Source: Stappia sp. WLB 29 (GTDB lineage Bacteria > Pseudomonadota > Alphaproteobacteria > Rhizobiales > Stappiaceae). Taken from it: 64,000 bases of DNA. Below are positions 1 through 64,000 of the stretch, piece by piece. Below the pieces are notes generated by a model that was not told the origin of the DNA, did not search any database, and saw only the letters and a program-made list of their open reading frames with translations. Position numbers and translations under genes: made by a program. The stretch is from the NCBI RefSeq assembly GCF_023507705.1, contig NZ_JALBGD010000003.1, positions 248,001 to 312,000 of the forward strand, read 5' to 3'. Numbering within the stretch: position 1 is the first letter of the stretch; each line of letters begins with the position of its first letter.

Positions 1-83
1 TCAGCGGCGACACCTCGGACAATGATGAGGCCTGCGCGGTGGCGGGCATCGAAGCGGTCGGCTTCGGCGCCGACCGCGGCTGA
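1..83 (+). CDS. 3' end of an unidentified protein gene (cut by window start)
   Basis: An open frame enters at the left edge (first full codon at base 3) and ends at TGA 81-83. It gives about 26 residues rich in Asp, Glu, Ala and Gly, with the stretch DEACAVAGIEAVGFG. Codon third positions are mostly G or C, as in the neighbouring genes, which favours a real C-terminus. It converges on phaR, whose stop lies 27 bases further on. The fragment is too short to assign a family. Confidence 0.5.
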   Translation, partial: SGDTSDNDEACAVAGIEAVGFGADRG

Positions 84-110
84 CGTCGGAATCCGGCGGC
101 CGGCTGCGAA

Positions 111-710
111 CTACTCGCGGCTGCCGCCGGCGATGGCGTCGATTTTCTTCTGCATGTCGGCGAGCTGCTTCTTCAGCGCGTCGAGATCGTCGGCGCTCGC
201 AGGTCCGGCGCCTTTCGCAGGGTCTGCCGCCCGTGCCTGGGCTTCCCCTTCCTTTCCCGTGCCGAAGGGCAGGAACATGCGCATGGCGCGATCGAAGATC
301 TCCGCGTTGCGCTTCACCTGGTCCTCGATCGCATCGAAGGCTGTGGAGCCGAAGGCGTTGGCCATCTGCTCGCGCAGCTTGTCCTGCTCCCTGGTGAGCG
401 AGGATATCGAGAAGTCGAGATAGGACGGCACCACGTTCTGCATGCTGTCGCCATAGAAGCGGATCAGCTGACGCAGGAACGTGATCGGCAGCAGGTTCTG
501 CCCCTTGTTCTCTTGCTCGAAGATGATCTGGGTGAGCACGGAGCGGGTGATGTCGTCGCCCGTCTTCGCGTCGTAGACGACGAAATCTTCCTCGTCCTTC
601 ACCATCAGGGCGAGGTCTTCCAGCGTTACGTATGTGCTTGTCCCGGTGTTGTAGAGACGCCGGTTTGCGTATTTCTTGATGATGGTCGGCTCGTTGCTTT
701 TTGTAGCCAT
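111..710 (-). CDS. phaR: Polyhydroxyalkanoate synthesis regulator PhaR
   Basis: PhaR is a transcriptional repressor that links polyhydroxybutyrate (PHB) granule state to phasin and PHB gene expression. The 199-residue protein starts with the family hallmark: PTIIKKYANRRLYNT lies near residue 10, followed by YVTLEDLALMVKDEEDFVVYDA. This is the PHB/PHA accumulation regulator DNA-binding domain (about residues 8-70). A second accumulation-regulator domain follows (about 75-130, SVLTQIIFEQE and YGDSMQNVVPSYLD). The tail is Ala/Lys-rich and ends in a short coiled-coil-like helix (DDLDALKKQLADMQKKIDAI). The ATG at 708-710 was chosen because the conserved domain begins right after it; upstream in-frame sequence is Arg/Pro-rich and not conserved-looking. 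It diverges from phaA-phaB across 347 bp. Family assignment is firm; the regulated genes are inferred. Confidence 0.95.
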   Translation of the reverse strand: MATKSNEPTIIKKYANRRLYNTGTSTYVTLEDLALMVKDEEDFVVYDAKTGDDITRSVLTQIIFEQENKGQNLLPITFLRQLIRFYGDSMQNVVPSYLDFSISSLTREQDKLREQMANAFGSTAFDAIEDQVKRNAEIFDRAMRMFLPFGTGKEGEAQARAADPAKGAGPASADDLDALKKQLADMQKKIDAIAGGSRE

Positions 711-1057
711 GTCGATTTTCGGATCCCGGCTTCGCGCCCCGGCCCGCAAGCCGTTGCGGCATTCCTCCCTGGGTCGCGGCCGGCAGATCAACCTGCACCT
801 TCCGCGACTTTGTCCTGTCGCACGATAAGCCAATCGTGGGCGGGCGCACCACCGTTTTGTCAAACTTGTCAGGCGGCACCCGAACTGCACCGAAAGGATG
901 ACCCGGCGAGCGGGAAAATTGCCGATGGCTACGGGGTGTTGCGGTTGACACTTGGCGGGCGGGCGTCTCTAGTTTGCGAGAAACGCGCAGGCAGCCGAAC
1001 AATAACCAAGGGGATTGCTCGCGCCACGGGAGGTCCGGTTTTTCGGGAGATCATGAA
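711..1057. other. Divergent intergenic region between phaR and phaA
   Basis: This 347-bp gap holds no convincing gene. It must carry the promoters for phaR (leftward) and phaA-phaB (rightward). A good -35/-10 pair for phaA is listed separately. I saw no clear PhaR-type inverted repeat, though I could only search by eye. Confidence 0.5.
945..973 (+). promoter_or_regulatory. Candidate sigma-70 promoter of phaA-phaB
   Basis: A perfect -35 box TTGACA (945-950) is followed after 17 bases by TCTAGT (968-973), a weak but acceptable -10 for alphaproteobacteria. It lies about 85 bases upstream of the phaA start codon and points rightward. Confidence 0.45.
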
Positions 1058-2239
1058 ATGAGCGCATCCAACGACGTCGTCATCGTCAGCGCAACGCGTA
1101 CCGCTGTCGGATCCTTCAACGGCGCCTTCGCAAACACGCCCGCCCATGAGCTCGGGGCTGCGGCGATCCGCTCGGCACTCGAGCGCGCCTCGGTTGCTGC
1201 CGCCGATGTCGACGAGGTCGTGTTCGGCCAGGTGTTGACGGCCGGCCAGGGCCAGAACCCGGCGCGCCAGGCCGCCATTCTTGCCGGTATCCCCGACAGC
1301 GCGACCGCCTGGGTGCTGAACCAGGTCTGCGGTTCGGGCCTGCGCACCGTCGCCATCGCCATGCAGCAGATCGCTGCCGGAGATGCCTCCATCATCGTTG
1401 CCGGCGGCCAGGAGAACATGTCCCTGTCGCCGCACTGCGCCCATATGCGCGCCGGCTACAAGATGGGCGACTACAAGATGATCGACACGATGATCAAGGA
1501 TGGCCTGTGGGACGCCTTCAACGGCTACCACATGGGCCAGACGGCCGAGAATGTCGCACAGAAGTGGCAGATCTCCCGCGAGCAGCAGGACGAGTTTGCG
1601 GTCGCCTCGCAGAACAAGGCGGAAGCCGCACAGAAGGCCGGCCGCTTCAAGGACGAGATCACGCCGGTGACGATCAAGGAGCGCAAGGGAGACCGGATCG
1701 TCGAGGACGACGAGTATATCCGCCACGGCGCCAGCCTCGACAGCATGGCCAAGCTGCGCCCGGCCTTCGCTAAGGAAGGCTCGGTGACGGCGGGCAATGC
1801 GTCCGGTATCAACGACGGCGCGGCCGCGCTGGTGGTGATGAGCGCGGCAGAGGCTGCGCGCCGCGGCCTGACTCCTCTGGCGCGGGTCGCCTCCTGGGCA
1901 ACCGCCGGCGTCGATCCGACGATCATGGGCTCCGGCCCGATCCCGGCCTCGCGCAAGGCGCTGGCCAAGGCCGGCTGGAAGGTCGAGGACCTCGATCTCG
2001 TGGAGGCCAACGAGGCCTTTGCCGCCCAGGCCTGTGCGGTGAACAAGGACATGGGCTGGAACCCGGACATCGTGAACGTGAACGGCGGCGCGATCGCCAT
2101 CGGTCACCCGATCGGCGCCTCGGGCGCGCGCGTGCTCGTCACGCTGCTGCACGAGATGGCGCGCCGCGACGCCAAGAAGGGCCTGGCGACGCTGTGCATC
2201 GGCGGCGGCATGGGCGTGGCGCTCTGCGTGGAACGCTGA
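1058..2239 (+). CDS. phaA: Acetyl-CoA C-acetyltransferase (beta-ketothiolase)
   Basis: PhaA condenses two acetyl-CoA to acetoacetyl-CoA, the first step of polyhydroxybutyrate synthesis; it works in reverse in acetoacetyl-CoA breakdown. The 393-residue protein has the usual biosynthetic thiolase length. The acylated cysteine sits in [13 protein letters not shown] (about residue 90). The C-terminal catalytic signatures are [19 protein letters not shown] (His near 350) and [11 protein letters not shown] (Cys near 380). The ATG at 1058 follows the spacer GGAGATCATGAA, which supplies a ribosome-binding site; an upstream in-frame ATG at 974 would add unconserved residues. phaB follows 159 bases later on the same strand, so the pair is probably one transcript. 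The PHA synthase gene phaC is not in the window. Confidence 0.95.
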
Positions 2240-2398
2240 CCATCATTTGATGGCGGGCGCTTGATGCCGGTCAAGGCACAGGCGGCCGCCATCGGCTGGA
2301 CTGCGGGCATGAGCCGGATCGGCTCTTCGCCTGCGACCGGCGACCGGGCCAGTCGGCGGCGGCTGGCACGGCAGCGCGAGCTGAACGGGAGGAAATGC

Positions 2399-3127
2399 AT
2401 GAGCAATGTGGCAATCGTGACGGGTGGTACGCGTGGCATCGGCGCCGCCATCTCCAAGGCCCTGAAGGCCGCAGGCTACACGGTGGCGGCGACCTATGCC
2501 GGCAACACCGAGAAGGCCGAGGCGTTCAAGGCGGAGACGGGCATCCACGTCTACAAGTGGGATGTCGCCGATCCCGAGGCCTGCAACCAGGGTGTGGCGC
2601 AGGTGGTTTCCGACCTCGGTGCCGTGGAGGTGCTCGTCAACAATGCAGGCATCACCCGTGACGGCTGGTTCCACAAGATGGACTTCGAGCAGTGGTCGGC
2701 GGTGATCCGCACCAATCTCGATTCCATGTTCACCATGACGCGCCCGGTCATCGACGGCATGCGCGAGCGTGGCCACGGCCGCATCATCAACATCTCGTCC
2801 ATAAACGGACAGAAGGGCCAGCTCGGCCAGACCAACTACTCGGCCGCCAAGGCCGGCGTGATCGGTTTCACCAAGGCGCTGGCTTCCGAAAACGCCCGCA
2901 AGGGCATCACGGTCAACGCCATCTGCCCGGGCTATATCGACACCGACATGGTGGCGGCGGTGCCGGAAAAGGTTCTGGAGGGGATCATCGCCGGCATTCC
3001 GGTCGGCCGGCTCGGCCAGGCGGAGGAGATCGCTGCGGCGGTTGCTTATCTTGCCTCGAAGGAAGCTGCGTTCATGACCGGTGCCGTGCTGACGATCAAT
3101 GGCGGCCAGTACTACGCCAACGGCTGA
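2399..3127 (+). CDS. phaB: Acetoacetyl-CoA reductase (NADPH-dependent)
   Basis: PhaB reduces acetoacetyl-CoA to (R)-3-hydroxybutyryl-CoA, the monomer polymerised by PHA synthase. It is a classical short-chain dehydrogenase of 242 residues. The Rossmann motif [10 protein letters not shown] lies near the N-terminus, NNAGIT near residue 85, the catalytic Ser in [12 protein letters not shown] and the YxxxK pair in NYSAAKAG (about 150-155). The C-terminal [17 protein letters not shown] ending is typical of PhaB. The ATG at 2399 lies just behind GGGAGGAAATGC, a strong ribosome-binding site; the frame is open further upstream but that part looks non-coding. The gene is second in phaA-phaB and is followed by a hairpin terminator. 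FabG is the main alternative; the partner phaA makes PhaB more likely. Confidence 0.94.
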
Positions 3128-3154
3128 TCACGCGCGCGAGCGAACACGATCTCG

Positions 3155-3187
3155 AAAGGGCTCCTGCCTCGGGTAGGGGCCCTTTTT
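3155..3187 (+). terminator. Terminator after phaB
   Basis: A hairpin (AAAGGGCTCC... paired with ...GGGGCCCTTT, including G-T pairs) ends in a run of five T. It lies about 30 bases after the phaB stop codon. Confidence 0.7.
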
Positions 3188-3245
3188 CGTTGGTGTCCGC
3201 ACGAGGGGTGTCACGGCCGCGGCAGGATCTGCGAACCGCATAACG

Positions 3246-3279
3246 AAAGAGGCCGGCGCTTGCGCACCGGCCTCTTTTT
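3246..3279. terminator. Second terminator between phaB and rpmF (probably bidirectional)
   Basis: A perfect stem pairs AAAGAGGCCGG with CCGGCCTCTTT around the loop CGCTTGCGCA. Five T follow on the plus strand and three on the minus strand. It can therefore stop both phaB read-through and the convergent rpmF transcript. Confidence 0.75.
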
Positions 3280-3318
3280 CGCGTTTTCCAGGGCAGCCGT
3301 TTTGCGGCCGCCGCAGGA

Positions 3319-3504
3319 TCACACGTCGTCCTTCACCGCCAGGATCTGGCGGCCCCGGTACATGCCCGTCTTCAGGTCGACGTGATGCGGGCGGCGAAGT
3401 TCGCCCGAATCCTTGTCCTCGACATAGGTCGGCTGCTTCAGGGCGTCCGCGGAGCGACGCGCGCCGCGCTTCATGCGCGTGGTTTTTCTCTTCGGAACGG
3501 CCAT
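3319..3504 (-). CDS. rpmF: 50S ribosomal protein L32
   Basis: L32 is a small protein of the large ribosomal subunit. The 61-residue product begins [20 protein letters not shown], the typical L32 start, and is very basic in its first half. The usual cysteine zinc-ribbon of some L32 proteins is absent (no Cys at all), as in many alphaproteobacterial versions. Its C-terminal part ([15 protein letters not shown]) is also typical of the group. It lies downstream of mtgA on the same strand but 167 bases away, with its own promoter-like sequence between. Identity is secure. Confidence 0.97.
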
Positions 3505-3592
3505 TGTCGTACTCTCCGTCGTGCAATATCCCGCGAAACCCGGACCGGGTCAGCCCGGGGCGTGGGTCTACACGGTGTGCAGGAATGGCGGG

Positions 3593-3622
3593 CTTATACC
3601 GGACCTTTTGCCGCTTTGCCAG
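3593..3622 (-). promoter_or_regulatory. Candidate promoter of rpmF
   Basis: Read on the minus strand, CTGGCA (3617-3622) and TATAAG (3593-3598) are separated by 18 bases. The -10 match is good and the -35 match is partial. It lies about 90 bases upstream of the rpmF start codon. Confidence 0.4.
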
Positions 3623-3671
3623 CCCGAAAGTCAGAAAATTTGTCGTGTCCGGGCGATTCTTTCCGTCGCGA

Positions 3672-4391
3672 TCAGGGGCCAAAACCGGGGATGCAGTCCA
3701 GATGCGGCTCGATCGCCGCGGCCCGGCCGCGATTGATCCGCGCCAGCCGGTCGTGGCCGGGGCGCGGCCGGGCCGGATTGCGGGCGATCGGGTTGGGAAG
3801 CGCCGTGGCCAAGCGCGCCGCTTCCGTACGATCGAGGTCCTTCGCGGGCTTGCCGAACCAGGCCTGCGCAGCGGCTTCCGCCCCGAAGACGCCTTCACCC
3901 CATTCCGCGATGTTGAGGTAGATTTCCAGGATCCGCCGCTTGGTCAGCATGGCGTCGATCATCAGCGCCAGCGGCAGTTCCACGGCCTTGCGGACATAGC
4001 TGCGGTCGTTCCACAGGAACAGGTTCTTGGCGACCTGCATGGTGATGGTCGAGGCGCCGCGCACGTTGTCGCCGTCGTTCAGCGCGGCGATCTGGCTCTC
4101 CAGTGCCTCCCAGTCGACGCCGCCATGCTGGCAGAAGCGGGCATCCTCCGAGGCGACGACGGACCGCACGAGATGCGGAGAGATTGCGTCGAGGGACACA
4201 TAGTCGCGATCGACCCAGAGCCCCTGGACATAGCGGGCGAGCATCAGCGTACTGACGGGCGGCACCACGGCCCAAAGCAGGGTCAGGACGGGCGGCAGCA
4301 GCACAATGGCGAGAAGCGTACGCAGCACGATCCGCCGCAATCGCCTGCGGCGCGGCCGCCGCGTCTCGCTCCTGACTTCGCCTTCGCTCAT
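3672..4391 (-). CDS. mtgA: Monofunctional biosynthetic peptidoglycan transglycosylase
   Basis: MtgA polymerises lipid II into glycan strands at the periplasmic face of the inner membrane. The 239-residue protein has an Arg-rich cytoplasmic start, one membrane anchor (about residues 20-47, IVLRTLLAIVLLPPVLTLLW) and a GT51 domain. Diagnostic motifs are VASEDARFCQHGGVDWEAL (catalytic Glu in EDARF), GASTITMQVAKNLFLW and RKAVELPLALMIDAMLTKRRILEIYLN, followed by AEWGEGVFGAEAAAQAWFGK. There is no penicillin-binding transpeptidase domain. The ATG at 4389-4391 places the basic stretch directly before the membrane segment. It is transcribed away from ispA, with 216 bases between the two starts. Confidence 0.95.
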   Translation of the reverse strand: MSEGEVRSETRRPRRRRLRRIVLRTLLAIVLLPPVLTLLWAVVPPVSTLMLARYVQGLWVDRDYVSLDAISPHLVRSVVASEDARFCQHGGVDWEALESQIAALNDGDNVRGASTITMQVAKNLFLWNDRSYVRKAVELPLALMIDAMLTKRRILEIYLNIAEWGEGVFGAEAAAQAWFGKPAKDLDRTEAARLATALPNPIARNPARPRPGHDRLARINRGRAAAIEPHLDCIPGFGP

Positions 4392-4607
4392 TCGCCCCCG
4401 CCGTCCGCCGTGCCGATCCCCTCGCGCACGGTGCCACACTGTGGCGAGGGAATACAGGTTGGCAATGTCTCAGACAACAGATGGTCGTCTGCCGCCACCG
4501 AACCTTCCTGGAAGTGGTTGACCTTCGCCGGGTTTTTCGACACTGAGGCGAGGCGCCGGCGGATCGAGGCCGGCCCCCGTTCCTTAAGGTTTTCCGGAGC
4601 CGTTCCC

Positions 4608-5513
4608 GTGACTGCCGATGCCGCCGACCAGCTTGCCGCCGATGCAGGGCGGTTCGAGGCAATGCTCGACAACCTGCTTGCCTTGCAGCCGTGCGAAGAG
4701 GAGCCGGCGCGTCCCGACCGGCTCGTCGAAGCAATGCGCTATGCGGTGCTCGGGGGCGGCAAGCGGCTGCGCCCGGGTCTGATGATCGCGGCGGCGCGGC
4801 TTTTCGGTCGCGACGACGAGGGCGTGCTCGTCGCGGCCGCCGCTCTAGAATGCATCCACTGCTATTCGCTCGTCCATGACGATCTTCCGGCGATGGACGA
4901 CGACGACCTGCGCCGCGGCCGGCCGACGGTTCACCGCGCCTTCGACGAGGCGACGGCGATCCTTGCCGGCGATGCGCTGCTGACGCTGGCCTTCGATCTC
5001 GTCGCCGATCCGCGGGTGCATGCAGATGCCGGCGTCCGGCTGTCGGCGTCGTGCGACCTGGCGCGCGCCGCCGGTGTCGGCGGCATGGCGGGCGGGCAGA
5101 TGCTCGATCTTGCGGCCGAGCACAGCGCGCTCGGCGAGGCGGAGATCCGCCTGTTGCAGTCGATGAAGACCGGCGCGCTGATCCGCTATGCAGCGCGCAC
5201 CGGCGCACGCCTTGCCGGCGCGTCCAGCGAGGATGTCGAGAGGTTGACCCGGTTCGGCGAGGTGATCGGCCTTGCGTTTCAACTGGCCGACGACCTGCTC
5301 GACGTCGAGGGCGATGCGGTTGCGCTCGGCAAGGCGGCCGGCAAGGATGCGGCGGCCGGCAAGGCGACGCTGGTCGCGCTCAAGGGCGCCGAGTGGACAC
5401 GCGCGGAGCTTTCCCGGCTGGTGGGCGAGGCGGAGACGCTGCTGGTGCCTTACGGGACCCGCGCGGCGCCGCTTGCGGGGCTTGCCCGGTTCGTTGCTGC
5501 TCGCGACCGCTGA
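4608..5513 (+). CDS. ispA: Geranyl/farnesyl diphosphate synthase (polyprenyl synthetase)
   Basis: This enzyme condenses isopentenyl diphosphate with allylic diphosphates to give farnesyl diphosphate, precursor of quinones, undecaprenol and hopanoids. The 301-residue length fits the IspA family. Residues GGGKRLRPG (about 49-57) bind isopentenyl diphosphate. The first Asp-rich motif is DDLPAMDDDDLRRGRPT (about 91-107) and the second is FQLADDLLDVEGD (about 232-244). The frame is open far upstream, but no conserved sequence is there. I chose the GTG at 4608 because CCGGAG sits at ribosome-binding distance and the length then matches the family. No partner genes such as dxs or xseB adjoin it; the next gene is convergent. 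Confidence 0.9.
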   Translation: MTADAADQLAADAGRFEAMLDNLLALQPCEEEPARPDRLVEAMRYAVLGGGKRLRPGLMIAAARLFGRDDEGVLVAAAALECIHCYSLVHDDLPAMDDDDLRRGRPTVHRAFDEATAILAGDALLTLAFDLVADPRVHADAGVRLSASCDLARAAGVGGMAGGQMLDLAAEHSALGEAEIRLLQSMKTGALIRYAARTGARLAGASSEDVERLTRFGEVIGLAFQLADDLLDVEGDAVALGKAAGKDAAAGKATLVALKGAEWTRAELSRLVGEAETLLVPYGTRAAPLAGLARFVAARDR

Positions 5514-5541
5514 GGGTCCCGACCGCCCGGATTTCACCATT

Positions 5542-6237
5542 TCAGCCGACAAAGCTGCGCATGTGGAAGCTCCCGGCTTCCGGCGACTGCGCATGTGCGC
5601 GACCGAAAGGGCAGGCATGCCTTGCGAGGCAGCCAGCGTGGCAGGGCGCGGCAGGGTTCGCCCGCAGATAAGCCAGACAGCGCGGCACGTCGTAGCCGGC
5701 TTCCGACAGGGCGCCGGCTGGGCAAGCGGACATGCAGGGCGTGCCGGAGCAGGCCGGGCAGGGGCCTTCTGCGGGTGACGCCGCGGGTACGGCCAACGGC
5801 TCCGACGACAGGAAGGCCGCACGCAGGCCTGCCCAGGGGCCGAACTCGCGATGCGCCAGCACACCCATCGGCGAGCGCGAGAAACCGCCGGCCCTCAGTG
5901 TCCAGCGCTGGAAGGGATGGTAGGGAGGGCCTTCGAAGGGAAAGACGATGCCGAGGCCCTCGCTCTCGGCCAACCCGGTCAGGACCCGGCGCGTGAAGCG
6001 ATCCAGCGGGTCCGGCAGGCCGTCGGCCGCTTCGGGACTGCTTGCGAAGACTTCGAAGAGGGCGTTGGAAAGACTGCCGACAACGAATACCGCACGGGCA
6101 GCATGGCCTGTCCCGGTGTGGGGCACCTCGTCCTCCGGGACGGGCTCGAACCGGCCGAGCAGGCAAAACCCGGCGCGAGCGAGCCCGTCGCCGAGACCGG
6201 CGAGCCAGGCGGCATCCCGCGCCGGGTGCGATGTCAC
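5542..6237 (-). CDS. Cysteine-rich ferredoxin-like protein coupled to argG
   Basis: This 231-residue protein has two parts. The N-terminal 150 residues ([20 protein letters not shown]..., [19 protein letters not shown]) carry no motif I recognise. The C-terminal part has eight cysteines: [14 protein letters not shown] (160-172), then Cys187, Cys199, Cys203 and Cys209 ([10 protein letters not shown]). The spacing suggests one or two Fe-S clusters, roughly as in the C-terminus of epoxyqueuosine reductase, but the QueG catalytic domain is missing. The start is GTG at 6237, which overlaps the argG TGA by four bases, so translation is probably coupled to argG. Related proteins in alphaproteobacteria are usually named ferredoxin. 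Its function is not known to me. Confidence 0.7.
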
Positions 6238-7454
6238 TTCAGCCGGTCGCGCTTGGCCAGGGTGCGCAGGCGCAGGGCGTTCAGGCGGATGAAGCCGGCC
6301 GCGTCCTTCTGGTCGTAGGCGCCGCGATCGTCCTCGAACGTCACCAGCTCCTCGGAGTAGAGCGAGTAGGGCGACTGGCGGCCGACGACGATGACGTTGC
6401 CCTTGTAGAGCTTGAGGCGGACCTCGCCGGCGACCTTTTCCTGGCTCTTGTCGATAGCTGCCTGCAGCATCTCGCGCTCCGGCGAGAACCAGAAGCCGTT
6501 GTAGATGAGCTCCGCATAGCGCGGCATCAGTTCGTCCTTCAGGTGGCTGGCGCCGCGGTCCAGGGTGATCGACTCGATCGCCCGGTGGGCGGTGAGCAGG
6601 ATCGTGCCGCCCGGCGTCTCGTAGACGCCGCGCGACTTCATGCCGACGAAGCGGTTCTCGACGAGGTCGAGGCGGCCGATGCCGTTCTCGCGGCCATACT
6701 CGTTCAGCTTGGCGAAGAGGGTTGCCGGCGACAGCTTCTCGCCGTTGAGCGACACGGCGTCGCCCTTCTCGAAGCCGATGGTGACCTCGGTGGGAACGTC
6801 CGGCGCCTCCATCGGGTCGACGGTGCGCTGGTAGACATATGCCGGCGGCTCCTCCCACGGATCCTCGAGAACCTTACCCTCGGACGAGGAGTGCAGCATG
6901 TTGGCGTCGACCGAGAACGGCGCCTCGCCGCGCTTGTCCTTCGGCACCGGAATCTGGTGCTGCTCGGCGAATTCGATGAGGTCGGTACGGGACTTGAAGG
7001 TCCAGTCGCGCCACGGGGCGATGACCTTGATGTCCGGGTCGAGCGCATAGGCCGACAGCTCGAAGCGGACCTGATCGTTGCCCTTGCCGGTGGCGCCGTG
7101 GGCGATCGCGTCGGCGCCGGTCTCGTGGGCGATCTCGATCAGCCGCTTGGAGATCAGCGGGCGGGCGATGGAGGTGCCGAGCAGGTAGACGCCCTCGTAG
7201 ACGGCATTGGCACGGAACATCGGGAAGACGAAGTCGCGGATGAATTCCTCGCGCAAATCGTCGATATGGATTTCCTTGATGCCGAGCAGCTCGGCCTTCT
7301 TGCGCGCCGGCTCCAGTTCCTCGCCCTGGCCGAGGTCGGCGGTGAAGGTCACCACTTCGCAGCCGTATTCGGTCTGCAGCCACTTCAGGATGATCGAGGT
7401 ATCGAGGCCGCCGGAATAGGCGAGCACCACCTTCTTGATGTCTTTGTGTGCCAT
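6234..7454 (-). CDS. argG: Argininosuccinate synthase
   Basis: ArgG joins citrulline and aspartate, using ATP, to argininosuccinate in arginine synthesis. The 406-residue protein matches the usual length. The ATP pyrophosphatase P-loop is AYSGGLDTS (residues 12-20). Substrate-binding stretches include [31 protein letters not shown] and APWRDW. The ATG at 7452-7454 is the natural start, since [16 protein letters not shown] is the typical N-terminus. The 3' end overlaps the ferredoxin-like gene by four bases. About 150 bases without a gene lie upstream and should hold the promoter. argH is not in the window. Confidence 0.97.
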
Positions 7455-7608
7455 GGGGTCCGTAGTTCCAGTCCTGGGCAGGTTGAGGGGATCCGTGCGC
7501 CGGCACGGGCCGGCAGGTCGCCGCTGGTGAAATTCGCGCGCACTGTAGCCCTTGGGCGCCGGAGCGCAAGCCGGGAAACCCCGAAGCGCTGCGGTTCCGC
7601 GCCGAAAT

Positions 7609-8040
7609 TCAGCCGCGTGGAACGGGCCGCCAGCCGGGAGGTGCCATCTCGAAGCCGGCAAACTCGAAGCCGGGCGCCACGGTGCAACCGACCAGCGTCC
7701 AGCGGCCGAGGCTTTCGGCCGTCTGCCACGCTCCTGCCGGCACGATGCCTTGCGGGTGCTGGCCGGCAGCGAGGTCGTTCCCCAGACGCATGGCACGGGC
7801 ATCGTGTCCGTTCTCCGAGATGGTCAGGGCGAGCGGCCCGCCGGCATGCCAGTGCCAGATCTCGACTGCATCCACACGGTGCCAGGCCGACAATTCGCCA
7901 GCCTCCAGCAGGTAGTAGATGGCGGTCGACCGGGCGCGGCCCGCGGCATCCGTCTCGCTGTCGCGGAACGTCTCCCGGTAGTGCCCGCCTTCGGGATGCG
8001 GCGCGAGGCCGAGCATCGAGATGATCTCGGCGGCGGTCAT
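7609..8040 (-). CDS. DUF985 cupin-domain protein
   Basis: The 143-residue protein is a single small beta-barrel of the DUF985 cupin group. Recognisable stretches are [18 protein letters not shown] near the start, [28 protein letters not shown] in the centre (histidines able to hold a metal) and [19 protein letters not shown] at the end. The ATG at 8038-8040 gives a complete domain. It follows gloB by 37 bases on the same strand, so the two are probably co-transcribed. Members of this family have no settled biochemical role; a carbohydrate or small-molecule ligand is only a guess. Confidence 0.85.
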
Positions 8041-8077
8041 GTCGGCGTCGAACACGGCGGTCGGCTCCAGCGGGCGG

Positions 8078-8875
8078 TCAGAACGTGTCCTTGCGGCGCC
8101 GGATCTCGGCAAAGACCGCCGCATCGCTTGCCCCTTCGAGGCCCAGGTGCTTGCGGATGGCCGGGTCGCCGGGCCGCAGGAACGGATTTGTCGCCAGTTC
8201 TGCCGCCATCGTCGTCGGCAGCGTCGGCAAGCCCTTCTGCCGCAGGCTCTCCACCTCGGCAACACGCGCCTTCAAGGCGGCGTTGTCCGGATCGACAGTC
8301 AGCGCAAAGCGGGCGTTGGAGAGGGTATATTCATGACCGCAATGGATGGAGGTCTGCGGCGGCAGCAGGCGGGCGAGCTTTTCGAGCGAAGCCCACATCA
8401 TGGCCGGATCGCCCTCGAAGATGCGGCCGCAGCCGAGCGAGAACAACGTGTCGCCGGTATGGGCGAAGGAGAGTTCCGGCGCCCACCACGAGATCTGGTC
8501 GAGCGTATGGCCGGGCGTGCCGATCGCCTTGAAGGCGATCCCCGCGACCGTGATCTCGTCACCGTCTTCCACAAAGGCGTCGAGCCCGGCGATCTTGTCG
8601 CGGGACAGAGCGGGGCCGGTGGCGCGGGCACCGGTATCGGCCTTGAGCTTCTCCAGCCCCTGGACATGGTCCCAGTGATGGTGGGTGACGAGAATATCCG
8701 TCAGCGTCCAGCCGGTTTCCCTCAGCACCTCCTTGTAGGGATCGGGGTGAGGCACGTCGATGGCGATTGTGCCGCCCGGTCCGCTTGCGCTTTCCGGCAC
8801 ATGGACAAGGACGCCGAAATTGTCGTCGAGACAGGTGAACTGGCGGATTACCGCTCGCCTGATGTCAGCGCTCAT
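8078..8875 (-). CDS. gloB: Hydroxyacylglutathione hydrolase (glyoxalase II)
   Basis: GloB hydrolyses S-lactoylglutathione to lactate and glutathione, the second step of methylglyoxal detoxification. The 265-residue protein is a metallo-beta-lactamase fold. The two-metal motif THxHxDH is present as THHHWDH (64-70). Further metal ligands lie in GTPGHTLDQ, FAHTGDTLFSLGCGRIFEG and IHCGHEYT. The glyoxalase II C-terminal domain is complete (ATNPFLRPGDPAIRKHL). The ATG at 8873-8875 starts MSADIRRAVIRQF, typical of rhizobial GloB. The lacI-type gene upstream ends 111 bases away, so gloB likely has its own promoter and heads a gloB-DUF985 pair. Confidence 0.94.
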   Translation of the reverse strand: MSADIRRAVIRQFTCLDDNFGVLVHVPESASGPGGTIAIDVPHPDPYKEVLRETGWTLTDILVTHHHWDHVQGLEKLKADTGARATGPALSRDKIAGLDAFVEDGDEITVAGIAFKAIGTPGHTLDQISWWAPELSFAHTGDTLFSLGCGRIFEGDPAMMWASLEKLARLLPPQTSIHCGHEYTLSNARFALTVDPDNAALKARVAEVESLRQKGLPTLPTTMAAELATNPFLRPGDPAIRKHLGLEGASDAAVFAEIRRRKDTF

Positions 8876-8986
8876 GATGTCGTCCTCCGTGTGGTGAAAC
8901 ATGCTCCGCCGAGGCGTATTCCCCGCAGGTAGCATCTTTCTGCCTTCGGCGGCAGACCTGGCCAACCGCTAAGGCAGGCTGAGCGG

Positions 8987-10024
8987 TCAACGTCCGGGCG
9001 TCGTCGCGCGTTCCACGAAGATGGCCTCCAGCCTCAGGGTCGAGGGCGGCGCATCCAGGTCGGTCAACCGTCGCTCCAGATGGGCGACGGCGCCTTCCGC
9101 CATCTTTTCCGGATCTTGCCGGAAGGTGCTGAGCCGGTAGGCGTCCCAGGACGCTTCGGGGATGTCGTCGAAACCGATCATCGCAAGATCCCGCGGAAGA
9201 TCGAGGCTGAACCTGCTGCGGGCGCGGTCCATCAGGCCGATGGCCACGAGATCGTTGACGCAGAAGACAGCTTCGGGTCGCTCTTGTGCCGCATCCCCCC
9301 CCAGGAGCGCATCGGCAGCCTCCTGGCCGCCGGCATAGTTGGCTTCCTTGCCGTGAACGCGGACAACGCTGGCGCCGAGGCGCCGGGCCTCGTCCGCGAA
9401 AGCGTCCTCGCGCTCGACGAGGCTGGGCGTCGCCGAGGAGACCCCGGCCACCGCGAGGCGCGTGAAGCCGCGCTCGACGAAGAGCCGTGCGGCCTCTCGG
9501 GCCGCACCGGTATTGTCGATGCGCACGTGATCGCAGTCGGGCTCGGAGCGTCCGATCATGATCAGCGGCTGGCCGTTGCGCCGGGCCAGTTCCACGAAGG
9601 AGGCCGGAGGCGAGCCGGACAGGATGATCGTTGCCGCCGCGCGGTACCCGAACAGGGCATTCTGCGCCGCCTGCAGCTCCTGCTCGAGGCTGCCGGTGTT
9701 GATGATCAGGGGCACGCTGCCGCGCAGGATCAGCGCTCGCGTCAGGGCGGAGACGAGATGGGCGCGAAAGCCCACCTCGGGCCGGGTGACGATGAGCCCG
9801 ACGAGGCGGCTGCGGTTGGCGAGCAGGCCGCGCGCCAGATCGTTGACCTGGTAGCCGAGCTCGGCTGCCGCCTGCATGACCTTCTCGCGGGTTTCCGGCG
9901 CGATGCTGGCGCCCGGCGTAAACGCGCGCGAGACCGCCGAGCGCGATACGCCGGCCTTTTGTGCCACCTGCTGCGCGCTGATGAAGCGCCGTGCGGGGGT
10001 CTTTTCGCCCTGGTCCCGTTTCAA
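8987..10024 (-). CDS. LacI-family transcriptional regulator of the adjacent ABC operon
   Basis: The 345-residue protein has an N-terminal LacI helix-turn-helix (ISAQQVAQKAGVSRSAVSRAF, about residues 15-35, then the hinge YQVNDLARGLLANRS). A periplasmic-binding-protein-like ligand domain follows (RLVGLIVTRPEVGF ... VFCVNDLVAIGLMDRARS ... MIGFDDIPEASWDAYRLSTFRQ). The family usually represses sugar or polyol operons. I placed the start at TTG 10022-10024, which overlaps the upstream permease stop (TTGA). GAAGG lies 7 bases before it, and no ATG or GTG is near. It is the last gene of the importer operon, so it should autoregulate with it. The ligand is unknown. Two palindromes upstream of the operon are candidate operators. 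Confidence 0.9.
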   Translation of the reverse strand: MKRDQGEKTPARRFISAQQVAQKAGVSRSAVSRAFTPGASIAPETREKVMQAAAELGYQVNDLARGLLANRSRLVGLIVTRPEVGFRAHLVSALTRALILRGSVPLIINTGSLEQELQAAQNALFGYRAAATIILSGSPPASFVELARRNGQPLIMIGRSEPDCDHVRIDNTGAAREAARLFVERGFTRLAVAGVSSATPSLVEREDAFADEARRLGASVVRVHGKEANYAGGQEAADALLGGDAAQERPEAVFCVNDLVAIGLMDRARSRFSLDLPRDLAMIGFDDIPEASWDAYRLSTFRQDPEKMAEGAVAHLERRLTDLDAPPSTLRLEAIFVERATTPGR

Positions 10025-10875
10025 TGGCCAACCTTCGACAGCACGTCGGATCTGAGGAATCGCTCGACGACGAGCATGAAAGCAATGGACGGTATCAGGA
10101 GCAACAACGCCGTGATCGATGCCACCTGATAGTTTCCGCCGGCACCCGCTGTATAGAGCAGGAGCGGCAACAGATTCACGTCTGGCGCGCCGACGAAGTA
10201 GCTGCCGGTGAACTCGTCGAGCGATTCCAGGAAGACGAAGATCGCGCTGGCCAGCAGTCCCGGGGCGGCAAGCGGCAGCGTCACGTCCCGGAAGGCGCGG
10301 AAAGCGCCGGCGCCGAGTGAGCGGGCCGCCTGTTCCAGTTCGCTGTCGACGGCGGAGAAGGCAGCCGTCGCGATCCAGACCGCATAGACCAGCCCGTGGG
10401 TAACATGCACCAGCACGACGCCGATGACCGTGCCGTTGAGGCCGATCTGGTAGAAGAGCCGGGCGATGTTGACGTAGACCGGCAGGTTCGGGAAGGCCTG
10501 CGGGATCAGGAAGGCCAGCAGGATCAGCGCTCTGAACGGCAGGCGCAGGCGCGCCAGCGCATAGCCGGCAGGCACTGCCAGCGCGATGGCCAGAACCACC
10601 GTCAGGCTCGCCACCAGGACGCTGTTGGCGAGAGATTCCATCGCGTTGCCGCGGGGCGAGAACACTCGCTCCCAGTAGCTGAAGCCGTATTCGAGCGGCA
10701 GCGCATGGGGGAAGTACCAGCGCTCGGCGACGGTCCACAGGACGAGGTTCGTCAGCGGGCCGAAGATGATGAAGGCGAGCAGGCCGAGCACGATGGCACG
10801 CGGCACCCACCAAAGGTCCGGGCGGATGCGCGCAGGCTCGGCCTTGCGCGAAAGGGGTGTCGACGAGGCGCTCAT
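10021..10875 (-). CDS. ABC transporter permease (second, MalG/PotC-like)
   Basis: The 284-residue inner-membrane protein has about six membrane segments. The EAA loop that docks the ATPase is DSELEQAARSLGAGAFRAFRDVTLPLAAPGLL. Its order in the operon and its sequence (WTVAERWYFPHALPLEYGFSYW near the N-terminus) place it with permeases of the polyamine/iron/phosphonate or sugar type. The ATG at 10873-10875 overlaps the previous permease stop by four bases, and its own stop overlaps the regulator start, so translation is coupled on both sides. The substrate cannot be read from the sequence. Confidence 0.9.
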   Translation of the reverse strand: MSASSTPLSRKAEPARIRPDLWWVPRAIVLGLLAFIIFGPLTNLVLWTVAERWYFPHALPLEYGFSYWERVFSPRGNAMESLANSVLVASLTVVLAIALAVPAGYALARLRLPFRALILLAFLIPQAFPNLPVYVNIARLFYQIGLNGTVIGVVLVHVTHGLVYAVWIATAAFSAVDSELEQAARSLGAGAFRAFRDVTLPLAAPGLLASAIFVFLESLDEFTGSYFVGAPDVNLLPLLLYTAGAGGNYQVASITALLLLIPSIAFMLVVERFLRSDVLSKVGH

Positions 10876-11693
10876 CCGCGCTCCTTCATGCTCTGGCGCA
10901 GGTAGAACCATGCGACGCAGGCGGTCGCGGCGAGCGAGATCAGGCCGAGCGCGTTGGCCACGCCGTAGTCGCCATAGGCATTGATGCGGAAGGCGATGTC
11001 GGCGGTCAGCATGGTGGGCGACTGGGCGTTGATCATCAGCGGCACGGAGAGCACCGACATCATCGTGACGAAGGACAGGACCAGCCCGACCATCAGCGTG
11101 GTGGCGACCTGCGGCACCAGGATCTCGATCAGGATGCGGAGCCGCGATGCGCCGAGATTGCGTGCCGCCTCGATGGTGCCGCGGTCGACCGAGGCCATGG
11201 CGCCTGCAAGCAGCAGCGTCACGAAGGGCGTCTGCTTCCAGACAAAGGCGATGACGATGCCGCGCCAGTCGAGGAAGCTTACCGCCTGCAGCGGCGTGAT
11301 GAGGCCGGCACCGACGAGAATGTTGTTCATCAAGCCGTTCTTGGCGAGGAAGGTGCGCAGCACCTGGCCGACGACGATGAAGGGAATGAACAGCGGCCAC
11401 CGGTACAGCCAGCGCAGGATCGCCACGGCGCGCGGGTTTTCGCCCAGCGTCAGATAGCCGCCGATGGCGATCGAGAAGAGCCCGATCAGGCAGGTCGACA
11501 GGCCGACGATCACCACGGTGAAGAGGATGTCGGAGCTGTAGAGCGCGAAGGACTTCGTGAAGTTGTCCAGCCCGTAGCCCGCCTCGGTCTCGAAGGCGCC
11601 GACCACCGAAAGGGCGAGCGGCAGTACGAACAGGAACAGGATCACCGTCAGGGCGGGCAGGACGAGAAGCAGTCCGAGCAGGCGTCTTGGCAT
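10872..11693 (-). CDS. ABC transporter permease (first, MalF/PotB-like)
   Basis: The 273-residue membrane protein starts MPRRLLGLLLVLPALTVILFLFVLP and has about six membrane helices. The EAA motif reads DRGTIEAARNLGASRLRILIEILVPQ. Together with the next permease it forms the heterodimeric channel of the importer. The ATG at 11691-11693 gives a short positively charged start before the first helix; the open frame continues upstream, but those residues overlap the spacer after the binding-protein gene. The gap to that gene is 58 bases. Confidence 0.9.
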   Translation of the reverse strand: MPRRLLGLLLVLPALTVILFLFVLPLALSVVGAFETEAGYGLDNFTKSFALYSSDILFTVVIVGLSTCLIGLFSIAIGGYLTLGENPRAVAILRWLYRWPLFIPFIVVGQVLRTFLAKNGLMNNILVGAGLITPLQAVSFLDWRGIVIAFVWKQTPFVTLLLAGAMASVDRGTIEAARNLGASRLRILIEILVPQVATTLMVGLVLSFVTMMSVLSVPLMINAQSPTMLTADIAFRINAYGDYGVANALGLISLAATACVAWFYLRQSMKERG

Positions 11694-11751
11694 GATGGCG
11701 TCGATCCGGTGGCGGCCGCCCGGGGAAACCGGGCGGCCTTTGCGGTGAGGG

Positions 11752-12888
11752 TCAGTTCGCGGCCTTGGCCTCGTAGGCTTCCAGGATCGCGTTGTTGTAG
11801 GGCGCGATCGGGAAGGGCTTGCCGTAGCTGGCGAGGTCTTCCGGAGACACGTCCGTGAACAGCTTGTTCCAGGTCTCGGCATCGAGCTCGGCCTGGACGT
11901 GCTGCGCATCGATGCCCGGATACCAGTTGAAGCGCTTGACGATGCCTTCCGCCTGCACCTTCGGGCTGGTGGCGAGCTCGACGAACTTCTCCGCCAGCTC
12001 CTTGTTCGGAGCCTTGGCCGGGATCACGTAGTGCATCGGCTGGCCGGGCATGCCGGGCGCCGGTAGCACCAGCTTGAATTCCGGCGGCAGCTGGCCGTTG
12101 GCCTGCCAGGAATAGAACATGTCGACCCAGACCGGCCCGATGGCGATCTCGCCGCGCGACAGCAGGTCGAGCGTGCCCGCATTGCCCGGGGTCAGGGTGG
12201 CGTTCTGGGTGAACTCCTTCAGGCCGTCGAAGGCGGCGTCCCACTTGGTGGTCTCGGCCTCCTCGAAGGGGCCGTTCATCAGCTTGCCGGCGTCGCCCTC
12301 GCCGAAGGCGTAGACCCAGCCCATGACGAAGCTCACGCCCGAGGCGCCGCCCTTGATGCCGTTGTAGCCGAACTGCTTCGGGTTCTCCTTCACCCAGGCG
12401 GCGAGCTCCTCGTAGCTCTTCGGCGGGTTCGGCAGCAGGGCCGGGTTGTAGGCGAGCGCGGTCTGGCTGTTGAACATCGGCATGACGTAGCCCTTGACGT
12501 TCGAGCCGAGCGCTATGTCTGCATTCGACCGTGTCACCAGCTTGCCGGTGGAGATGGTGTCGCGATAGGCCTCGAGATAGCCGCCGGACACCATCGGGCC
12601 TGCGAACTTCTCGTGGACGACGGCAACGTCCGTGTCCCAGGTCTCGCTGCCGGCCTGCTTCTGGGCCTCGAAGCGCTCCAGGATCTTCTGCGAGCCGGCA
12701 TCGCCCGGTCCGGTGCCGACGGCGCGCACCGTGTGACCCGGGTTCTGCTCCTCGAAGATCGGGCCGAGATACTCGTTGATGTAGTCGACCATGTTCTGGT
12801 CGCCGGCCGTGATCACGGTCAGTTCGGCCGCCGTCACCGGTGTGGACGCAAGGCCCAGCACCAGCGTCGCCGAAAGAAGTTTCCTCAT
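11752..12888 (-). CDS. Periplasmic substrate-binding protein of an ABC importer
   Basis: The 378-residue protein begins with a clear signal peptide (MRKLLSATLVLGLASTPVTA, cleavage near residue 20). The mature part starts AELTVITAGDQNMVDYINEY and looks like the type II binding proteins of the iron/polyamine/2-aminoethylphosphonate kind. Typical pieces are YNPALLPNPPKSYEELAAWVKE, GIKGGASGVSF, and FNWYPGIDAQHVQAELDAETWNKLF near the end. No lipobox cysteine is present, so it should be soluble in the periplasm. It lies between the ATPase gene and the permeases. The ligand is unknown to me; LacI control hints at a carbohydrate, while the fold hints at organic ions. Confidence 0.88.
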   Translation of the reverse strand: MRKLLSATLVLGLASTPVTAAELTVITAGDQNMVDYINEYLGPIFEEQNPGHTVRAVGTGPGDAGSQKILERFEAQKQAGSETWDTDVAVVHEKFAGPMVSGGYLEAYRDTISTGKLVTRSNADIALGSNVKGYVMPMFNSQTALAYNPALLPNPPKSYEELAAWVKENPKQFGYNGIKGGASGVSFVMGWVYAFGEGDAGKLMNGPFEEAETTKWDAAFDGLKEFTQNATLTPGNAGTLDLLSRGEIAIGPVWVDMFYSWQANGQLPPEFKLVLPAPGMPGQPMHYVIPAKAPNKELAEKFVELATSPKVQAEGIVKRFNWYPGIDAQHVQAELDAETWNKLFTDVSPEDLASYGKPFPIAPYNNAILEAYEAKAAN

Positions 12889-12921
12889 GTCGGTACTCCG
12901 CTTTCTAGACATCATTGACGT

Positions 12922-14076
12922 TCAGCTCTCGGATGCTTCCAGGACGCGGCCTTCGGTGCCGTCGCTCAAGGAGCCTTCGGGGCCGGCAGGGTGTCCCTGC
13001 CGGACGAAGAGGAAGAGCGCTTCGGCAGGGATGCGAATACGCACCGCCGCGCCGAGCGCGAAGGGTTCGGGGCTGTCGACCAGCAGCGTGTCTTCGCCGA
13101 CCCGCACGGAATGGCGCCAGGCACCGCCCGGATAGCTCGCCGCCTCGACGCGGCCGGGCAATTCCAGCGCGTCGCGGGTGGCGGTGCCGTCGCCTTCACC
13201 GGTAAGGAGGGATGCGGCCTCGGCGCGGAAGCGCCCTTCCAGATCGCCGTCGGTCAGCGGCCGTCCGTCCAGGGCCAGATCGGCCGCGGCATTGGCCAGA
13301 CCGGCGGCGATGATGACCCTGTCGCCGGCGATCCGACCGGTCAGATCGATGCGGTTCTCCGCGCCCATGAAGGCGGCGACGAAGGGGGTGGCGGGGCGGT
13401 TGTACAGCTCCTGCGGCGTGCCCTGCTGGGCGATGCGGCCGCGGTCGAGAATGACGATGCGGTCGGCCATCACCATGGCCTCTTCGCGGTCGTGGGTGAC
13501 ATGCACCGCCGTGATGCCGAGGCGCTTCTGCAGCGCGCTGATGTCGTGACGGACCTTGAGGCGGATGCGGGCGTCGAGATTGGACAGCGGCTCGTCGAGC
13601 AGCAGGATCTGCGGATCGATCGCCAGTGCCCGGCCGAGCGCGACGCGCTGGCGCTGGCCGCCCGACAAGGCACCGGGCTTGCGGCCGCCGAGGCCGGACA
13701 GGCCGAGCAGGTCTTCCAGCTCACCGACGCGCTTTGCGATCTCGGCCTTCGGCCGGCCGCGCAGCTTCAGCCCGTAGCCGATGTTCTGCGCCACCGTCAT
13801 GTGCGGCCACAGGGCGTAGGACTGGAAGACCAGCGCCATGCCGCGCTTGTCCGGCGGTTGGCGCGTAACGTCGGCACCGTCGACGGAAATGCTGCCGCCT
13901 GAGGGCTTCACGAAGCCGGCAATGGCACGCAGCAAGGTGGTCTTGCCGCAGCCGGACGAGCCGAGCAGCGCGACGAACTCTCCCTTGCCGATGGCGAGGT
14001 TGAGCCCCTCGAGCACACGCGTTGCGCCATAGCCCGCGGACAGCCCCGCGATGTTCAGGAAGCCCTCTTGCGTCAT
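12922..14076 (-). CDS. ABC transporter ATP-binding protein (PotA/UgpC-like)
   Basis: This is the energising subunit, first in the importer operon. The 384-residue protein has Walker A GSSGCGKT (39-46), a Q-loop in LVFQSYALWPHMTVAQNI, signature LSGGQRQRVALGRALA, Walker B ILLLDEPLSNLD and the switch His in AVHVTHDREEA. A C-terminal TOBE-type regulatory domain (about 240-384) is typical of CUT1 and polyamine/iron importers. The ATG at 14074-14076 opens MTQEGFLNIAGLSAGYG. The next gene starts 33 bases downstream. Twelve bases upstream of the start lies a 14-bp palindrome, and 59 bases upstream a 13-bp one. Confidence 0.93.
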   Translation of the reverse strand: MTQEGFLNIAGLSAGYGATRVLEGLNLAIGKGEFVALLGSSGCGKTTLLRAIAGFVKPSGGSISVDGADVTRQPPDKRGMALVFQSYALWPHMTVAQNIGYGLKLRGRPKAEIAKRVGELEDLLGLSGLGGRKPGALSGGQRQRVALGRALAIDPQILLLDEPLSNLDARIRLKVRHDISALQKRLGITAVHVTHDREEAMVMADRIVILDRGRIAQQGTPQELYNRPATPFVAAFMGAENRIDLTGRIAGDRVIIAAGLANAAADLALDGRPLTDGDLEGRFRAEAASLLTGEGDGTATRDALELPGRVEAASYPGGAWRHSVRVGEDTLLVDSPEPFALGAAVRIRIPAEALFLFVRQGHPAGPEGSLSDGTEGRVLEASES

Positions 14077-14087
14077 TTTCCACCCTT

Positions 14088-14101
14088 TGCACAGCTGTGC
14101 A
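14088..14101. promoter_or_regulatory. 14-bp perfect palindrome before the ABC ATPase gene
   Basis: TGCACAGCTGTGCA is a perfect two-fold repeat centred 18 bases upstream of the ATPase start codon. It would fold into the 5' leader or serve as a dimer operator. The LacI-family regulator encoded at the other end of the operon is the natural candidate protein, but LacI operators usually have a central CG, which this lacks. Confidence 0.4.
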
Positions 14102-14134
14102 TTGCAAGATACACGCTGTTTTTCTTCGGCCGAC

Positions 14135-14147
14135 GAAACGGCGTTTC
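14135..14147. promoter_or_regulatory. Candidate LacI-type operator GAAACG-G-CGTTTC
   Basis: Arms GAAACG and CGTTTC are perfectly inverted around one G. The core resembles LacI/GalR-family operators, which commonly carry AAACG/CGTTT half-sites. It lies 59 bases upstream of the ATPase start, where a promoter would be expected. Binding by the operon's own LacI-type regulator is inferred. Confidence 0.5.
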
Positions 14148-14567
14148 CATATTGTTAGCCTCGGCCTTCGTGCGGCGCAACGCCGCAGACACGTCAAAAC
14201 TTCCAAGCTCAGTGATAGGCGGTGCGTGTAACGGCGAGATGACGCTGGCGCCACAGCGAGGCTTCCGCCGCGTTCTCTGCCGGTCGTGAGAGGTGAAGGG
14301 GCGGTCGATCCGCGACTTGTCGCTTTGAGAAATCAGCAGGTCATGCAAGTTTCGACAGGCGGACGATTCGTGGATGTGCGGCCTCGGGGCGATGGCTTCC
14401 GAACCAGGATGTGGATGCTTCGGCTTGGGAGAAGCTTGCACGAAAAGGGCAGGTACCAGGGCCGTGCAAATAACCTGCCCACGACCGGCCACAGAATTGA
14501 CGCTGGATGGTAGGCTGCGGCCCGAGACCTCGATCGGCGCGGCAACATCCGCCGAACGGGATGCAAG

Positions 14568-17420
14568 ATGGATCGGGACGATTCTTCCTCCGATCCCGCC
14601 TCCGCCCAGGAGACCGGGATTCTCGAAAGCACCCGCGGCCTGACCGCTGTGCTCGACTGTCTCCCTCACCCCGCGTGGATCTTCGATTGCAGCGGTCGCT
14701 ATGTCTTCCAGAACCGCATCGATCGGGAGACCCATGGCAGCGCTGTGGGGTTGCTGCCGAGCGAGGCGGGCCTGGGCCCCGAGGAGGGGCAGGCCTGGAC
14801 TGAGATGCACCTCAGGGTGATCGGAGGGGAGCGCGTTCACTACAGCCGGGAGTTGGAAACCTCGCGCGGTCGGCTCGTCTCCGAAACCTCCATCGAACCG
14901 GTGACGGCCGATGGGGTGATCATCGGCGGTGTCGGCGTTTCGGTCGACCAGACCGCCCGGACCGACGCGGTTCGCAGGCTCAATGAGGCGCATCAGCGGC
15001 TGGCGGAATTCGTGGCCGTTTCCTCCGACTGGGTCTGGGAGACGGACGAGGAGCATCGTTTTGCCAGCGTGATAGGCGACGGGGAGCGGCTCGGCCTCGA
15101 CTTCGCCGGGTGGATCGGTCGTACCCGCTGGGAGGTGGCGAACGGGGACACGGCGAACGACCCGCTCTGGCGGGGCTATATGGAAACGGTGGCGCAGCAA
15201 CTGCCGATCGTGAACTTCATCTTTCCCGGAATGCGCGCCAATGGCGAGTCAATGTGGGTGGAGGTCAACGGCCGGCCGCGCCGCTCGCCCGACGGCCGGT
15301 TTCTCGGCTATCGTGGCGTGACGCGCGACGTGACGCGGCGCGAAACCATGGCAGAGCAGCTGCGGCGTTCGGACATCGTCATCCGGGCGACGAACAATGC
15401 GGTGGTGGTGTGCGATCGGGTCGGCCGGGTTCGCTGGGTGAACACCGCCTTCGAGCGCCTGACGGGCTATTCGGAAGCCGAGGTGCTCGGCAAGAAGCCC
15501 GGCGCGTTGCTGCAATGTCCTGAAACCGATCCCGAAACCGTACGGGAGATGAGCGCGGCCATCGCCGAGGGGCGTTCTGTGCGGGTGCAGGTGCTGAACC
15601 AGTCGCGAACCGGCCGGCGTTATTGGCTCGACCTCGATATCCTGCCGATTCAAGGAGAGGGAGCGGAGCCGGAAGGCTTTGTCGGCGTACAGACGGATGT
15701 GACCGAACTCGTCGAGGCACGGGCGCTTCTGCACGACGTCATCGAGACCATTCCCGATGCGATTGCGGCCTTCGATGCCGAGGACAGGCTGATCCTCTTC
15801 AACCGCTCCTATCGTGACTATTACACGTTGTCGGCCAAGCTCATCCGCGAAGGCACGCCGTTCGAGGACATCCTGCGTCATGGCGTTGCGGCAGGGCAGT
15901 ATATGGATCCGGGTGCGACGGAGGAGCAGAGGGAAGCCTGGATCCTGAACCGCATTGCGATCCACCGTAATCCGCCGAGCGAGCCGAGCATCCAGCTCTT
16001 GTCGGACGGGCGCTGGTTGCAGGTGAGCGAAAGGCGTTCGGCCAGCGGCGCCATCGTCGGCGTACGCACCGATATTACCGCGCTGAAGCATGCCGAGCTG
16101 GCCATTCGCCGCACAGCCGAGACGGATGGGCTGACACAGTTGGCCAACCGGTCGGTAATGACGCGCGAATTGGACAAGGTGCTGCAAGGCAAGCGCGCCC
16201 GCGACCGGATCGGGGCCTTCGTCATCATCGATCTCGATCACTTCAAGTCGATCAACGACACCCTTGGCCATGATGCCGGCGATACCTTGCTGCGGGTGGT
16301 GGCGCAGCGGCTGCGTCGCCTGCTGCGGCGTGGAGACGTCGTTGCGCGGCTGGGAGGCGACGAATTTGCGGTGCTGCTGACCGGTCTTGCGGACGAATTG
16401 GCGGCCGAGAGGATGGCAGAGAAGCTGCACAAGGCGCTGACCGCGCGCACCCGGCTCGGCGATCGGATGATGCGGCCGGGAATTTCAATGGGCGTAACTC
16501 TGTTTCCGGCGGACGGCGACACGCCGACCGACATCATCAAGAATGCCGATATCGCGCTCTATCAGTCGAAGGCCCAGGGCCGGAACGGCTGGACCCTGTT
16601 CAATCCGCAGCTGCGGCGGCGGCTGGAGCGTCGCCACGAACTCGGCGATGCACTGCGACGGGCGATATCGGCAGAAGAAATCGATGTCGCCTTTCAGCCG
16701 CAGCTAGGGTTCGGCGACCGCCGCATCGTCGGCTTCGAGGTGCTGGCGCGCTGGCAGCATGCGGGGCAGACGATCAGCCCGCTCGAATTCATCGGCATCG
16801 CCGAAGATCTCGGGCTCGGCGGCGTACTTGGCCGGGCGATCATGGAGCGGGCCTTTGCCATCTTTTCCGAGGCGGCCGGGGAGCGGAATGCTCCGGGCCA
16901 GCTTGCGATCAATCTCGCGACCTCGCAGCTGAAGGACCCACATTTTCCCGACTATGTGGCGGAAGCGTTGGCGCGATACGCACTGGATCCGCGGCAACTG
17001 GAATTCGAGGTAACGGAAACCGTGCTGCTCGACCGCTCCGCCGAGCGGATTGCGGAGACGCTGACCGCGCTCAGGCGGCTCGGCATCAGCCTAGCCCTCG
17101 ACGATTTCGGGACCGGCTATGCCTCGCTCACCCATCTCAAGCGCTTTCCGGTGTCGCGGCTGAAGATCGACCAGTCCTTCGTGCGCAATATCGGCCAATC
17201 GGAGGACGATGCCGCCATCGTGCGTGCCATCATCGGTCTGGCGCACAGCCTTGGCATGACGACGGTTGCCGAAGGGGTGGAGACGCAGGCGCAGCTTCTG
17301 TACCTGGAGCAGTTGGGCTGCGATATCGCGCAAGGGTTTTTCATCGGCCGGCCGGCGCGGCTTCCCTCCTGGCGGGTGGCACCGAGAGAGCCGGTGGAAA
17401 GCGGCAACCATTCGATCTGA
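14568..17420 (+). CDS. Four-PAS GGDEF-EAL protein (cyclic di-GMP turnover)
   Basis: The 950-residue cytoplasmic protein can make or degrade cyclic di-GMP, the signal that shifts cells between motile and attached states. Four PAS-like sensor domains lie at about 25-130, 140-265, 268-388 and 390-512. The GGDEF domain (about 518-680) has the intact active site GGDEF (596-600) and the inhibitory I-site RRGD (587-590). The EAL domain (about 695-935) begins with the variant EVL (724-726) but keeps Asn782, Glu817, Asp845-Asp846, Lys866, Glu902 and Gln922, so phosphodiesterase activity is plausible. There is no membrane segment or signal peptide. The third PAS has a cysteine in LLQCPETD (Cys317). The start ATG follows closely after the divergent region. 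The neighbours give no hint of the target process. Confidence 0.93.
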   Translation: MDRDDSSSDPASAQETGILESTRGLTAVLDCLPHPAWIFDCSGRYVFQNRIDRETHGSAVGLLPSEAGLGPEEGQAWTEMHLRVIGGERVHYSRELETSRGRLVSETSIEPVTADGVIIGGVGVSVDQTARTDAVRRLNEAHQRLAEFVAVSSDWVWETDEEHRFASVIGDGERLGLDFAGWIGRTRWEVANGDTANDPLWRGYMETVAQQLPIVNFIFPGMRANGESMWVEVNGRPRRSPDGRFLGYRGVTRDVTRRETMAEQLRRSDIVIRATNNAVVVCDRVGRVRWVNTAFERLTGYSEAEVLGKKPGALLQCPETDPETVREMSAAIAEGRSVRVQVLNQSRTGRRYWLDLDILPIQGEGAEPEGFVGVQTDVTELVEARALLHDVIETIPDAIAAFDAEDRLILFNRSYRDYYTLSAKLIREGTPFEDILRHGVAAGQYMDPGATEEQREAWILNRIAIHRNPPSEPSIQLLSDGRWLQVSERRSASGAIVGVRTDITALKHAELAIRRTAETDGLTQLANRSVMTRELDKVLQGKRARDRIGAFVIIDLDHFKSINDTLGHDAGDTLLRVVAQRLRRLLRRGDVVARLGGDEFAVLLTGLADELAAERMAEKLHKALTARTRLGDRMMRPGISMGVTLFPADGDTPTDIIKNADIALYQSKAQGRNGWTLFNPQLRRRLERRHELGDALRRAISAEEIDVAFQPQLGFGDRRIVGFEVLARWQHAGQTISPLEFIGIAEDLGLGGVLGRAIMERAFAIFSEAAGERNAPGQLAINLATSQLKDPHFPDYVAEALARYALDPRQLEFEVTETVLLDRSAERIAETLTALRRLGISLALDDFGTGYASLTHLKRFPVSRLKIDQSFVRNIGQSEDDAAIVRAIIGLAHSLGMTTVAEGVETQAQLLYLEQLGCDIAQGFFIGRPARLPSWRVAPREPVESGNHSI

Positions 17421-17493
17421 TCGGGGAAGCGTACGACAAGACGATTGCGAAGCCGGCCAGGCCAGTTGAGCAAGGCAAGGTGACTCAAACGAC

Positions 17494-17520
17494 AAAAGCC
17501 GCGGCGAAGCGCGGCTTTTT
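17494..17520. terminator. Bidirectional terminator between the GGDEF-EAL gene and tRNA-Gly
   Basis: The stem AAAAGCCGC / GCGGCTTTTT encloses a loop of about eight bases. T runs follow on both strands. It lies just beyond the 3' end of the tRNA gene on the minus strand and about 75 bases after the GGDEF-EAL stop on the plus strand. Confidence 0.8.
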
Positions 17521-17535
17521 GTTTGCTCTATAAAC

Positions 17536-17610
17536 TGGAGCGGGCGATGGGATTCGAACCCACGACCCCAACCTTGGCAAGGTTGTGCTCTACCCCTGAG
17601 CTACGCCCGC
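17536..17610 (-). tRNA. tRNA-Gly (anticodon GCC)
   Basis: Read on the minus strand, the acceptor stem GCGGGCG pairs with CGCCCGC, followed by discriminator T and an encoded CCA. The D-arm GCTCAGGGGTAGAGC, the anticodon loop TTGCCAA with anticodon GCC, and the T-arm GGGTTCGAATCCC are all present. The cloverleaf is complete. A terminator hairpin follows immediately. Confidence 0.97.
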
Positions 17611-17868
17611 ATCAGTTTGTGGCAGCCGGTCGCGACCGGCGCCTGAGGTGGGCTGTATATGAACCAAGGCGATCCGGATTGCAACAGTGTTTTTCGTGCG
17701 TCGCGGGCTGTGGATCAACAGTGGATTTCCGGGCGTTGGCGGGCATGGGGCGCGGCCCGGCTTGTGCACGGGCGGCTGCGTCGGCTAGACCGGTGTTGCC
17801 TTGATTTGCGAGGCAAAAGTTGAGCCGTCCCGCCGGACTTCCGGCCCGCAGGATCAGGACAGGACCCC

Positions 17869-18384
17869 ATGCCGGCCAATCGCCAGGACCTTCTCGCCTT
17901 TCTCGACGGCCTCGGTCTGGAGGTCGCAACGCGCGATCATCCGGCCGTGTTCACGGTCGCCGAATCCACCGAAATCCACGACGAAATTCCCGGCGGCCAC
18001 ACCAAGAACCTGTTCCTGAAGGACAAGAAGGGCCGCATCTTCCTGGTGGTGGCGCTGCACGATGCGGAGATCGACCTGAAATCGATTCACCAGCTGATCG
18101 GCGCGCAGGGGCGGGTTTCCTTCGGCAAGCCGGACCTCCTGATGGAGGTGCTCGGCGTGCTGCCGGGTTCGGTGACACCCTTTGCCCTGATCAACGACCG
18201 CGAGGGGCAGAGGGTTACGCCGGTTTTCGATGCGGCGATGATGGAGGTCGAGCCGCTCAATTTCCATCCGCTGGAGAACACGGCGACCACGACGATCTCG
18301 CGCGAAGGGCTGTTGGCCTTCGCGCGCGCCTGCGGCCACGAACCGCGTGTGATCGCGGTATCCGGCCAGCACGGCGCGGTTTGA
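17869..18384 (+). CDS. Prolyl-tRNA editing deacylase of the ProXp-ala (YbaK/PrdX) type
   Basis: Free-standing editing proteins of this family hydrolyse Ala mischarged on tRNA-Pro. The 171-residue protein is a single YbaK/ProRS-INS domain: HPAVFTVAESTEIHDEIPGGHTKNLFLKDKKGRIFLV, then SFGKPDLLMEVLGVLPGSVTPFALIND, and LNFHPLENTATTTISREGLLAF near the end. The GGHTKNLFLKD stretch is the hallmark of the ProXp-ala branch, as opposed to YbaK proper, which edits Cys-tRNA-Pro. The ATG at 17869 gives the usual start. About 150 bases separate it from cnoX on the same strand. Confidence 0.9.
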   Translation: MPANRQDLLAFLDGLGLEVATRDHPAVFTVAESTEIHDEIPGGHTKNLFLKDKKGRIFLVVALHDAEIDLKSIHQLIGAQGRVSFGKPDLLMEVLGVLPGSVTPFALINDREGQRVTPVFDAAMMEVEPLNFHPLENTATTTISREGLLAFARACGHEPRVIAVSGQHGAV

Positions 18385-18534
18385 ATTTTGCCGCCGATGC
18401 GCCCATGTTAGGCGCAACATGCGGCAGCCCTCCCGATCTTCCGGACCACCCGGCAGCGCGAAAGAGGGAAACCAGACGAATCACGCGACGGACAGGCTGA
18501 CGGCAGCCGTTCGCGCAACCGGGGACGACAGGGT

Positions 18535-19527
18535 ATGAGCAACGACGGTTTTTCGGTCGGAGGCAGCTTCGGCGGGTCCTTCGGCGGTGGCGGGTACGGG
18601 ACGCCGGCCGCACCGGGAGGCGCTGCCGGCCCGGCAGCCGGTGGTGCGCCGGCGGCGGACGTCATTCGCGACGTTACCACGCAGACCTTCATGGCCGATG
18701 TCATCGAGGCTTCGCGCAAGCAGCCGGTGCTGGTCGATTTCTGGGCGCCGTGGTGCGGCCCCTGCAAGCAATTGACCCCGGTGCTGGAAAAGGCCGTGCG
18801 CGATGCGCGCGGTGCGGTGATCCTTGCCAAGATGAACATCGACGATCATCCGGAAGTGGCCGGCCAGCTCGGCATTCAGTCGATCCCGGCAGTCATCGCG
18901 TTCAAGAACGGCCAGCCGGTCGACGGGTTCATGGGCGCCCAGCAGGAAAGCCAGGTGAAGGCGTTCATCGAGCGAATCGCCGGGCCGATCGGGCCGAGCG
19001 ATCTGGAGCAGGTGATTGCGCAGGCCGAGGCCGCGCGCGAGGCCGGCGATCTCGCCCAGGCCGCGCAGCTTTATGCCGCCGCCCTGTCGATGGAGCCGGA
19101 AAGCGCTGTCGCCATCGGCGGGCTTGCCCAGTGCTATGTCGCCGCCGAGGCGCTCGACAAGGCGCGCGAAGTGCTGGCGATGGCGCCGGAGGCGGCTGCC
19201 TCCGATCCGGCGATCTCCGCTGCCCGTGCGGCGCTAGACCTTGCCGATCAGGCAAGCAATCTGGGCGATCTTGCCGGTCTTGAGGCGCGCATCGCCGAGA
19301 ATCCGTCCGATTACCAGGCGCGTTTCGATCTGGCCGTCGCGCTCGGCTCCAGCGCCGCGCGGCGCCAGGAGGCGGTTGACCAGCTGATCGAGATCGTGCG
19401 CCACGACCGGGAGTGGAACGAGGACGGGGCACGCAAGCAGCTGCTGCAGTTCTTCGAGGCCTGGGGGCACAAGGATCCTGCGACGGCTTATGGTCGCCGA
19501 CGCCTGTCGGCTGTCTTGTTCCGTTGA
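18535..19527 (+). CDS. cnoX: Thioredoxin-TPR chaperedoxin (CnoX/YbbN)
   Basis: CnoX proteins bind unfolding clients under oxidative stress and pass them to GroEL or DnaK. The 330-residue protein has a Gly/Ala-rich start (1-40), a thioredoxin domain (about 44-150) with the redox site WCGPC (73-77), and a C-terminal TPR-like region (about 155-330) ending in the YbbN signature AVDQLIEIVRHDREWNEDGARKQLLQFF. E. coli CnoX lacks the active two-cysteine site. Alphaproteobacterial versions such as this keep it, so it may also act as a reductase. The ATG at 18535 was preferred because it gives the complete thioredoxin domain and the Gly-rich leader common in this group. A strong terminator follows. Confidence 0.92.
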   Translation: MSNDGFSVGGSFGGSFGGGGYGTPAAPGGAAGPAAGGAPAADVIRDVTTQTFMADVIEASRKQPVLVDFWAPWCGPCKQLTPVLEKAVRDARGAVILAKMNIDDHPEVAGQLGIQSIPAVIAFKNGQPVDGFMGAQQESQVKAFIERIAGPIGPSDLEQVIAQAEAAREAGDLAQAAQLYAAALSMEPESAVAIGGLAQCYVAAEALDKAREVLAMAPEAAASDPAISAARAALDLADQASNLGDLAGLEARIAENPSDYQARFDLAVALGSSAARRQEAVDQLIEIVRHDREWNEDGARKQLLQFFEAWGHKDPATAYGRRRLSAVLFR

Positions 19528-19540
19528 ACCGGCAGTCCCG

Positions 19541-19568
19541 GCCCTGCCTTGAGCGGCAGGGCTTTTTT
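19541..19568 (+). terminator. Terminator after cnoX
   Basis: GCCCTGCC and GGCAGGGC form a perfect 8-bp stem around TTGAGC, followed by six T. It lies 13 bases after the cnoX stop codon. Confidence 0.9.
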
Positions 19569-19674
19569 CGCTCCACGGCCGGCTCCGGCTGGCCACGCGC
19601 GGTCGGTGCGCCCATATAGGAAAGGAGAAGGCAGGCTGCTGCCTGCCGCAACGCTTTCCAACGGGTGATCCGAC

Positions 19675-20355
19675 ATGCGCGCCGGAAACGCGATCTATTC
19701 CAGTTTCTCAGACCTGCCGGCGACGGTTCCGCTGTTCCCGCTCGCCGGGGCCGTGCTCCTGCCCAAGGCGCAGATGCCGCTCAACATCTTCGAGCCGCGC
19801 TATGTGGCGATGATCGACGCGGCGTTGGCCAACGACCGGGTGATCGGCATGATCCAGCCCGACTTCGCATCCGGCAAGACGGAGGAGCCGGTGCCGCCGC
19901 TCGTCGGGATCGGCTGTCTCGGCCGCATCATTGCGGTGCAGGAAACCGGCGACGGGCGCTATCTGGTGACGCTGACCGGCATCGCGCGGTTCCGCCTCGA
20001 AGAGGAATTGGCGACGCTCACGCCCTATCGGATAGGGCGCATCGCTTCAGCCGGCTTTGCGGAGGATTTCGGCACCGGGCTCGGCGAGGACGAGGTCGAC
20101 CGGGACGGGCTGGTGAAGACGCTGCGTGCCTATCTCGAGGCGAATGACCTGGAGGCAGACTGGGACAGCATCGACCGCGCCTCGACCGAAATCCTGGTCA
20201 ATGCGCTGGCGATGATGAGCCCCTATGGCCCGGCTGAGAAGCAGGCGCTGCTGGAGGCACCGGACCTTCGTACGCGCGCCGAGACGCTCGTGGCCCTGAC
20301 CGAGGTCGATCTTGCCCGCCGCAGCCGCGACGAGGGCGGTGTGACGCTGCAATAG
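19675..20355 (+). CDS. LON substrate-binding-domain protein
   Basis: The 226-residue protein is a stand-alone N-terminal domain of the Lon protease family (PF02190-like), without ATPase or protease domains. Characteristic stretches are VPLFPLAGAVLLPKAQMPLNIFEPRYVAMIDAAL, then GCLGRIIAVQETGDGRYLVTLTGIARFRL near residues 75-105. In Hyphomicrobiales this gene commonly lies between a thioredoxin-TPR gene and a Trm112-like gene, as here. The role is uncertain; presumably it binds proteins. It is 147 bases after cnoX, beyond the terminator, so it likely starts a new unit with the Trm112-like gene. Confidence 0.9.
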   Translation: MRAGNAIYSSFSDLPATVPLFPLAGAVLLPKAQMPLNIFEPRYVAMIDAALANDRVIGMIQPDFASGKTEEPVPPLVGIGCLGRIIAVQETGDGRYLVTLTGIARFRLEEELATLTPYRIGRIASAGFAEDFGTGLGEDEVDRDGLVKTLRAYLEANDLEADWDSIDRASTEILVNALAMMSPYGPAEKQALLEAPDLRTRAETLVALTEVDLARRSRDEGGVTLQ

Positions 20356-20448
20356 GAGCGGGTGCCGCTGTTGCATTGGCGTTCCGGCCATGGCAGCAAT
20401 CGGTTCGGAACCGGGCTGGCACAGGCCCGACAACGGAGAGAGACCGGG

Positions 20449-20652
20449 ATGGCGAGCGAACCCGCCCATGCACTCGACCGCAAGCTCCTGGAGCTGCTGG
20501 TCTGCCCGCTGACCAAGACGACGCTGGAATACGATGCGGCGAAGCAGGAGCTGATCTCACGCGCGGCCAAGCTCGCCTATCCGATCCGCGACGGCATTCC
20601 CATCATGCTGCCGGACGAAGCTCGTCCTCTGGACGACAGCGACGCCGCCTGA
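20449..20652 (+). CDS. Trm112/YcaR-family small protein
   Basis: The 67-residue protein matches the bacterial Trm112-like (UPF0434) family: [21 protein letters not shown], then [23 protein letters not shown]. In eukaryotes Trm112 activates methyltransferases; the bacterial function is not settled. Only one Cys is present, so zinc binding as in eukaryotic Trm112 is unlikely. The ATG at 20449 follows GGAGAGAGACCGGG, a usable ribosome-binding site; an upstream in-frame ATG would add an unconserved leader. It lies 93 bases after the LON-domain gene and before a strong hairpin. Confidence 0.88.
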
Positions 20653-20682
20653 GCGAACAGCCCGGCGGCAATCCGAAACGAA

Positions 20683-20712
20683 AAAGGGCCGGCCCCGCGG
20701 GGCCGGCCCTTT
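20683..20712 (-). terminator. Terminator of leuB (shared with the Trm112-like gene)
   Basis: A 30-bp palindrome pairs AAAGGGCCGGCCCC with its complement. On the minus strand it ends in five T, directly downstream of the leuB stop. On the plus strand only three T follow. Confidence 0.85.
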
Positions 20713-20729
20713 GCATTGCGGTATGCGCG

Positions 20730-21842
20730 TCAGGCGCTCAGCGCATCGAGTTCGGCGACGATGGCATCGCCCATGGCCGAGGTGCCGATGGCGCTGTCGC
20801 CCTTGCCGGCGATGTCGCGGGTGCGCAGGCCCTTGTCCAGTGTGGACGAAATCGCCTTCTCCAGCAGGTCCGCTTCCTCGACGAGGCTGAACGAGTAGCG
20901 CAGGCACATGGCGAAGCTTGCGATCATCGCGATCGGGTTGGCCGCACCCTTGCCGGCAATGTCCGGCGCCGAGCCGTGCACCGGCTCGTACAGGGCCTTG
21001 CGCTTGCCGGTCTCCGGGGCCGGAGCGCCGAGCGAGGCCGAGGGCAGCATGCCCAGCGAGCCGGTCAGCATCGCCGCGACGTCGGACAGCATGTCGCCGA
21101 ACAGGTTGTCGGTGACGATGACGTCGAACTGCTTGGGCCAGCGGACCAGCTGCATGCCGCCGGCATCGGCCAGCATGTGCTCGAGTTCGACGTCCTGGTA
21201 GCCGTCGGCATGGGCCTGGCTCACCACCTCGTTCCAGAGCACGCCGGACTTCATCACATTGCGCTTTTCCATCGAGGTAACCTTGCCGCGACGGGTGCGG
21301 GCCAGCTCGAAGGCGGCGCGGGCGATGCGGTCGATCTCGTAGGTCTCGTAGACCTGGGTGTCGACGGCGCGCTTCTGGCCGTTGCCCAGCTCGGTGATCT
21401 CCTTCGGCTCGCCGAAATAAACGCCGCCGGTCAGTTCGCGCAGGATCAGGATGTCGAGACCCTCGATCACGTCGCGCTTTAGCGACGAGGCGTCGGCCAG
21501 TGCCGGGTAGCAGATCGCCGGACGCAGGTTGGCGAAGAGCTCCATGTCCTTGCGCAGGCGCAGCAGGCCGGCTTCGGGGCGCACGTCATAGGGCACGCCG
21601 TCCCACTTCGGGCCGCCGACGGCGCCGAACAGCACCGCGTCGGAGGCCATGGCGCGGGCCATCGCCTCGTCCGAGATCGCCTTGCCATGCGCATCATAGG
21701 CGCAGCCGCCGACGAGGTCTTCCTCGGTCTCGAAGCTGGCGATGCCGCGGGCGTTGAACCAGCCGAGCACCTTCTTCACTTCGCCCATGGTCTCGGGGCC
21801 GATGCCGTCGCCAGGCAGGAGCAGAAGCTTGTAGGTCGTCAT
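20730..21842 (-). CDS. leuB: 3-Isopropylmalate dehydrogenase
   Basis: LeuB oxidises and decarboxylates 3-isopropylmalate to 2-oxoisocaproate in leucine synthesis, using NAD. The 370-residue protein has [13 protein letters not shown] at the N-terminus, the substrate Arg region [17 protein letters not shown], the Mg and substrate site [12 protein letters not shown], and the signature [17 protein letters not shown]. The NAD-binding loop reads [18 protein letters not shown]. The ATG at 21840-21842 starts [13 protein letters not shown]. leuC lies 20 kb away on the same strand (41250-42662); leuD was not seen. The gene ends in a strong terminator. Confidence 0.97.
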
Positions 21843-21936
21843 TGGAAGCGTTTCCTCGTGGGTTTTCCGGAAGGCCGAAGGGATGATCTTTCCGGTTTCT
21901 GCTAGAACGTCGCGCGCCGCTTGGCAAGCATGCGGC

Positions 21937-22896
21937 TCAGCCGGTCGCGATGCTGTCGAGTGCGACATTGCCGCCGCACACGAGCACACCGACCCGCTCA
22001 AGGGGCGCCGGGCGGTAGACGCCCGAGGTCAGGGCGGCGAGTGCCGTCGCCCCGCCGGGTTCGGCCGCCACCTGCAACTCCGTCCACAGCCGCGTCTGCG
22101 CTGTGCGGATGGCCTCGTCGGTCACCAGCAGGCTCTGATCGACATGGGCGGCGCAGATCGTATGCACGAGATCGCCGCAGCGCCGGGCGCCGAGACTGTC
22201 GGCGGCGAGACTGTCGACCGGCACATCGACCGGTTCGCCCGCCTTGAGCGCAGCGTTCAGGGCGCAGGAGCCTTCCGGCTCCACCGCCACCACTCGCACC
22301 TTGCCGGCCAGCCAAAGAGCGCAGCCGGAAATCAGTCCGCCGCCGCCGACGGCGATCAGCACCGTGTCGAGATCGGGGACCTGTTCCAGCCATTCCAGCG
22401 CCACCGTGCCCTGGCCGGCGATGGTGCCGGGCGCGTCATAGGCGTGAATGTCCATCGCGCCGGTCTGTTCCCGGTGGCGAGCGCAGGCCTCCGCCGCATC
22501 GGCATAGCGGGTGCCGGCCACATGCAGTCTGGCGCCGGCGGCGCGGATGCGGGCGATCTTGGCAGGTGCGGAGGTCTCGGGGACGAAGATATCCGCCGGA
22601 TAGCCGAGGGCGCGCGCCGCATAGGCGACCGCCGCGCCGTGGTTGCCGCCGGAGGCCGCCGCAACGCCTGCCTCCGGAACATCGGACGACAGCAGCGTGT
22701 TGAAGGCGCCGCGTGCCTTGAAGGAGCCGGTATGCTGGACCAGTTCCAGTTTCATCGACAACGAAGCATCGATGCCGAAGCTGCCGGCGCCGCTGTCGAC
22801 CACCGGCGTGCGGCGCACCCGGCCGGCGATCCGTGCGGCGGCGGCCTCGATGTCGGCGGCGGTGACGGGAAGGGGCTTTGCGGCCTGCTCGGTCAT
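21937..22896 (-). CDS. PLP-dependent threonine/serine dehydratase-like enzyme
   Basis: The 319-residue protein is a fold-type II pyridoxal-phosphate enzyme of the serine/threonine dehydratase and serine racemase group. The Schiff-base Lys60 lies in [12 protein letters not shown]. The phosphate-binding and cofactor loops are [18 protein letters not shown] and [13 protein letters not shown]. There is no C-terminal ACT regulatory domain, so it is a catabolic or short form, unlike biosynthetic IlvA. The exact substrate (Thr, Ser, hydroxyaspartate or another beta-substituted amino acid) is not readable. It lies 36 bases behind a TauE/SafE permease gene and probably shares its transcript. Confidence 0.85.
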
Positions 22897-22932
22897 GACT
22901 GGCTCCTTGAGGGAGGTGAAAGGGACTGCGGT

Positions 22933-23718
22933 TCAGGCGGGCAGGAACCCGGCAAGGCCGCGCAGAACGAGACCGCCGGCAAGGACGGTCATGAGGAGAC
23001 GGAACCCGTATCGGAATGCGCCTTCCGACATGCGCGCAAGCAGGCGCGTGCCGATCAGCGTGCCGATGAAACCGCTGGCGATCATCGCCAGGATCAGGCC
23101 TGTCCAGGGGGCGAAGGCGAAGCCGAGAAAGCCGAAGACGGCGATCTTGAACACGTGCAGCGACAGCGCGGTGACCGCCTGTGTGGCAACGAAGGTCTGG
23201 CGCGGCAGGCGCAGGGCCGCCAGCACCGCCGCACCGATCGGGCCGGTGGCACCGAAGACCATGCTGAGGCCGGTGGCGACGAAGCCGGCACCGGCCATCG
23301 CCCGCTTCGGCGCGCGCTCGAAGCGCGGCATCCGGCCCCAGACGATCCACAGGATGAAGAGGCCGAGGGCGAGGCGGACGATCTCCGCCGGCAGGTTGAC
23401 GGCAAGCGCACCGCCGAGGATGGCGCCTGCGACCGCGCCGAGCGCGTACCACAGCGCGGCGATCCAGTTGACATGCGGCAGCAACACCAGCGCCCGGCCG
23501 CCGTTGGAGCCCATCTGGACGACGCCGTGAACGGGGACCAGCGCGGGGATCGGCATGACCTGCGCCATCACGGCGATCAGCATCATGCCCCCGCCCAGCC
23601 CGAAGGCGGCGGAAACGGCGGATGTGGCAAGGCTGACCGCGATGAGCAGGACTTGCGAGGCCGCCGACATGCCGGGAGCGGCGGTGAGATGCTGCAGCGT
23701 GTCGAGAAGGGCGGTCAA
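22933..23718 (-). CDS. TauE/SafE-family membrane transporter
   Basis: The 261-residue protein has about eight membrane segments and the TauE/SafE pattern: SAAFGLGGGMMLIAVMAQ near the start, MVFGATGPIGAAVLAALRLPRQTFVATQAVTAL in the middle. Family members export sulfite, sulfoacetate or related organosulfonates; many are uncharacterised. The start is uncertain: TTG at 23716-23718 gives the listed length, but an ATG at 23665-23667 (MSAASQVLLIAVSL), 17 residues in, is an equally good start, and no clear ribosome-binding site precedes the TTG. It lies between an M20 amidohydrolase gene and a PLP dehydratase gene. Confidence 0.85.
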   Translation of the reverse strand: MTALLDTLQHLTAAPGMSAASQVLLIAVSLATSAVSAAFGLGGGMMLIAVMAQVMPIPALVPVHGVVQMGSNGGRALVLLPHVNWIAALWYALGAVAGAILGGALAVNLPAEIVRLALGLFILWIVWGRMPRFERAPKRAMAGAGFVATGLSMVFGATGPIGAAVLAALRLPRQTFVATQAVTALSLHVFKIAVFGFLGFAFAPWTGLILAMIASGFIGTLIGTRLLARMSEGAFRYGFRLLMTVLAGGLVLRGLAGFLPA

Positions 23719-23795
23719 AGGGAGGCCCGCAGGTGGGGGAGGGGGCGAATGCGGGAGGGGTCTCCCGCATCCGGTCTTGGATCAGATCGACGGCA

Positions 23796-24965
23796 TCAGC
23801 TGGCCGGCATCGCCGTCTCGACCAGCTTGACCCAGTAGGAGCAACCCACCGGGATCAGCTCGTCGTTGAAGTCATAGGCCGGGTGGTGAAGGTTGGCGCT
23901 GTCGCCGTTGCCGACGAAGATGAAGGCGCCCGGACGCTCCAGCAGCATGAAGGAGAAGTCCTCCCCGCCCATGGTCGGGGCGACGTCCGTCACCACGTTG
24001 TCGTCGCCGGCGATCTTGCGGGCGATGCCGGCGGCAAAATCCGTCTGCTCGGCGTGGTTGATGGTGATCGGGTAGTCGCGCAGGTAGTTGACCTCGGCCT
24101 TGGCGCCAAAGGCGGAGGCGATGGTCGGGACGATCTCCTTCAGCCGCTTTTCGGCGAGATCGCGGATTTCCGCATCGAGCGTGCGCACGGTGCCGCGCAG
24201 GCGTGCCGTTTGCGGGATGACGTTGTCGGTGAAGCCGCCATTGAACGCGGTGATCGACACGACCACGGACTTCAGCGGATCGACGTTGCGGCTGGCGATC
24301 GACTGCACCGCCTGGATGATGTGGGCGCCGACCAGCAGCGTGTCGACTACCTCATGCGGCTTGGCGGCATGGCCGCCGACGCCCTCGATGTCGATCTGGA
24401 TGCGGTCGGCAGCGGCCATCATCGCGCCCGGGCGGATGTGGAAGCTGCCCAGCGGCTCGCCCGGCATGTTGTGCATGCCGTAGACTTCCTGGATGCCGAA
24501 ACGGTCCATCAGGCCGTCGTCGACCATCGCCTTGGCGCCGGCGCCGCCCTCTTCGGCCGGCTGGAAGATGACCACGACAGTGCCGTCGAAGTTGCGGGTC
24601 TCGGATAGATACTTGGCGGCGCCGAGCAACATGGCGGTGTGGCCGTCATGGCCGCAGGCATGCATCTTGCCCGGAACGGTGGAGGCGTAGGGCTTGCCGG
24701 TGATCTCATCGAGCGGCAGCGCGTCCATGTCGGCACGCAGGCCGATCACCTTGCCGGAACCGTTCGATTTTCCCTTGATGACGCCGACCACGCCCGTGCG
24801 GCCGATACCGGTCGCCACTTCGTCGACGCCGAAGGCCTTCAGCTTGTCTGCGACCAGTTCGGAGGTGCGGTGCGTGTCGTAAAGCAGTTCCGGATGGGCA
24901 TGGATGTCACGGCGCCACTCGGTGATCTCCTCGGCGAGATCGGCGAAGCGGTTGATGATCGGCAT
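23796..24965 (-). CDS. M20-family amidohydrolase (hippurate-hydrolase-like)
   Basis: The 389-residue enzyme belongs to the M20D amidohydrolases, which remove acyl or amide groups from N-acyl amino acids and indole-conjugates. The two-metal site is visible: HACGHDGHTAMLLG, FQPAEEGGAGA (Glu-Glu pair), GMHNMPG and NLHHPAYDFND. A dimerisation domain interrupts the catalytic domain near residues 180-290 (DIEGVGGHAAKPH). The ATG at 24963-24965 starts MPIINRFADLAEEITEWRRDIHAHPEL. No signal peptide is present. The substrate is unknown. The TauE-type gene lies 77 bases downstream on the same strand. Confidence 0.9.
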   Translation of the reverse strand: MPIINRFADLAEEITEWRRDIHAHPELLYDTHRTSELVADKLKAFGVDEVATGIGRTGVVGVIKGKSNGSGKVIGLRADMDALPLDEITGKPYASTVPGKMHACGHDGHTAMLLGAAKYLSETRNFDGTVVVIFQPAEEGGAGAKAMVDDGLMDRFGIQEVYGMHNMPGEPLGSFHIRPGAMMAAADRIQIDIEGVGGHAAKPHEVVDTLLVGAHIIQAVQSIASRNVDPLKSVVVSITAFNGGFTDNVIPQTARLRGTVRTLDAEIRDLAEKRLKEIVPTIASAFGAKAEVNYLRDYPITINHAEQTDFAAGIARKIAGDDNVVTDVAPTMGGEDFSFMLLERPGAFIFVGNGDSANLHHPAYDFNDELIPVGCSYWVKLVETAMPAS

Positions 24966-25110
24966 GATAGTCCTCTGGTTTTGGCGAAAGGGTGTCGAGG
25001 CTGCGGTGCTGCCGCGGAGAGGCGCGTATCTGACGCCGAAAACGTGGACTTGCGCAAGTCCCGGCGCCATTTTGCCGGCCCACTTTTGCAGGCGCCGCCT
25101 CGCCGCTACG

Positions 25111-25776
25111 TCAGGTTTTCGACGCCAGCAGTTCGTAGACGCTGGTGCGCTTGACCTCGAAATCCTCCAGCGAGCGGTTCACCGGCACGTTGAAGGTGGC
25201 CAGGTGCCGCAGCCGCTCCTTCGGCAGATAGGCGCGCCCCGGATCGCCGATCAGGACGCGGGAGCCGCGGGCCAGCGACCGGTCGGCCCAGGTCAGCACC
25301 CGGCTCGCCATCGGTTTTTCGTAGAAGACGTCGCCGGTCAGGATCACCTCGGCGTCGGGCGGGGCAAGATCGAGCGGGTCTTCGCCGTCGAGGGCGAAGG
25401 AGACCTCGTTCAGCTCCATGTTGAGCCGGGCGGCCGCGAGTGCGAAGCGGTCGATGTCGCAAGCGGTTACCCGTGCCGCACCGGAGCGGGCAGCTGCGAT
25501 GGCGGCCAGTCCCGATCCCGTTGCGAAATCGTAGACGCTGCGGCCGGCGACCAGCGCGGGCTCGTCGAGGATATGGCGGGCCAGCGCCTGGCCGCCGGCC
25601 CAGGCGAAGGCCCAGAACGGCGGCGGCAGGCCGATGGCGCCGAGATCGTCCTCAGTCTTCTGCCACAGTGCCACCGCCTCGTCGGCCAGGTGCAGGCGGA
25701 TCTCCGGCGCATGCGGGACCGGGTGGATCCGCGTGTTCGCCAGCACGAAGGCGCGCGGATCGACGGTCGTGGTCAT
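25111..25776 (-). CDS. ETF-beta lysine methyltransferase-like (METTL20/PrmA-related)
   Basis: The 221-residue SAM-dependent methyltransferase has the SAM motif VYDFATGSGLAAIAAARSGA, then TACDIDRFAL. Two features, PPPFWAFAWAGGQALAR and TGDVFYEKPM, place it with the METTL20/ETFB-KMT branch that trimethylates lysines of electron-transfer flavoprotein beta; an Agrobacterium homologue is known to do this. The ATG at 25774-25776 overlaps the EVE gene stop by four bases. The target protein is not encoded in the window, so the substrate is inferred from family. PrmA-like ribosomal methylation is the alternative. Confidence 0.82.
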   Translation of the reverse strand: MTTTVDPRAFVLANTRIHPVPHAPEIRLHLADEAVALWQKTEDDLGAIGLPPPFWAFAWAGGQALARHILDEPALVAGRSVYDFATGSGLAAIAAARSGAARVTACDIDRFALAAARLNMELNEVSFALDGEDPLDLAPPDAEVILTGDVFYEKPMASRVLTWADRSLARGSRVLIGDPGRAYLPKERLRHLATFNVPVNRSLEDFEVKRTSVYELLASKT

Positions 25777-26195
25777 GCGTCCGTCAGGCCACCCATCTCG
25801 CAGACGATCTTCCATTCCTCTGCCGTCACCGGTTGCACCGACAGGCGCATGGAGGTGACAAGCGCCATGTCGGAGAGCCGCGGCTCGTTCTTGACGTCGG
25901 CCAGCGTCACGGGCTTGGGCATGTCGCGGACGGCGCGGATGTCGACGCATTCCCAGCGCGGATCGTCGGTGGTGCTGTCGGGGTGCGCAAGCGCGCAGAC
26001 CTCGACGATGCCGACCACTTCCTTGCCGATGTTGGAATGGTAGAAGAAGCCGCGGTCACCGAGCTTCATCTCGCGCATGTTGTTGCGGGCCTGGTAGTTG
26101 CGCACGCCGTCCCATTGCTCGCCGGCTTCGCCCTTCGCCTTCTGCATCTCCCAGGACCACTTGTCCGGCTCGGACTTGAACAGCCAGTAGCGCAT
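25773..26195 (-). CDS. EVE-domain protein
   Basis: The 140-residue protein is a single EVE (PUA-like) domain: MRYWLFKSEPDKWSWEMQ, then WDGVRNYQARNNMREMKLGDRGFFYHSNIGKEVVGIVEV. Stand-alone EVE proteins of this type (thymocyte nuclear protein 1-like) are thought to bind modified bases in DNA or RNA, but no bacterial function is settled. It sits three bases behind a YciI-like gene and overlaps the next methyltransferase, so the three form one coupled unit. The surroundings are housekeeping, which argues against a role in a restriction system here. Confidence 0.9.
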   Translation of the reverse strand: MRYWLFKSEPDKWSWEMQKAKGEAGEQWDGVRNYQARNNMREMKLGDRGFFYHSNIGKEVVGIVEVCALAHPDSTTDDPRWECVDIRAVRDMPKPVTLADVKNEPRLSDMALVTSMRLSVQPVTAEEWKIVCEMGGLTDA

Positions 26196-26198
26196 GCT

Positions 26199-26486
26199 TC
26201 ACATCTCCGGGTTCTTGATGACCCAGTTCCAGGGCCGGATCTCGACGCTCTCGAAAAGGCCCGCGCGGGCATAGGGGTCCTCGGACGCGACGGCGAGCGC
26301 CTCGTCGCGGTTCGCGGCCTCGATCACCACCAGCGATCCGGTCATGCCGCCGTCGTCGTCAAGGAACGGGCCGGCCGCCTTCAGCTTGTCGCCCATCGCC
26401 TTGAGAAAGGCGAGGTGGTCGGCGCGGTTGTCGAGACGCGTCTGCAGCGCGCCCGGCTTGTCGGTGCAGATGAGGGCATAAAGCAT
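26199..26486 (-). CDS. YciI-like protein
   Basis: The 95-residue protein has the YciI pattern: MLYALICTDKPGALQTRLDNRADHLAFL, GSLVVIEAANRDEALAVASEDPYARAGLFESVEIRPWNW. The family forms small ferredoxin-like dimers with a conserved His-Asp pair of unclear enzymatic role. The ATG at 26484-26486 fits the family start. It precedes the EVE gene by three bases. The gene upstream (gpsA) ends 106 bases away. Confidence 0.9.
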   Translation of the reverse strand: MLYALICTDKPGALQTRLDNRADHLAFLKAMGDKLKAAGPFLDDDGGMTGSLVVIEAANRDEALAVASEDPYARAGLFESVEIRPWNWVIKNPEM

Positions 26487-26592
26487 CGGCGGGGCCTCCC
26501 GTATCGGTTCGGTAGCGTCTCGCGCATGGCAAGACGCCGAGGATCATGCGGCATAGATACCCGGTTCGCGGCTGCCCGCAAGCGGGTCCGCG

Positions 26593-27612
26593 TCAGGTTT
26601 CCCGGCGCAGCGGGCGGGTCATCAACCGCTCCAGGGCCTCGTCGACGCCGAGCCGGCCGGCCAGCACGTCGGCCACCGCTGCCGCTATCGGCATCTCGAC
26701 CCCGTGCCGGGCGGCGAGATCGACGGCAACGGCGGCGGAATGCACGCCCTCCGCCAACTTGCCGGTCGCCGCGAGTTCGGCCACCGTGCAGCCTTCGCCC
26801 AGCGCCATGCCGAAAGCGAAATTCCGCGACTGGGCCGAGGAGCAGGTCAGGACGAGATCGCCAAGGCCGGAAAGACCCGTCAGCGTTTCGGGCCTGGCGC
26901 CCAGCGTCAGGCCGAGCCGGCTCAGCTCGGCAAAACCGCGCGCGGTCAGGGCGGCCAGCGCGCTGGCGCCCCAGCCCTTGCCTGCCACCGCGCCGCAGGC
27001 AATCGCCAGCACGTTCTTCAAGGCACCGCCGATCTGTGCGCCGAGCGGGTCGGTCGAGGCGTAGGGGCGGAACTGGCGGCTGGCAAGCGCCAGCGCCAGC
27101 GCATCGGCCAGCTCGCCATCCTCGGCGGCCAGCGTCACCGCCGTCGGCAGGCCGCGGGCGACATCGGCGGCAAAGCTCGGGCCCGAGAGGATCGCCGCCC
27201 GGCATGCGGGAGCGACCTCGGCCAGCACCTGCGCCGGCAACAGGCCGGTCTCGCGCTCGATGCCCTTGGCGCACAGCACCACCGGCAGGCCAGGACGGGC
27301 AAGCGGGGCGATGGCCGCGCCCATGGCGCGTGTGGTCTGGGCCGGTGTCGCCAGCAGCGCTGCGTCGGCGCCCGCGAGCGCGAAAGCAAGGTCGGTGGTC
27401 GCCGCCACCTTCGCGTCGAAGGCGATGCCCGGCAGATAGGCCGGATTGCCGCGACCCGAGGCCGCGGCCGCGACCGTTTCGGCATCTCGTGCCCACAGCA
27501 CCGTGTCGCGTCCGGCCCGCGCGGCGGTGAGCGCCAATGCGCTGCCCCAGGCGCCGCCGCCGATGACGGCGATGCGGCGGATCTCCGGCGCGCTGTCCGC
27601 CTTGCGGCTCAC
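26593..27612 (-). CDS. gpsA: Glycerol-3-phosphate dehydrogenase [NAD(P)+]
   Basis: GpsA reduces dihydroxyacetone phosphate to sn-glycerol 3-phosphate for phospholipid synthesis. The 339-residue protein has the Rossmann motif IAVIGGGAWGSALALTAARAG, then LLATPAQTTRAMG, CAKGIERETG, LSGPSFAADVARGLPTAV, and the catalytic Lys region GGALKNVLAIACGAVAGKGWG. The GLSGLGDLVLTCSSAQSRN stretch is also characteristic. The GTG at 27610-27612 overlaps the Nudix gene stop by four bases, so translation is coupled in the order tsaD, Nudix, gpsA. Confidence 0.95.
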   Translation of the reverse strand: MSRKADSAPEIRRIAVIGGGAWGSALALTAARAGRDTVLWARDAETVAAAASGRGNPAYLPGIAFDAKVAATTDLAFALAGADAALLATPAQTTRAMGAAIAPLARPGLPVVLCAKGIERETGLLPAQVLAEVAPACRAAILSGPSFAADVARGLPTAVTLAAEDGELADALALALASRQFRPYASTDPLGAQIGGALKNVLAIACGAVAGKGWGASALAALTARGFAELSRLGLTLGARPETLTGLSGLGDLVLTCSSAQSRNFAFGMALGEGCTVAELAATGKLAEGVHSAAVAVDLAARHGVEMPIAAAVADVLAGRLGVDEALERLMTRPLRRET

Positions 27613-28133
27613 GGGGCAACTCCCAATCGGCGTGCCAACTCGGCGAGTGGGGCATGAAAGCCGGTGAAGAAGCGGTCCGGACCGAGCCGCAAGGCCTCGC
27701 CGACATCCATCCAGAACAGCTCGAAGCGGATCGGATCGCCGCCGGCCGAGGGCGTCATCTCGTAGTGCTCCCAGCGGGCCTGGCGCGTCTCGTTGCCGCG
27801 CAGGCGGCCGTGATAGAGCCGACGGGCGTGGATGTCGCGTCCCCGGGAATTGTCGAAGAGCACGGTCTGCTCGCAGAGCGGGTCGAGCGCGCGGGCGACC
27901 TCGAGCCCGGTTTCCTCGCGAAATTCGCGGCAGGCGGCGCAAAGATGGCTCTCGCCGGGGTCGACCGTGCCGCCCGGCACCTGCAGGCCGACTTCCGGCT
28001 GGTCGGGCTGGCGGAAGACCAGTACCTCGCGCCCGGCCGTCAAGTAGATATAGGCCTTGTGCTTCAGTCGGTCGAAGCGGTCCGGCATGGCGTCGCACAG
28101 GACGCCCTCGAAAAAGCGGGGGTCGGCGGTCAC
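27609..28133 (-). CDS. Nudix hydrolase
   Basis: The 174-residue protein contains an intact Nudix box, [23 protein letters not shown], reading G-x5-E-x7-REFREETG. It should hydrolyse a nucleoside diphosphate linked to another moiety; the substrate cannot be told. The GTG at 28131-28133 overlaps the tsaD stop by four bases and was chosen for that reason; an ATG at residue 16 is the alternative. The gene sits between tsaD and gpsA and overlaps both by four bases. Confidence 0.85.
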
Positions 28134-29284
28134 GCCTTGGCTCCCTTGCGTCCCGATCCGATCACGGCGGTGGCTTCCGCATCCAGCGGCCAGCGCGGCC
28201 GCGCCGGGGCATCGCGCTCGTCCAGAATCTCGCCGGCCGCATGCGCCTCTGCAAGCCGTTCGATGCCGGCCCAGGCGATCATCGCGGCATTGTCGGTGCA
28301 CAGGCGGCCTGGCGGGGCGACGAGACGTGCGCCGGCCTTTTCCGCCTCCGATTCCAGCCGCGCCCGGATCGCCGTGTTGGCGGCAACGCCGCCGGCGATC
28401 ACCAGCACAGGGGCGATCTCGGGGTGGCTTTCGGCGAAGAGGGCGAGCGCCCGCCGGCTCTTCTCGCCGATCACGTCGGTCACTGCCTGCTGGAAGGAGG
28501 CGCACAGGTCCGCGACATCCTGCTGCGACAGTGGCGCGTTCGCCTCGGCGGTGGTGCGAAGGGCGGTCTTCAGCCCGGCGAAGGAGAGGTCGATGCCCGG
28601 TCGGTCGAGCATCGGTCGGGGCAGGTGGAAGCGCGACGGATCGCCGCGCATTGCGGCCTTCTCCACGGCCGGCCCACCCGGAAACCCGAGCTGCAGGAGC
28701 TTCGCCGTCTTGTCGAAGGCCTCTCCCAGGGCATCGTCGATGGTGGAGCCGAGCCGCCGGTAGCAGCCGACGCCCTCCACCAGCAGGAACTGGGTATGTC
28801 CGCCGGATACCAGCAGCAAAAGGTAGGGAAACGGCAGACTGTCGGTCAGCCGCGCCGTCAGCGCGTGGCCTTCCAGATGGTTGACGGCGACGAGCGGCTT
28901 GCCGGCGGCCATGGCGATGGCCTTGGCCGTCGTCAGGCCCACGATGACGCCGCCGATCAGGCCGGGGCCTGCAGTCGCGGCGACCGCGTCGAGGTCGTCG
29001 AAGCCGACGCCGGCGTCCTTGAGCGCCGCGCTCACCAGTCCGTCGAGAATGCGGATATGGGCGCGCGCGGCGATTTCGGGTACGACGCCGCCAAAGGCTT
29101 CGTGCTCGCCGGTCTGCGAACGGATCACGTCGGACAGGATCTCACGGTCGCCATCGGGAGCAAGGCGCACCACGGCGGCGGCGGTCTCGTCGCAGCTGGT
29201 CTCGATGCCCAGCACCGTCAGCGGCCCGGCAGGAGGGAAACTTGAGCCGGCCGCATTGGCCGATGCGCTTTCAGGTCTTATCAT
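28130..29284 (-). CDS. tsaD: tRNA N6-threonylcarbamoyladenosine transferase
   Basis: TsaD transfers the threonylcarbamoyl group to A37 of tRNAs that read ANN codons, with TsaB and TsaE as partners (not in the window). The 384-residue protein has [15 protein letters not shown] near the N-terminus, the metal motif HxxxH in [24 protein letters not shown], and [21 protein letters not shown] near the C-terminus. The ATG at 29282-29284 precedes a short non-conserved leader of about 20 residues; the conserved part begins [11 protein letters not shown]. It is divergent from hemC with only 50 bases between starts. Confidence 0.96.
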
Positions 29285-29334
29285 CGCGGTTCCGCCTAAC
29301 GGACGCACCCCGCCTAACACCAGGGACGAGTTTC

Positions 29335-30270
29335 TTGCAAACAAAACATTCCGGCCTTCCCTTGCGCATTGGCACGCGCGGCAGCGCCCTGGCGCTTGCC
29401 CAGGCGCACGAGACCCGCGACCGGCTGATGGCCGCCCATGGCCTGCCGCAGGAGGCCTTCGAAATCGTCGTGATCAAGACCTCCGGCGACCGCATCCTCG
29501 ACCGTCCGCTCTCCGAGGTGGGGGGCAAGGGCCTTTTCACCAAGGAGCTGGAAACGGCGATGATGGAGGGGGAGATCGACATCGCCGTGCATTCCTCCAA
29601 GGACATGCCGACGGTGCTTCCCGACGGGCTCGAGATCATCGCATTCCTGCCGCGCGAGGATGTGCGCGACGCCTTCATCTCGCCGAAGGCGGCACGGCTG
29701 GCCGACCTGCCGCAAGGCGCGGTGGTCGGATCCTCGAGCCTGCGCCGCCAAGCGATGATCAAGCGCCTGCGGCCGGACATCGAGGTGGTGACCTATCGCG
29801 GCAATGTCCAGAGCCGGTTGCAGAAGCTGGCCGACGGAGTGGTCGATGCAACGCTGCTCGCCAATGCCGGCCTGCGCCGGCTCGGCCTCGCCCATGTCAT
29901 CACCTCCCTGCTGGAGGTGGAGGAGTTCCTGCCCGCCGTGGGGCAGGGGGCGATCTGCATCGAGGCGCGCGCCGACGATGCGGCGACGCGGCAGATGATC
30001 GCCGCGATCCATGACGCGGAAACGGAGATCTGCCTGGTGGCCGAGCGTGCGTTCCTGCGCGAGCTCGATGGTTCCTGCCGCACGCCGATCGGCGGGCTTG
30101 CGCGCCTTTCCGGCGACAAGCTGGTGCTGGAAGGTCTGATCCTGACGCCCGACGGGCGCACGGTCCATGAGGCCCGGCGCGAGGGAGCGGCGGCCGAGGC
30201 CGAGGCGATGGGCCGCGATGCCGGCGCCGAGTTGAAGCGCCGCGGCGGCCCGGACTTCTTCGCGTATTGA
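29335..30270 (+). CDS. hemC: Hydroxymethylbilane synthase (porphobilinogen deaminase)
   Basis: HemC links four porphobilinogen units into hydroxymethylbilane in the heme and cobalamin pathway. With the TTG start at 29335 the protein has 311 residues, the usual length. [15 protein letters not shown] opens the conserved part, VHSSKDMP holds the catalytic Asp90, and Cys248 in [10 protein letters not shown] carries the dipyrromethane cofactor. An in-frame ATG at 29242 lies inside the divergent tsaD gene and would add 31 unconserved residues, so I prefer the TTG behind GGGACGAG. hemD follows after three bases. Confidence 0.92.
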
Positions 30271-30273
30271 GCC

Positions 30274-30975
30274 ATGGCCCGTGTTCTGGTGACCCGCCCG
30301 GCGCCCGCCGCCGACCGCAGTGCCGCCCGCTACCGCGCGGCCGGTCACCAGGTGCATGTGGCGCCGCTCCTGGCATTCGCGCGGCTCGATCCCGGGCCGG
30401 ATGCCATGCCGCCGGCAGAGGGGCTGGCGGCGATTGCGGCGACCAGCGCGAGAGGCATCGAGGCGGCCGTCCCCCTTCTGTCTCCCGCCCATTACGCCCT
30501 GCCGCTGCATGCGGTGGGGGAGGCGACCGCACGAGCTGCACGGGCGGCCGGCTTTGCCGAGACTCACGCGGCGGAGGGGGATCTCGCTACGCTTGCCGCG
30601 GCCTTGCGGGCGGCGCTTCCGCGTGGAAGCAAGGTGCTGCAGCTTGGCGCACGTGACCGCTCGGGCGACCTGGCCGGGCTGCTCGCACCGGCGGGGATCG
30701 CCTGCCGACTGGTCGAGCTCTATGCGATGGAACCGGTCGGCAGCTTGCCGCAGGACATCCGCACGGCCCTGTCGGCCGGTGCCGAGCCGGTGCTTGCGCC
30801 CGTTTACTCGCGCCGTTCCGCGCAGGCGCTGGCCGATGCGCTAGCTGCCTGGAGCGACCGGCCGCCGTTCCGCTTCCTCGCCATTTCGGCGGAGGCGGGC
30901 GAGCCTTTGGCGGGACTCGGGCCGGTAGAGCTCGCGAAAACTCCGGATGAGGCCGGCCTCATGGCATTGCTGTGA
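30274..30975 (+). CDS. hemD: Uroporphyrinogen-III synthase
   Basis: HemD closes and inverts ring D of hydroxymethylbilane to give uroporphyrinogen III. The 233-residue protein is poorly conserved, as usual for the family, but MARVLVTRPAPAADRSAARYRAAGHQVHVAPLL at the N-terminus, AATSARGIEAAVPLL, and APVYSRRSAQALADALAAW in the second half fit well. Position directly after hemC and before the mitofilin gene confirms it. The next gene starts 188 bases later; a small hairpin without a T run lies in that gap near 31004-31020. Confidence 0.92.
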   Translation: MARVLVTRPAPAADRSAARYRAAGHQVHVAPLLAFARLDPGPDAMPPAEGLAAIAATSARGIEAAVPLLSPAHYALPLHAVGEATARAARAAGFAETHAAEGDLATLAAALRAALPRGSKVLQLGARDRSGDLAGLLAPAGIACRLVELYAMEPVGSLPQDIRTALSAGAEPVLAPVYSRRSAQALADALAAWSDRPPFRFLAISAEAGEPLAGLGPVELAKTPDEAGLMALL

Positions 30976-31163
30976 CAGCGATGTGCGGGCGCTGAAACGT
31001 TTTTTTCGCCTGCGGCGAAACCCGCCATGGGGCAGATTTGTTTTGCACCGCAAGAGCGGCGAACATAGACAAAGGGGTGAGGGGCAAGGACGCCGCCGGA
31101 CGCGCTATACTGGCTCCGTGCCGATATCCGGCCCCGGTGAAGGACCCAAGGGAGAGACCGTTC

Positions 31164-33110
31164 ATGGCTGCCGACAGCAAGAAGCCGGACCCCAGGAGCA
31201 CCGCTTCGACATCCGCCGACCGGAAGGCGGGAGATCCGAAAGCGACCGATGCCAAGGGCGCAGCGGCTGCAGGCGCGGGCCGCAAGCCGGTGACCATCGA
31301 TCTGCAGGCCAAGGAAGTCGGCGCGGCGAAGACCGCTTCGACATCCTCCGCCTCGGCCGGCAGTTCCTCCTCTTCGGGATCGTCGTCTTCTCCCTCGTCG
31401 ACGTCGGCTGCATCGAAGCCGGCAAGCAGCACAACGACCGGCCAGTCCACCGCCAGCCCGGCGTCCGGTTCGGCAAGCAGTTCGACACCCGGGGCCGCCT
31501 CTGCCGGTGCCAAGCCGTCCGTCGGTGCGTCGTCGTCGGCCTCTGCCTCGTCAGCAAGCGGCGCGTCTTCCGGCAGCTCGAAGGAATCGTTCGCATCTTC
31601 GGCAACGTCGCCGTCATCCTCCGGTCCGGCCGCAACGGCCAAGCCGGCTGCGGCAACACCCTCTTCGGGGGCGGCGTCCTCGTCCGCTCCATCTTCTTCC
31701 TCGACCTCTTCGGGCGCCGCAGGCTCAGGCAGCGGCGCCGCCAAGCCGACGTCTTCTGCATCGACTGCGTCTTCGCAGGCCAAGCCGGACAAGTCCGCGA
31801 CCTCTGCCGCTGCGAAGGAGGCGAAGTCCTCGACCGGTTTCGGCGGCCTGCTTGTCGCCTCGCTGCTCGGCGGCGCCATCGCCCTTGGCGGCGTCTGGGG
31901 GGCCAATCAGGCAGGCTTCCTCTCTTCGGGCAGCGCTTCCGGCGACGTCCAGTCCGCGCTTGCCGCCGCGCAAAGCCGCATCGCCGGCCTGGAGACGCAG
32001 ATCGCGGGCCTTGCCGAGCGCGAGGCTCCGGCTGCCGATGCGGCCTTGAGCGCCGTCCAGGAGCGTATCGCCGCCCTCGAGACCTCCTTGCGCGATCTGT
32101 CGTCCGGGTCGGCGACAGGCAGCCTGTCCGAGGAAGCGGCAACGCGTATCGATCAGATCGAATCCGGCCTCGCCGAGCTCCGCCGGTTCGTGTCCTCCGG
32201 CGGTGCCGGGGAGACGGCGGGTCTTGCCAGCCTCCAGGAAGCGCAGGGCGCGCTGGATACGACGCTGAAGCAGGTTTCGGACGGCCAGCAGGCGCTGGGC
32301 ACCCGTCTCGATGAGCTCGCTGCCAAGGTCCCCGACACGTCGGACCTTTCCGGCGGCCTTGCCGAGTTGCGCGACCGCGCAACTTCGCTGCGACAGGACT
32401 TCGAAGGGCTCAAGTCCGAGTTTTCCGGTCTGCGCGGCGATCTCGACACGCTCTCGGACAACCAGACGGCTCTTGCCTCCAAGCTCGAACAGGAGTTGTC
32501 CGGCTTGACCGGGCGTGTTTCCGCGCTGGACGAACGGCTGTCGCCGGTCGAGGCGCAGATGGGCGATGTCAGCGCGCGGGAAACCGCGGCACGCGCCGTT
32601 GCCGTCTCGTCGCTGCGCGCGGCGATGGACCGGGGCGCGCCCTACGCGACCGAACTGGCCGCGGTGTCCTCGGCCCTGCCGGAGGGGACGGACATTTCCG
32701 CCCTTGCCGCACGCGCGGAAAGCGGCGTCCCGACCCGCACTGCATTGCGGGCCGACTTTGCCGTCGCCGCGCGCGCCATGGCCGCACAGATCGATGCGCC
32801 GGCCGACGGGGATCTGGTCGGCAGCCTGCTCGCAAATGCCCGCTCGCTGGTCTCGGTTCGCCAGCCCGGGGAAAGCGATGCGGCAACCCCCGAGGCTGCG
32901 CTTGGCCGCATGGAGGCGCGGGTCGACAGCGGCGATCTCGCCGGTGCGCTTGCCGCCTACGAGGAGCTACCCGAGGCGGTGCGTGCCGCCGGTGCGGACT
33001 GGGTGGCTGATGCGAGGGCGCGGCTCGCAGCGGACGAGTTGATGGACCGGGTGACCGGCGACGTGCTGAAATCGATGGGCGGGGCGGCGACGCCTGCCGC
33101 CTCGAACTGA
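31164..33110 (+). CDS. Alphaproteobacterial mitofilin (Mic60) homologue with Ser/Ala-rich N-terminus
   Basis: Mic60 is the ancestor of the mitochondrial crista-junction protein and shapes intracytoplasmic membranes in alphaproteobacteria. Its gene is known to lie beside hemC/hemD/hemY, as here. The 648-residue protein has an unusual N-terminal region (about 55-225) made almost only of Ser, Ala, Thr, Gly and Pro. One membrane helix follows (about 226-248, FGGLLVASLLGGAIALGGVW), then a long periplasmic coiled coil (about 260-500) and a C-terminal mitofilin-signature domain (about 505-640, RAAMDRGAPYATELAAVSS and GDLAGALAAYEELPEAV). The ATG at 31164 follows AAGGGAGAGACCGTTC, a good ribosome-binding site. 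Function is inferred from domain order and context. Confidence 0.87.
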   Translation: MAADSKKPDPRSTASTSADRKAGDPKATDAKGAAAAGAGRKPVTIDLQAKEVGAAKTASTSSASAGSSSSSGSSSSPSSTSAASKPASSTTTGQSTASPASGSASSSTPGAASAGAKPSVGASSSASASSASGASSGSSKESFASSATSPSSSGPAATAKPAAATPSSGAASSSAPSSSSTSSGAAGSGSGAAKPTSSASTASSQAKPDKSATSAAAKEAKSSTGFGGLLVASLLGGAIALGGVWGANQAGFLSSGSASGDVQSALAAAQSRIAGLETQIAGLAEREAPAADAALSAVQERIAALETSLRDLSSGSATGSLSEEAATRIDQIESGLAELRRFVSSGGAGETAGLASLQEAQGALDTTLKQVSDGQQALGTRLDELAAKVPDTSDLSGGLAELRDRATSLRQDFEGLKSEFSGLRGDLDTLSDNQTALASKLEQELSGLTGRVSALDERLSPVEAQMGDVSARETAARAVAVSSLRAAMDRGAPYATELAAVSSALPEGTDISALAARAESGVPTRTALRADFAVAARAMAAQIDAPADGDLVGSLLANARSLVSVRQPGESDAATPEAALGRMEARVDSGDLAGALAAYEELPEAVRAAGADWVADARARLAADELMDRVTGDVLKSMGGAATPAASN

Positions 33111-33171
33111 CGACCGCCGCGCCAGTTGCGCACCAACCGCCGGGTAACGAGCCGCCGGGAGTAGAGACGAC

Positions 33172-35082
33172 ATGATCCGCTTGCTGATTTTCATCGCCCT
33201 GGTCTTTGCCGCTGCGCTCGGCATGGCCTGGATCGCCGACCGGCCCGGCCTCGTCACGCTGGACTGGCAGGGCTACCGGATCGAGACCGGGCTGATGACC
33301 GCGGCTGTGGCGCTGGCGGCGCTGCTGGCCGTCGGCATCTTCCTGTGGAACCTGGCGCTGTTCCTGATGCGCTCGCCGGGCCTGGTCGGGCGCTTCTTTC
33401 GCCGCCGCCGCCGCGACCGCGGCTACGACGCGCTGTCCAAGGGCATGCTGGCGCTGGGCGTCGGCGATGCCAGCAGCGCCTCGCGCTATGGCGGGGAGGC
33501 GGCGAAGCTGCTCGGTCACGAGCCGGCGACCTCCCTGCTCCTTGCCCAGAGCGCGCAGCTGGCCGGCCGTCATGAGGAGGCGCGCGGCCGCTTCGAGGCG
33601 ATGCTGGAGGATCCCAAGCTCAAGCCGGTCGGCCTGCACGGGCTTTATGTGGAGGCGGAGCGGGTCGGCGAGCCGGTCGCCGCGCGTCACTATGCCGAAG
33701 AAGCGGCAAAGCTGGTGCCGGGCCTTGCCTGGGCCGGCCATGCGGTGCTCGGCTATCAGGCGGTTGCCGGCGACTGGGCCGAGGCGATCCGTTCGCTGGA
33801 GCGCAATTACGCAGCCAAGCTGGTCGACAAGAAGTCCTTCCGTCGTCATAAGGCTGTGCTGCTGACCGCGCAGGCACTGGAGCTGGAAGACCGCGATCCC
33901 GACCAGGCCAAGGGACTGGCCTCCGAGGCGCACGGGCTGGCGCCCGACCTGGTGCCGGCAGCGGTCGTCGCGGCGCGGCTCGCCACCCGGCGCGGCGACA
34001 TCCGCAAGGCGCTGAAGGTGGTGGAGACCACCTGGAAGCTCTCCCCCCATCCCGATTTGGCGGACGCTTATGCCCATGCGCGTACCGGCGATTCCGCCCT
34101 GGACCGGCTGAAGCGGATCAAGGCCCTGGCCGCACTGCGCGCCCACAATGCGGAAGGCGCGCTGGCGCTTGCCCGCGCCGCGCTCGAAGCCTCCGACTAC
34201 ACGCTTGCCCGCGCTCAGCTCAAGGCGGCGATGACGCTGGAGCCGACCCGCCGGGCCTTCCTGCTGATGGCGGAGCTGGAGGAAACCCAGCACGGCGACC
34301 GCGGCCGGGTGCGCGAATGGCTTGCCCGCGCCGTGCGTGCGCCGGCCGATCCGGCCTGGGTCGCCGACGGCGTCGTCAGCGAGAGCTGGGCGCCCGTGTC
34401 GCCGGTCGACGGCCGGCTGGATGCCTTCGTGTGGACCTCGCCGCCGGCCGCCCTCGATCATCAGGACACCTCGCTTGAGGCCTTGGACGAGGCGATGTTC
34501 GAGGCGCTGCCGGCAGTTGCGGCCTCGATCCCGGCCCGGCCGGAGGAGATCGCTGCGCTCGATGACGGGCCCTTGGTGGAGATGACGAGGGCTGCACCCG
34601 CAGCCGCGCCGAAGCCCGCCGACACGCCGGTGGTTATTGCCGAAACCGAAGAGAAGGGCCCGGAGAAGGCGCCTGAGAAGGCATCAGAGACGGCTTCGGG
34701 GAAGCCCGGGGCCGAGGCGAAGCCTGCGCCCGCCCCGACAGCAAAGCCGGCCGAGGCGGTTGCTACCGGGAAGGACCTTTCGGAAAAAGGGACGGCCAAG
34801 CCTGTCGCGACGCTCGCAGTGCCGGCTGCCGGCAACGGCAAGGAGGCTTCCGCACCGGCCACCGTCGCACCGGCCACCGTCGCACCGGCCACCGCCGCGC
34901 CGGTCGCTGCCGCGCCGGCCAAGGGCGAGGGCGACGCGAAACCGGCGGTAAAGGACGCGAAGGACAAGGATCTGTCGCGGCCGATCGAGTTTCCGCTGAA
35001 ACACATGCCGGACGATCCGGGCCCGGATGGCGGCGACGACGAGGAACCGCCGAAGAAGCCGGGCTACCGCTTCTTCAACTGA
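33172..35082 (+). CDS. HemY_N-domain TPR membrane protein
   Basis: The 636-residue protein carries a HemY_N domain: two membrane helices (about 2-24 and 40-66) separated by the periplasmic loop DRPGLVTLDWQGYRIETG, then a basic stretch FFRRRRRDRG. Cytoplasmic or peripheral TPR repeats follow (about 85-400). The last 180 residues are Pro/Ala/Lys-rich and end PPKKPGYRFFN. This is the gammaproteobacterial-style HemY, which is not protoporphyrinogen oxidase and has an unclear helper role in heme synthesis. It lies 61 bases after the mitofilin gene, in the conserved order hemC-hemD-mic60-hemY. A 15-bp tandem repeat encodes part of the tail. Confidence 0.9.
   Translation: MIRLLIFIALVFAAALGMAWIADRPGLVTLDWQGYRIETGLMTAAVALAALLAVGIFLWNLALFLMRSPGLVGRFFRRRRRDRGYDALSKGMLALGVGDASSASRYGGEAAKLLGHEPATSLLLAQSAQLAGRHEEARGRFEAMLEDPKLKPVGLHGLYVEAERVGEPVAARHYAEEAAKLVPGLAWAGHAVLGYQAVAGDWAEAIRSLERNYAAKLVDKKSFRRHKAVLLTAQALELEDRDPDQAKGLASEAHGLAPDLVPAAVVAARLATRRGDIRKALKVVETTWKLSPHPDLADAYAHARTGDSALDRLKRIKALAALRAHNAEGALALARAALEASDYTLARAQLKAAMTLEPTRRAFLLMAELEETQHGDRGRVREWLARAVRAPADPAWVADGVVSESWAPVSPVDGRLDAFVWTSPPAALDHQDTSLEALDEAMFEALPAVAASIPARPEEIAALDDGPLVEMTRAAPAAAPKPADTPVVIAETEEKGPEKAPEKASETASGKPGAEAKPAPAPTAKPAEAVATGKDLSEKGTAKPVATLAVPAAGNGKEASAPATVAPATVAPATAAPVAAAPAKGEGDAKPAVKDAKDKDLSRPIEFPLKHMPDDPGPDGGDDEEPPKKPGYRFFN
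34852..34911 (+). repeat. 15-bp tandem repeat inside the HemY_N gene
   Basis: Three nearly identical copies of GCACCGGCCACCGTC and one degenerate copy follow each other in frame and encode repeated APATV units of the low-complexity tail. The length is a multiple of three, so gain or loss of units would keep the frame. Confidence 0.85.
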
Positions 35083-35104
35083 AAGAGGCGAGAGACCAGA
35101 ACGA

Positions 35105-35139
35105 AAAAGGGGCGCGGGAGATGATCCCGCGCCCCTTTT
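35105..35139. terminator. Bidirectional terminator between the HemY_N gene and acs
   Basis: A 15-bp stem pairs AAAAGGGGCGCGGGA with TCCCGCGCCCCTTTT around GATGA. T runs of four to five follow on both strands, so it serves both convergent genes. Confidence 0.9.
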
Positions 35140-35162
35140 CGTGTTGTGTCATCCGTGGTGCG

Positions 35163-37103
35163 TCAGGCGCCGCGGTTCTGGCGGTTCTCGATCAGGTCGT
35201 CGACCACGGCCGGATCGGCCAGCGTCGAGGTGTCGCCGAGGTTCTCGAAGCTGTCCTCGGCGATCTTCCGCAGGATGCGGCGCATGATCTTGCCCGAGCG
35301 GGTCTTGGGCAGGCCCGGTGCGAACTGGATCAGGTCGGGCGAGGCAATCGGCCCGATCTCCTGGCGTACCCAGGCGCGCAGTTCCTTGGCGAGTTCCTCG
35401 CTCGGCTGCTCGCCGGCCATCAGCGTCACATAGACGTAGATGCCCTGGCCCTTGAGGTCGTGCGGGTAGCCCACAACCGCGGCCTCGGACACCTTGGGAT
35501 GGGCGACCAGTGCCGATTCCACCTCGGCGGTGCCCATGCGGTGGCCGGAAACGTTGATGACGTCGTCGACGCGGCCGGTAATCCAGTAGTAGCCATCCTC
35601 GTCCCGCCGGCAGCCGTCGCCGGTGAAATACATTCCCTTGTAGGTGGAGAAGTAGGTCTGCACGAAGCGCTCGTGGTCGCCGTAGACCGTGCGCATCTGT
35701 CCCGGCCAGCTGTCGGTGATCACGAGATTGCCCTCGGCTGCGCCCTCCAGGATCGCGCCTTCCGCGTCGACCAGCGCCGGTTGCACGCCGAAGAAGGGGC
35801 GTGTCGCCGAGCCGGGCTTCAGCGCCGTGGCGCCGGGCAGCGGCGTGATCAGGATGCCGCCGGTCTCCGTCTGCCACCAGGTGTCGACGATGGGGCAGCG
35901 GCTGTCGCCGACATTCTCGTAATACCAGATCCAGGCTTCGGGATTGATCGGCTCGCCGACCGAGCCGAGGATGCGGAGAGAGGCACGCGAGGTCTTCTTC
36001 ACATGGTCGGTGCCCGCGCCCATCAGCGAGCGGATCGCCGTCGGCGCGGTGTAGAAGATCGTCACCTTGTGCTTGTCGATCACCTCCCAGAAACGGGCGG
36101 GGGAGGGATAGGTCGGGATGCCCTCGAACATCAGCGTGGTCGCGCCGTTGGCCAGTGGGCCATAGACGATGTAGGAGTGGCCGGTCACCCAGCCCACATC
36201 GGCCGTGCACCAGTAGATGTCTTCGTCCTTGCAGTCGAAAACGTATTGGTGGGTCATCGAGGCATAGACGAGATAGCCGCCGGAAGTGTGCAGCACGCCC
36301 TTGGGCTGACCGGTCGAGCCGGAGGTGTAGAGGATGAAGAGCGGGTCTTCCGCGTTCACCTCGGCCGGCGGGCAGGTGTCGGACACGCGCTCGCGCGCCT
36401 CGTGGTACCACACGTCGCGGCCGTCCTTCATGGCGACGTTGCCGCCGGTGCGCCGCACGACCAGCACCTTGTCGACCGGCGCCTTGTCGGCGGCCTTGTC
36501 GACATTGGCCTTGAGCGGCACCTTGCGCCCGCCGCGCAGGCCCTCGTCGGCGGTGATCACCACTTTGCTCTCGCAGCCGGCGATCCGCTGCGACAGGCTG
36601 TCGGGCGAGAAGCCGCCGAAGACCACCGAATGGATGGCGCCCAGCCGGGCGCAGGCCAGCATCGCATAGGCCGCTTCCGGGATCATCGGCAGGTAGATGG
36701 TGACCCTGTCGCCTTTGGCGACGCCGAGATCCTTCAGCACGTTGGCGAAGCGATTCACCTCGCCGGCAAGCTCCCGGTAGGTGATCACCTTGTGCTCGGA
36801 CGGGTCGTCGCCTTCCCAGATGATCGCCGGCTTGTCGCCGCGCGCGGCCAGGTGCCGGTCGACGCAATTGGCTGCGACGTTCAGCGTGCCGTCCTCGAAC
36901 CATTTGATCGAGACATTGTGCGGATCGTAGGAGGTGTTCTTGACTCGGGTATAGGGCTTTATCCAGTCGATCCGCTTGCCGTGCTCGGCCCAGAACGCCT
37001 CCGGATCGGAAACCGACGCAGCATACATCTCCTGATATTTCGCATCGTCGATCAGGGCGGATGCGGCAATCGCAGCCGGAACCGGATAGAGATTTTCGGA
37101 CAT
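35163..37103 (-). CDS. acs: Acetyl-CoA synthetase (AMP-forming)
   Basis: Acs activates acetate to acetyl-CoA via acetyl-AMP. The 646-residue protein has the full family length and motifs: [15 protein letters not shown] (ATP/AMP loop), [61 protein letters not shown], and [17 protein letters not shown] with the catalytic lysine that Pat-type acetyltransferases modify. The ATG at 37101-37103 opens [10 protein letters not shown]. The gene is alone, about 150 bases after the DUF1761 gene on the same strand. A strong terminator follows. Confidence 0.97.
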
Positions 37104-37254
37104 ACGGATCCTCCCAGTATCTCAAGGCGCGCGCATGACGCGGGCGTGCCCCTCGTTGTCGCCGCGCATTATGAGGATCGCGGCCGGGGCCGTCCACTTC
37201 GCTGCAATCGTTCTTTCGTAGGCCGTGCAGGACGTTGCGTCAGCCCGCACTGCA

Positions 37255-37653
37255 TCAGCCTATCAGGCCGAGAACGATGCCCTGCACGATCAGAACCGCC
37301 AGCCAGTGGCCGCCATCGATCAGAGTGAGCGCCCAGGAGGCGCCCTGGAAACGGTGGTTGACGATGAGGGTGGTGGCGAGAAATCCGGTCCATACCAGCA
37401 CGGCGGACAGGACGCCGTTGGCGACCGTCATCGGGCCGGCATGGTAGATGATGCCGGCGAAGATCAGCGCCATCACCAATTGGCAAACGAAGCTGCCGAT
37501 GAACAAAAGCGGGCGCGGCCGGATGTCGGCCTTTTCCAGGCGCGCGGCGCGCATCCACACCTTCCCGAGCGATCCGTACCAAACCGCCCCTGCGGCAAAG
37601 GAGGCCACCGCCGCCGCCAGAACGGCGAGAAGATCGATCCCGTCGAACATCAT
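37255..37653 (-). CDS. DUF1761-type small membrane protein
   Basis: The 132-residue protein has four membrane helices: FDGIDLLAVLAAAVASFAAGAVWYG at the start, then LLFIGSFVCQLVMALIFAGIIYH, LSAVLVWTGFLATTLIVNHRF and LTLIDGGHWLAVLIVQGIVLGLI. This pattern, with WYG and the HRF...DGGHW elements, fits DUF1761, a family of unknown function. Two adjacent ATGs (37651-37653 and 37648-37650) could start it. It lies 29 bases after the orphan gene upstream on the same strand. Confidence 0.8.
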   Translation of the reverse strand: MMFDGIDLLAVLAAAVASFAAGAVWYGSLGKVWMRAARLEKADIRPRPLLFIGSFVCQLVMALIFAGIIYHAGPMTVANGVLSAVLVWTGFLATTLIVNHRFQGASWALTLIDGGHWLAVLIVQGIVLGLIG

Positions 37654-37682
37654 CAGCCTGATCCGTCCCCAATTTTCGCCGT

Positions 37683-38336
37683 TCAGGCGCTCAGCGTTTC
37701 CAGTCCGGCGCGGGCAAGGCCGGCGGCAAGATCCTCCAGCGCCTCGCGCCGTTCCGCCGCATGGCCCGCCAGCAGGTGAACCAGCACGGTTCCGTGCGCC
37801 TCTTCCGCCGCACGGGACAGCGCACGAGGCAGGGCCGGGCCGCGGCGGATGCCGTCGCGGTCGATCTCGCCGATCCACACCCGGCGGGCGTGGCCGCTCT
37901 CCGGGCGCCCCTCGCCGAGACCGATCACCACCACCGCGTTGCGAAAGTCCTCCAGCGCGTCGAGATCGACGCCGGAAAACAGGTAGCGTCGGCCCGAGGC
38001 TCCGGAGAGATAGCGGTAACGGTCGCCGAGGCCAAGCGCCTCGGCCGCGCGCGGTGCGCCCGCCTGCGCTGGAACGGACTCATCCGTCGGCGCCTGCGTT
38101 TCTTCCTGTGCGATCGGGGTTTCCACGGGCGATGCAGTCAGCAGGTCCATGCCGTCGCCGACGGGGTTGCCCGCAGGCTGCGCCGTCTTTGCATCGGCTG
38201 ATGCAGTGCCATGCAGACCGGCTTCGCCCCTCGCGGCGGAGGGCCGAGCAGAGGAAGGCAGGCGATGCTCCGTTCCGGCAGTCCCGCCGTCTTCCGCGGT
38301 CGTGCCGGCCGGCAGGGTTGCAACGGGTCCGGTCAT
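37683..38336 (-). CDS. Hypothetical protein with low-complexity N-terminal half
   Basis: I do not recognise this 217-residue protein. The first 100 residues are rich in Ala, Gly, Pro, Thr and Glu and probably disordered. The second half looks folded: RYRYLSGASGRRYLFSGVDLDALEDFRNAVVVIGLG, then HARRVWIGEIDRDG and HGTVLVHLLAGHAAERREALEDLAAGLA. No signal peptide or membrane segment is seen. The ATG at 38334-38336 was chosen because upstream in-frame sequence enters the tRNA-Thr gene. Codon use in the second half is typical of the genome, so the gene is probably real. Confidence 0.7.
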   Translation of the reverse strand: MTGPVATLPAGTTAEDGGTAGTEHRLPSSARPSAARGEAGLHGTASADAKTAQPAGNPVGDGMDLLTASPVETPIAQEETQAPTDESVPAQAGAPRAAEALGLGDRYRYLSGASGRRYLFSGVDLDALEDFRNAVVVIGLGEGRPESGHARRVWIGEIDRDGIRRGPALPRALSRAAEEAHGTVLVHLLAGHAAERREALEDLAAGLARAGLETLSA

Positions 38337-38525
38337 GCTGCGATGATAGAACGTATCGTGAACTCTCGCCAGCACAAATGCACGGCGGGAAGACAGGGGG
38401 CCTCGCCGGAGCATTCTGGCAGATATCGCCAGCTTGCGGTGCGCGGAAATGGTCCGGGCGCAACGAAATGCGATCCGCGCCTCCAGGGCGAGGGAAATGG
38501 GTCGATAGCCGGGAGGAAAGGGAAG

Positions 38526-38601
38526 TGGTGCCGCTGAAGGGACTCGAACCCCCGACCCCATCATTACGAATGACGTGCTCTACCAACTGAGCTACAGCGG
38601 C
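38526..38601 (-). tRNA. tRNA-Thr (anticodon CGT)
   Basis: On the minus strand the acceptor stem GCCGCTG pairs with CAGCGGC, followed by discriminator A and encoded CCA. D-arm GCTCAGTTGGTAGAGC, anticodon loop TTCGTAA with anticodon CGT, and T-arm GGGGGTTCGAGTCCC are all intact. No integrase gene or repeated tRNA end is nearby. Confidence 0.97.
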
Positions 38602-38870
38602 GTACCGGACCGGGGCGGAGTGCCCCGGGGCATGTGGCGGGTTCCCGCCAGAACCGGCGGCACGAGGCCGGACCGGTTGCCCGCGGGGCGGTCTGTCTTT
38701 TCGGCAAGCGCCCTGTTCCGCTTCGGCAGAGCCTCAAGGGCGATGCCACGGGAAGGGTGATGTCGGACGACCGGTCCGTCAGGTGGCGGTGTGATAGCGG
38801 ACAAGCGAGCGGTGCGCAAGAGGCTTTGCGCCCGCCATCCCCGCTTTCGCAGGCCCCGTCGGCACCTGCT

Positions 38871-40271
38871 TCAGCGCGACAGGTATGTCGACTTGATCTG
38901 GTTGGCGATTGCCTGAAACCGCCCGTTGAGTTCGGCCTCGTTGTCGGCGAGATAGTAGTCGCCGGACGAAGAGGCGCAGTCGCTCATCACCTTCTTCGCT
39001 TGCGAATTGCTACCGATCTGGAAGCCGACGGTGATGACCCGGATGCCGCTCTTCTTGATCGCATCGCACAGGGCGAGGGCACGGTTGGTCGAGTTCGAAC
39101 CCTGGTCGAGCCGTGCGATCCAGTCGTAGTTCGTCTTGTCTAGCCTCACCGGTCCGTCGAACCAGGTGTTGAACTCGCCATCGGTCATCAGCAGCATGTA
39201 TTTCAGCACGCGCTCGTCCGAATAGGCGGCAGGCTTGCTGTCCGACGGCCACAGCGTCGACCAGTTGGGCGACAGCGTGTACCAGCCCCAGGCGACGCCC
39301 GTCTGGCCGGCGGTGTTGCCGCTCGCCGAAAGCCGGGAGATCGTGTAGAGCGGCGTTCCCGCCTTGGACGAGGAGCCGGGATCGAGCGTCAGGGGCACGA
39401 CCTCGGCATTGGGGCAGACGAAGCCGGAGGAGCTGTAGGCCCGCGAGCCGTTCCAGTAATAGCCGCTGTTGTAGCCGGCCTGGGCGGTGCCAGGTCCGAC
39501 CGAGGCGGTGATGTAGCTGGCATCCGTATAGGCCTGCGCGCCTATGCGTTCGGATACGCAACCGGTATAGGAGCTGCGCGTCGCGTTCGCTCCCTTGGTG
39601 GCGAGCGTCGCGCGCGCGGAGCCGATGTTGACGCCGGAGGCATAGGGGACGACGGCGATCCGCACCTTCTCGTTGATCGGCGCGATGTCCGGTGGCACCA
39701 GCGTGTTGATGAAGCTCGCAGCGGCATTGCGCAGCGCGGAGATCTTGCTGCCGCCCATCGAGCCGGTGACGTCGAGCACCAGCGTCGCCTCGACGCTCTT
39801 CGGGTACACGGCCTCGGCATTGACGGCGACGTTCAGTTCCGTCGGACCGAACCCTGCGAGATGGATGAAGTAGGTAGGTACGCGCGAGCGTGCCGAGACC
39901 TCGATCACCCGCGCTTCGGTGTCGATTTTCGGCGCGTCGATGATGATCTCGTTGCCGGCGCTCGAGCCCTTGGTGTTGGCCCCGAAATAGGCCTCGTAAT
40001 TGGCGTCGAGATAGGACTGGATCTCTTCCGAGGTCATGTTGCGGATCGACAGCTCGCGGGCCACAGCCAGCATCGCCGCGTCGAGGCCGCGGGCAATGCT
40101 CTGACGCTGGTTGATGGCGCGGGCGAAGTCGAGACCGGCGCCGCCGGCGACGATCGCGAAGATCGCAACGATCGCGAAGAGCGGCAGGATCGCTCCGCTG
40201 CGGTCGTTGCCGAAGCGCCGCGCGTGGTGCATGGCGGCACCGAGCTTCTTGCCGGAATTACGAGACAGCAT
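38871..40271 (-). CDS. TadG-like von Willebrand factor A protein
   Basis: The 466-residue protein has a TadE/TadG-type N-terminus: a short basic leader, then DRSGAILPLFAIVAIFAIVAGGAGLDFARAINQRQ, a single membrane helix at about 26-47. A von Willebrand factor A domain follows with metal site DVTGSMGG (Asp167, Thr169, Ser171), a DxTxS variant of the usual DxSxS, and MLLMTDGEF further on. A Ser/Tyr/Gly-rich insert (about 230-330) interrupts the domain. TadG-like proteins belong to Flp/Tad pilus loci for surface adhesion, but no other tad or flp gene is in the window. It probably faces the periplasm or cell surface. The start ATG is at 40269-40271. Confidence 0.87.
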   Translation of the reverse strand: MLSRNSGKKLGAAMHHARRFGNDRSGAILPLFAIVAIFAIVAGGAGLDFARAINQRQSIARGLDAAMLAVARELSIRNMTSEEIQSYLDANYEAYFGANTKGSSAGNEIIIDAPKIDTEARVIEVSARSRVPTYFIHLAGFGPTELNVAVNAEAVYPKSVEATLVLDVTGSMGGSKISALRNAAASFINTLVPPDIAPINEKVRIAVVPYASGVNIGSARATLATKGANATRSSYTGCVSERIGAQAYTDASYITASVGPGTAQAGYNSGYYWNGSRAYSSSGFVCPNAEVVPLTLDPGSSSKAGTPLYTISRLSASGNTAGQTGVAWGWYTLSPNWSTLWPSDSKPAAYSDERVLKYMLLMTDGEFNTWFDGPVRLDKTNYDWIARLDQGSNSTNRALALCDAIKKSGIRVITVGFQIGSNSQAKKVMSDCASSSGDYYLADNEAELNGRFQAIANQIKSTYLSR

Positions 40272-40465
40272 CTTTTCCCACTCCCGCGCCGATGCGGCAC
40301 GTGCCTTTGGCCGGGACAGTGGCAGGAAGGAGCGACCGGTTGGTTAAACCGATCTGCGAAAGACGGGGGTTTCGACGAGTCAGTTGACGAAGGGTAAAAG
40401 TGCCGACCCTGCGGACGGTGTCCTGCGGGGCACGAACCGGCGGCGAACGACGGGGGCCGATGGGT

Positions 40466-41038
40466 TCACGGCTCCAGCTCGGTGTCCCAGTAGAGGAAGT
40501 CGAGCCAGCTGTCGTGCAGGTAGTTCGGCGGGAACAGGCGACCGTTGTTGTGCAGGTCCTGGACGGTCGGGGGGAAGGGCAAATGCATCGGCCACATGCC
40601 GATATCGGCGCAGGACTTGTTGGCTTTGCGGAGGTTGCAGGGCGAGCAGGCCGTAATCACGTTGTCCCAGGTGGTCTGCCCGCCTTTCGAGCGTGGGACA
40701 AGGTGGTCGAAGGTCAGTTCCTCCCGCGAGCCGCAATACTGGCATTGGAACCGGTCGCGCAGGAAGACGTTGAAGCGGGTGAAGGCGGGGTGGCGGCTCG
40801 GTTTTACGTAGCTTTTCAGCGAGACGACGCTGGGAAGTCTGAACTCGCTGCTCGGACTTCGGACCGTGATGTCGTATTCGGAGACAATATTGACCCTGTC
40901 GAGGAACACGGCCTTCACCGCATCCTGCCACGCCCACAGCGACAGCGGATAATACGCCAGCGGGCGGTAGTCAGCATTGAGCACCAGGGCCGGGTGAGCA
41001 CCTGGAGAGACGGCGAGTGTCACACCTTCGCTCCTCAT
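40466..41038 (-). CDS. HNH endonuclease-family protein
   Basis: The 190-residue protein has the HNH fold with a zinc knuckle: FQCQYCGSREELTFDHLVPRS (Cys99, Cys102, Asp111-His112), WDNVITACSPCNLRKANK (Asn126, Cys131, Cys134). The N-terminal half starts HPALVLNADYRPLAYYPLSLWAWQDAVKAVF, a stretch typical of the single-copy HNH protein of Hyphomicrobiales chromosomes. The ATG at 41036-41038 was chosen because the conserved part begins 15 residues later. There is no methylase or mobile-element gene next to it, so a selfish or restriction role is unlikely. The physiological role is unknown. Confidence 0.88.
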   Translation of the reverse strand: MRSEGVTLAVSPGAHPALVLNADYRPLAYYPLSLWAWQDAVKAVFLDRVNIVSEYDITVRSPSSEFRLPSVVSLKSYVKPSRHPAFTRFNVFLRDRFQCQYCGSREELTFDHLVPRSKGGQTTWDNVITACSPCNLRKANKSCADIGMWPMHLPFPPTVQDLHNNGRLFPPNYLHDSWLDFLYWDTELEP

Positions 41039-41190
41039 GCCTGCTCGCCGGCCCGGCGAAGGCGCATCGCAACCGCGATTCGCTTCCCCGGCCGGTCGAC
41101 CGAACGCGGGCATAGTGTAGAGCCACAGTGACAGTCTTGTGAAGCCCGACAAAGCGCATGGCTCGGTCTTCGGCGCCAGGGACTTGCGGG

Positions 41191-41220
41191 CAAAAAAACG
41201 CGGGCCCGAAGGCCCGCGTT
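41191..41220 (-). terminator. Terminator of leuC
   Basis: A 10-bp stem, AACGCGGGCC paired with GGCCCGCGTT around CGAA, lies 30 bases after the leuC stop. On the minus strand it is followed by seven T, a textbook intrinsic terminator. Confidence 0.92.
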
Positions 41221-41249
41221 CATCGTCTCGGTCAGCTCAGATACGGCTC

Positions 41250-42662
41250 TCAGCCGTGCGGCCACTCGCGGATGTCGACGAAATGGCCGGCGATCGCAGC
41301 GGCCGCCGCCATGGTCGGCGACACCAGATGGGTGCGGCCCTTGAAGCCCTGGCGGCCCTCGAAATTGCGGTTCGAGGTGGAGGCGCAGCGTTCGCCCGGC
41401 GACAGCTTGTCGGCGTTCATGGCAAGGCACATGGAGCAGCCCGGCTCGCGCCAGTCGAAACCGGCGTCGCGGAACACCTTGTCGAGGCCTTCGGCCTCGG
41501 CCTGGGCCTTCACCAGGCCCGAACCCGGCACCACCATGGCGTTGACGCTCTCGCGCACCTTGTGGCCGCGGATGACGGATGCTGCAGCGCGCAGATCCTC
41601 GATGCGGCCGTTGGTGCACGAGCCGATGAACACCCGGTCGACGGCGATGTCGGTGATCGGAGTGCCCGCGGTCAGGCCCATGTACTGCAGCGCGCGGCGC
41701 TTGGAGGCGCGGCGGTTCTCGTCCTCGATCTCCTCCGGATCCGGCACCCGGCCGGTCACGGAGATCACGTCCTCGGGACTGGAGCCCCAGGTGACGATCG
41801 GCGGCAGGTTGGCCGCATCGAGGCGGATCTCGGCGTCGAAATGGGCGCCTTCGTCGGTGAAGAGTGTCTGCCAGTAGGCGACGGCCTTGTCCCAGTCGGC
41901 GCCCTGCGGGGCCTTCGGGCGGCCCTTGATGTAGTCGAAGGTCTTCTCGTCCGCGGCGATCAGGCCGGCGCGGGCGCCGCCCTCGATCGACATGTTGCAA
42001 ACGGTCATGCGGCCTTCCATCGACAGCGCGCGGATCGCCTCGCCGGCATATTCGATGACATGGCCGGTGCCGCCGGCCGTTCCGATCTCGCCGATGATCG
42101 CCAGGATGATGTCCTTGGCGGTGACGCCGTCCGGCAGGATGCCGTCGACGGTCACCCGCATGTTCTTCGCCTTCTTCTGGATCAGCGTCTGGGTGGCGAG
42201 CACGTGCTCGACCTCCGAGGTGCCGATGCCATGGGCGAGCGCGCCGAAGGCGCCGTGGGTCGAGGTGTGGCTGTCGCCGCAGACGATGGTCATGCCGGGC
42301 AGGGTAAAGCCCTGCTCGGGGCCGACGATGTGGACGATGCCCTGGCGCAGGTCCGTCTCGCTGTAATACTCGACGCCGAACTCGGCGGCATTCTTCGCCA
42401 GCGTGTCGACCTGCAGGGCGGATTCGGGATCGTCGATGCCGTGGCTGCGGTCGGTGGTCGGCACGTTGTGGTCGACCACCGCCAGCGTGCGCTGCGGCTG
42501 GCGGACCTTGCGGCCGGTCATGCGCAGACCCTCGAAGGCCTGCGGGCTGGTCACCTCATGCACCAGATGGCGGTCGATATAGAGCAGGGCGGTGCCGTCC
42601 TCCTGGGTCTCGACGACGTGGTCGTCCCAGATCTTGTCGTAGAGCGTGCGCGGAGCGTTCAT
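41250..42662 (-). CDS. leuC: 3-Isopropylmalate dehydratase large subunit
   Basis: LeuC with LeuD isomerises 2- to 3-isopropylmalate in leucine synthesis, using a [4Fe-4S] cluster. The 470-residue protein has the expected length. [15 protein letters not shown] and VDHNVPTT lie near the N-terminus, [21 protein letters not shown] in the first third, and the cluster cysteines in [17 protein letters not shown] and GCSMCLAMN. The ATG at 42660-42662 opens [17 protein letters not shown]. leuD is not adjacent, a common arrangement in this group. A strong terminator follows. Confidence 0.97.
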
Positions 42663-43235
42663 CTGTCTCTCCTGATAGTCTGAAGCTTGGGGACGGACCC
42701 TGTCGGGCCTCCGTCCGTGTGCCGCACAAGATGCGGCGAATGGCGTAATTGAGGAAAAGGTGCGGGCCTCTCAGCCGGCAGCACAGCCAGCCGGTGCGAG
42801 GCCGGTGGTAAGGCCGGGATCACTGGGAGAGGCGAAGAGGGCGTGAAAGCGCGCGGGCAGGCGGCGGCGGTCGCCGATCTCGATACGCTGCCAGCGGCGG
42901 GTGCGGGTCGGGCGCGGACGCGTACAGGCCTGCACAACCCGGACGATGCCGCCCGGCTGCAATGTCCTGCCGCGCGGCGGCGCGGGCGTCCTGTCACACG
43001 ATGCGACCGGCATGGTCTCCAGCGGCTCCAGCTTCCGACGCTGCCGAGTCCCTCTCCGCCCTGGGCGGCGGCCGGCATGTCGATCGACAACGGGCCACAC
43101 TGCTCGGCGGCGCCCGGTTCCAAGGAGCCTCGCCTGCCGATGTCGTGCCCGTTCCCTTTCATTTGCGCCGATTGCCTTGCCGGGTCAAGGCCGCAGTTGC
43201 CTGCGAGAGGCTCTCGGCAGGCCGGTGCGACGGCG
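42663..43235. other. Sparse region between leuC and dctM
   Basis: This 573-bp gap holds one possible small gene (listed separately, 42771-43013). The 100 bases before leuC should hold its promoter. An imperfect inverted repeat at 43201-43222 (CCTGCGAGAG / CTCTCGGCAGG) lies just beyond the dctM stop and could end that operon, but no T run follows. Confidence 0.45.
42771..43013 (-). CDS. Possible small basic protein, unknown
   Basis: An 80-residue open frame begins MPVASCDRTPAPPRG and contains GGIVRVVQACTRPRPTRTR and RRWQRIEIGDRRRLPARF. I do not recognise a family. Third codon positions are mostly G or C, especially in the last 50 codons, which suggests selection on this frame. GGAG lies close to the ATG (43011-43013). 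The gap between leuC and dctM is otherwise empty. An alternative is a longer form starting at an ATG 29 residues upstream. Confidence 0.4.
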   Translation of the reverse strand: MPVASCDRTPAPPRGRTLQPGGIVRVVQACTRPRPTRTRRWQRIEIGDRRRLPARFHALFASPSDPGLTTGLAPAGCAAG

Positions 43236-44528
43236 TCAGCGCATCAGGCCCGGCAGCAGCAGCACCAGTGAGGGCACGGCGACGATCAGCGCCAGGCGGA
43301 CGATGTCGGCCAGGATGAACGGCACGATGCCGCGGAAGATCCGTTCCAGCGGGACGTCCGGCATCACCGTCTTCAACACGAAGACGTTGAGGCCGACGGG
43401 CGGGGTGATCAGGCTGATTTCGGTGACCACGACGACGACGATACCGAACCAGACCAGGTCGTAGCCAAGGGCCGCCATCATCGGTGCGAAGATCGGCACG
43501 GTGAGCAGCACCATGGAGAGGCTTTCCAGTACCATGCCGAGGCAGAGATAGACGCCGAGGACAGCGAGCAGGATCGCCCAGGGAGGCAGGTCGGAGGCGG
43601 CTGCCATGCTTGAAAGCGCCGCCGGCAGTCCGGCGATGTTGACGAAGTTGGAGAAGATCAGCGCGCCGATCAGCACCATGAACATCATCGTTGTGGTGGC
43701 GGCCGTATCGCTCAGCGTCTCCAGCAGGGTGGCGAGGGTCAGCCGGCGGCGGGCGAGCGCGATCAGGAACGCGCCGCTGGCGCCGATGCCGGCGGCTTCC
43801 GTTGCGGTGAAGACGCCGGCATAGATGCCGCCGATCACCAGCGCGAAAAGTGCGGTGATGCCGGCAACGCCGGCAAGCGCGCGGAAGCGCTCGCGGTAGG
43901 GCAGGCGCTCGGCCGGGGGCCCGGCTTCGGGGCGCCGCCAGCAGACCAGCCAGACGGCGGCCATGTAGCCGAGAACGCCGAGAATGCCGGGAATGATGCC
44001 GGCGATGAACAGCTTGGCGATGTCCTGCTGGGCGGTGACGCCGTAGAGCACCAGGATCACGGAGGGCGGGATCAGGATGCCGAGCGTGCCGCCGGCGGCG
44101 ATCACCCCGCTCGCCAGCCCGTCGTCGTACTTGTAGCGGCGCATCTGCGGCAGGGCGACCTTGCCCATGGTCGCGGCGGTGGCGAGCGAAGAGCCGCAGA
44201 CCGCGGAGAAGCCGCCGCAGGCAACGGCGGTCGCCATGGCAAGGCCGCCGCGGCGATGGCCGAGCCAGGCGTGGCAGGCGGCGTAGAGCTCGTCGGACAG
44301 CCCCGCCCGGGTGACGAGATTGCCCATCAGCACGAAGAGCGGCACCACCGAGAGCGGGTAGGAGAGGCCGGTGTCGAACGTGGTCTGTCCGACCATCGCC
44401 ATGGCCGGGGCGAAGCCGAGGATCATCGTCAGGCCGAGGCCGCCGACGGCGGCCATGGCGACGGCGATCGGCACGCCTGTGAACATCACGACGACGAGAA
44501 TGACGAGGCCGGGAAGCCAGGTTTCCAT
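43236..44528 (-). CDS. dctM: TRAP transporter large permease (DctM)
   Basis: DctM is the 12-helix sodium-coupled channel subunit of tripartite (TRAP) importers. The 430-residue protein has the usual length and motifs: TGVPIAVAMAAVGGLGLTMILG near the start, PLFVLMGNLVTRAGLSDELYAACHAWLGHRRGGLAMATAVACGGFSAVCGSSLATAATMGK, and IIPGILGVLGYM. The ATG at 44526-44528 precedes the first helix. It is last in the operon, 42 bases after dctQ. The imported compound is presumably the substrate of the upstream catabolic genes. Confidence 0.93.
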   Translation of the reverse strand: METWLPGLVILVVVMFTGVPIAVAMAAVGGLGLTMILGFAPAMAMVGQTTFDTGLSYPLSVVPLFVLMGNLVTRAGLSDELYAACHAWLGHRRGGLAMATAVACGGFSAVCGSSLATAATMGKVALPQMRRYKYDDGLASGVIAAGGTLGILIPPSVILVLYGVTAQQDIAKLFIAGIIPGILGVLGYMAAVWLVCWRRPEAGPPAERLPYRERFRALAGVAGITALFALVIGGIYAGVFTATEAAGIGASGAFLIALARRRLTLATLLETLSDTAATTTMMFMVLIGALIFSNFVNIAGLPAALSSMAAASDLPPWAILLAVLGVYLCLGMVLESLSMVLLTVPIFAPMMAALGYDLVWFGIVVVVVTEISLITPPVGLNVFVLKTVMPDVPLERIFRGIVPFILADIVRLALIVAVPSLVLLLPGLMR

Positions 44529-44570
44529 GGTCTTGCGAAGGTCCCTCGGGAGGTGGACGAGGCGGCCCGC

Positions 44571-45080
44571 TCAGGGCTGCCGGCGCAGGATGAGAACGGC
44601 GGCGACGAGCGCGGAGATCCCGGCCAGCACCGCCATCGCGACGGCGACGGGCCCGAGCGGAATGCCCAGATAGACCGTGGCATCGCCATAGGAGCTGTAG
44701 TCGCGGCCCAGAAGCGCGAGCCGCCAGGCGAACACCGCCAGCACGCTGGCGGTCACCGCGAGCGCTGCCCGGGCAAGGCCCTGTCGGAGACGGCCCGGAA
44801 GCCGGCCGGTGAGGAGGTCGACGGTGACATGCTCCCGCCGTGCCGTGACGATCGGCAGGCCGACGAAGACGACCAGCGCCAGCAGCACCTCGGTCAGCTC
44901 GAAGGCGCCGGGCAGCGGACTGTTGAACACGTAGCGGCCGATGACGTCGACGAAGGTCACCGCCATCATCACCAGCAGCAGCAGCGCGGCGACGAGCTGG
45001 AGGAGGCGCGTCGCCGCGGCGAGCGGCCGGAAGGGGCTTGCACCCCCGCCGGTCGCGCCGTCGCGGGGCTCGCCGGTCAT
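44571..45080 (-). CDS. dctQ: TRAP transporter small permease (DctQ)
   Basis: DctQ is the four-helix membrane subunit that joins DctM. The 169-residue protein has helices near RLLQLVAALLLLVMMAVTFVDVIGRYVF, ELTEVLLALVVFVGLPIVTA, and two more in the second half. The element GRYVFNSPLPGAFELTEVLLALVVF is typical of the family. The ATG at 45078-45080 overlaps the dctP stop by four bases, so the two are translationally coupled. Confidence 0.9.
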   Translation of the reverse strand: MTGEPRDGATGGGASPFRPLAAATRLLQLVAALLLLVMMAVTFVDVIGRYVFNSPLPGAFELTEVLLALVVFVGLPIVTARREHVTVDLLTGRLPGRLRQGLARAALAVTASVLAVFAWRLALLGRDYSSYGDATVYLGIPLGPVAVAMAVLAGISALVAAVLILRRQP

Positions 45081-46090
45081 TTCGCTGCGGCGATCTCGGC
45101 CTTGAGCATGTCGATGGCGGCCTGGCCATCGATGCCGGCGGCGGAGGCCGCATCGAGGAAGCCCTTCTCGACACCGGCGAGTTTCTCGGCGATGGCGGCG
45201 GTCATGGCCTCGTCGGCGGTGGTCTGGGCGACGCCCTTTTCCTCCATCACCTTGACGCCGGCCGCGTCGGCCGCATCCCAGGCCTGGCCAGCCATGCGGG
45301 CCATGGCCTCGCCCGACACGCTGTCGATGGCGGCCTTGTCCTCGTCCGAGAGCTTGTCCCAGGCGCCGCGGTTCATCACCACGAAGAACGAGGTGTTGTA
45401 GAGGCCGCCCGGCACCGAAACGCCGTTGCGGATCACCTCGTCGATGCGGAAGAAGGGCACGGACTCCGGTGGGAACAGGATGCCGTCGGCAACGCCGTTG
45501 GCGAGAATCTCGTAGACCTGCGGCGAAGGCGCCTGCACGCCGACCATGCCGAGCCGCGAGGCGATCTCGGCGACGATGCCGCCGCCGATGCGCATCTTCA
45601 GGCCTGCGAGATCGTCGACCGAGGCGACTTTCTTGGTGGTGGTGTAGATGCCGCCGGGACCATGGGTGAAGACGGTGAGCAGCTTGACGCCCTCGTGCTC
45701 GTCGGCCTTGGAAAGCATCGCCTCCTGCACCTTCCAGTAGGCGACGGACAGCGCCTCGGCGCTGTCGGACAGGAACGGTCCCTCGACCAGCGGCGTCAGC
45801 TTGAAGCGGCCCGGCGTGTAGCCGTGGACGCCGAAGCCGATATCGGCCGCGCCCGAGCGGATCAGGTCGAACTGCGCCGGCGGCTTGCCGATCGGCGCGG
45901 CCATGATCTCGACCGTGACGCGCCCGTCGGTCGCCTTGGCCACCTGCTCGCCCCAGGGGGTCAGGATGTCCTTGACGATGGGATGGGAGGGCGGCAGCCA
46001 GTTGGATACGCGCAAGGTGGTCTCGGCGGAGGCGGCGGTGGCGAGGCCAAGTGCCGCGACCGCGGTCAGCATCCCGATGAATTTCCGCAT
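45077..46090 (-). CDS. dctP: TRAP transporter solute-binding protein (DctP family)
   Basis: This periplasmic protein captures the substrate for the DctQM channel. A clear signal peptide (about 1-22, MRKFIGMLTAVAALGLATAA) is followed by ETTLRVSNWLPPSHPIVKDILTPWGEQV. The 337 residues fit the DctP family. The carboxylate-binding Arg of TRAP binding proteins should lie in LAGLKMRIGGGIVAEIASRLG. The ligand is thus probably an organic acid. The ATG at 46088-46090 starts 31 bases after the acyl-CoA ligase stop, so the transporter is likely part of the same transcript as the catabolic genes. Confidence 0.92.
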   Translation of the reverse strand: MRKFIGMLTAVAALGLATAASAETTLRVSNWLPPSHPIVKDILTPWGEQVAKATDGRVTVEIMAAPIGKPPAQFDLIRSGAADIGFGVHGYTPGRFKLTPLVEGPFLSDSAEALSVAYWKVQEAMLSKADEHEGVKLLTVFTHGPGGIYTTTKKVASVDDLAGLKMRIGGGIVAEIASRLGMVGVQAPSPQVYEILANGVADGILFPPESVPFFRIDEVIRNGVSVPGGLYNTSFFVVMNRGAWDKLSDEDKAAIDSVSGEAMARMAGQAWDAADAAGVKVMEEKGVAQTTADEAMTAAIAEKLAGVEKGFLDAASAAGIDGQAAIDMLKAEIAAAK

Positions 46091-46121
46091 TTCAGTCCCC
46101 TCTGTCTGGTTTTCGTTCCGG

Positions 46122-47660
46122 TCAGGCGCTTTGCTTCTTGCCGGACGCATTGAGCGCATCCTCGGCTATTTTCCTGACCCTTTCCAGCTGGATCTTGCCG
46201 AGCGCATTGCGCGGCAGCTCCTGCGTGAAGACGACGGATTTCGGGTGCTTGTAGCGCGCCAGACGTCCGTCGAACCCCGCCAGCACCGCCTCGGCGGTGA
46301 CCTCCCGGCCGGGTTCCGCCACCACGACCGCCACCGGGCTTTCGCCCCAGCGCGGATCGGAAATGCCGACGACAGCGGCCTCTCTCAAGCCGGCGATTTC
46401 GCCGAGCACCCGCTCCAGTTCGGCCGGATAGATGTTCTCGCCGCCGGAGATGATGACGTTCTTCAAGCGGTCCTTGAACCAGAAGACGCCGGCCTCGTCG
46501 CGAAGGGCGAGGTCGCCGGTGCGGAACCAGCCGTCGCGGAACGTGTCGGCGGTGGCCGTCTCGTTGTTCCAGTAGCCTTGCGTGATGTTGCCGCCCTTCA
46601 ACTCGATCTCGCCGATCTCGCCGGGACGGGCATCGCGCTCGCCGATACGGATGCGCGCCTTCGTGTGCAGGCCGGGCCGGCCGATGGCGCCGAATTCCGG
46701 GACGACGTTCTCGCGGCGCTGGTAGATCGCGACTGGGCCGGTCTCGGTCGCGCCGTAGACCTGCAGGACCGGCACGCCGCGGTCGACGAAGGCCCGCATC
46801 AAGGCATGCGGCACGTCGGAAGAGCCCGTCGCGACAAGGCGCAGGGAGGAAAGGTCCGCCGCCTCCCACTCGGGATGGGCGATCAGCGCGGCGAGCGTTG
46901 CCGGCACCAGCACGGTGAGGTCGGGGCGCTCGTCGCGGATTGCGGCGAGCGTCGTGCCCGGGTGGAAGCGGTCGTGCAGGATCACCGTCGCCCCGGCATA
47001 GAGCGCCGGCGTCGTCTGGATGTTGAGCCCGCCGACATGGAACATCGGCAGCACCGTCAGTACGGTGTCAGCGGCGGTGATCTCCTGCATGTGCAGGGCG
47101 TTCAGTGCGTTGGCCTCGACCGCGGCCTGGGTCAGGACGGCACCTTTCGGCCGGCCGGTCGTGCCGGACGTGTAGACGATGAGCAGGGGATCCTGCGTGC
47201 TGCCGTCGCCCTCGTCATGGCCGAGCGGCGCGTCATCCAGTGTCTGGCGGGCGAGACCGCCCGTTGCCGGATCGGCGATGAGCGTCTCTGGAAGCGGGGC
47301 AAGGGCCGCCATCGCGGCAAGGGTGGCCGCGAAATCGGGCTGGTGCACCAGGAGCCTTGCGCCGCTGTCGGCAAGCGCATGCGCAAGCTCGGGCGGGGCA
47401 AGGCGCCAGTTGAGCGGCACGACGATGGCGCCGAGCCGGGCGGCGGCGAAGGTCAGCAGCAGCTGGTCGGGCGAATTGGTGCCGAGATACGCGATCCGCT
47501 CGCCGCGCTTGATGCCGTGGCGGGCCGCAAGCGCGCCGGCCAGCCGGCCGATGCGGGCGGCGAGGGCGGCGTAGTCGATCCGCTCGTCGCCGAAGACCAG
47601 CGCCGTCTTCTCCGGGGTGAAGCGCGCATGCGCCTCGATCCAGTGGTCGATCGACGTCAC
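46122..47660 (-). CDS. Acyl-CoA ligase (AMP-forming)
   Basis: The 512-residue enzyme belongs to the fatty-acyl/aryl-CoA ligase group of the ANL superfamily. It activates a carboxylic acid with ATP and CoA. Motifs are IVYTSGTTGRPKGAVLTQ, VYGATETGPVAIYQ, GWFRTGDLALRDEAGVFWFKDRLKNVIISGGENIYP, and the catalytic lysine in PRNALGKIQLERVRKIA. The GTG at 47658-47660 overlaps the preceding flavoprotein gene stop by four bases. Its substrate may be the carboxylic acid taken up by the TRAP system or a ring-cleavage product; sequence alone does not tell. Medium-chain or 4-chlorobenzoate-type ligases are alternatives. Confidence 0.9.
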   Translation of the reverse strand: MTSIDHWIEAHARFTPEKTALVFGDERIDYAALAARIGRLAGALAARHGIKRGERIAYLGTNSPDQLLLTFAAARLGAIVVPLNWRLAPPELAHALADSGARLLVHQPDFAATLAAMAALAPLPETLIADPATGGLARQTLDDAPLGHDEGDGSTQDPLLIVYTSGTTGRPKGAVLTQAAVEANALNALHMQEITAADTVLTVLPMFHVGGLNIQTTPALYAGATVILHDRFHPGTTLAAIRDERPDLTVLVPATLAALIAHPEWEAADLSSLRLVATGSSDVPHALMRAFVDRGVPVLQVYGATETGPVAIYQRRENVVPEFGAIGRPGLHTKARIRIGERDARPGEIGEIELKGGNITQGYWNNETATADTFRDGWFRTGDLALRDEAGVFWFKDRLKNVIISGGENIYPAELERVLGEIAGLREAAVVGISDPRWGESPVAVVVAEPGREVTAEAVLAGFDGRLARYKHPKSVVFTQELPRNALGKIQLERVRKIAEDALNASGKKQSA

Positions 47661-48928
47661 TCGTCGGTTTCTCCCGGCAGGTAGAGGCTTTCCCGGCCGA
47701 TCCGGTCGAGGCAGATCTCGGCCGTCCAGGGCAGCATCAGGGCGCCGCAGCGGCTGTCGCGGAACAGGCGCTCCAGCGGCAGGGACTTCAGCATCGACTG
47801 GCCGCCGCAGGTGCGGATGGCGAGTTGGCAGATCTCGTTGGCGTTTTCCATCACCGTGTAGTGGGCGGCCCAGGCGCGCAGCATCTGCTCGCGCGAGGGA
47901 TCGGGACCGGCCTCGGTGATCGCCTGGAACCACAGGGCCTTGGTCTGCTCCAGCATCAGGTGCATCTGGGCGACGCCCATCTGCTTGGTGGGGAACATGC
48001 GCCGCTTGACCGGCGGCAGGCCGGGCCATTCGCCGCGCAGGTATTTCACGGTGAAGTCGAAGGCCGCCTGGGCGATGCCCATGTAGGTCGGCGACAGGGT
48101 CATGAACATGTGCGGCCAGCGGCTGGCGGCCTGGTAGTAGACGCCGCGCGGCATCAATGCCTCGTCCTCGGGAACGAAGACGTCTTTGAACAGCAGGGTG
48201 CGCGAGACGGTGCCACGCATGCCGAGCGGGTCCCAGGGACCGACCACCTCGACGCCCTCGGCCGTTGCCGGTACGGCGATATACATCGTGTCCCGGCGCG
48301 AGGGGCGCTCGCCCTCCTTCATCTCGCCGCAGAGGATACCGTAATAGTCGGCATGGCCGGACAGGGAGGCGAAGATCTTCTTGCCGTTGATGATCCAGCC
48401 GCCGTCGACCTTGCGGGCGGAGGTGGAAAAGGGCGCGGCTCCGGCCGCGGCGGCGCCGCCTTCCGAGAAGGGCTGGGAGTAGATAGCCCCGTCTTCCAGG
48501 ATGCGCCTATAGTGGACGGCACGGCGCTGGCGGTGCAACTCCCGCTCGCCGGCCTCGATTTCCAGATCGTCGGTCAGCGCGCCGGTCCACAGGCAGGAAC
48601 AGACATGCATGTTCCAGGTCAGGGCGGTCGCGCCGCAATAGCGGCCGATCTCGGCCGCCGTCATCATATAGGTGCGGAACGGCGCACCGTGGCCGCCGTC
48701 CTCCTTGGGCACGCAGATGCCGAGCAGACCGGCCTCGTGCATGTCGCGGTAGTTCTGCGTCGGGAACACCGCGTCGCGGTCGATGGCCTCGGCGCGCGGA
48801 GCGAAGCGGAACTTGGCCACCCGGCGGGCGAGGGCGGTCAGTTCCTCCTCCTGCTCGGTCAGGCGGAAGGCTTTGGGATCGAAGATCGGCTTGTCCATGT
48901 CGAGCGTCTCGAGATCGGCGACGGTCAT
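47657..48928 (-). CDS. Acyl-CoA-dehydrogenase-fold flavoprotein lacking the usual catalytic Glu
   Basis: The 423-residue protein has the three-domain acyl-CoA dehydrogenase fold: LGICVPKEDGGHG, YSQPFSEGGAAAAGAAPFSTSARKVDGGWIINGKKIF, DPLGMRGTVSRTLLFKDVFVPEDEAL, and RTCGGQSMLKSLPLERLFRDSR. Where dehydrogenases usually have the catalytic YEGT, this protein has LPWT (399-402), so the Glu is replaced by Pro400. Relatives without the base include flavin-dependent monooxygenases of this fold. A flavin reductase gene is divergently placed at 51 kb. Both facts suggest a two-component monooxygenase rather than a beta-oxidation enzyme. The ATG at 48926-48928 overlaps the hydrolase stop by four bases; ATG 48896-48898 is a less likely start. 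Confidence 0.85.
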   Translation of the reverse strand: MTVADLETLDMDKPIFDPKAFRLTEQEEELTALARRVAKFRFAPRAEAIDRDAVFPTQNYRDMHEAGLLGICVPKEDGGHGAPFRTYMMTAAEIGRYCGATALTWNMHVCSCLWTGALTDDLEIEAGERELHRQRRAVHYRRILEDGAIYSQPFSEGGAAAAGAAPFSTSARKVDGGWIINGKKIFASLSGHADYYGILCGEMKEGERPSRRDTMYIAVPATAEGVEVVGPWDPLGMRGTVSRTLLFKDVFVPEDEALMPRGVYYQAASRWPHMFMTLSPTYMGIAQAAFDFTVKYLRGEWPGLPPVKRRMFPTKQMGVAQMHLMLEQTKALWFQAITEAGPDPSREQMLRAWAAHYTVMENANEICQLAIRTCGGQSMLKSLPLERLFRDSRCGALMLPWTAEICLDRIGRESLYLPGETDE

Positions 48929-49728
48929 CGGCCTGCTCCCTCTTGCGGCGGTGTGGTCTCGGTCTGGTTCAGGAAGTCGCGGAGCGCGGCCTCGAAGGCC
49001 TGCGGGCATTCCAGCGGCGCCAGATGGCCGGTGCCGGGCAGCTCCACATAGCGGGCATCGCGCAGCTTCTCGCCCATCCGGCGCATGGTCGGGGCCGGCG
49101 CATTGCGGTCGACCTCGCCGGCGACAAGCAGCACCGGCACAGCGATGTCGGCCAGCGTGTCGCGGGCATCGAAGGTGGCAAGGCAGCGGATCGCCTCGCG
49201 ATAGGTCGCCTCCGGGACCCGGCTCATGGCGGCGGTGGCCACTGATACGGCAGCCGGGTCCGAGGCCGGTCCGACGAGATCCGGCACGAATTCGCGGGCA
49301 AGCTCGGGGATCGTGCGGCCGGCATCGAGCGGGGCCAGCCGCTCGGCGACGAAGCGCTTCTGGAACTCGCCGTCGCGGCTGCCGAAGGCGGCGGTGGTGG
49401 CCGACAGCACAAGGGTGCGCACGCGGCTCGGATGGCGGGCGACGAAGTCCTGCGCCAGCATGCCGCCGATGGAATGGCCGAGCAGGTCGACCTGGTCGAG
49501 TCCGAGCCGGTCGAGAAAGGCGAGCAGGGCCTCAGACAGGGCAGGGAAGGTCATCGGCGACAAGAGCGGAGTGCCGCCGTAGCCGGGAAGGTTCCAGCCG
49601 ATGGCGTCATGATCGCGGCCGAGCCCCCCGATCTGCGGCGCGAACATCTCCGCACCGGCGCCGATGCCGTGCAGCAGCACGACGGCGCGTTCGCCCCCGG
49701 TTCTGCGGATGTGGTCGGGCCGGCTCAT
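48925..49728 (-). CDS. Alpha/beta hydrolase (NicD-like position)
   Basis: The 267-residue alpha/beta hydrolase has an oxyanion region VVLLHGIGAGAEMF, nucleophile elbow GHSIGG (Ser86), likely acid Asp207 in GEVDRNAP and catalytic His235 in GTGHLAP. In nicotinate degradation an alpha/beta hydrolase (NicD) deformylates N-formylmaleamate right after NicX; other members of the same group hydrolyse enamides or enol-lactones in aromatic pathways. Its gene overlaps the NicX-like gene upstream and the flavoprotein gene downstream by four bases each. Deformylase or amidohydrolase action on the ring-cleavage product is inferred from this position only. Confidence 0.88.
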   Translation of the reverse strand: MSRPDHIRRTGGERAVVLLHGIGAGAEMFAPQIGGLGRDHDAIGWNLPGYGGTPLLSPMTFPALSEALLAFLDRLGLDQVDLLGHSIGGMLAQDFVARHPSRVRTLVLSATTAAFGSRDGEFQKRFVAERLAPLDAGRTIPELAREFVPDLVGPASDPAAVSVATAAMSRVPEATYREAIRCLATFDARDTLADIAVPVLLVAGEVDRNAPAPTMRRMGEKLRDARYVELPGTGHLAPLECPQAFEAALRDFLNQTETTPPQEGAGR

Positions 49729-50771
49729 CGCAGCGCCTCGATCAGCTCACCGTCCACCACCACCGGCTCGCCGTCGAGCGCGATGGTGCAGCCGCGCACC
49801 GGGATGTCGAAATGGCCCTTGGTGAAGCGGCCGGCGAACTCGTTGGCCCCGGTCGAGAAGAGGAAATTTCCCGAATAGGCGCGCACTTCCGTTCCGTTGG
49901 TCTCGCGCTGGTCGTACATGGTCAGCGCCTCGTAGCGCGCCGCGGCATTCATGCCGAAGCCGACATGGGCGACGGCATAGGCCTCCTTGTCGCCCCAGGC
50001 GGCGAGATAGCGGCGGGTCAGCTCGGCATCGGTGCCCTCGCCCTCGATCTCCGTCACATAGTCGTCGACGATGGTCAGGCGCACCGGGCGCTCGAGATAG
50101 CGCTTGAAGGTCAGGTTGATGTCGCCGGCATCCAGCACGAGGGTGCCGTTGACGCTGTGGGCGGCGGGGAAGCTTACGACGAGGCCGGCGGGCCAGTGGG
50201 CGACGGAGCCCGGCCGGTCGCACCAGCCCCACACGCCGACGGTCGAGGCGCCTTTCATGGCGACCTTGAGATCCGTGCCGGCGGCGGAGGTGACTGTCAT
50301 CTCGGTCGCCGCACGAATGCGGGAGACGGCCTCGCGCACCCGGTCCTTGTCGCGCGGCTGCGGCAGCAGGCGCTCGAGCGCGTCAGGATGTTCGTTTGAA
50401 ATCATCAACATGCGGGCGCCACCGGCGATGATGCGCGGCAGCTCCGGCGCATGCAGCAGGCCCTCGACCGTCAGGTCGACGACGAGGCCGCTGGCGGCGA
50501 GCGCGGCAATCGCCGCGTCCTGTCCGGAGAGCGCAGCCGAGGCACCCGTCGAGCGCACCTGCACCGGCGCATCCTGCGGCGGTGTCGGCACGACCACGTG
50601 GAAAGCCTTCGCGCCGAGGCGAAGCAGGGCGAGTTCCGCGATGTGGACGTTGAGGGCGCGCGACTGGGTTTCGGAGAGGATCGCGACACTCTCCCCCGGG
50701 GTCACCTTGCAGAGGGTGAAGACGGCCGCGAAGGCGTCGATCCACTTTCCCTCGATCCTGTCGGCGAGCAT
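49725..50771 (-). CDS. NicX-like 2,5-dihydroxypyridine 5,6-dioxygenase family protein
   Basis: NicX is a mononuclear iron extradiol dioxygenase of an unusual (M29-peptidase-related) fold that opens 2,5-dihydroxypyridine to N-formylmaleamate. This 348-residue protein matches its length. It keeps a His in YAVAHVGFGMN (His269) and the HxD pair in KGHFDIPVRG (His320, Asp322), which correspond well in spacing to the iron ligands reported for NicX (His265, His318, Asp320). Other conserved stretches are SVNGTLVLDAGDINL and SGNFLFSTGANEFAG. The ATG at 50769-50771 was preferred over an upstream ATG because GAGGAGGATCTG lies just before it. It is first in the operon. An aminopeptidase-like alternative is less likely, because the HFD pair fits NicX. 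Confidence 0.85.
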   Translation of the reverse strand: MLADRIEGKWIDAFAAVFTLCKVTPGESVAILSETQSRALNVHIAELALLRLGAKAFHVVVPTPPQDAPVQVRSTGASAALSGQDAAIAALAASGLVVDLTVEGLLHAPELPRIIAGGARMLMISNEHPDALERLLPQPRDKDRVREAVSRIRAATEMTVTSAAGTDLKVAMKGASTVGVWGWCDRPGSVAHWPAGLVVSFPAAHSVNGTLVLDAGDINLTFKRYLERPVRLTIVDDYVTEIEGEGTDAELTRRYLAAWGDKEAYAVAHVGFGMNAAARYEALTMYDQRETNGTEVRAYSGNFLFSTGANEFAGRFTKGHFDIPVRGCTIALDGEPVVVDGELIEALR

Positions 50772-50910
50772 CAGATCCTCCTCCCGATCCGCTCCGGCTA
50801 ATCGCTTCGCGCCGACGTCCGGCACGGCCCGATCCGTGCCGTCCGACGTTTTGTTGCGTCGGGCGGTCAATTTTCGCAGCAAGCGAAAAGAACTTGGAGG
50901 AGCGTAGCAA

Positions 50911-50928
50911 TTTCGTTATTGTATGAAA
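50911..50928. promoter_or_regulatory. Candidate MarR operator between the nicX-like and flavin reductase genes
   Basis: TTTCGTTATTGTATGAAA has inverted arms TTTCGT/ATGAAA with one mismatch. It lies in the only AT-rich part of the 234-bp divergent gap. On the minus strand it contains TACAAT, a good -10 match pointing toward the nicX-like operon. A repressor bound here would block that promoter. MarR binding is inferred from the adjacent regulator gene. Confidence 0.45.
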
Positions 50929-51005
50929 AGGAATATTTTTAGGCATGAACTTGTTGCCGGCGCGGCTCGCCGGCATTCCGCAAGCCGAAGGCACGAGGAC
51001 AGGCC

Positions 51006-51509
51006 ATGATGAGCGATCACCGCAGCTTCCGCAGCGCCCTCGGGCGGTTCGTCACCGGCGTCACCATCGTCACCACGCTGGACGAGGCCGGCCGGCCGGT
51101 CGGATTGACGGCCAATTCCTTCAACTCGGTCTCGCTCGATCCGCCGATGGTGCTGTGGAGCCTTGCCCGAAAATCGCAGAATCTCGCCGTTTTCGAGCGA
51201 TCCCGGCACTATGCGGTCAACATTCTTGCCTCCGATCAGCGGGCGCTGTCCGACCGGTTCGCGCGGCCGGTGGAGGACCGTTTCGCCGGAGTTTCCTGGC
51301 AGCCGGGGCAGTGCGGCGTGCCGGTGCTGGCGGGGGTAACCGCCGTGTTCGAGTGCCTCAACGAGACCCGGGTGGAAGGGGGCGACCACCTGGTTTTCCT
51401 CGGGCGGGTCGAGGCGTTCGACCATGCGGACCGCGAGCCGCTGCTCTATCATTCGGGGCGCTACGCAACCCCGAGCTATGCCGGCCCGTCGGCCGCCCTG
51501 CCCGAATGA
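51006..51509 (+). CDS. Flavin reductase (HpaC-like)
   Basis: The 167-residue protein is an NAD(P)H:flavin oxidoreductase domain of the HpaC/NtaB family, the small component of two-component flavin monooxygenases. Typical stretches are RFVTGVTIVTTLDEAGRPVGLTANSFNSVSLDPPMVLWSLARKSQNL, YAVNILASDQ, and GGDHLVFLGRVEAFDHADREPLLYHSGRY. Two adjacent ATGs (51006, 51009) follow AGGACAGGCC. It is divergent from the nicX-like operon and precedes the MarR gene by ten bases. The most plausible partner is the acyl-CoA-dehydrogenase-fold protein at 47.7-48.9 kb. Confidence 0.93.
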   Translation: MMSDHRSFRSALGRFVTGVTIVTTLDEAGRPVGLTANSFNSVSLDPPMVLWSLARKSQNLAVFERSRHYAVNILASDQRALSDRFARPVEDRFAGVSWQPGQCGVPVLAGVTAVFECLNETRVEGGDHLVFLGRVEAFDHADREPLLYHSGRYATPSYAGPSAALPE

Positions 51510-51519
51510 GAGGCGTGCA

Positions 51520-52059
51520 ATGACCGATCTTGCGGCACCTGCCCGCCCGTCCCCCGGCAGCCCGAGCGAAGGCGCTTCCGGCGCCGCAGCCGGGCGCTTC
51601 GTCGACGGCTATCTGCTCTACCTGCTGGCGCGGGCCTCGAGCGTTGCCAGCGCCGAATTCCACGAGCAGGTGCGGGCCCGCGGCGTGCCGGTGGCGGTGT
51701 GGCGCATCCTCGCCTCGCTGAAGGGGACGGGCGAGGGGCTGACCGTCGGCGAGCTGGCGAAGAGCTGCCTTGCCAACCAGCCGGCGATCTCCAAGACCGT
51801 CGACAAGCTGGTCGCCAAGGGGCTGGTCGAACGGCAGGCGGATGGGCAAGACCGCCGCCGCGTCTGGGTGCGGCTGACGCCGGCGGGCGAGGCGCATGTC
51901 GACGAACTTATCCTCGAGGCGCAGGCGCACCAGGCACGGCTGGTCGAGGCGATCGGCGAGGGGGAAACCGAGACGCTGCGCCGGGCCCTGCTGCGGTTGA
52001 TCGAACGGGCGGGATCTGGCGCTCCTTCCGTGGATTTTGATGAGTTTTCCGACAAATAA
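51520..52059 (+). CDS. MarR-family transcriptional regulator
   Basis: The 179-residue protein has a winged helix: VWRILASLKGTGEGLTVGELAKSCLANQPAISKTVDKLVAKGLVERQADGQDRRRVWVRLTPAG. The DxRR wing (DGQDRRR) and flanking dimer helices are complete. MarR regulators commonly sense aromatic ligands; NicR of Pseudomonas putida is a MarR protein that controls nicotinate genes. The ATG at 51520 is ten bases after the flavin reductase stop, so both are probably one transcript. It likely controls itself and the divergent catabolic operon. A candidate operator lies at 50911-50928. Confidence 0.92.
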   Translation: MTDLAAPARPSPGSPSEGASGAAAGRFVDGYLLYLLARASSVASAEFHEQVRARGVPVAVWRILASLKGTGEGLTVGELAKSCLANQPAISKTVDKLVAKGLVERQADGQDRRRVWVRLTPAGEAHVDELILEAQAHQARLVEAIGEGETETLRRALLRLIERAGSGAPSVDFDEFSDK

Positions 52060-52098
52060 TACTTTAATTACAATGCGTTGAGGGATATTGCAGAAATT

Positions 52099-52125
52099 GA
52101 GACGGATTTTGCAAAATTCCGTCTC
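52099..52125. repeat. 27-bp near-perfect palindrome downstream of the MarR gene
   Basis: Arms GAGACGGA and TCCGTCTC are perfectly inverted, and the centre TTTTGCAAAA continues the symmetry with one extra base. It lies 40 bases after the MarR stop and about 95 bases before the next start codon. No T run follows, so it is not a standard intrinsic terminator. The AT-rich core inside GC-rich DNA favours a protein-binding site or an mRNA hairpin. Confidence 0.55.
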
Positions 52126-52218
52126 GAAATGCCGAAAAGTTGCGTTGTTGCATCCAAACGCCGCAACGGGTTCAATCAGCCCGCACGCCCCGCCGGGGTC
52201 TGCCTCAGGCGGGTCAGC

Positions 52219-53076
52219 ATGTATCTCGACGTCCAGCACCAGCGAACCTTCTACGACCTGCCGCTCGGGCGGATGATGCGGGTGTTGGTCGGCGCGCGGA
52301 TCCGCGCCCGCTGGCCCGACCTGAAAGGGCGCGCCCTGCTCGGGGTCGGCTATGCCGCGCCGTACATGCGGCCCTATCTGGAGGAGGCGGAGCGGTGCAT
52401 CGCCGCGATGCCGGCGGCGCAGGGCGTGGTCGCCTGGCCGCGCGGCGGGCGCAACTCGGCGACGCTGGTCGACGAGACCGAACTGCCGTTCCCCGATCAC
52501 GTCTTCGACAATGTGCTCGTCGTCCACTGCCTCGACCATTGCGGTGATGCGGAAGCGCTGTTGCGCGAGATCTGGCGGGTGCTGGTGCCGGGCGGGCGAA
52601 TGATCGTCGTCGTCGCCAACCGGCGGGGATTGTGGGCGCGCTCGGAAATCTCGCCCTTCGGCTACGGGCGGCCGTTCTCGCGGGGACAGATCGAGGGCCT
52701 CTTGCGCGCCTGCCAGTTCCGCCCGTCGGGAAGCGACGAGGCGCTGTGCCTGCCGCCGACCCGCTCGCGGCTGGTGCTGCGCAGCGCACCGGCCTGGGAC
52801 CGGATCGGCCGCCGGCTGTGGCCGGCCTTCGCCGGGCTCTTGGTGATCGAGGCGGAGAAGCAGATGTTCCGCGGCGCGCCGGCCGGCGGCGAGACGCGGC
52901 TGATGAAGGCGCTGCGGCCGGTCTTCGTGCCGGAAGGCGCGGCGCCCGGCATGAATGGGCGCACCGGCTCGGGCCTCAGGCGGTCGGGCCTCGGGCGATC
53001 CGGTCTTGCTACGAGCGCTTCAGCAGGAACAGGGCCTGTTCGCCGATCAGGTTCCAGACCCACCAGGGCGCGGTGA
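52219..53076 (+). CDS. SAM-dependent methyltransferase (type 11-like)
   Basis: The 285-residue protein starts MYLDVQHQRTFYDLPLGRMMR, the usual beginning of a conserved rhizobial methyltransferase. The SAM-domain parts are LLGVGYAAPYMRPYLEEAER (a weak glycine motif), PFPDHVFDNVLVVHCLDHCGDAEALLREIWRVLVPGGRMIVVVAN, then ARSEISPFGYGRPFS and a hydrophobic C-terminal segment WPAFAGLLVIEAEKQMF. The target is unknown; homologues often lie next to gloB, but here that gene is 43 kb away. The last 23 codons overlap metW in convergent direction, and this part is Gly/Arg/Ser-rich and unconserved. The ATG at 52219 follows the 27-bp palindrome. Confidence 0.85.
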   Translation: MYLDVQHQRTFYDLPLGRMMRVLVGARIRARWPDLKGRALLGVGYAAPYMRPYLEEAERCIAAMPAAQGVVAWPRGGRNSATLVDETELPFPDHVFDNVLVVHCLDHCGDAEALLREIWRVLVPGGRMIVVVANRRGLWARSEISPFGYGRPFSRGQIEGLLRACQFRPSGSDEALCLPPTRSRLVLRSAPAWDRIGRRLWPAFAGLLVIEAEKQMFRGAPAGGETRLMKALRPVFVPEGAAPGMNGRTGSGLRRSGLGRSGLATSASAGTGPVRRSGSRPTRAR

Positions 53077-53695
53077 AGCCGACCGGGCGGCCGCCCGCAT
53101 CCAGCGCCATCGACTTGACGATACGGGCATCGGCCTCCTGGCACAGGAGCACGAAGTCGCGGATGGTGCAGAAGTGGATGTTCGGCGTGTCGTACCAGGA
53201 ATAGGGCAGGTAGTCGGTGACCGGCATGCGGCCGCCGAACAGAAGCTGCAGGCGGTTGCGCCAGAAGCCGAAATTCGGGAAGGACACGATGACGTTGGAG
53301 CCGATGCGCAGCAGCTCCTCCAGCACCCGGCGCGGCGCGTAGGTCGCCTGCAGGGTCTGGCTGAGGATGACGAAATCGAAGGCGTTGTCCGGATAGTCCG
53401 ACAGGTCGCGGTCGGCGTCGCCCTGGACGACGGACAGGCCGCGGGCGACGCAGGCGTTGACACCGGCCTGCGACAGTTCCAACCCGCGCCCGTCCACCTG
53501 CTTCTCGCGGATCAGCAGGTCGAGCAGCTCGCCCTCGCCGCAGCCGATGTCGAGAACCCGCGAGCCGGGCGCGACGAGATCGGCGACGAGACGGTGGTCG
53601 CCGCGCGCACTGCCACCGGCCGTCTGCGGCGCGGTCGTCGGCACGGGCGGCGCGTCCACCGCGGCCTCGGGTGTGGTGATGGTCGTCACGCTCAT
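53009..53695 (-). CDS. metW: Methionine biosynthesis protein MetW
   Basis: MetW is a methyltransferase-fold protein that works with MetX in O-acylhomoserine synthesis. The 228-residue protein has [113 protein letters not shown], all typical MetW signatures. The first 30 residues are Thr/Ala/Pro-rich and unconserved. The ATG at 53693-53695 overlaps the metX stop by four bases. The 3' end overlaps a convergent methyltransferase gene by 68 bases. Confidence 0.95.
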
Positions 53696-54921
53696 GCGGC
53701 ACCTCCTGCCGGCGGGGCGATCCCGCGGGCGTGGGCCGCGCCGGTCAGGAAACCGAGCACGGTGCGGAACATTTCCGGCTCGTCGAGCAGGAAGGCATCG
53801 TGGCCGCGGTCGCTCTCCACCTCGACGAAGGAGACGTTGGCGGCGGCCGCGTTCAGCGCCTTGACCACGGCCTTGCTCTCGGCGGTGGGGAACAGCCAGT
53901 CGGAGGTGAAGGACATGACGCAGAACCGGGTCGGCGAATGCAGGAAGGCGCGCGGCAGCGAGCCGCCGAAATCGGCGGCCAGGTCGAAATAGTCCATCGC
54001 CCGGGTGACATAGAGATAGGAGTTGGGGTCGAACCGGTCGACGAAGGTCATGCCCTGGTGGCGCAGGTAGCTCTCGATCTGGAAATCGGCGTCGAAGCCG
54101 AAGGTGATCGCCTCGCGGTCCTGCAGGTTGCGGCCGAACTTGCGGTGCAGCGCCGGGTCGGAGAGATAGGTGATGTGGGCGGCCATGCGCGCCACTGCGA
54201 GCCCCTTGGACGGGCGCACGCCACGCTCGAAATAGCGCCCGCCGCACCAGTTGGGATCGGCCATCACCGCCTGGCGGCCGACCTCGTGGAAGGCGATGTT
54301 CTGCGAGGAATGGCGGGCGGCGGCGGCGATGGGCACGGCGGAGAACACCCGCTCGGGATAGCTTACCGCCCATTGCAGCACCTGCATGCCGCCCATGGAG
54401 CCGCCGACCACGGAAAACAGCGTCTCGATGCCGAGATGGTCGAGCAGCACCGCCTGGGCGCGGACCATGTCGCGGATCGTCACCAGCGGCAGGTCGAGGC
54501 CCCAGCGCCGGCCGGTCGCCGGGTTGGTGGAGGCAGGTCCCGTGGTGCCGAGGCAGCCGCCGAGCACATTGGCGCAGATGACGAAGAAGCGGTCGGTGTC
54601 GACCGGCTTGCCCGGGCCGACGAGCAGCGACCACCAGCCGGGCTTGCCGGTCAGCGGATTGGGCGAGGCGACATACTGGTCGCCGGTCAAGGCGTGGCAG
54701 ACGAGGATCGCGTTGCTGCGGTCCGCGTTCAGCGTGCCATAGGTCTCGTAGGCGATCTGCCAGGGATCGAGCACGGTGCCGGAATCGAGCCGCAACGCCT
54801 TGTCGCCGCCGAACCTCTCGACGCGGCTCGACGGATTGTCGGCCTCGCTGGCCGGCGCTGCCCGCAGCTCCGGTGGGCTCTGATCGGGCGGGGTCTCTTC
54901 GGCGGTCGTGTCCTTGCTCAT
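53692..54921 (-). CDS. metX: Homoserine O-acetyltransferase
   Basis: MetX transfers an acyl group (acetyl, in some members succinyl) to homoserine, the first committed step to methionine. The 409-residue alpha/beta-hydrolase-fold protein has [28 protein letters not shown], the nucleophile in [16 protein letters not shown], the acid in [10 protein letters not shown] and the His in [15 protein letters not shown]. The N-terminal 40 residues are unconserved. The ATG at 54919-54921 lies close behind AGGAGGATGTCCGGC, a strong ribosome-binding site. It forms a coupled pair with metW. No SAM riboswitch was recognised in the 350-bp upstream gap. Confidence 0.95.
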
Positions 54922-55038
54922 CGGTGCCGGACATCCTCCTGGCGGCGTTCGCGCGGTTTGCCGGCGATGCCTGGGGTCGAAATTGTCTCGCGAGGGCCGG
55001 TTTCCGCCCTTGTGGGGGCCGGCCCGCGGGGACCAGCA

Positions 55039-55067
55039 GACGTAGGAGCCCGTCCGGGCAACGTCAA
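55039..55067 (-). promoter_or_regulatory. Candidate promoter of metX-metW
   Basis: On the minus strand TTGACG (55062-55067) and TACGTC (55039-55044) are 17 bases apart. The -35 match is good, the -10 weak. It lies about 120 bases upstream of the metX start. Confidence 0.35.
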
Positions 55068-55152
55068 TGTTTTCTTTTGCTTTCGACAGGCCTACTGCCT
55101 ATGAGTATGCGCTGGCCGGCGCCCCTTTTTCCGCGGGCGCCGGCCGTCTTTT

Positions 55153-55244
55153 CCGCAAGGCCGGCATGCGTGCCGGCCGATCTTCCGCCGTGCCGGCCTG
55201 GTTGCCGACACGGTAGTCCCGCAAGGCCGGCCCGTGTGCCGGCC
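55153..55244. repeat. Two copies of a 26-bp hairpin-forming repeat before hisC
   Basis: The copies at 55153-55178 and 55219-55244 match at 23 of 26 positions; both begin CCGCAAGGCCGGC and end GTGCCGGCC. Each can fold on itself (GGCCGGC with GCCGGCC). A partial third arm, GTGCCGGCC, lies between them near 55190-55198. They occupy the leader of hisC, where alternative pairing could form. Only two full copies exist, so this is not a CRISPR array. Confidence 0.7.
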
Positions 55245-55273
55245 AAGACCGCCGCAGTCAGGAAATCTCGGCC

Positions 55274-56395
55274 ATGCTGACGACCGCCGATCCCCGTTCC
55301 CCGTCCCGTCCCGAGCCGCGCCCCGGCGTCATGGAGATCGCTCCCTACGTGCCCGGCCGGACCAAGTCGACGGGCGGTGCGAAGCTCCACAAGCTGTCCT
55401 CCAACGAGACGCCGCTGGGCCCGAGCCCGCGCGCCGTGGAGGCCTTCAGCGCCTGCGCCGGCCATCTGGAGCTCTATCCGGACGGCGGCTCGACGGGCCT
55501 GCGCGAGGCGATCGCCGACGTCTACGGCCTGAACCCGGAGCGGATGATCTGCGGCAACGGCTCGGACGAGATCCTGGAGCTGGTGGCGCGCGCCTATATC
55601 GGCCCGGGCGACGAGGGCCTCTACAGCGAATACGGCTTCCTGGTCTACAAGATCGCCATCCTGGCCGCCGGCGGCACGCCGGTCGTCGCGCCGGAACAGA
55701 ACCTGACGACGGATGTCGACGCGCTGCTGGCGCGGGTGACCCCGCGCACCAAGGTCGTGTTCCTCGCCAATCCGAACAATCCGACCGGCACCTACCTGCC
55801 GTTCGACGAGATCCGCCGGCTGCATGCCGGCCTGCCGTCCAACGTACTGCTGGTGCTGGATGCGGCCTATGCAGAGTATGTGCGCCGCAACGACTACGAG
55901 GCCGGCGTCGAGCTGGCGGCGACGGCCGACAACGTGCTGATGACGCGCACCTTCTCGAAGATCTACGGTCTGGCGGCGCTGCGCATCGGCTGGGCCTACG
56001 GCCCGGCGCATGTGATCGACGCGCTGAACCGGGTGCGCGGGCCGTTCAACGTTTCCGCCGCCTCGCAGGCCGCCGGCATCGCCGCCGTGCGCGACCGCGC
56101 CTTCCTGGAGACCGCCGTCGCGCATAACGACAAGTGGCTGGACTGGGTGAGCCAGGAAGTGGCGGCGCTGGGCCTTCAGGTCACGCCGAGCGTCGGCAAT
56201 TTCGTGCTGATCCACTTCCCCGAGGAGCCGGGCCGCACCGCGGCGGAAGCCGATGCCTATCTGAGCGCGCGCGGATGCGTGCTGCGGGCGGTGGGTGCCT
56301 ACGGACTGCCCAACGCGCTGCGCATGTCGATCGGCAGCGAGGAGGCCAACCGCGAGGTCGTCTCGGTGCTGAAGGAGTTCCTCGCCGGGCGCTGA
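55274..56395 (+). CDS. hisC: Histidinol-phosphate aminotransferase
   Basis: HisC is a PLP-dependent aminotransferase that converts imidazole-acetol phosphate to histidinol phosphate; paralogues next to tyrC also act on aromatic amino acids. The 373-residue protein has [68 protein letters not shown], and the PLP-binding Lys in [20 protein letters not shown]. The ATG at 55274 gives the common family start [15 protein letters not shown] soon after. tyrC follows after 62 bases, which suggests a role in tyrosine/phenylalanine as well as histidine synthesis. Confidence 0.93.
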
Positions 56396-56457
56396 GGCGC
56401 CACGGCGACGGGTCCCGCGCCACGGCGCGCGGGAACCGCAAGTGTCAGGCCGTTTTC

Positions 56458-57378
56458 ATGTCAGATCCGAAATTCCGCCGCCTTGCCCTGATCGGCATCG
56501 GCCTCATCGGTTCCTCCATCGCGCATGCGGCGCGGCGCGAGGGGCTGGCCGAGGAGATCGCCATTTCCACCCGCTCGGAGCAGACGCTGCGCCGGGCCGA
56601 GGAACTGGGGCTCGGCGACAGCTATCATCTTGATGCCGCTGAGGCGGTGAACGGTGCCGATCTCGTCATCCTGTGCGTGCCGGTGGGCGCGAGCGAGGCG
56701 GTGGCGAAATGGATCGCTCCGGCGCTCGCGCCCGGCGCCATCGTCACCGATGTCGGCTCGACCAAGGCCTCCGTGGTGCGGCAGATGGCGCCGCACCTGC
56801 CGGACGGGGTGCATTTCATCCCCGGCCACCCCATCGCCGGCACCGAGCATTCGGGGCCGGATGCGGGCTTTGCCGAGCTGTTCCGCAACCGCTGGTGCAT
56901 CCTGACGCCGGTGCCGGGCACCGATCCGGCGGCGCTGGAGCGGCTGTCGGCCTTCTGGCGGGCCTGCGGCTCGATGGTCGACACGATGGATGCCGAGCAT
57001 CACGACCTGGTGCTGGCCATCGTCTCGCATGTGCCGCACATCATCGCCTACAACATCGTCGGCACCGCCGACGACCTGGAGACGGTGACAAAGTCCGAGG
57101 TCATCAAGTATTCCGCCTCGGGCTTCCGCGACTTCACGCGGCTGGCGGCCTCCGACCCGACCATGTGGCGCGACGTGTGCCTGCACAACAAGGACGCGAT
57201 CCTGGAGATGCTGTCGCGCTTTTCCGAGGACCTGTCGGCGCTGCAGCGGGCGGTGCGCTGGGGCGACGGCGAGGCGCTGTTCGAGCTGTTCACCCGCACG
57301 CGCGGCATCCGCCGGTCCATCGTCGAGGCGGGCCAGGAGACCGACGCGCCGAACTTCGGCCGCGACGCCAAGCGGTAA
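56458..57378 (+). CDS. tyrC: Prephenate/arogenate dehydrogenase (TyrA family)
   Basis: This enzyme oxidatively decarboxylates prephenate (or arogenate) on the way to tyrosine. The 306-residue protein has the NAD motif RLALIGIGLIGSSIAHAARREG, then VILCVPVGASEAVAKWIAPALAPGAIVTDVGSTKASVV, IPGHPIAGTEHSGPDAGFAELFRNRWCILTP and the catalytic-region stretch DAEHHDLVLAIVSHVPHIIAYNIV. No chorismate mutase or ACT domain is attached. The ATG at 56458 is the natural start; the frame is open upstream only as a shadow of hisC. It is second in the pair hisC-tyrC and converges with folK after 15 bases. Confidence 0.94.
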   Translation: MSDPKFRRLALIGIGLIGSSIAHAARREGLAEEIAISTRSEQTLRRAEELGLGDSYHLDAAEAVNGADLVILCVPVGASEAVAKWIAPALAPGAIVTDVGSTKASVVRQMAPHLPDGVHFIPGHPIAGTEHSGPDAGFAELFRNRWCILTPVPGTDPAALERLSAFWRACGSMVDTMDAEHHDLVLAIVSHVPHIIAYNIVGTADDLETVTKSEVIKYSASGFRDFTRLAASDPTMWRDVCLHNKDAILEMLSRFSEDLSALQRAVRWGDGEALFELFTRTRGIRRSIVEAGQETDAPNFGRDAKR

Positions 57379-57393
57379 ACGGGTTTTTGCAGG

Positions 57394-57903
57394 TCAGTCG
57401 CGAATGGGGCGGATCTCGTCGCGGCCCGGGCAGGTGGCGAGCGCCTGGCGCGCCGTGCGCCCGTCGCCGACCGGCGCGTCCGGCCAGATCTCGGCCAGCG
57501 GCACCAACACGAAGGCGCGTTCGCCCATGCGCGGATGCGGGATGGTCAGGCCGTCCTCCTCGATCCGCTCCTCGCCGTAGATCAGCACGTCGATGTCGAT
57601 GACGCGCGGCCCCCAGCGGACGTCGCGGACGCGGCCGAGGCTGCGCTCGACCTCCAGGCAGCGGTCGAGCAGGTCGCGCGGCGACAGCCGGGTCTCGATC
57701 ACCGCGCAGGCATTGCGGTAGTCGTCCTGCGGCACAGGACCCCAGGGCGGGGTGCGGTAGTCGGAGGAGCGGGCGACCACGACGATGCCCGGCGTTGCGG
57801 CCAGCGCGGCGAGGGCCGCCTCCAGGTTGGCCAGCGTGTCGCCGACATTGGACCCCAGGCCGAGCGCGGCGCGCACCAGGGTCTTTCTCTGTGCGGTGCT
57901 CAT
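57394..57903 (-). CDS. folK: 2-Amino-4-hydroxy-6-hydroxymethyldihydropteridine pyrophosphokinase
   Basis: FolK transfers pyrophosphate from ATP to the pterin in folate synthesis, making the substrate of FolP. The 169-residue protein has LGLGSNVGDTLANLEAAL at the N-terminus, YRTPPWGPVPQDDYRNACAVIET, and the signature RWGPRVIDIDVLIYGEERI with metal-binding Asp residues, then IPHPRMGERAFVLVPLAEI. The ATG at 57901-57903 overlaps the folP stop by four bases. folB, which often sits between folP and folK, is absent. Confidence 0.95.
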   Translation of the reverse strand: MSTAQRKTLVRAALGLGSNVGDTLANLEAALAALAATPGIVVVARSSDYRTPPWGPVPQDDYRNACAVIETRLSPRDLLDRCLEVERSLGRVRDVRWGPRVIDIDVLIYGEERIEEDGLTIPHPRMGERAFVLVPLAEIWPDAPVGDGRTARQALATCPGRDEIRPIRD

Positions 57904-58775
57904 CCCACGTGCTCGCTCATGGTGGCATGGGCGATGCGGGCGGCATCGACATGCGGCTGGACATTGTGGACGCGGACCATGGCCGCGCCCTTGAGGAAGG
58001 CGATGGTGTGCAGGGCAAGGGACCCGTAGAGCCGGTCCTCGGTGTCCACATCCAGCACCGCGCCGATCAGGCGCTTGCGCGAGGCGCCGACCAGCAGCGG
58101 CAGGCCGTGGCGGGCGAAATGCTCCAGCCGGTTGACCACCTTGTAGCTCTGGTCCTGGGTCTTGCCGAAGCCGATGCCCGGATCCAGCATCTGCCGCTCC
58201 GCCGGGATGCCGGCGCGGGCGGCGATCTCCATGGAGCGCTCGAAGGAGCGGTCGATGTCGGCGAGGATGTCGATATCCGGATCCGCGCGCTCGCGGTTGT
58301 GCATCATGATCACGGCGGCGCCGGCCTCGGCGACCGTCTCGGCCATCGCCGGATCCTTCTGCAGGCCCCAGACATCGTTGACGACGACGGCGCCGAGGGC
58401 GCAGGCCCTGGCGGCGATGTCGGCCTTGTAGGTGTCGATGGAGACCGGCGCACCGAGGGCGACGACGTCGGCCAGCACGGGGGCGAGGCGGCGCCATTCC
58501 TCCTCGGCCGAGACCGGCTCGGCATTCGGCCGGGTGCTTTCGGCGCCGATGTCGATCACGTCGACGCCATGGGCGATCATCCGCCGGGCGCTGGACAGGG
58601 CATCGTCGCGGGCGAGGAAGCGGCCGCCGTCGGAAAAGGAGTCCGGCGTGATGTTGAGGATGCCCATCACCCGCGGCCGGTCGAGCGGCACCGCGCCGCG
58701 GCTGTGGCGCAGAAGGCGAGGCGCCCGTGCATCGGCGGCCGGCGAAGGGGGTGCGTCCCCGCGAGGTGATGTCAT
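57900..58775 (-). CDS. folP: Dihydropteroate synthase
   Basis: FolP joins the activated pterin to p-aminobenzoate; it is the sulfonamide target. The 291-residue protein has MGILNITPDSFSDGGRFL, VDVIDIGAESTRPNAEPVSAEEEWRRL, VSIDTYKADIAARA, MLDPGIGFGKTQDQSYKVVNRL and LLVGASRKRLIGAVL, all family signatures in the right order. The N-terminal 35 residues are unconserved. The ATG at 58773-58775 was chosen; the frame extends upstream but that part is Arg/Gly-rich and unlikely. It is coupled to folK downstream. The MFS gene upstream ends 150 bases away. Confidence 0.95.
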   Translation of the reverse strand: MTSPRGDAPPSPAADARAPRLLRHSRGAVPLDRPRVMGILNITPDSFSDGGRFLARDDALSSARRMIAHGVDVIDIGAESTRPNAEPVSAEEEWRRLAPVLADVVALGAPVSIDTYKADIAARACALGAVVVNDVWGLQKDPAMAETVAEAGAAVIMMHNRERADPDIDILADIDRSFERSMEIAARAGIPAERQMLDPGIGFGKTQDQSYKVVNRLEHFARHGLPLLVGASRKRLIGAVLDVDTEDRLYGSLALHTIAFLKGAAMVRVHNVQPHVDAARIAHATMSEHVG

Positions 58776-58925
58776 TCGTCTGCCCCGGTCTCGTGTCCCG
58801 GCCTGGCGTGATGCCCCGGCCCGCGCACGGCCGAGACTGCGACCGGAACAACCGTTTCCGCCGCGGTCTTGCGCCGTTCGCCCCGCCGCGTCAAGGCCCA
58901 ATCGCGTCAAGGGTCGCGGTGGATT

Positions 58926-60254
58926 TCAGCCCTGGCCGGCGGCGGCAACCCGGCGGGCATTGACCCGGCCGAGCAGCAGGTAGGAGGCGACCGCGATGAA
59001 CAGCATTGCAGGGGGCACCAGGATGATGCCGAGCAGCGGATTGCCGAGGGCGGCGATGATCAGGCTGCCGAGCAGGCCGGCGCCGAACTGCAGGAAGCCC
59101 ATCAGCGCGGAGGCCGCTCCGGCCATGCGCGGGAAGCCCTGCAGCGCCGCGCTGGTGGTGGAGGGCAGCGACATGGCCAGCGAAAAGGCGAAGGCTCCGA
59201 CCGGCAGCATCACCCCGAGGAAGGTCGGCGGCATCAGGGTCAGCGAGGCGAGCAGGGCCGAGGCGGCGACGACCATGCCGGTCATGCCGAAGGGCAGCAG
59301 GCGCATGGCATCGACCCGGCGCATGGCGAAGCCGGTGACGATGGTGCCGGAGATGAACGAGCCGGACTGGACCATCATGCCGAAGCCGAACTGGCTGGGC
59401 GTCAGGCCGACATGGTCGATCAGGACGAAGGGCAGCACCGAGGCGAGGGTGTAGATGGTGCCGATGCCGAAGCCGACCAGCAGGCTGGGCTGCATGTAGC
59501 GCGGGTCGCGCAGCAGCGTCGCGTAATTGTGCAGGAGCACCCGCGGCCGCAGGTTGGCGCGGTCGATATAGGGGTTGGTCTCGCGGAACGAGACCTGGGT
59601 CACCACGAGCAGGACGAAGCCGTAGATCAGCATGGCCCAGAAGATCTCGCGCCAGCCGAACAGCTCCAGCGTGACGCCGCCGATGGTGGGGGCGAGCGCC
59701 GGGCCGATCGCCAGCATCATGGCGATGGTGTTCATGATGCGGGCCGAGGTCTGGCCGGTGAACTGGTCGCGGACGATGGCGCGCGAGACGGCGACGCCGA
59801 CCGAGGCGCCGATGCCCTGCAGGGTGCGGGCGACGATCATCCACTCGATGGTGGGGGCGAAGGTCGCGACCACGGTGGAGGCCAGATAGAGCACCAGGAA
59901 GGCCAGGGTCACCGGACGGCGGCCGAAGGCGTCGGTCAGGGGCCCGCAGATCAGCTGGGTCAGCGCGAAGCCGGCGAAATAGGCGGTCAGCGTCAGCTTG
60001 ATCATCGACTGCGAGGTGCCGAAGGCCTCGGCCAGCACCGGCATGGCCGGGGTGTAGAGGGCCATGGTGATCGGGCCGATGGCGACGAGCGCGGCGCCGA
60101 GCAGCGAGGTGCGCATCTCGCTCATGATCGGGCCGCCCTCCGGCGGCGCCGGCCGCCCGGTCCGGGCGCGCGGGGCGCCGGGGGCGAGGGCGGGATCGAG
60201 TGGGGGAAGCTTGTCCATCGCCTCGGAAACGGCGGATGCGGCGGTGCTGCTCAT
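58926..60254 (-). CDS. Bcr/CflA-type multidrug efflux MFS transporter
   Basis: The 442-residue protein has 12 membrane segments and the Bcr/CflA drug-resistance pattern: AIGPITMALYTPAMPVLAEAFGTSQSMIKLTLTAYFAGFALTQLICGPLTDAFGRRPV, RTLQGIGASVGVAVSRAIVRDQF, and ALAPTIGGVTLELFGWREIFW. The N-terminal 45 residues are a Pro/Ala-rich cytoplasmic leader; an inner ATG could give a shorter form. The ATG at 60252-60254 overlaps the MarR gene stop by four bases, so pump and regulator are coupled, a frequent arrangement for inducible efflux. Confidence 0.9.
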   Translation of the reverse strand: MSSTAASAVSEAMDKLPPLDPALAPGAPRARTGRPAPPEGGPIMSEMRTSLLGAALVAIGPITMALYTPAMPVLAEAFGTSQSMIKLTLTAYFAGFALTQLICGPLTDAFGRRPVTLAFLVLYLASTVVATFAPTIEWMIVARTLQGIGASVGVAVSRAIVRDQFTGQTSARIMNTIAMMLAIGPALAPTIGGVTLELFGWREIFWAMLIYGFVLLVVTQVSFRETNPYIDRANLRPRVLLHNYATLLRDPRYMQPSLLVGFGIGTIYTLASVLPFVLIDHVGLTPSQFGFGMMVQSGSFISGTIVTGFAMRRVDAMRLLPFGMTGMVVAASALLASLTLMPPTFLGVMLPVGAFAFSLAMSLPSTTSAALQGFPRMAGAASALMGFLQFGAGLLGSLIIAALGNPLLGIILVPPAMLFIAVASYLLLGRVNARRVAAAGQG

Positions 60255-60736
60255 GAGCGCTCCGGTTGGTCTGTCTTGTGATCGGACGTCTGGTCGGTCG
60301 AGGCGTGAAGGTTGGCGTGCATGCGCTCCAGCAGGGCGTAGATGGCGTCCATCTCCTGCCGGTTCATGCCGGCAAGGGCGGCGCGGCGGATCGCCACCGC
60401 CTCGGCATGGATGCGGTCGAGCACCGGCTCGGCCGCCGCCGTCAGCGCGACGAGCTTGGCCCGCCGGTCGGACGGGTCGGGGCGGCGCGCGACGAGGCCG
60501 GCATTTTCCAGCCGGTCGAGAAACCCGCACATGGTCATCGGCTCGACGCCGAACCGCTCGGCCAGGGCGCCCTGGCGCTGGTCGGGATAGTGCTCGACGA
60601 AGGCGAGGGTGCGGGCCTCGCCGGCGGTGAGGCCGGTGTCGGCCTCAGCCAGCGCCTTCTCGAAGCGGCGGCGCAAAAGCCGGGCGATGTCGCCGACGAG
60701 AAAGCCGAGCGGCCGGGTCGGAAGATCGGGTTCCAT
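60251..60736 (-). CDS. MarR-family regulator of the adjacent efflux pump
   Basis: The 161-residue protein has a MarR winged helix: LTAGEARTLAFVEHYPDQRQGALAERFGVEPMTMCGFLDRLENAGLVARRPDPSDRRAKLVALTAAA. The DPSDRRAK wing is intact, and the N- and C-terminal helices form the dimer domain. It is the first gene of a two-gene unit with the MFS pump and probably represses both. The start at 60734-60736 lies behind GGAAAGCTT. An AT-rich partly inverted sequence just upstream (60749-60767) is a candidate operator. Confidence 0.92.
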   Translation of the reverse strand: MEPDLPTRPLGFLVGDIARLLRRRFEKALAEADTGLTAGEARTLAFVEHYPDQRQGALAERFGVEPMTMCGFLDRLENAGLVARRPDPSDRRAKLVALTAAAEPVLDRIHAEAVAIRRAALAGMNRQEMDAIYALLERMHANLHASTDQTSDHKTDQPERS

Positions 60737-60748
60737 AAGCTTTCCAGA

Positions 60749-60767
60749 TAATATGGTTGCCTTATTA
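60749..60767. promoter_or_regulatory. Candidate operator/promoter of the marR-MFS pair
   Basis: TAATATGGTTGCCTTATTA has inverted 5-bp ends (TAATA/TATTA) and is the only AT-rich patch near. It starts 12 bases upstream of the marR start codon. Both promoter and MarR binding are inferred. Confidence 0.35.
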
Positions 60768-60905
60768 AATGCACTCGTCCCGCGCGCCTGTCAAGCCGGC
60801 CCTGCGTAATGCTGCGTTGCAAGAATCCGGCTCTGCGGTTATAGAGGGCGCGAAAATCCGCGGGTCCCGGTGGGCCCGCGTTGTCATTTCCGGAGCAGCC
60901 CGAAC

Positions 60906-62729
60906 ATGGACTTGCGCAACATCGCCATCATCGCGCACGTCGATCATGGCAAGACCACCCTGATCGACGTGCTGCTGAAGCAGTCGGGCGCCTTCCGCGA
61001 CAACCAGCGCACGGAAGAGCGGATGATGGATTCCAACGACCTCGAGCGGGAGCGTGGCATCACCATTCTCGCCAAGGTCACCTCGCTGACCCACGGCGAC
61101 ACCCGCATCAACATCGTCGACACGCCCGGCCACGCCGATTTCGGCGGCGAGGTGGAACGCATCCTGCACATGGTCGACGGCGTGGTGCTCCTGGTCGACG
61201 CGGCCGAAGGGCCGATGCCGCAGACCAAGTTCGTGCTCGGCAAGGCGTTGAAGCTCGGCCTTCGCCCGATCGTCGCGATCAACAAGATCGACAAGCCGGA
61301 CCAGCGCGCCGAAGAGGTGCTGGACGAGGTGTTCGACCTCTTTGCCGCGCTCGACGCCAACGAGGAGCAGCTGGACTTCCCGGTGCTCTACGGGTCGGCC
61401 AAGCAGGGCTGGATGGCGAAGGAGCCGGAGGGTCCGAAGGAGTCCATGGACCCGCTGTTCGAGCTGGTCCGCGCCCATATCCAGCCGCCGAAGGCGGAGC
61501 CGGGCGCCTTCCGCATGCTGGCGACGACGGTGCAGGCCAACCCGTTCCTCGGCCGCATTCTCACGGGGCGCATCGTCTCGGGCGAGGCGGTGCCGAACAT
61601 GGCGGTCAAGGCGCTGTCGCGCGACGGCAAGCTGGTCGAGACCGGCCGCATCTCCAAGGTGCTGGCCTTCCGCGGCCTGGAGCGCCAGCCGATCGAAAAG
61701 GGCGTCGCCGGCGACATCATCTCGATCTCGGGCCTGAGCGAGGCGACGGTTTCCGACACGATCTGCGCGCCGGAATACACCGAGGCGCTGCCGGCCCAGC
61801 CGATCGATCCGCCGACCCTGTCGATGACCTTCCGCGTCAATGACGGCCCGCTGGCCGGCACGGAAGGCGACAAGGTGCAGTCGCGCGTCATCCGCAAGCG
61901 GCTGATGGACGAGGCCGAGGGCAACGTCGCGCTGAAGATCGAGGACAGCACCGAGGCCGATGCCTTTATCGTCTCGGGCCGCGGCGAACTGCAGCTGGCG
62001 ATCCTGATCGAGAACATGCGCCGCGAGGGCTTCGAGCTGTGCGTCGGCCGTCCGCGCGTGGTGTTCCGCACCGGCGAGAACGGCGAGCGGCTGGAGCCGA
62101 TCGAGGAAGTCATCATCGACGTCGACGAGGAGCATTCCGGCGTCGTCGTGCAGAAGCTGTCGGAGCGCAAGGCCGACCTGCTCGAGATGCGCCCGTCGGG
62201 CGCCGGCCGCACCCGGCTGGTGTTCCACGCCCCGACCCGCGGCCTGATCGGCTACCAGTCGGAACTGCTGTCGGACACGCGCGGCACGGCGATCTTCAAC
62301 CGCCTGTTCCACGACTACGCGCCGTACAAGGGCGAGATCGCCGGCCGTCACACCGGCGTGCTGATCTCCAACGGCGACGGCGAGGCGGTGGCCTATGCGC
62401 TGTTCAACCTGGAAGACCGCGGCCCGATGCTGATCGATCCGGGCGTCAAGGTCTATCGCGGCATGCTGATCGGCGAGCACACGCGCGGCAACGACCTCGA
62501 GGTCAACGTGCTGAAGGGCAAGCAGCTCTCCAACGTGCGCGCGGCCGGCAAGGACGAGGCGGTGCGGCTGACGACGCCGATCCGCCTGTCGCTGGAAGCG
62601 GCGCTCTCCTACATCAACGACGACGAGCTGGTCGAGGTGACGCCGAAGACCATCCGCCTGCGCAAGGCGCTGCTCGATCCGCATGACCGCAAGCGCGCGG
62701 AGCGTGCGGCGACCAAGCAGAGCGCCTGA
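60906..62729 (+). CDS. typA: Ribosome-associated GTPase TypA/BipA
   Basis: TypA is a translational GTPase that helps ribosome assembly and growth under stress. The 607-residue protein has all five domains. G motifs are AHVDHGKTT (G1), RGITI (G2), DTPGHADFG (G3), NKIDKP (G4) and GSAKQG (G5 region). The C-terminal part has [20 protein letters not shown] and the BipA-specific [20 protein letters not shown]. The ATG at 60906 opens [16 protein letters not shown]. It stands alone between a divergent marR gene and a convergent MFS gene, and a hairpin follows. Confidence 0.97.
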
Positions 62730-62760
62730 TACGTCGCAAGGTTAGTGGATGTCTTTCGAG

Positions 62761-62785
62761 CGGGCGGGGGAAACCCCGCCCGTTT
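62761..62785. terminator. Terminator between typA and the MFS gene
   Basis: A 9-bp perfect stem (CGGGCGGGG / CCCCGCCCG) with a GAAA loop ends in three T on the plus strand. It lies about 30 bases after the typA stop and could also serve the convergent MFS gene. Confidence 0.7.
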
Positions 62786-62800
62786 GCATTTCGGGAACGG

Positions 62801-64000
62801 TCAGGCCGGCCGGTCGGCAACCCGCGACAGCAGGGCAAGGCCGGCGGCGAAGAACACCAGGATCACCGCCATGCCGGCCGCCTGGCTGGCGGTGGCGGCG
62901 GTGACGAGGCCGACCAGCAGCGGGGCGAGGAAGCTCGTCACCTTGCCCGAGAGCGCGAAGAGACCGAAATAGCGGGTCATCGCGCCGGGCGGCGAGACAT
63001 GCACCAGCAGCGTGCGCGAGGCCGCCTGCAAGGGACCGGCGGCCGCGCCGAGAATGCCGCCGAGTACCAGGAAGACCTGTTCCGGCAGGCTGGAGAAGAG
63101 GCCCGCTCCCGGCCCGGCCGGGCTCGCCTCGACGACGAAGAACACCGTGTCCCGGTCGACCGAAACGAGGCCGAGGCCGCACAGGATCAGGACGAGAAGG
63201 GCGCCGCCGATCACCCGCTTCGGCCCGAGCCGGTCGTCGAGCCGGCCGCCGATCACCGCGCCGAGCGTGCCGGTGACGGTCAGCAGGATGCCGAACGTGC
63301 CGATCTCGATGGAGGACCACCCGAGCACGCCGGCGGCGTAGATGCCGCCGAAGGCGAAGAGCGCGACCAAGCCGTCCTTGTAGACCATGTTGGCGGCGAG
63401 GAAGAGGACCATGCGGCGGTCGGCGCGCGCCTCGCGCAAGGTGGCGGCCAGATCGGCAAGGCCCTGGCGCACGGCGGCGCCCAGCGCGACCTGCCGCCGC
63501 GGCACGTCGGGCACCAGGAGGAACAGCGGCAGCACGAAGACGAGATACCAGAGCGCCGAGAACGGGCCGGAGGCCCGGTCGCCGGCGCGGGTCGCCGGGT
63601 CGAGGCCGAAGATCGGCTCCAGTCCCAGCAGCGTCAATCCGGTCTGCGGGTTCGACGCCATCAGACCGAGGGCGATGACCAGCGAGACGAGGCCGCCGGC
63701 ATAGCCGAGCGCCCAGCCGTTGCCCGACAGCCGGCCGAGCCGGGCGCGGGGCACCAGGTCCGGCATCATCGCATTGGTGAAGACGGTGGCGAATTCGACG
63801 CCCAGCGTCGCGACGGCGAAGCCGACAAGCGCGATGGCGATGGCCCAGGGCTCGCCCGGCACGGCGAACCACAGGGCGGCGGAGCCGACGAGCAGCGGCA
63901 GCGAGAAAGCGGCGATCCACGGCTTGCGTGCGCCGGTGCGGTCGGCGATGGCGCCGAGCACGGGCGCGAGCAGGGCGATGGAGAGCCCGGCCGCTGCGGT
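62801..64000 (-). CDS. UMF1-type MFS transporter (5' end beyond window)
   Basis: The visible 399 residues are the C-terminal part of a 12-helix transporter of the UMF1/Atg22-like MFS family. Recognisable parts are LAPVLGAIADRTGARKPWIAAF (cut by the window edge), EFATVFTNAMMPDLVPRARLGRLSGNGWALGYAGGLVSL, MVYKDGLVALFAFGGIYAAGVLGWSSIEIG and GPLQAASRTLLVHVSPPGAMTRYFGLFALSGKVTSFLAPLLVG. The substrate of bacterial members is unknown; yeast Atg22 exports amino acids. The frame is open to base 64000, and the first one or two helices lie outside. Confidence 0.88.
   Translation of the reverse strand, partial: TAAAGLSIALLAPVLGAIADRTGARKPWIAAFSLPLLVGSAALWFAVPGEPWAIAIALVGFAVATLGVEFATVFTNAMMPDLVPRARLGRLSGNGWALGYAGGLVSLVIALGLMASNPQTGLTLLGLEPIFGLDPATRAGDRASGPFSALWYLVFVLPLFLLVPDVPRRQVALGAAVRQGLADLAATLREARADRRMVLFLAANMVYKDGLVALFAFGGIYAAGVLGWSSIEIGTFGILLTVTGTLGAVIGGRLDDRLGPKRVIGGALLVLILCGLGLVSVDRDTVFFVVEASPAGPGAGLFSSLPEQVFLVLGGILGAAAGPLQAASRTLLVHVSPPGAMTRYFGLFALSGKVTSFLAPLLVGLVTAATASQAAGMAVILVFFAAGLALLSRVADRPA

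Follow-up and report, generated by a model that had tools for sequence, protein, structure and literature searches.

Gene content and conservation of the locus

The window analysed here is a stretch of 64,000 nucleotides from Stappia sp. WLB 29, and positions 43236-52059 hold all nine genes of the catabolic locus named in a preliminary description. Seven lie on the minus strand as one operon: a NicX-like protein, predicted to be a mononuclear Fe(II) ring-cleaving dioxygenase (49725..50771; 348 aa), an alpha/beta hydrolase (48925..49728; 267 aa; Pfam PF00561, E 1.1e-25; GHSIG motif at residue 84), an acyl-CoA-dehydrogenase (ACAD)-fold flavoprotein (47657..48928; 423 aa; assigned by Pfam, by fold and by an alignment that included a true ACAD for comparison), an AMP-forming acid-CoA ligase (46122..47660; 512 aa, GTG start; PF00501, E 2.3e-79), and the three components of a TRAP transporter, namely the solute-binding protein DctP (45077..46090; 337 aa; PF03480), the small permease DctQ (44571..45080; 169 aa; PF04290, E 5e-27) and the large permease DctM (43236..44528; 430 aa; PF06808, E 1.1e-94). 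The first four genes overlap one another by 4 bp at each junction, as do dctP and dctQ, with spacers of 31 bases between the ligase gene and dctP and of 42 bases between dctQ and dctM. A flavin reductase gene (51006..51509, plus strand; 167 aa; PF01613, E 1.2e-43) and a MarR-family regulator gene (51520..52059, plus strand; 179 aa; PF12802, E 1.5e-15) diverge from the operon. Pfam matches were obtained for eight of the nine proteins, the NicX-like protein being the exception, with no match in NCBIfam either. We take its start as the ATG at 50771; the TTG at 50882 is merely the longest reading in the list of open reading frames.

The divergent intergenic region (50772..51005) contains a stretch of about 60 bases that is conserved in an alignment of the window with 15 relatives (at least 80% identity in the NicX-like protein). 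An imperfect inverted repeat in this region, CAATTTCGTTATTG (50908..50921), occurs in the window as a single exact copy, counting both strands, and is a candidate MarR operator. The MarR protein is fused to the flavin reductase in six relatives.

Co-conservation of the nine genes, predicted in the preliminary description, is borne out by the comparison with 21 other loci whose NicX-like protein is at least 68% identical to that of the window. All nine genes are kept in 19 of these, and the seven operon genes and MarR in all 21 (the flavin reductase also in 19), in the same order as in the window by match position. Given 21 family loci, this co-occurrence exceeds chance. A wider sample of 89 Alphaproteobacteria core loci, defined by the presence of both the NicX-like dioxygenase and the ACAD-fold flavoprotein, yielded a recurrent four-gene core (NicX-like protein, alpha/beta hydrolase, flavoprotein and CoA ligase) in 76 loci, with differing transporters. 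Near the core, at the thresholds used and with some loci being short, the hydrolase was not found in 8 of 89 loci, the ligase in 6, the flavin reductase in 51 (present in 38) and MarR in 55. Relatives of the NicX-like protein are encoded in at least 562 genomic stretches, 26 of the best 80 coming from Bradyrhizobium, and the subfamily is present in all 14 genomes examined of the window's genus.

The NicX-like dioxygenase

The NicX-like protein matches Pseudomonas putida NicX in the PDB (7cn3, E 1.8e-58), and its predicted fold superimposes on NicX with a TM-score of 0.91 (36% identity) versus 0.64 on the peptidase AmpT. The iron ligands align as H269, S306, H320 and D322. Across 113 distinct clade sequences, the window included, the NicX residues H265, H318, D320, H105 and H189 are kept in all and S302 in 112. 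Together, fold and iron ligands lead us to reject a peptidase, in agreement with the dioxygenase assignment made earlier. A member of the sister branch is annotated 'peptidase M29' in four plasmid records.

What the clade lacks is Glu177. In the accessible part of the published account, this NicX residue binds N1 and O1 of 2,5-dihydroxypyridine, its change to Ala leaves 2.7% activity, and NicX is reported for one substrate only (PMC7910607). The window carries V180 at this position, and all 113 clade sequences have V, G, I or N there and none E, as against E in eight of nine nic-linked sequences (Q in L201). Thirteen sister-type sequences, kept out of the clade count, have T, G, S, A or Q in twelve cases and E in one (L199). 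The alignment also shows no counterpart of NicX Glu308, but a gap of two residues close by leaves the position unsure, and we therefore give this loss no weight. In the tree, the window clade does not group with characterised NicX and stands apart from nic-linked NicX with support of 100/99, with a long-branch warning for L201. The window protein thus shares with NicX of P. putida KT2440 the fold, the four iron ligands, H105 and H189, but it differs in lacking Glu177, in belonging to its own clade, and in having other operon partners and no adjoining maleamate genes.

The flavoprotein and its operon partners

In an alignment of 17 family flavoproteins, every row has MLPW, MLPY or MLPL where ACADs carry the YEG glutamate; the control row, a true ACAD from the anthranilate cluster of L106, keeps it. 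Judged by eye, the isovaleryl-type position of the family holds no Glu either. The fold search does not tell an oxygenase from a dehydrogenase; its matches include the indole-bound structure of TdsC. The divergent flavin reductase resembles the reductase half of p-hydroxyphenylacetate 3-hydroxylase C1 (NF045919, E 9.7e-62, below the model cut-off). The window accordingly combines the two features of group D flavin monooxygenases, an ACAD fold without the catalytic Glu and a separate flavin reductase. We propose that the flavoprotein is the oxygenase component of a two-component monooxygenase, which makes the earlier suggestion of such an enzyme likely.

Sister systems are consistent with this proposal. 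In L047, L190, L191 and L192, the same dioxygenase occurs without a ligase and beside a class-A FAD monooxygenase (PF01494); in L194 and L195, its partner is a luciferase-like monooxygenase; in L140 and L141, the same dioxygenase and the same flavoprotein accompany a glutamine-synthetase-family protein. Since the sister systems swap the hydroxylase, the flavoprotein holds the hydroxylase place. DszC/TdsC and HsaA, two-component ACAD-fold flavin monooxygenases, share the fold, the missing dehydrogenase Glu and the separate flavin reductase, but the usual partner of the window-type flavoprotein is a CoA ligase, and on two plasmids it is a glutamine-synthetase-family protein. The indole oxygenases IifC/IndA are likewise two-component ACAD-fold flavin monooxygenases. 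A precedent for an oxygenase using a CoA thioester is TdaE of tropone biosynthesis, an ACAD-like flavoprotein whose substrate is a CoA ester; it differs, so far as the accessible part of the report goes, in being an internal flavoprotein dioxygenase, active without NADPH, and biosynthetic (PMC8283759).

Among the other partners, the alpha/beta hydrolase is proposed to be an N-acyl (deformylase-like) hydrolase. The ligase has feruloyl-CoA synthetase as its best PDB match (8wev, E 2.1e-114), and DctP matches best 4p56 (E 3.2e-92), which we take to be a Bordetella TRAP protein with bound mandelate. The earlier view that the operon includes a carboxylate-type importer is supported.

Anthranilate linkage and the proposed pathway

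We scored four anthranilate-pathway genes in the flanks of the 89 core loci: the NF006101-type monooxygenase/reductase (presumably the two-domain 2-aminobenzoyl-CoA monooxygenase/reductase), a benzoate-CoA-type ligase, RidA and a PRK08258-type hydratase. At least one was found in the examined flanks of 32 loci, and the control genes PcaH and PaaA in none of the 89. The anthranilate genes are divergent from the core in Bradyrhizobium and L099, upstream on the same strand in L106, and downstream on the same strand in G456 and G173. Independent cases of linkage are few, namely L099, L106, L139, L177 and L179: of the 32 linked loci, 26 bear the name Bradyrhizobium, and one further locus, L180, is close to that group. 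Tryptophan 2,3-dioxygenase lies near the core in two of the 89 loci (L175 and L130), followed in L130 by a kynureninase-like gene. In the window's own genome, the anthranilate cluster (monooxygenase/reductase, ligase, hydratase and RidA) is on a contig other than the operon's (C3; monooxygenase/reductase 1135.8 bits, cut-off 1078). Several relatives carry a second ligase, of benzoate-CoA-ligase type although below the model cut-off, in the same locus as the core and beside the anthranilate genes (L106, L099, L211, L212 and L213). The window ligase is therefore unlikely to be an anthranilate ligase and probably does not perform the last step, contrary to the earlier idea that it takes up the cleavage product.

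At the genome level, the monooxygenase/reductase is present in all 22 core-bearing family genomes and in 50 of the 65 family genomes without the core (p 0.0097). A wider comparison drew on 385 genomes sampled from the class Alphaproteobacteria. The first co-occurrence test there used 26 genomes picked by NicX score alone, 20 of which have the anthranilate gene (p 5.7e-11). Dropping G087, G280 and G373, which are of class-A type, G130 and G208, where no flavoprotein lies nearby, G372, whose short contig shows none, and G283 left 19 strict-core genomes with the flavoprotein adjacent; 14 of these have the monooxygenase/reductase versus 61 of the remaining 366 (p 2e-7), and it is missing from five. 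The control genes gave 14 of 19 versus 71 of 366 for PcaH and 6 of 19 versus 42 of 366 for PaaA. Genome co-occurrence with the anthranilate gene is thus not specific, PcaH being about as associated. Within PcaH-positive genomes, the anthranilate gene occurs in 12 of 14 core-bearing genomes versus 30 of 71 others (p 0.003).

A ring-opening catabolic operon in which the flavoprotein has an oxygenase role is, in our judgement, highly probable. Whether its product is funnelled to anthranilate is evenly balanced, and the same holds for the fuller reading, in which the operon serves to import an N-heteroaromatic carboxylate, most likely a bicyclic acid of the indole or quinoline type, and to degrade it via anthranilate. 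The gene set and its conservation, the iron ligands, the losses of the dehydrogenase Glu and of Glu177, and the anthranilate linkage in some relatives are read from sequence; the individual reactions, their ligase-first order, the substrate and the repression are our inference. The TRAP transporter would import the acid and the ligase would form its CoA thioester, after which the ACAD-fold oxygenase, fed by the flavin reductase, could hydroxylate the nitrogen ring. The NicX-like Fe(II) dioxygenase would then open the N-CH=C(OH) bond, yielding an N-formyl (or N-acyl) aminobenzoate, from which the alpha/beta hydrolase would strip the acyl group to give anthranilate. Conversion to 2-aminobenzoyl-CoA and attack by its monooxygenase/reductase would depend on genes elsewhere in the genome, and repression by MarR, exerted at the intergenic region between the divergent genes, may last until the substrate or an intermediate appears. 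Indole-3-carboxylate, the closest parallel to nicotinate chemistry, is a rather unlikely choice of substrate when named singly; indole-3-acetate as sole substrate is no more than a candidate.

The preliminary description had likened the locus to part of the nicotinate pathway, with the NicX-like enzyme cleaving 2,5-dihydroxypyridine, the hydrolase acting as NicD, and maleamate following. Such a role would account for the NicX homology and iron ligands and for the neighbouring MarR and alpha/beta hydrolase genes, which the Azospirillum nic cluster also has, but the separate clade and the loss of Glu177 speak against it, as do the searches for partner genes. A close NicE is absent from all 26 genomes with the NicX-like subfamily (G101 and G373 have paralogues at 29-30%), as against NicE at 75-77% in three of four nic control genomes and none in G146. 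At E 1e-20, no nicC, nicD or nicF match was found in the 89 core loci or in the 21 family loci; the 89 contain one NicE-like protein at 29% (L067) and two nicB-like proteins at 30-31% (L083 and L084). Tree, residues, neighbours and the NicE search lead us to reject membership of the nicotinate pathway, which we regard as very improbable. Somewhat less remote, though still improbable, is a true acyl-CoA dehydrogenase in an operon that beta-oxidises a side chain after the ligase. The Pfam and fold matches to ACADs, the adjoining ligase and the 3-hydroxyacyl-CoA dehydrogenase-like gene (c4) found with the core in Bradyrhizobium, Hwanghaeella and Roseomonas would suit it; the missing YEG glutamate, the lack of a hydratase or thiolase among the nine genes, the divergent flavin reductase and the swapping of the hydroxylase place in sister systems would not.

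A more serious contender, though one we consider unlikely, is that the substrate is monocyclic: an N-heteroaromatic acid such as a pyrrole or hydroxypyridine carboxylate, but not nicotinate. The nearness of anthranilate genes would then reflect an aromatic-catabolic lifestyle, as the comparable co-occurrence of PcaH and the restriction of linkage outside Bradyrhizobium-like genomes to five loci would allow. Against this stand the absence of physical linkage for both control genes and the tracking of the anthranilate gene among PcaH-positive genomes; two ligases and two ring-attacking systems in one locus would also fit a bicyclic substrate.

The bicyclic route via anthranilate partly resembles known indole and auxin pathways. 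In the iif/ind pathway, a two-component oxygenase opens the indole ring and anthranilate proceeds to 2-aminobenzoyl-CoA, but IifB and IifA follow the oxygenase, and the accessible part of the report names no NicX-like enzyme or upstream CoA ligase (PMC6221969). The iad/iac pathways are MarR-regulated, and iad, which includes the acyl-CoA synthetase IadF, has anthranilate as its end product; it differs in starting with the Rieske-type IadCDE, with no NicX-like enzyme named in the accessible parts of these reports (PMC12633357, PMC9613470, PMC11630574). Published work, to the extent available, places an iad-type (Rieske) locus in Bradyrhizobium. Pfam finds no Rieske gene among the nine window genes, and the operon carries neither IadCDE nor the iac set. 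Neither the nine-gene set nor such a route was found in the open PMC literature, a scope outside which most subscription journals lie.

A bolder reading, which we hold less likely than not, is that the locus represents a widespread aerobic route in which an indole or quinoline ring is opened on a CoA-thioester handle by the ligase, the ACAD-fold hydroxylase, a NicX-family dioxygenase retuned for bicyclic N-rings and a deacylase, delivering anthranilate. In derived versions the dioxygenase would stay while hydroxylase and handle change, either to an amine handle attached by a glutamine-synthetase-like ligase or to a class-A monooxygenase that needs no handle. If true, this would give a ring-opening function to a large unnamed protein family, make NicX one case of a modular ring-cleaver, and provide a new route by which plant- and alga-associated bacteria may remove indole-type compounds.

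Operon layout and the NicX-like dioxygenase

The nine-gene block lies on contig C23 of the 4.75 Mb genome. Seven genes occupy the minus strand, encoding the NicX-like dioxygenase (49725-50771), an alpha/beta hydrolase (48925-49728), an acyl-CoA-dehydrogenase-fold flavoprotein (47657-48928), an acid-CoA ligase (46122-47660), and DctP (45077-46090), DctQ (44571-45080) and DctM (43236-44528), while the genes for a flavin reductase (51006-51509) and a MarR protein (51520-52059) diverge from this operon. The measured overlaps and gaps between the operon genes match the preliminary description, and its reading of the locus as an operon is confirmed. The closest named relative of the NicX-like protein among the matches listed is from Stappia indica (98%).

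In P. putida NicX, the iron is bound by His265, Ser302, His318 and Asp320 and the substrate is held by Glu177 and His189, the E177A variant retaining 2.7% activity (from an excerpt of PMC7910607). We aligned 135 distinct sequences, comprising 113 of the window clade (the window's own included), 13 of sister types and nine linked to nicotinate (nic) genes, which lie in the same stretch for eight of the nine, the ninth being the P. putida enzyme itself. Within the window clade, the four iron ligands are kept in 113, 112, 113 and 113 of 113 sequences, respectively, and His105 and His189 in all 113. Glu177 occurs in none of them, being replaced by V (94), G (11), I (7) or N (1); the nic-linked sequences carry Glu (8/9) or Gln (1/9) at this position. 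The predicted structure of the window protein gives a TM-score of 0.91 to NicX vs 0.64 to the peptidase AmpT, which, together with the kept iron ligands, upholds its original assignment as a NicX-like dioxygenase rather than a peptidase. In a maximum-likelihood tree of 86 sequences, which includes some long branches, a 100/99 branch parts the window clade from the nic-linked and luciferase-type proteins, and the class-A and glutamine-synthetase types nest within the clade. Since the NicX fold and metal site are kept and Glu177 is lost, alignment and predicted structure identify the window dioxygenase as a putative NicX-type ring-cleaver with a changed pocket. Membership of the operon in the nicotinate pathway, part of which the locus resembled in the preliminary description, is rejected on the separate clade and the loss of Glu177; that first interpretation holds in part.

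Conservation of the core and exchange of its partners

Some NicX-like gene is present in 29 of 87 genomes of the family, and in 14/14 of the window's genus. At the 21 other family loci whose NicX-like copy has at least 68% identity, the seven operon genes and MarR are always kept, and the flavin reductase at 19. Scanning GTDB species genomes gave at least 562 stretches that encode relatives; the best 80 of these, with 32 loci from a class sample (eight picked as distant relatives), make up the 112 loci examined. The flavoprotein gene lies within 7 kb of the dioxygenase gene in 89 (core loci), and 76 of these hold all four core genes (dioxygenase, hydrolase, flavoprotein and ligase). Near the core, at the thresholds used, the hydrolase was not found in 8/89 loci, the ligase in 6/89, the flavin reductase in 51/89 and MarR in 55/89. 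DctP and DctM are near in 15/89, and Bradyrhizobium has an SsuABC-like ABC system in place of the TRAP importer; the unit is therefore the core, combined with exchangeable transporters.

In several lineages (L119:11044-13128, L066, L109), the core is accompanied by a PRK08269-type 3-hydroxyacyl-CoA dehydrogenase together with an octopine-dehydrogenase-like protein. In genome G211, an amidase-family gene (L178:7499-8998) is directly upstream of the NicX-like gene, so an amide may precede the imported or activated acid there. At L048, L049 and L056, a flavin reductase is next to NicX-like proteins at 37-38%, followed at L048 by two amidase-like genes (27-30% to the L178 amidase).

Flavoprotein, flavin reductase and MarR

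An acyl-CoA dehydrogenase from the L106 anthranilate cluster and one other paralogue were aligned with 17 members of the flavoprotein family; the YEG glutamate is present in the L106-cluster enzyme and in 0/17 family members. A fold search placed two chains first by E-value, one named flavin-containing monooxygenase (5z8t), followed by acyl-CoA dehydrogenases with equal or higher TM-scores; TdsC with bound indole was also matched. This search does not tell oxygenases and dehydrogenases apart, and gene position is more telling for the flavoprotein's role. At L047, L190, L191 and L192, a class-A FAD monooxygenase (PF01494) accompanies the dioxygenase and a ligase is absent (TRAP and MarR present in L047, MarR in L192), and at L194 and L195 the dioxygenase is beside a luciferase-like monooxygenase. 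On plasmids Aminobacter pAA02 (L140) and Ensifer p1 (L141), the NicX-like gene, flavoprotein and hydrolase are retained, and the place of ligase and importer is taken by a gene of the glutamine synthetase family and one for an APC permease. From these swaps of hydroxylase and ligase among sister loci, we infer that the flavoprotein hydroxylates a substrate borne on a handle, CoA or gamma-glutamyl. A precedent is TdaE, an acyl-CoA-dehydrogenase-like oxygenase acting on a CoA ester (excerpt of PMC8283759).

L047, from a genome of the window's genus that also carries the core (G076), is a second NicX-type operon, encoding a NicX-like protein (49%), a hydrolase and a YCII-domain protein besides the monooxygenase, MarR and TRAP genes. 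The pAA02 locus also carries cupin and FAH genes, and its substrate may be an aromatic amine. A Dolichospermum plasmid (metagenome) encodes a flavoprotein 58% identical to the window's (L142:7935-9182), with no annotated dioxygenase within 8 kb on either side.

A stretch of about 60 bases in the divergent intergenic region is common to 15 relatives and the window. It has a TATAAT-like box, which reads TACAAT in the window, and after it, on the NicX strand, CAATAACGAAATTG or variants; the window's intergenic region holds an inverted repeat at 50908-50921. In six relatives, flavin reductase and MarR are fused into a single protein (330-346 aa) encoded next to the NicX-like gene (L176:4937-5929, L092:8898-9902, L139:8878-9873, L100:8859-9860, L101:2955-3995, L120:8859-9860); the Tardiphaga loci among them (L100, L101, L120) have no flavoprotein, hydrolase or ligase in the examined flanks. 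The C1 reductase of p-hydroxyphenylacetate 3-hydroxylase has the same fused build. Each of the window's two proteins matches one half of the p-hydroxyphenylacetate hydroxylase reductase model, the match being weak for MarR (E 2e-4); a ligand of the pathway may therefore be sensed by the MarR part.

Linkage to anthranilate genes and a proposed route

In Bradyrhizobium, the core adjoins an SDR, a PRK08258-type hydratase and NF006101, named by NCBI bifunctional salicylyl-CoA 5-hydroxylase/oxidoreductase, which we take to be the 2-aminobenzoyl-CoA monooxygenase/reductase type; in the Bradyrhizobium-like genome G447, a benzoate-CoA-type ligase and RidA come next. This anthranilate set lies on the core's strand upstream at L106 and downstream in genomes G456 and G173, and at L099 the ligase and RidA are divergent from the core. 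At least one gene of the set is in the examined flanks of 32/89 core loci (26 named Bradyrhizobium, L180 like them, plus L099, L106, L139, L177 and L179), where the control genes PcaH and PaaA each occur in 0/89. Tryptophan 2,3-dioxygenase is near the core in 2/89 (L175 and L130), followed at L130 by a kynureninase-like gene.

The window's genome has the set on contig C3, and its key enzyme is present in 14/14 genomes of the genus. In the class sample, the anthranilate enzyme is found in 14/19 core genomes (absent from five) vs 61/366 others, and PcaH in 14/19 vs 71/366; this genome-level co-occurrence is real, yet unspecific. The link persists when only PcaH-positive genomes are counted, with the anthranilate enzyme in 12/14 core genomes vs 30/71 others (p 0.003); in the family, where it is common anyway, it occurs in 22/22 vs 50/65.

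In nicotinate breakdown, NicC turns N-CH=C(COOH) into N-CH=C(OH), and NicD takes off formate. NicX splits the N-CH=C(OH) bond, giving an N-formyl group and a carboxylate (excerpt of PMC7910607). By analogy, we infer a nicotinate-like route; with an indole-3-carboxylate as candidate substrate, NicC-, NicX- and NicD-type steps would lead through indoxyl and N-formylanthranilate to anthranilate; the chemistry is parallel step for step, but the ring is different. The presence of a second ligase alongside the anthranilate genes at such core loci suggests that the operon's own ligase acts on an earlier acid. The locus probably represents a new form of N-heteroaromatic catabolism centered on an unnamed dioxygenase family.

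Follow-up and report, generated by a model that had tools for sequence, protein, structure and literature searches.

A conserved gene set around a NicX-family protein in Stappia sp. WLB 29: a candidate route for opening the ring of anthranilate-type acids

What might be degraded by a set of nine genes that, in Stappia sp. WLB 29, groups a relative of NicX, the dioxygenase of nicotinate degradation, with a CoA ligase, a flavoprotein and a transporter? The genes occupy positions 43236–52059 of the window (the whole 64,000-nucleotide stretch of contig NZ_JALBGD010000003.1 analysed here) and all their reading frames are intact; for acad, nicX, dctP and marR, one of several candidate start codons was chosen. 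On the minus strand, nicX (49725–50771), the α/β hydrolase gene abh (48925–49728), acad, encoding a flavoprotein with the acyl-CoA dehydrogenase fold (47657–48928), and the gene of an AMP-forming acyl/aryl-CoA ligase with a GTG start (46122–47660) overlap by 4 bp at each junction; after 31 bases they are followed by dctP (45077–46090), which overlaps dctQ (44571–45080) by 4 bp, and, after another 42 bases, by dctM (43236–44528). A flavin reductase gene (51006–51509) and, 10 bases further, a gene for a MarR-family regulator (51520–52059; MarR_2, 1.5e-15) lie on the plus strand, divergent from nicX. The 234-base spacer (50772–51005) contains five short inverted repeats and is predicted to be the likely operator; a promoter scan of this region yielded no sigma-70-like match. 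The gene calls and the operon proposed in the initial annotation are borne out by the intact frames and by the family models, as is a TRAP importer, composed of the solute-binding protein DctP (9.5e-34), the small permease DctQ (5e-27) and the large permease DctM (1.1e-94).

The 348-residue NicX-like protein is matched by no Pfam or NCBIfam model at an E value of 0.001; by phmmer, its match to the sequence of the solved NicX structure 7cn3 has an E value of 1.4e-58, proteins of this type being 37–40% identical to NicX. Its AF2 model (pLDDT 92) superimposes on 7cn3 with a TM score of 0.91 and the NicX iron ligands H265, S302, H318 and D320 are retained in 87, 86, 87 and 87, respectively, of the 87 rows of the alignment. 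Fold and non-heme iron ligands thus uphold the earlier assignment to the NicX family, with ring-cleaving dioxygenase activity as the predicted function; we know of no enzyme of this clade that has been assayed. That the protein is instead an M29-type aminopeptidase devoid of oxygenase activity, as the label “peptidase M29” carried by its relatives in plasmid records would have it, is extremely improbable: AmpT (TM 0.62) and PepS are indeed the next fold matches, but NicX fits far better and the operon partners are oxidative enzymes. This identity was rejected on the grounds of the NicX fold and of the iron ligands.

Does the protein then cleave a pyridine ring? According to the excerpts of PMC7910607, NicX Glu177 binds the pyridine nitrogen of the substrate and, together with His189, holds N1 and O1. 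His189 is found in 87 of 87 rows, and His105 and the other active-site residues are retained as well, whereas Glu177 is present in none, being replaced by V, I, G, S, N or T (Val in the Stappia protein); the position is Glu in L084 and L085, the NicX proteins of annotated nic clusters. In the tree check suggested in the initial annotation, the NicX-like proteins form a clade of their own, separated by a long branch from the two NicX of annotated nic clusters that were included. Furthermore, neither NicE nor NicF was found in the 80 loci searched, some of which are short and many of which are cut by contig ends, and NicC gave a single weak match (31%, in L029). The search for NicE in the 38 clade genomes of the order was equally negative, a weak test given that only one of seven genomes with 38–41% NicX homologues has this protein, and the operon genes include no pyridine hydroxylase. 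Because Glu177 is lost, NicE and NicF are absent and the NicC match is single and weak, a role in cleaving 2,5-dihydroxypyridine is unlikely, and the proposed link to the nicotinate pathway is not supported, this membership having been rejected for the loss of Glu177 and the missing partner genes. A pathway for a pyridine or other N-heterocyclic carboxylate that proceeds through a dihydroxypyridine, to which the identity and structural fit with NicX, the conserved iron ligands and histidines and the presence of a MarR regulator would lend themselves, is accordingly given a low probability.

The hydrolase (Abhydrolase_1, 1.1e-25), a putative thioesterase or C–C/formyl hydrolase, has Ser86, Asp207 and His235 each in at least 93% of the aligned rows; its best NCBIfam models are PcaDC/PcaD, all models shown being below cut-off. 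The likeness to NicD that had been suggested for it amounts to weak matches (31% over 96 residues, E 2e-5; 25% over 270, E 3e-4) and no clear NicD relative is recognized. The flavoprotein carries ACAD domains and has its best PDB sequence matches in 5gj7 and 5z8t, whose titles read putative acyl-CoA dehydrogenase and flavin-containing monooxygenase, and its best fold matches include dehydrogenases and oxygenases alike. At the position aligned by hand with Glu376 in the MCAD motif, where acyl-CoA dehydrogenases have their base, Pro occurs in 67 of 67 rows. An ACAD-fold protein and a separate flavin reductase gene, as in group D two-component flavin monooxygenases, are both present here; the flavoprotein is probably the oxygenase component of a two-component flavin monooxygenase, as had been anticipated, and the reductase (Flavin_Reduct, 1.2e-43; HpaC-, HsaB- and FerA-type NCBIfam reductase-component models all below cut-off) its probable partner. 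The ligase (AMP-binding, 2.3e-79) finds its best PDB match in feruloyl-CoA synthetase 8wev (2.1e-114).

These genes travel together, as had been predicted. In the 46 NicX-like loci covered for at least 6.5 kb on either side, the hydrolase is present in 39, the flavoprotein in 39 and the ligase in 36, and a flavin reductase homologue in 21; four of the 46 have neither hydrolase, flavoprotein nor ligase, and one branch is without the ligase and in most cases has a glutamine-synthetase-like gene together with an APC permease. As the same arrangement is met again well beyond the genus, it is not due to chance.

A clue to the substrate comes from kynureninase (KynU), which releases anthranilate in tryptophan breakdown. 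Scored as TIGR01814 over cut-off, KynU occurs in 32 of the 38 genomes of the order that carry the NicX-like clade and in 57 of the 359 others (odds ratio 28, p 1e-17), or in 24/30 and 45/347 if the family of Stappia is left out. This order-level association is weakened by the finding that the control gene hmgA is enriched too (31/38 vs 91/359, odds ratio 13); nevertheless, it holds inside both the hmgA-positive and the hmgA-negative genomes. Within one genus of 146 genomes, presumably Bradyrhizobium, KynU is found in 83 of 90 genomes with the clade and in 27 of 56 without it (p 4e-9), hmgA being nearly universal there (88/90 and 54/56). Moreover, four of the six clade genomes lacking KynU carry a divergent KynU-like gene of the class-V aminotransferase family, 57–59% identical to the copy first seen in G013 beside tryptophan dioxygenase and the module; at this level the gene was found in none of 33 other genomes tested (12 with clade and KynU, 7 with more distant NicX, 14 without). 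Physical linkage is seen in several lineages. Three Cupriavidus loci have kynA, kynU and kynB near the module, Pseudorhodoplanes L026, like G013, has tryptophan dioxygenase and the KynU-like gene next to it, and KynU lies 4.2–4.4 kb from nicX in 3 of the 90 clade genomes of the large genus. Close linkage in the order set was seen only in G387 (via KynU) and G013 (via tryptophan dioxygenase), and only four of the 80 loci (L026, L069, L070 and L078) contain a kyn gene. In Stappia the kyn genes are on another contig (C35) and in G146, a relative assembled as one contig, ~1.2 Mb separate KynU from nicX.

Gene content and its conservation, the protein families, the loss of Glu177 and the kyn association are the observations on which our reading is built. 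At close to an even chance, and hence tentatively, we take the genes to form a conserved module of catabolism by which a benzoate-type acid has its ring opened, the likeliest substrate being anthranilate or a ring-substituted anthranilate such as a hydroxyanthranilate. The same enzyme logic might serve another such acid (salicylate, aminosalicylate, a gentisate-like or marine phenolic acid), kynureninase being a mere travelling companion of genomes that degrade aromatics. The order-level enrichment of hmgA, the scarcity of kyn genes in the loci, the aminobenzoyl-CoA monooxygenase that Stappia already has and, next to the module in Aminobacter L081, a relative of the gentisate and 5-aminosalicylate 1,2-dioxygenases that reaches neither cut-off speak for this alternative. 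We consider it rather unlikely in view of the persistence of the KynU association with hmgA held constant and inside a genus where hmgA is nearly universal, of the four gaps out of six filled by the KynU-like gene and of the kyn genes adjoining the module in distant lineages.

For the anthranilate module, we infer substrate, order of steps, products and regulation as follows. The acid, imported by the TRAP transporter or produced by KynABU, would be converted by the ligase, more likely to act first than last as initially placed, to its CoA ester; the ACAD-fold oxygenase, supplied with reduced flavin by the reductase, would hydroxylate the ester at the carbon para to its amino substituent; 5-hydroxyanthranilate would then be released by the hydrolase and the NicX-like enzyme would cut the ring next to the new hydroxyl. 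In an alternative order, the hydrolase could take formate off the ring-opened product, leading towards maleylacetate. MarR may repress both transcripts until an inducer binds. So specified, as a further aerobic anthranilate pathway in which a two-component oxygenase of the ACAD fold carries out a CoA-dependent 5-hydroxylation and a NicX-family dioxygenase then cleaves the carbocyclic aminophenol ring directly, and which is paired with tryptophan-to-kynurenine genes or a divergent unrecognised kynureninase, the scheme is possible but doubtful.

The proposed order of enzyme types, from the ligase through a CoA-ester hydroxylase and a thioesterase to ring cleavage, is that of the salicylyl-CoA/gentisyl-CoA logic, from which the module differs in the families of hydroxylase and dioxygenase. 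With the nic cluster of Pseudomonas putida KT2440 it shares the NicX fold, iron ligands, H105, H189 and R293, an α/β hydrolase gene and a MarR regulator, but it lacks Glu177, NicE, NicF and a clear NicC, has a different hydrolase and adds the CoA ligase, the ACAD-fold flavoprotein, the flavin reductase and the TRAP transporter. The aerobic 2-aminobenzoyl-CoA pathway of Azoarcus evansii likewise involves a CoA ligase acting on an aromatic acid and flavoprotein attack, often in genomes with kynureninase; its fused monooxygenase/reductase (NF006101) is a known anthranilate enzyme, whose gene in Stappia lies outside the module locus, on contig C3, where a gene of the benzoate-CoA-ligase family is found a few kb away. 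As described in the excerpts of PMC4539516, that pathway is without a ring-cleaving dioxygenase; the same source cites a gentisate route of anthranilate in Nocardia opaca (Cain 1968) that would share 5-hydroxyanthranilate with the route proposed here but continues to gentisate instead of undergoing direct cleavage by a NicX-family enzyme. Among the matches listed from the open-licence literature (including PMC3534580, PMC4539516, PMC7118221, PMC7910607, PMC11630574 and PMC11676955), the excerpts contain no description of the module gene set and no NicX-type enzyme acting on anthranilate. The widely shared gene set of this marine bacterium looks like an undescribed route of aromatic-acid breakdown, perhaps for an acid derived from tryptophan and not for a pyridine. 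Should the anthranilate reading be correct, a family labelled peptidase M29 in public records would provide a ring-opening enzyme with which Stappia, rhizobial relatives and Cupriavidus break down tryptophan and anthranilate, the NicX fold would reach from pyridines to benzene rings and a candidate divergent kynureninase would have been named.

How does the module relate to other exits from anthranilate? Of 80 KynU-bearing genomes, 61 have an NF006101 match over cut-off (28/32 with the module and 33/48 without), that of Stappia among them; including partial matches at E 1e-100 raises the number to 74, and all 8 further module genomes also have a match over cut-off. The argument that the module provides an exit in KynU genomes having no other therefore failed, and in Stappia it fills no obvious gap. 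In the same 80 genomes antA is never over cut-off (one weaker match, in G230), while HAAO is in 17, Stappia included. Could the module be only the lower branch of the monooxygenase, taking over its product or by-product 5-hydroxyanthraniloyl-CoA, with no independent route for anthranilate? This compound is formed by the enzyme under limiting NADH, as stated in the excerpts of PMC3534580 (citing Langkau 1990), both systems are present in 28 of the 32 KynU genomes with the module and in all 8 others, and in eight genomes of one genus the monooxygenase gene is 7.7–7.9 kb from nicX, homologous stretches being present in L028 and L029. However, the monooxygenase is also common in KynU genomes without the module, its gene is absent from the fetched Stappia and Cupriavidus module loci and the module has a ligase and an oxygenase of its own, which makes such a lower branch very unlikely. 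Finally, in two score classes drawn after the scores were seen, NF006101 matches of at least 1240 bits are found in 9 of 32 genomes with the clade against 30 of 48 without it (p 0.003) and those of 1101–1142 bits in 19 of 32 against 3 of 48, a distribution that suggests partial replacement.

The nine-gene locus at 43236–52059 was confirmed upon rechecking the coordinates, all reading frames being intact and their order being that described in the initial annotation; by reading of the sequence, the flanks that bound it (41250–42662 and 53692–54921) resemble leuC and metX (homoserine acetyltransferase). Pfam and NCBIfam assign a family to every gene of the locus except the NicX-like one, whose product matched no model of either collection at E 0.001 and, at E 10, gave with Pfam a weak match to AMP-binding alone. 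The same protein matches the sequence of the solved NicX, the 2,5-dihydroxypyridine dioxygenase of the nicotinate (nic) pathway (structure 7cn3), at 1.4e-58, and its AF2 model (pLDDT 92, pTM 0.90) superimposes on 7cn3 with a TM of 0.91, the M29 peptidases coming next with 0.62 at best.

The active-site residues were mapped by hand from an alignment to the 7cn3 sequence and from the NicX paper (PMC7910607), according to which Glu177 bonds N1 and O1 of 2,5-dihydroxypyridine. H105, H189, H265, R293, H318 and D320 are kept in 87/87 alignment rows and S302 in 86/87, these rows taking in the window and near-copies and not being independent; L076, L077, L078 and L080, loci with short or split matches, were left out. 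At the Glu177 position, on the other hand, the 87 rows carry V (52), I (11), G (11), S (5), N (5) or T (3), unlike two proteins from annotated nic clusters (L084 and L085), which retain Glu. Furthermore, the tree separates 81 clade rows from these nic-cluster proteins, the only two used, with full support and a long branch. The resemblance to the nicotinate pathway initially proposed for the locus proved mostly wrong. NicX-like matches in three genomes of a single genus (G226:C10, G206:C14 and G100:C1) are reported with one in-frame TGA each.

A scan of 84,980 species, one genome per species, yielded 86 relatives, of which 80 were kept, the nearest being from Stappia indica (98%). The expectation that the gene set is conserved in relatives held: in the 46 loci covered for 6.5 kb or more to each side, the hydrolase and the flavoprotein are each present in 39 and the ligase, at ≥40% identity (a count that may take in unrelated ligases), in 36, followed by MarR (28), flavin reductase (21), DctP (14) and DctM (13). 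The hydrolase, the flavoprotein and the ligase are all missing from four loci (L064, L074, L025 and L055); the other 42 have one or more of the three. Judging by organism title, the hosts belong to the Alpha-, Beta- and Gammaproteobacteria, with the Gammaproteobacteria represented by metagenome bins only, and to Acidimicrobiia-type actinobacteria, in which the gene set is partial or absent. TRAP genes occur mostly in Stappia and its near relatives, as well as in the genomes G013, G098, G036 and G037, and are replaced in several other alphaproteobacterial loci by NitT/TauT-like ABC genes (named by reading, one binding protein being Pfam-checked). A side branch devoid of the ligase comprises plasmids of Aminobacter, Ensifer and Sinorhizobium and the genomes G280, G336 and G181; in all but G181 a gene resembling glutamine synthetase and one for an APC permease (some named by reading only) adjoin it, and the Aminobacter hydrolase has an additional N-terminal Polyketide_cyc2 domain. 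Among the matches listed by literature searches, this gene set is described nowhere. The locus is likely a conserved aromatic-acid module having a NicX-family ring-opening enzyme.

Two further proteins are found repeatedly close to ligase and nicX in loci of alphaproteobacteria (e.g., L105:6440–8526), one with an octopine-dehydrogenase domain (Pfam) and one 3-hydroxybutyryl-CoA-dehydrogenase-like (NF006125, over cut-off). Among the fetched loci, 17 and 27 carry homologues, some of these loci being from the same genome.

The flavoprotein model displays the ACAD fold (pLDDT 85), which true acyl-CoA dehydrogenases fit equally well; its best PDB sequence matches are, by their titles, a putative acyl-CoA dehydrogenase (5gj7) and a flavin-containing monooxygenase (5z8t). 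In a hand alignment through the MCAD motif, Pro occupies, in 67/67 rows, what is presumably the position of MCAD Glu376. The hydrolase retains the Ser-Asp-His triad, its nearest NCBIfam models being PcaD-type, below cut-off, and its sequence fits both a thioesterase and an enzyme acting on the ring-opened product, either of which it may be. The order of the enzymatic steps can be offered as a proposal.

As to the substrate, kynA, kynU and kynB lie within ~5 kb of nicX in three Cupriavidus loci (L069, L070 and L078), the kynureninase (KynU) of L069 being over the TIGR01814 cut-off, and in 3/90 clade-bearing genomes of one large genus, probably Bradyrhizobium, the distance between kynU, adjoined by kynA and kynB, and nicX is 4.2–4.4 kb. 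The module loci of Pseudorhodoplanes L026 and of G013 contain a gene for tryptophan 2,3-dioxygenase as well as one of the class-V aminotransferase family (57% alike between the two loci; L109:14186–15340, plus strand, and near 2.6 kb in L026) that matched no NCBIfam model at 1e-10. Since standard kynureninases share the class-V aminotransferase fold, this gene is a candidate divergent kynureninase.

Within 397 genomes of the order, nicX matches at 1e-60 in 45, 38 belonging to the clade (≥50% identity) and seven having other NicX-like proteins (38–41%). KynU is over cut-off in 32/38 clade genomes vs 57/359 others. Four of the six clade genomes without KynU (G013, G017, G098 and G131) have the class-V gene at 57–100%, G047 and G236 having neither; in the remaining 35 of the 39 genomes tested, which included 12 of the 32 KynU-positive clade genomes, the sole match was at 28% (G248). 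The unrelated aromatic-catabolism control hmgA is also enriched (31/38 vs 91/359), so that the KynU signal is partly general. Nevertheless, KynU follows the clade among both hmgA-positive (26/31 vs 37/91, p 2.6e-5) and hmgA-negative genomes (6/7 vs 20/268, p 2.7e-6), whereas hmgA is associated with the clade among KynU-negative (5/6 vs 54/302, p 0.001) and not among KynU-positive genomes (26/32 vs 37/57, p 0.15), all p values overstating independence because the genomes are related. Within the large genus mentioned above, KynU is found in 83/90 clade-bearing vs 27/56 other genomes and hmgA in 88/90 vs 54/56; Stappia's own family, with KynU over cut-off in 20/20 genomes of the order set, is uninformative.

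The chances that the ring opened by the module is anthranilate-like are about even. It counts against such a ring that aminobenzoyl-CoA monooxygenase, a known anthranilate enzyme, is over cut-off in 61/80 KynU-positive genomes (28/32 with and 33/48 without the module; 74/80 with partial matches included) and in 8/8 further module genomes. The Stappia genome has, apart from the window, a 2-aminobenzoyl-CoA monooxygenase/reductase-like gene (C3:27012–29288; L115), with a benzoate-CoA-ligase-family gene over cut-off a few kb away and branched-chain-type ABC genes (named by reading) nearby; Stappia thus already has a likely anthranilate route. The window itself is part of contig C23 of this genome and the kyn genes are on contig C35, and in G146, a single-contig relative, KynU and nicX are ~1.2 Mb apart. 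Given this existing route and the location of the kyn genes, the module may act in a second anthranilate route, or else on a hydroxyanthranilate or some other acid of the benzoate type. A review (PMC4539516) distinguishes four ways of degrading anthranilate aerobically, through catechol, through gentisate with 5-hydroxyanthranilate on the way, through 3-hydroxyanthranilate and through 2-aminobenzoyl-CoA; as described there, none of them involves a NicX-type enzyme. For Arthrobacter, PMC3534580 reports anthranilate-CoA ligases, together with a CoA ester interpreted as hydroxyanthraniloyl-CoA. Finally, next to the Aminobacter module lies the gene of a cupin that is related to gentisate and 5-aminosalicylate dioxygenases but scores below the cut-off for either; this, too, points to a ring of the benzoate type.
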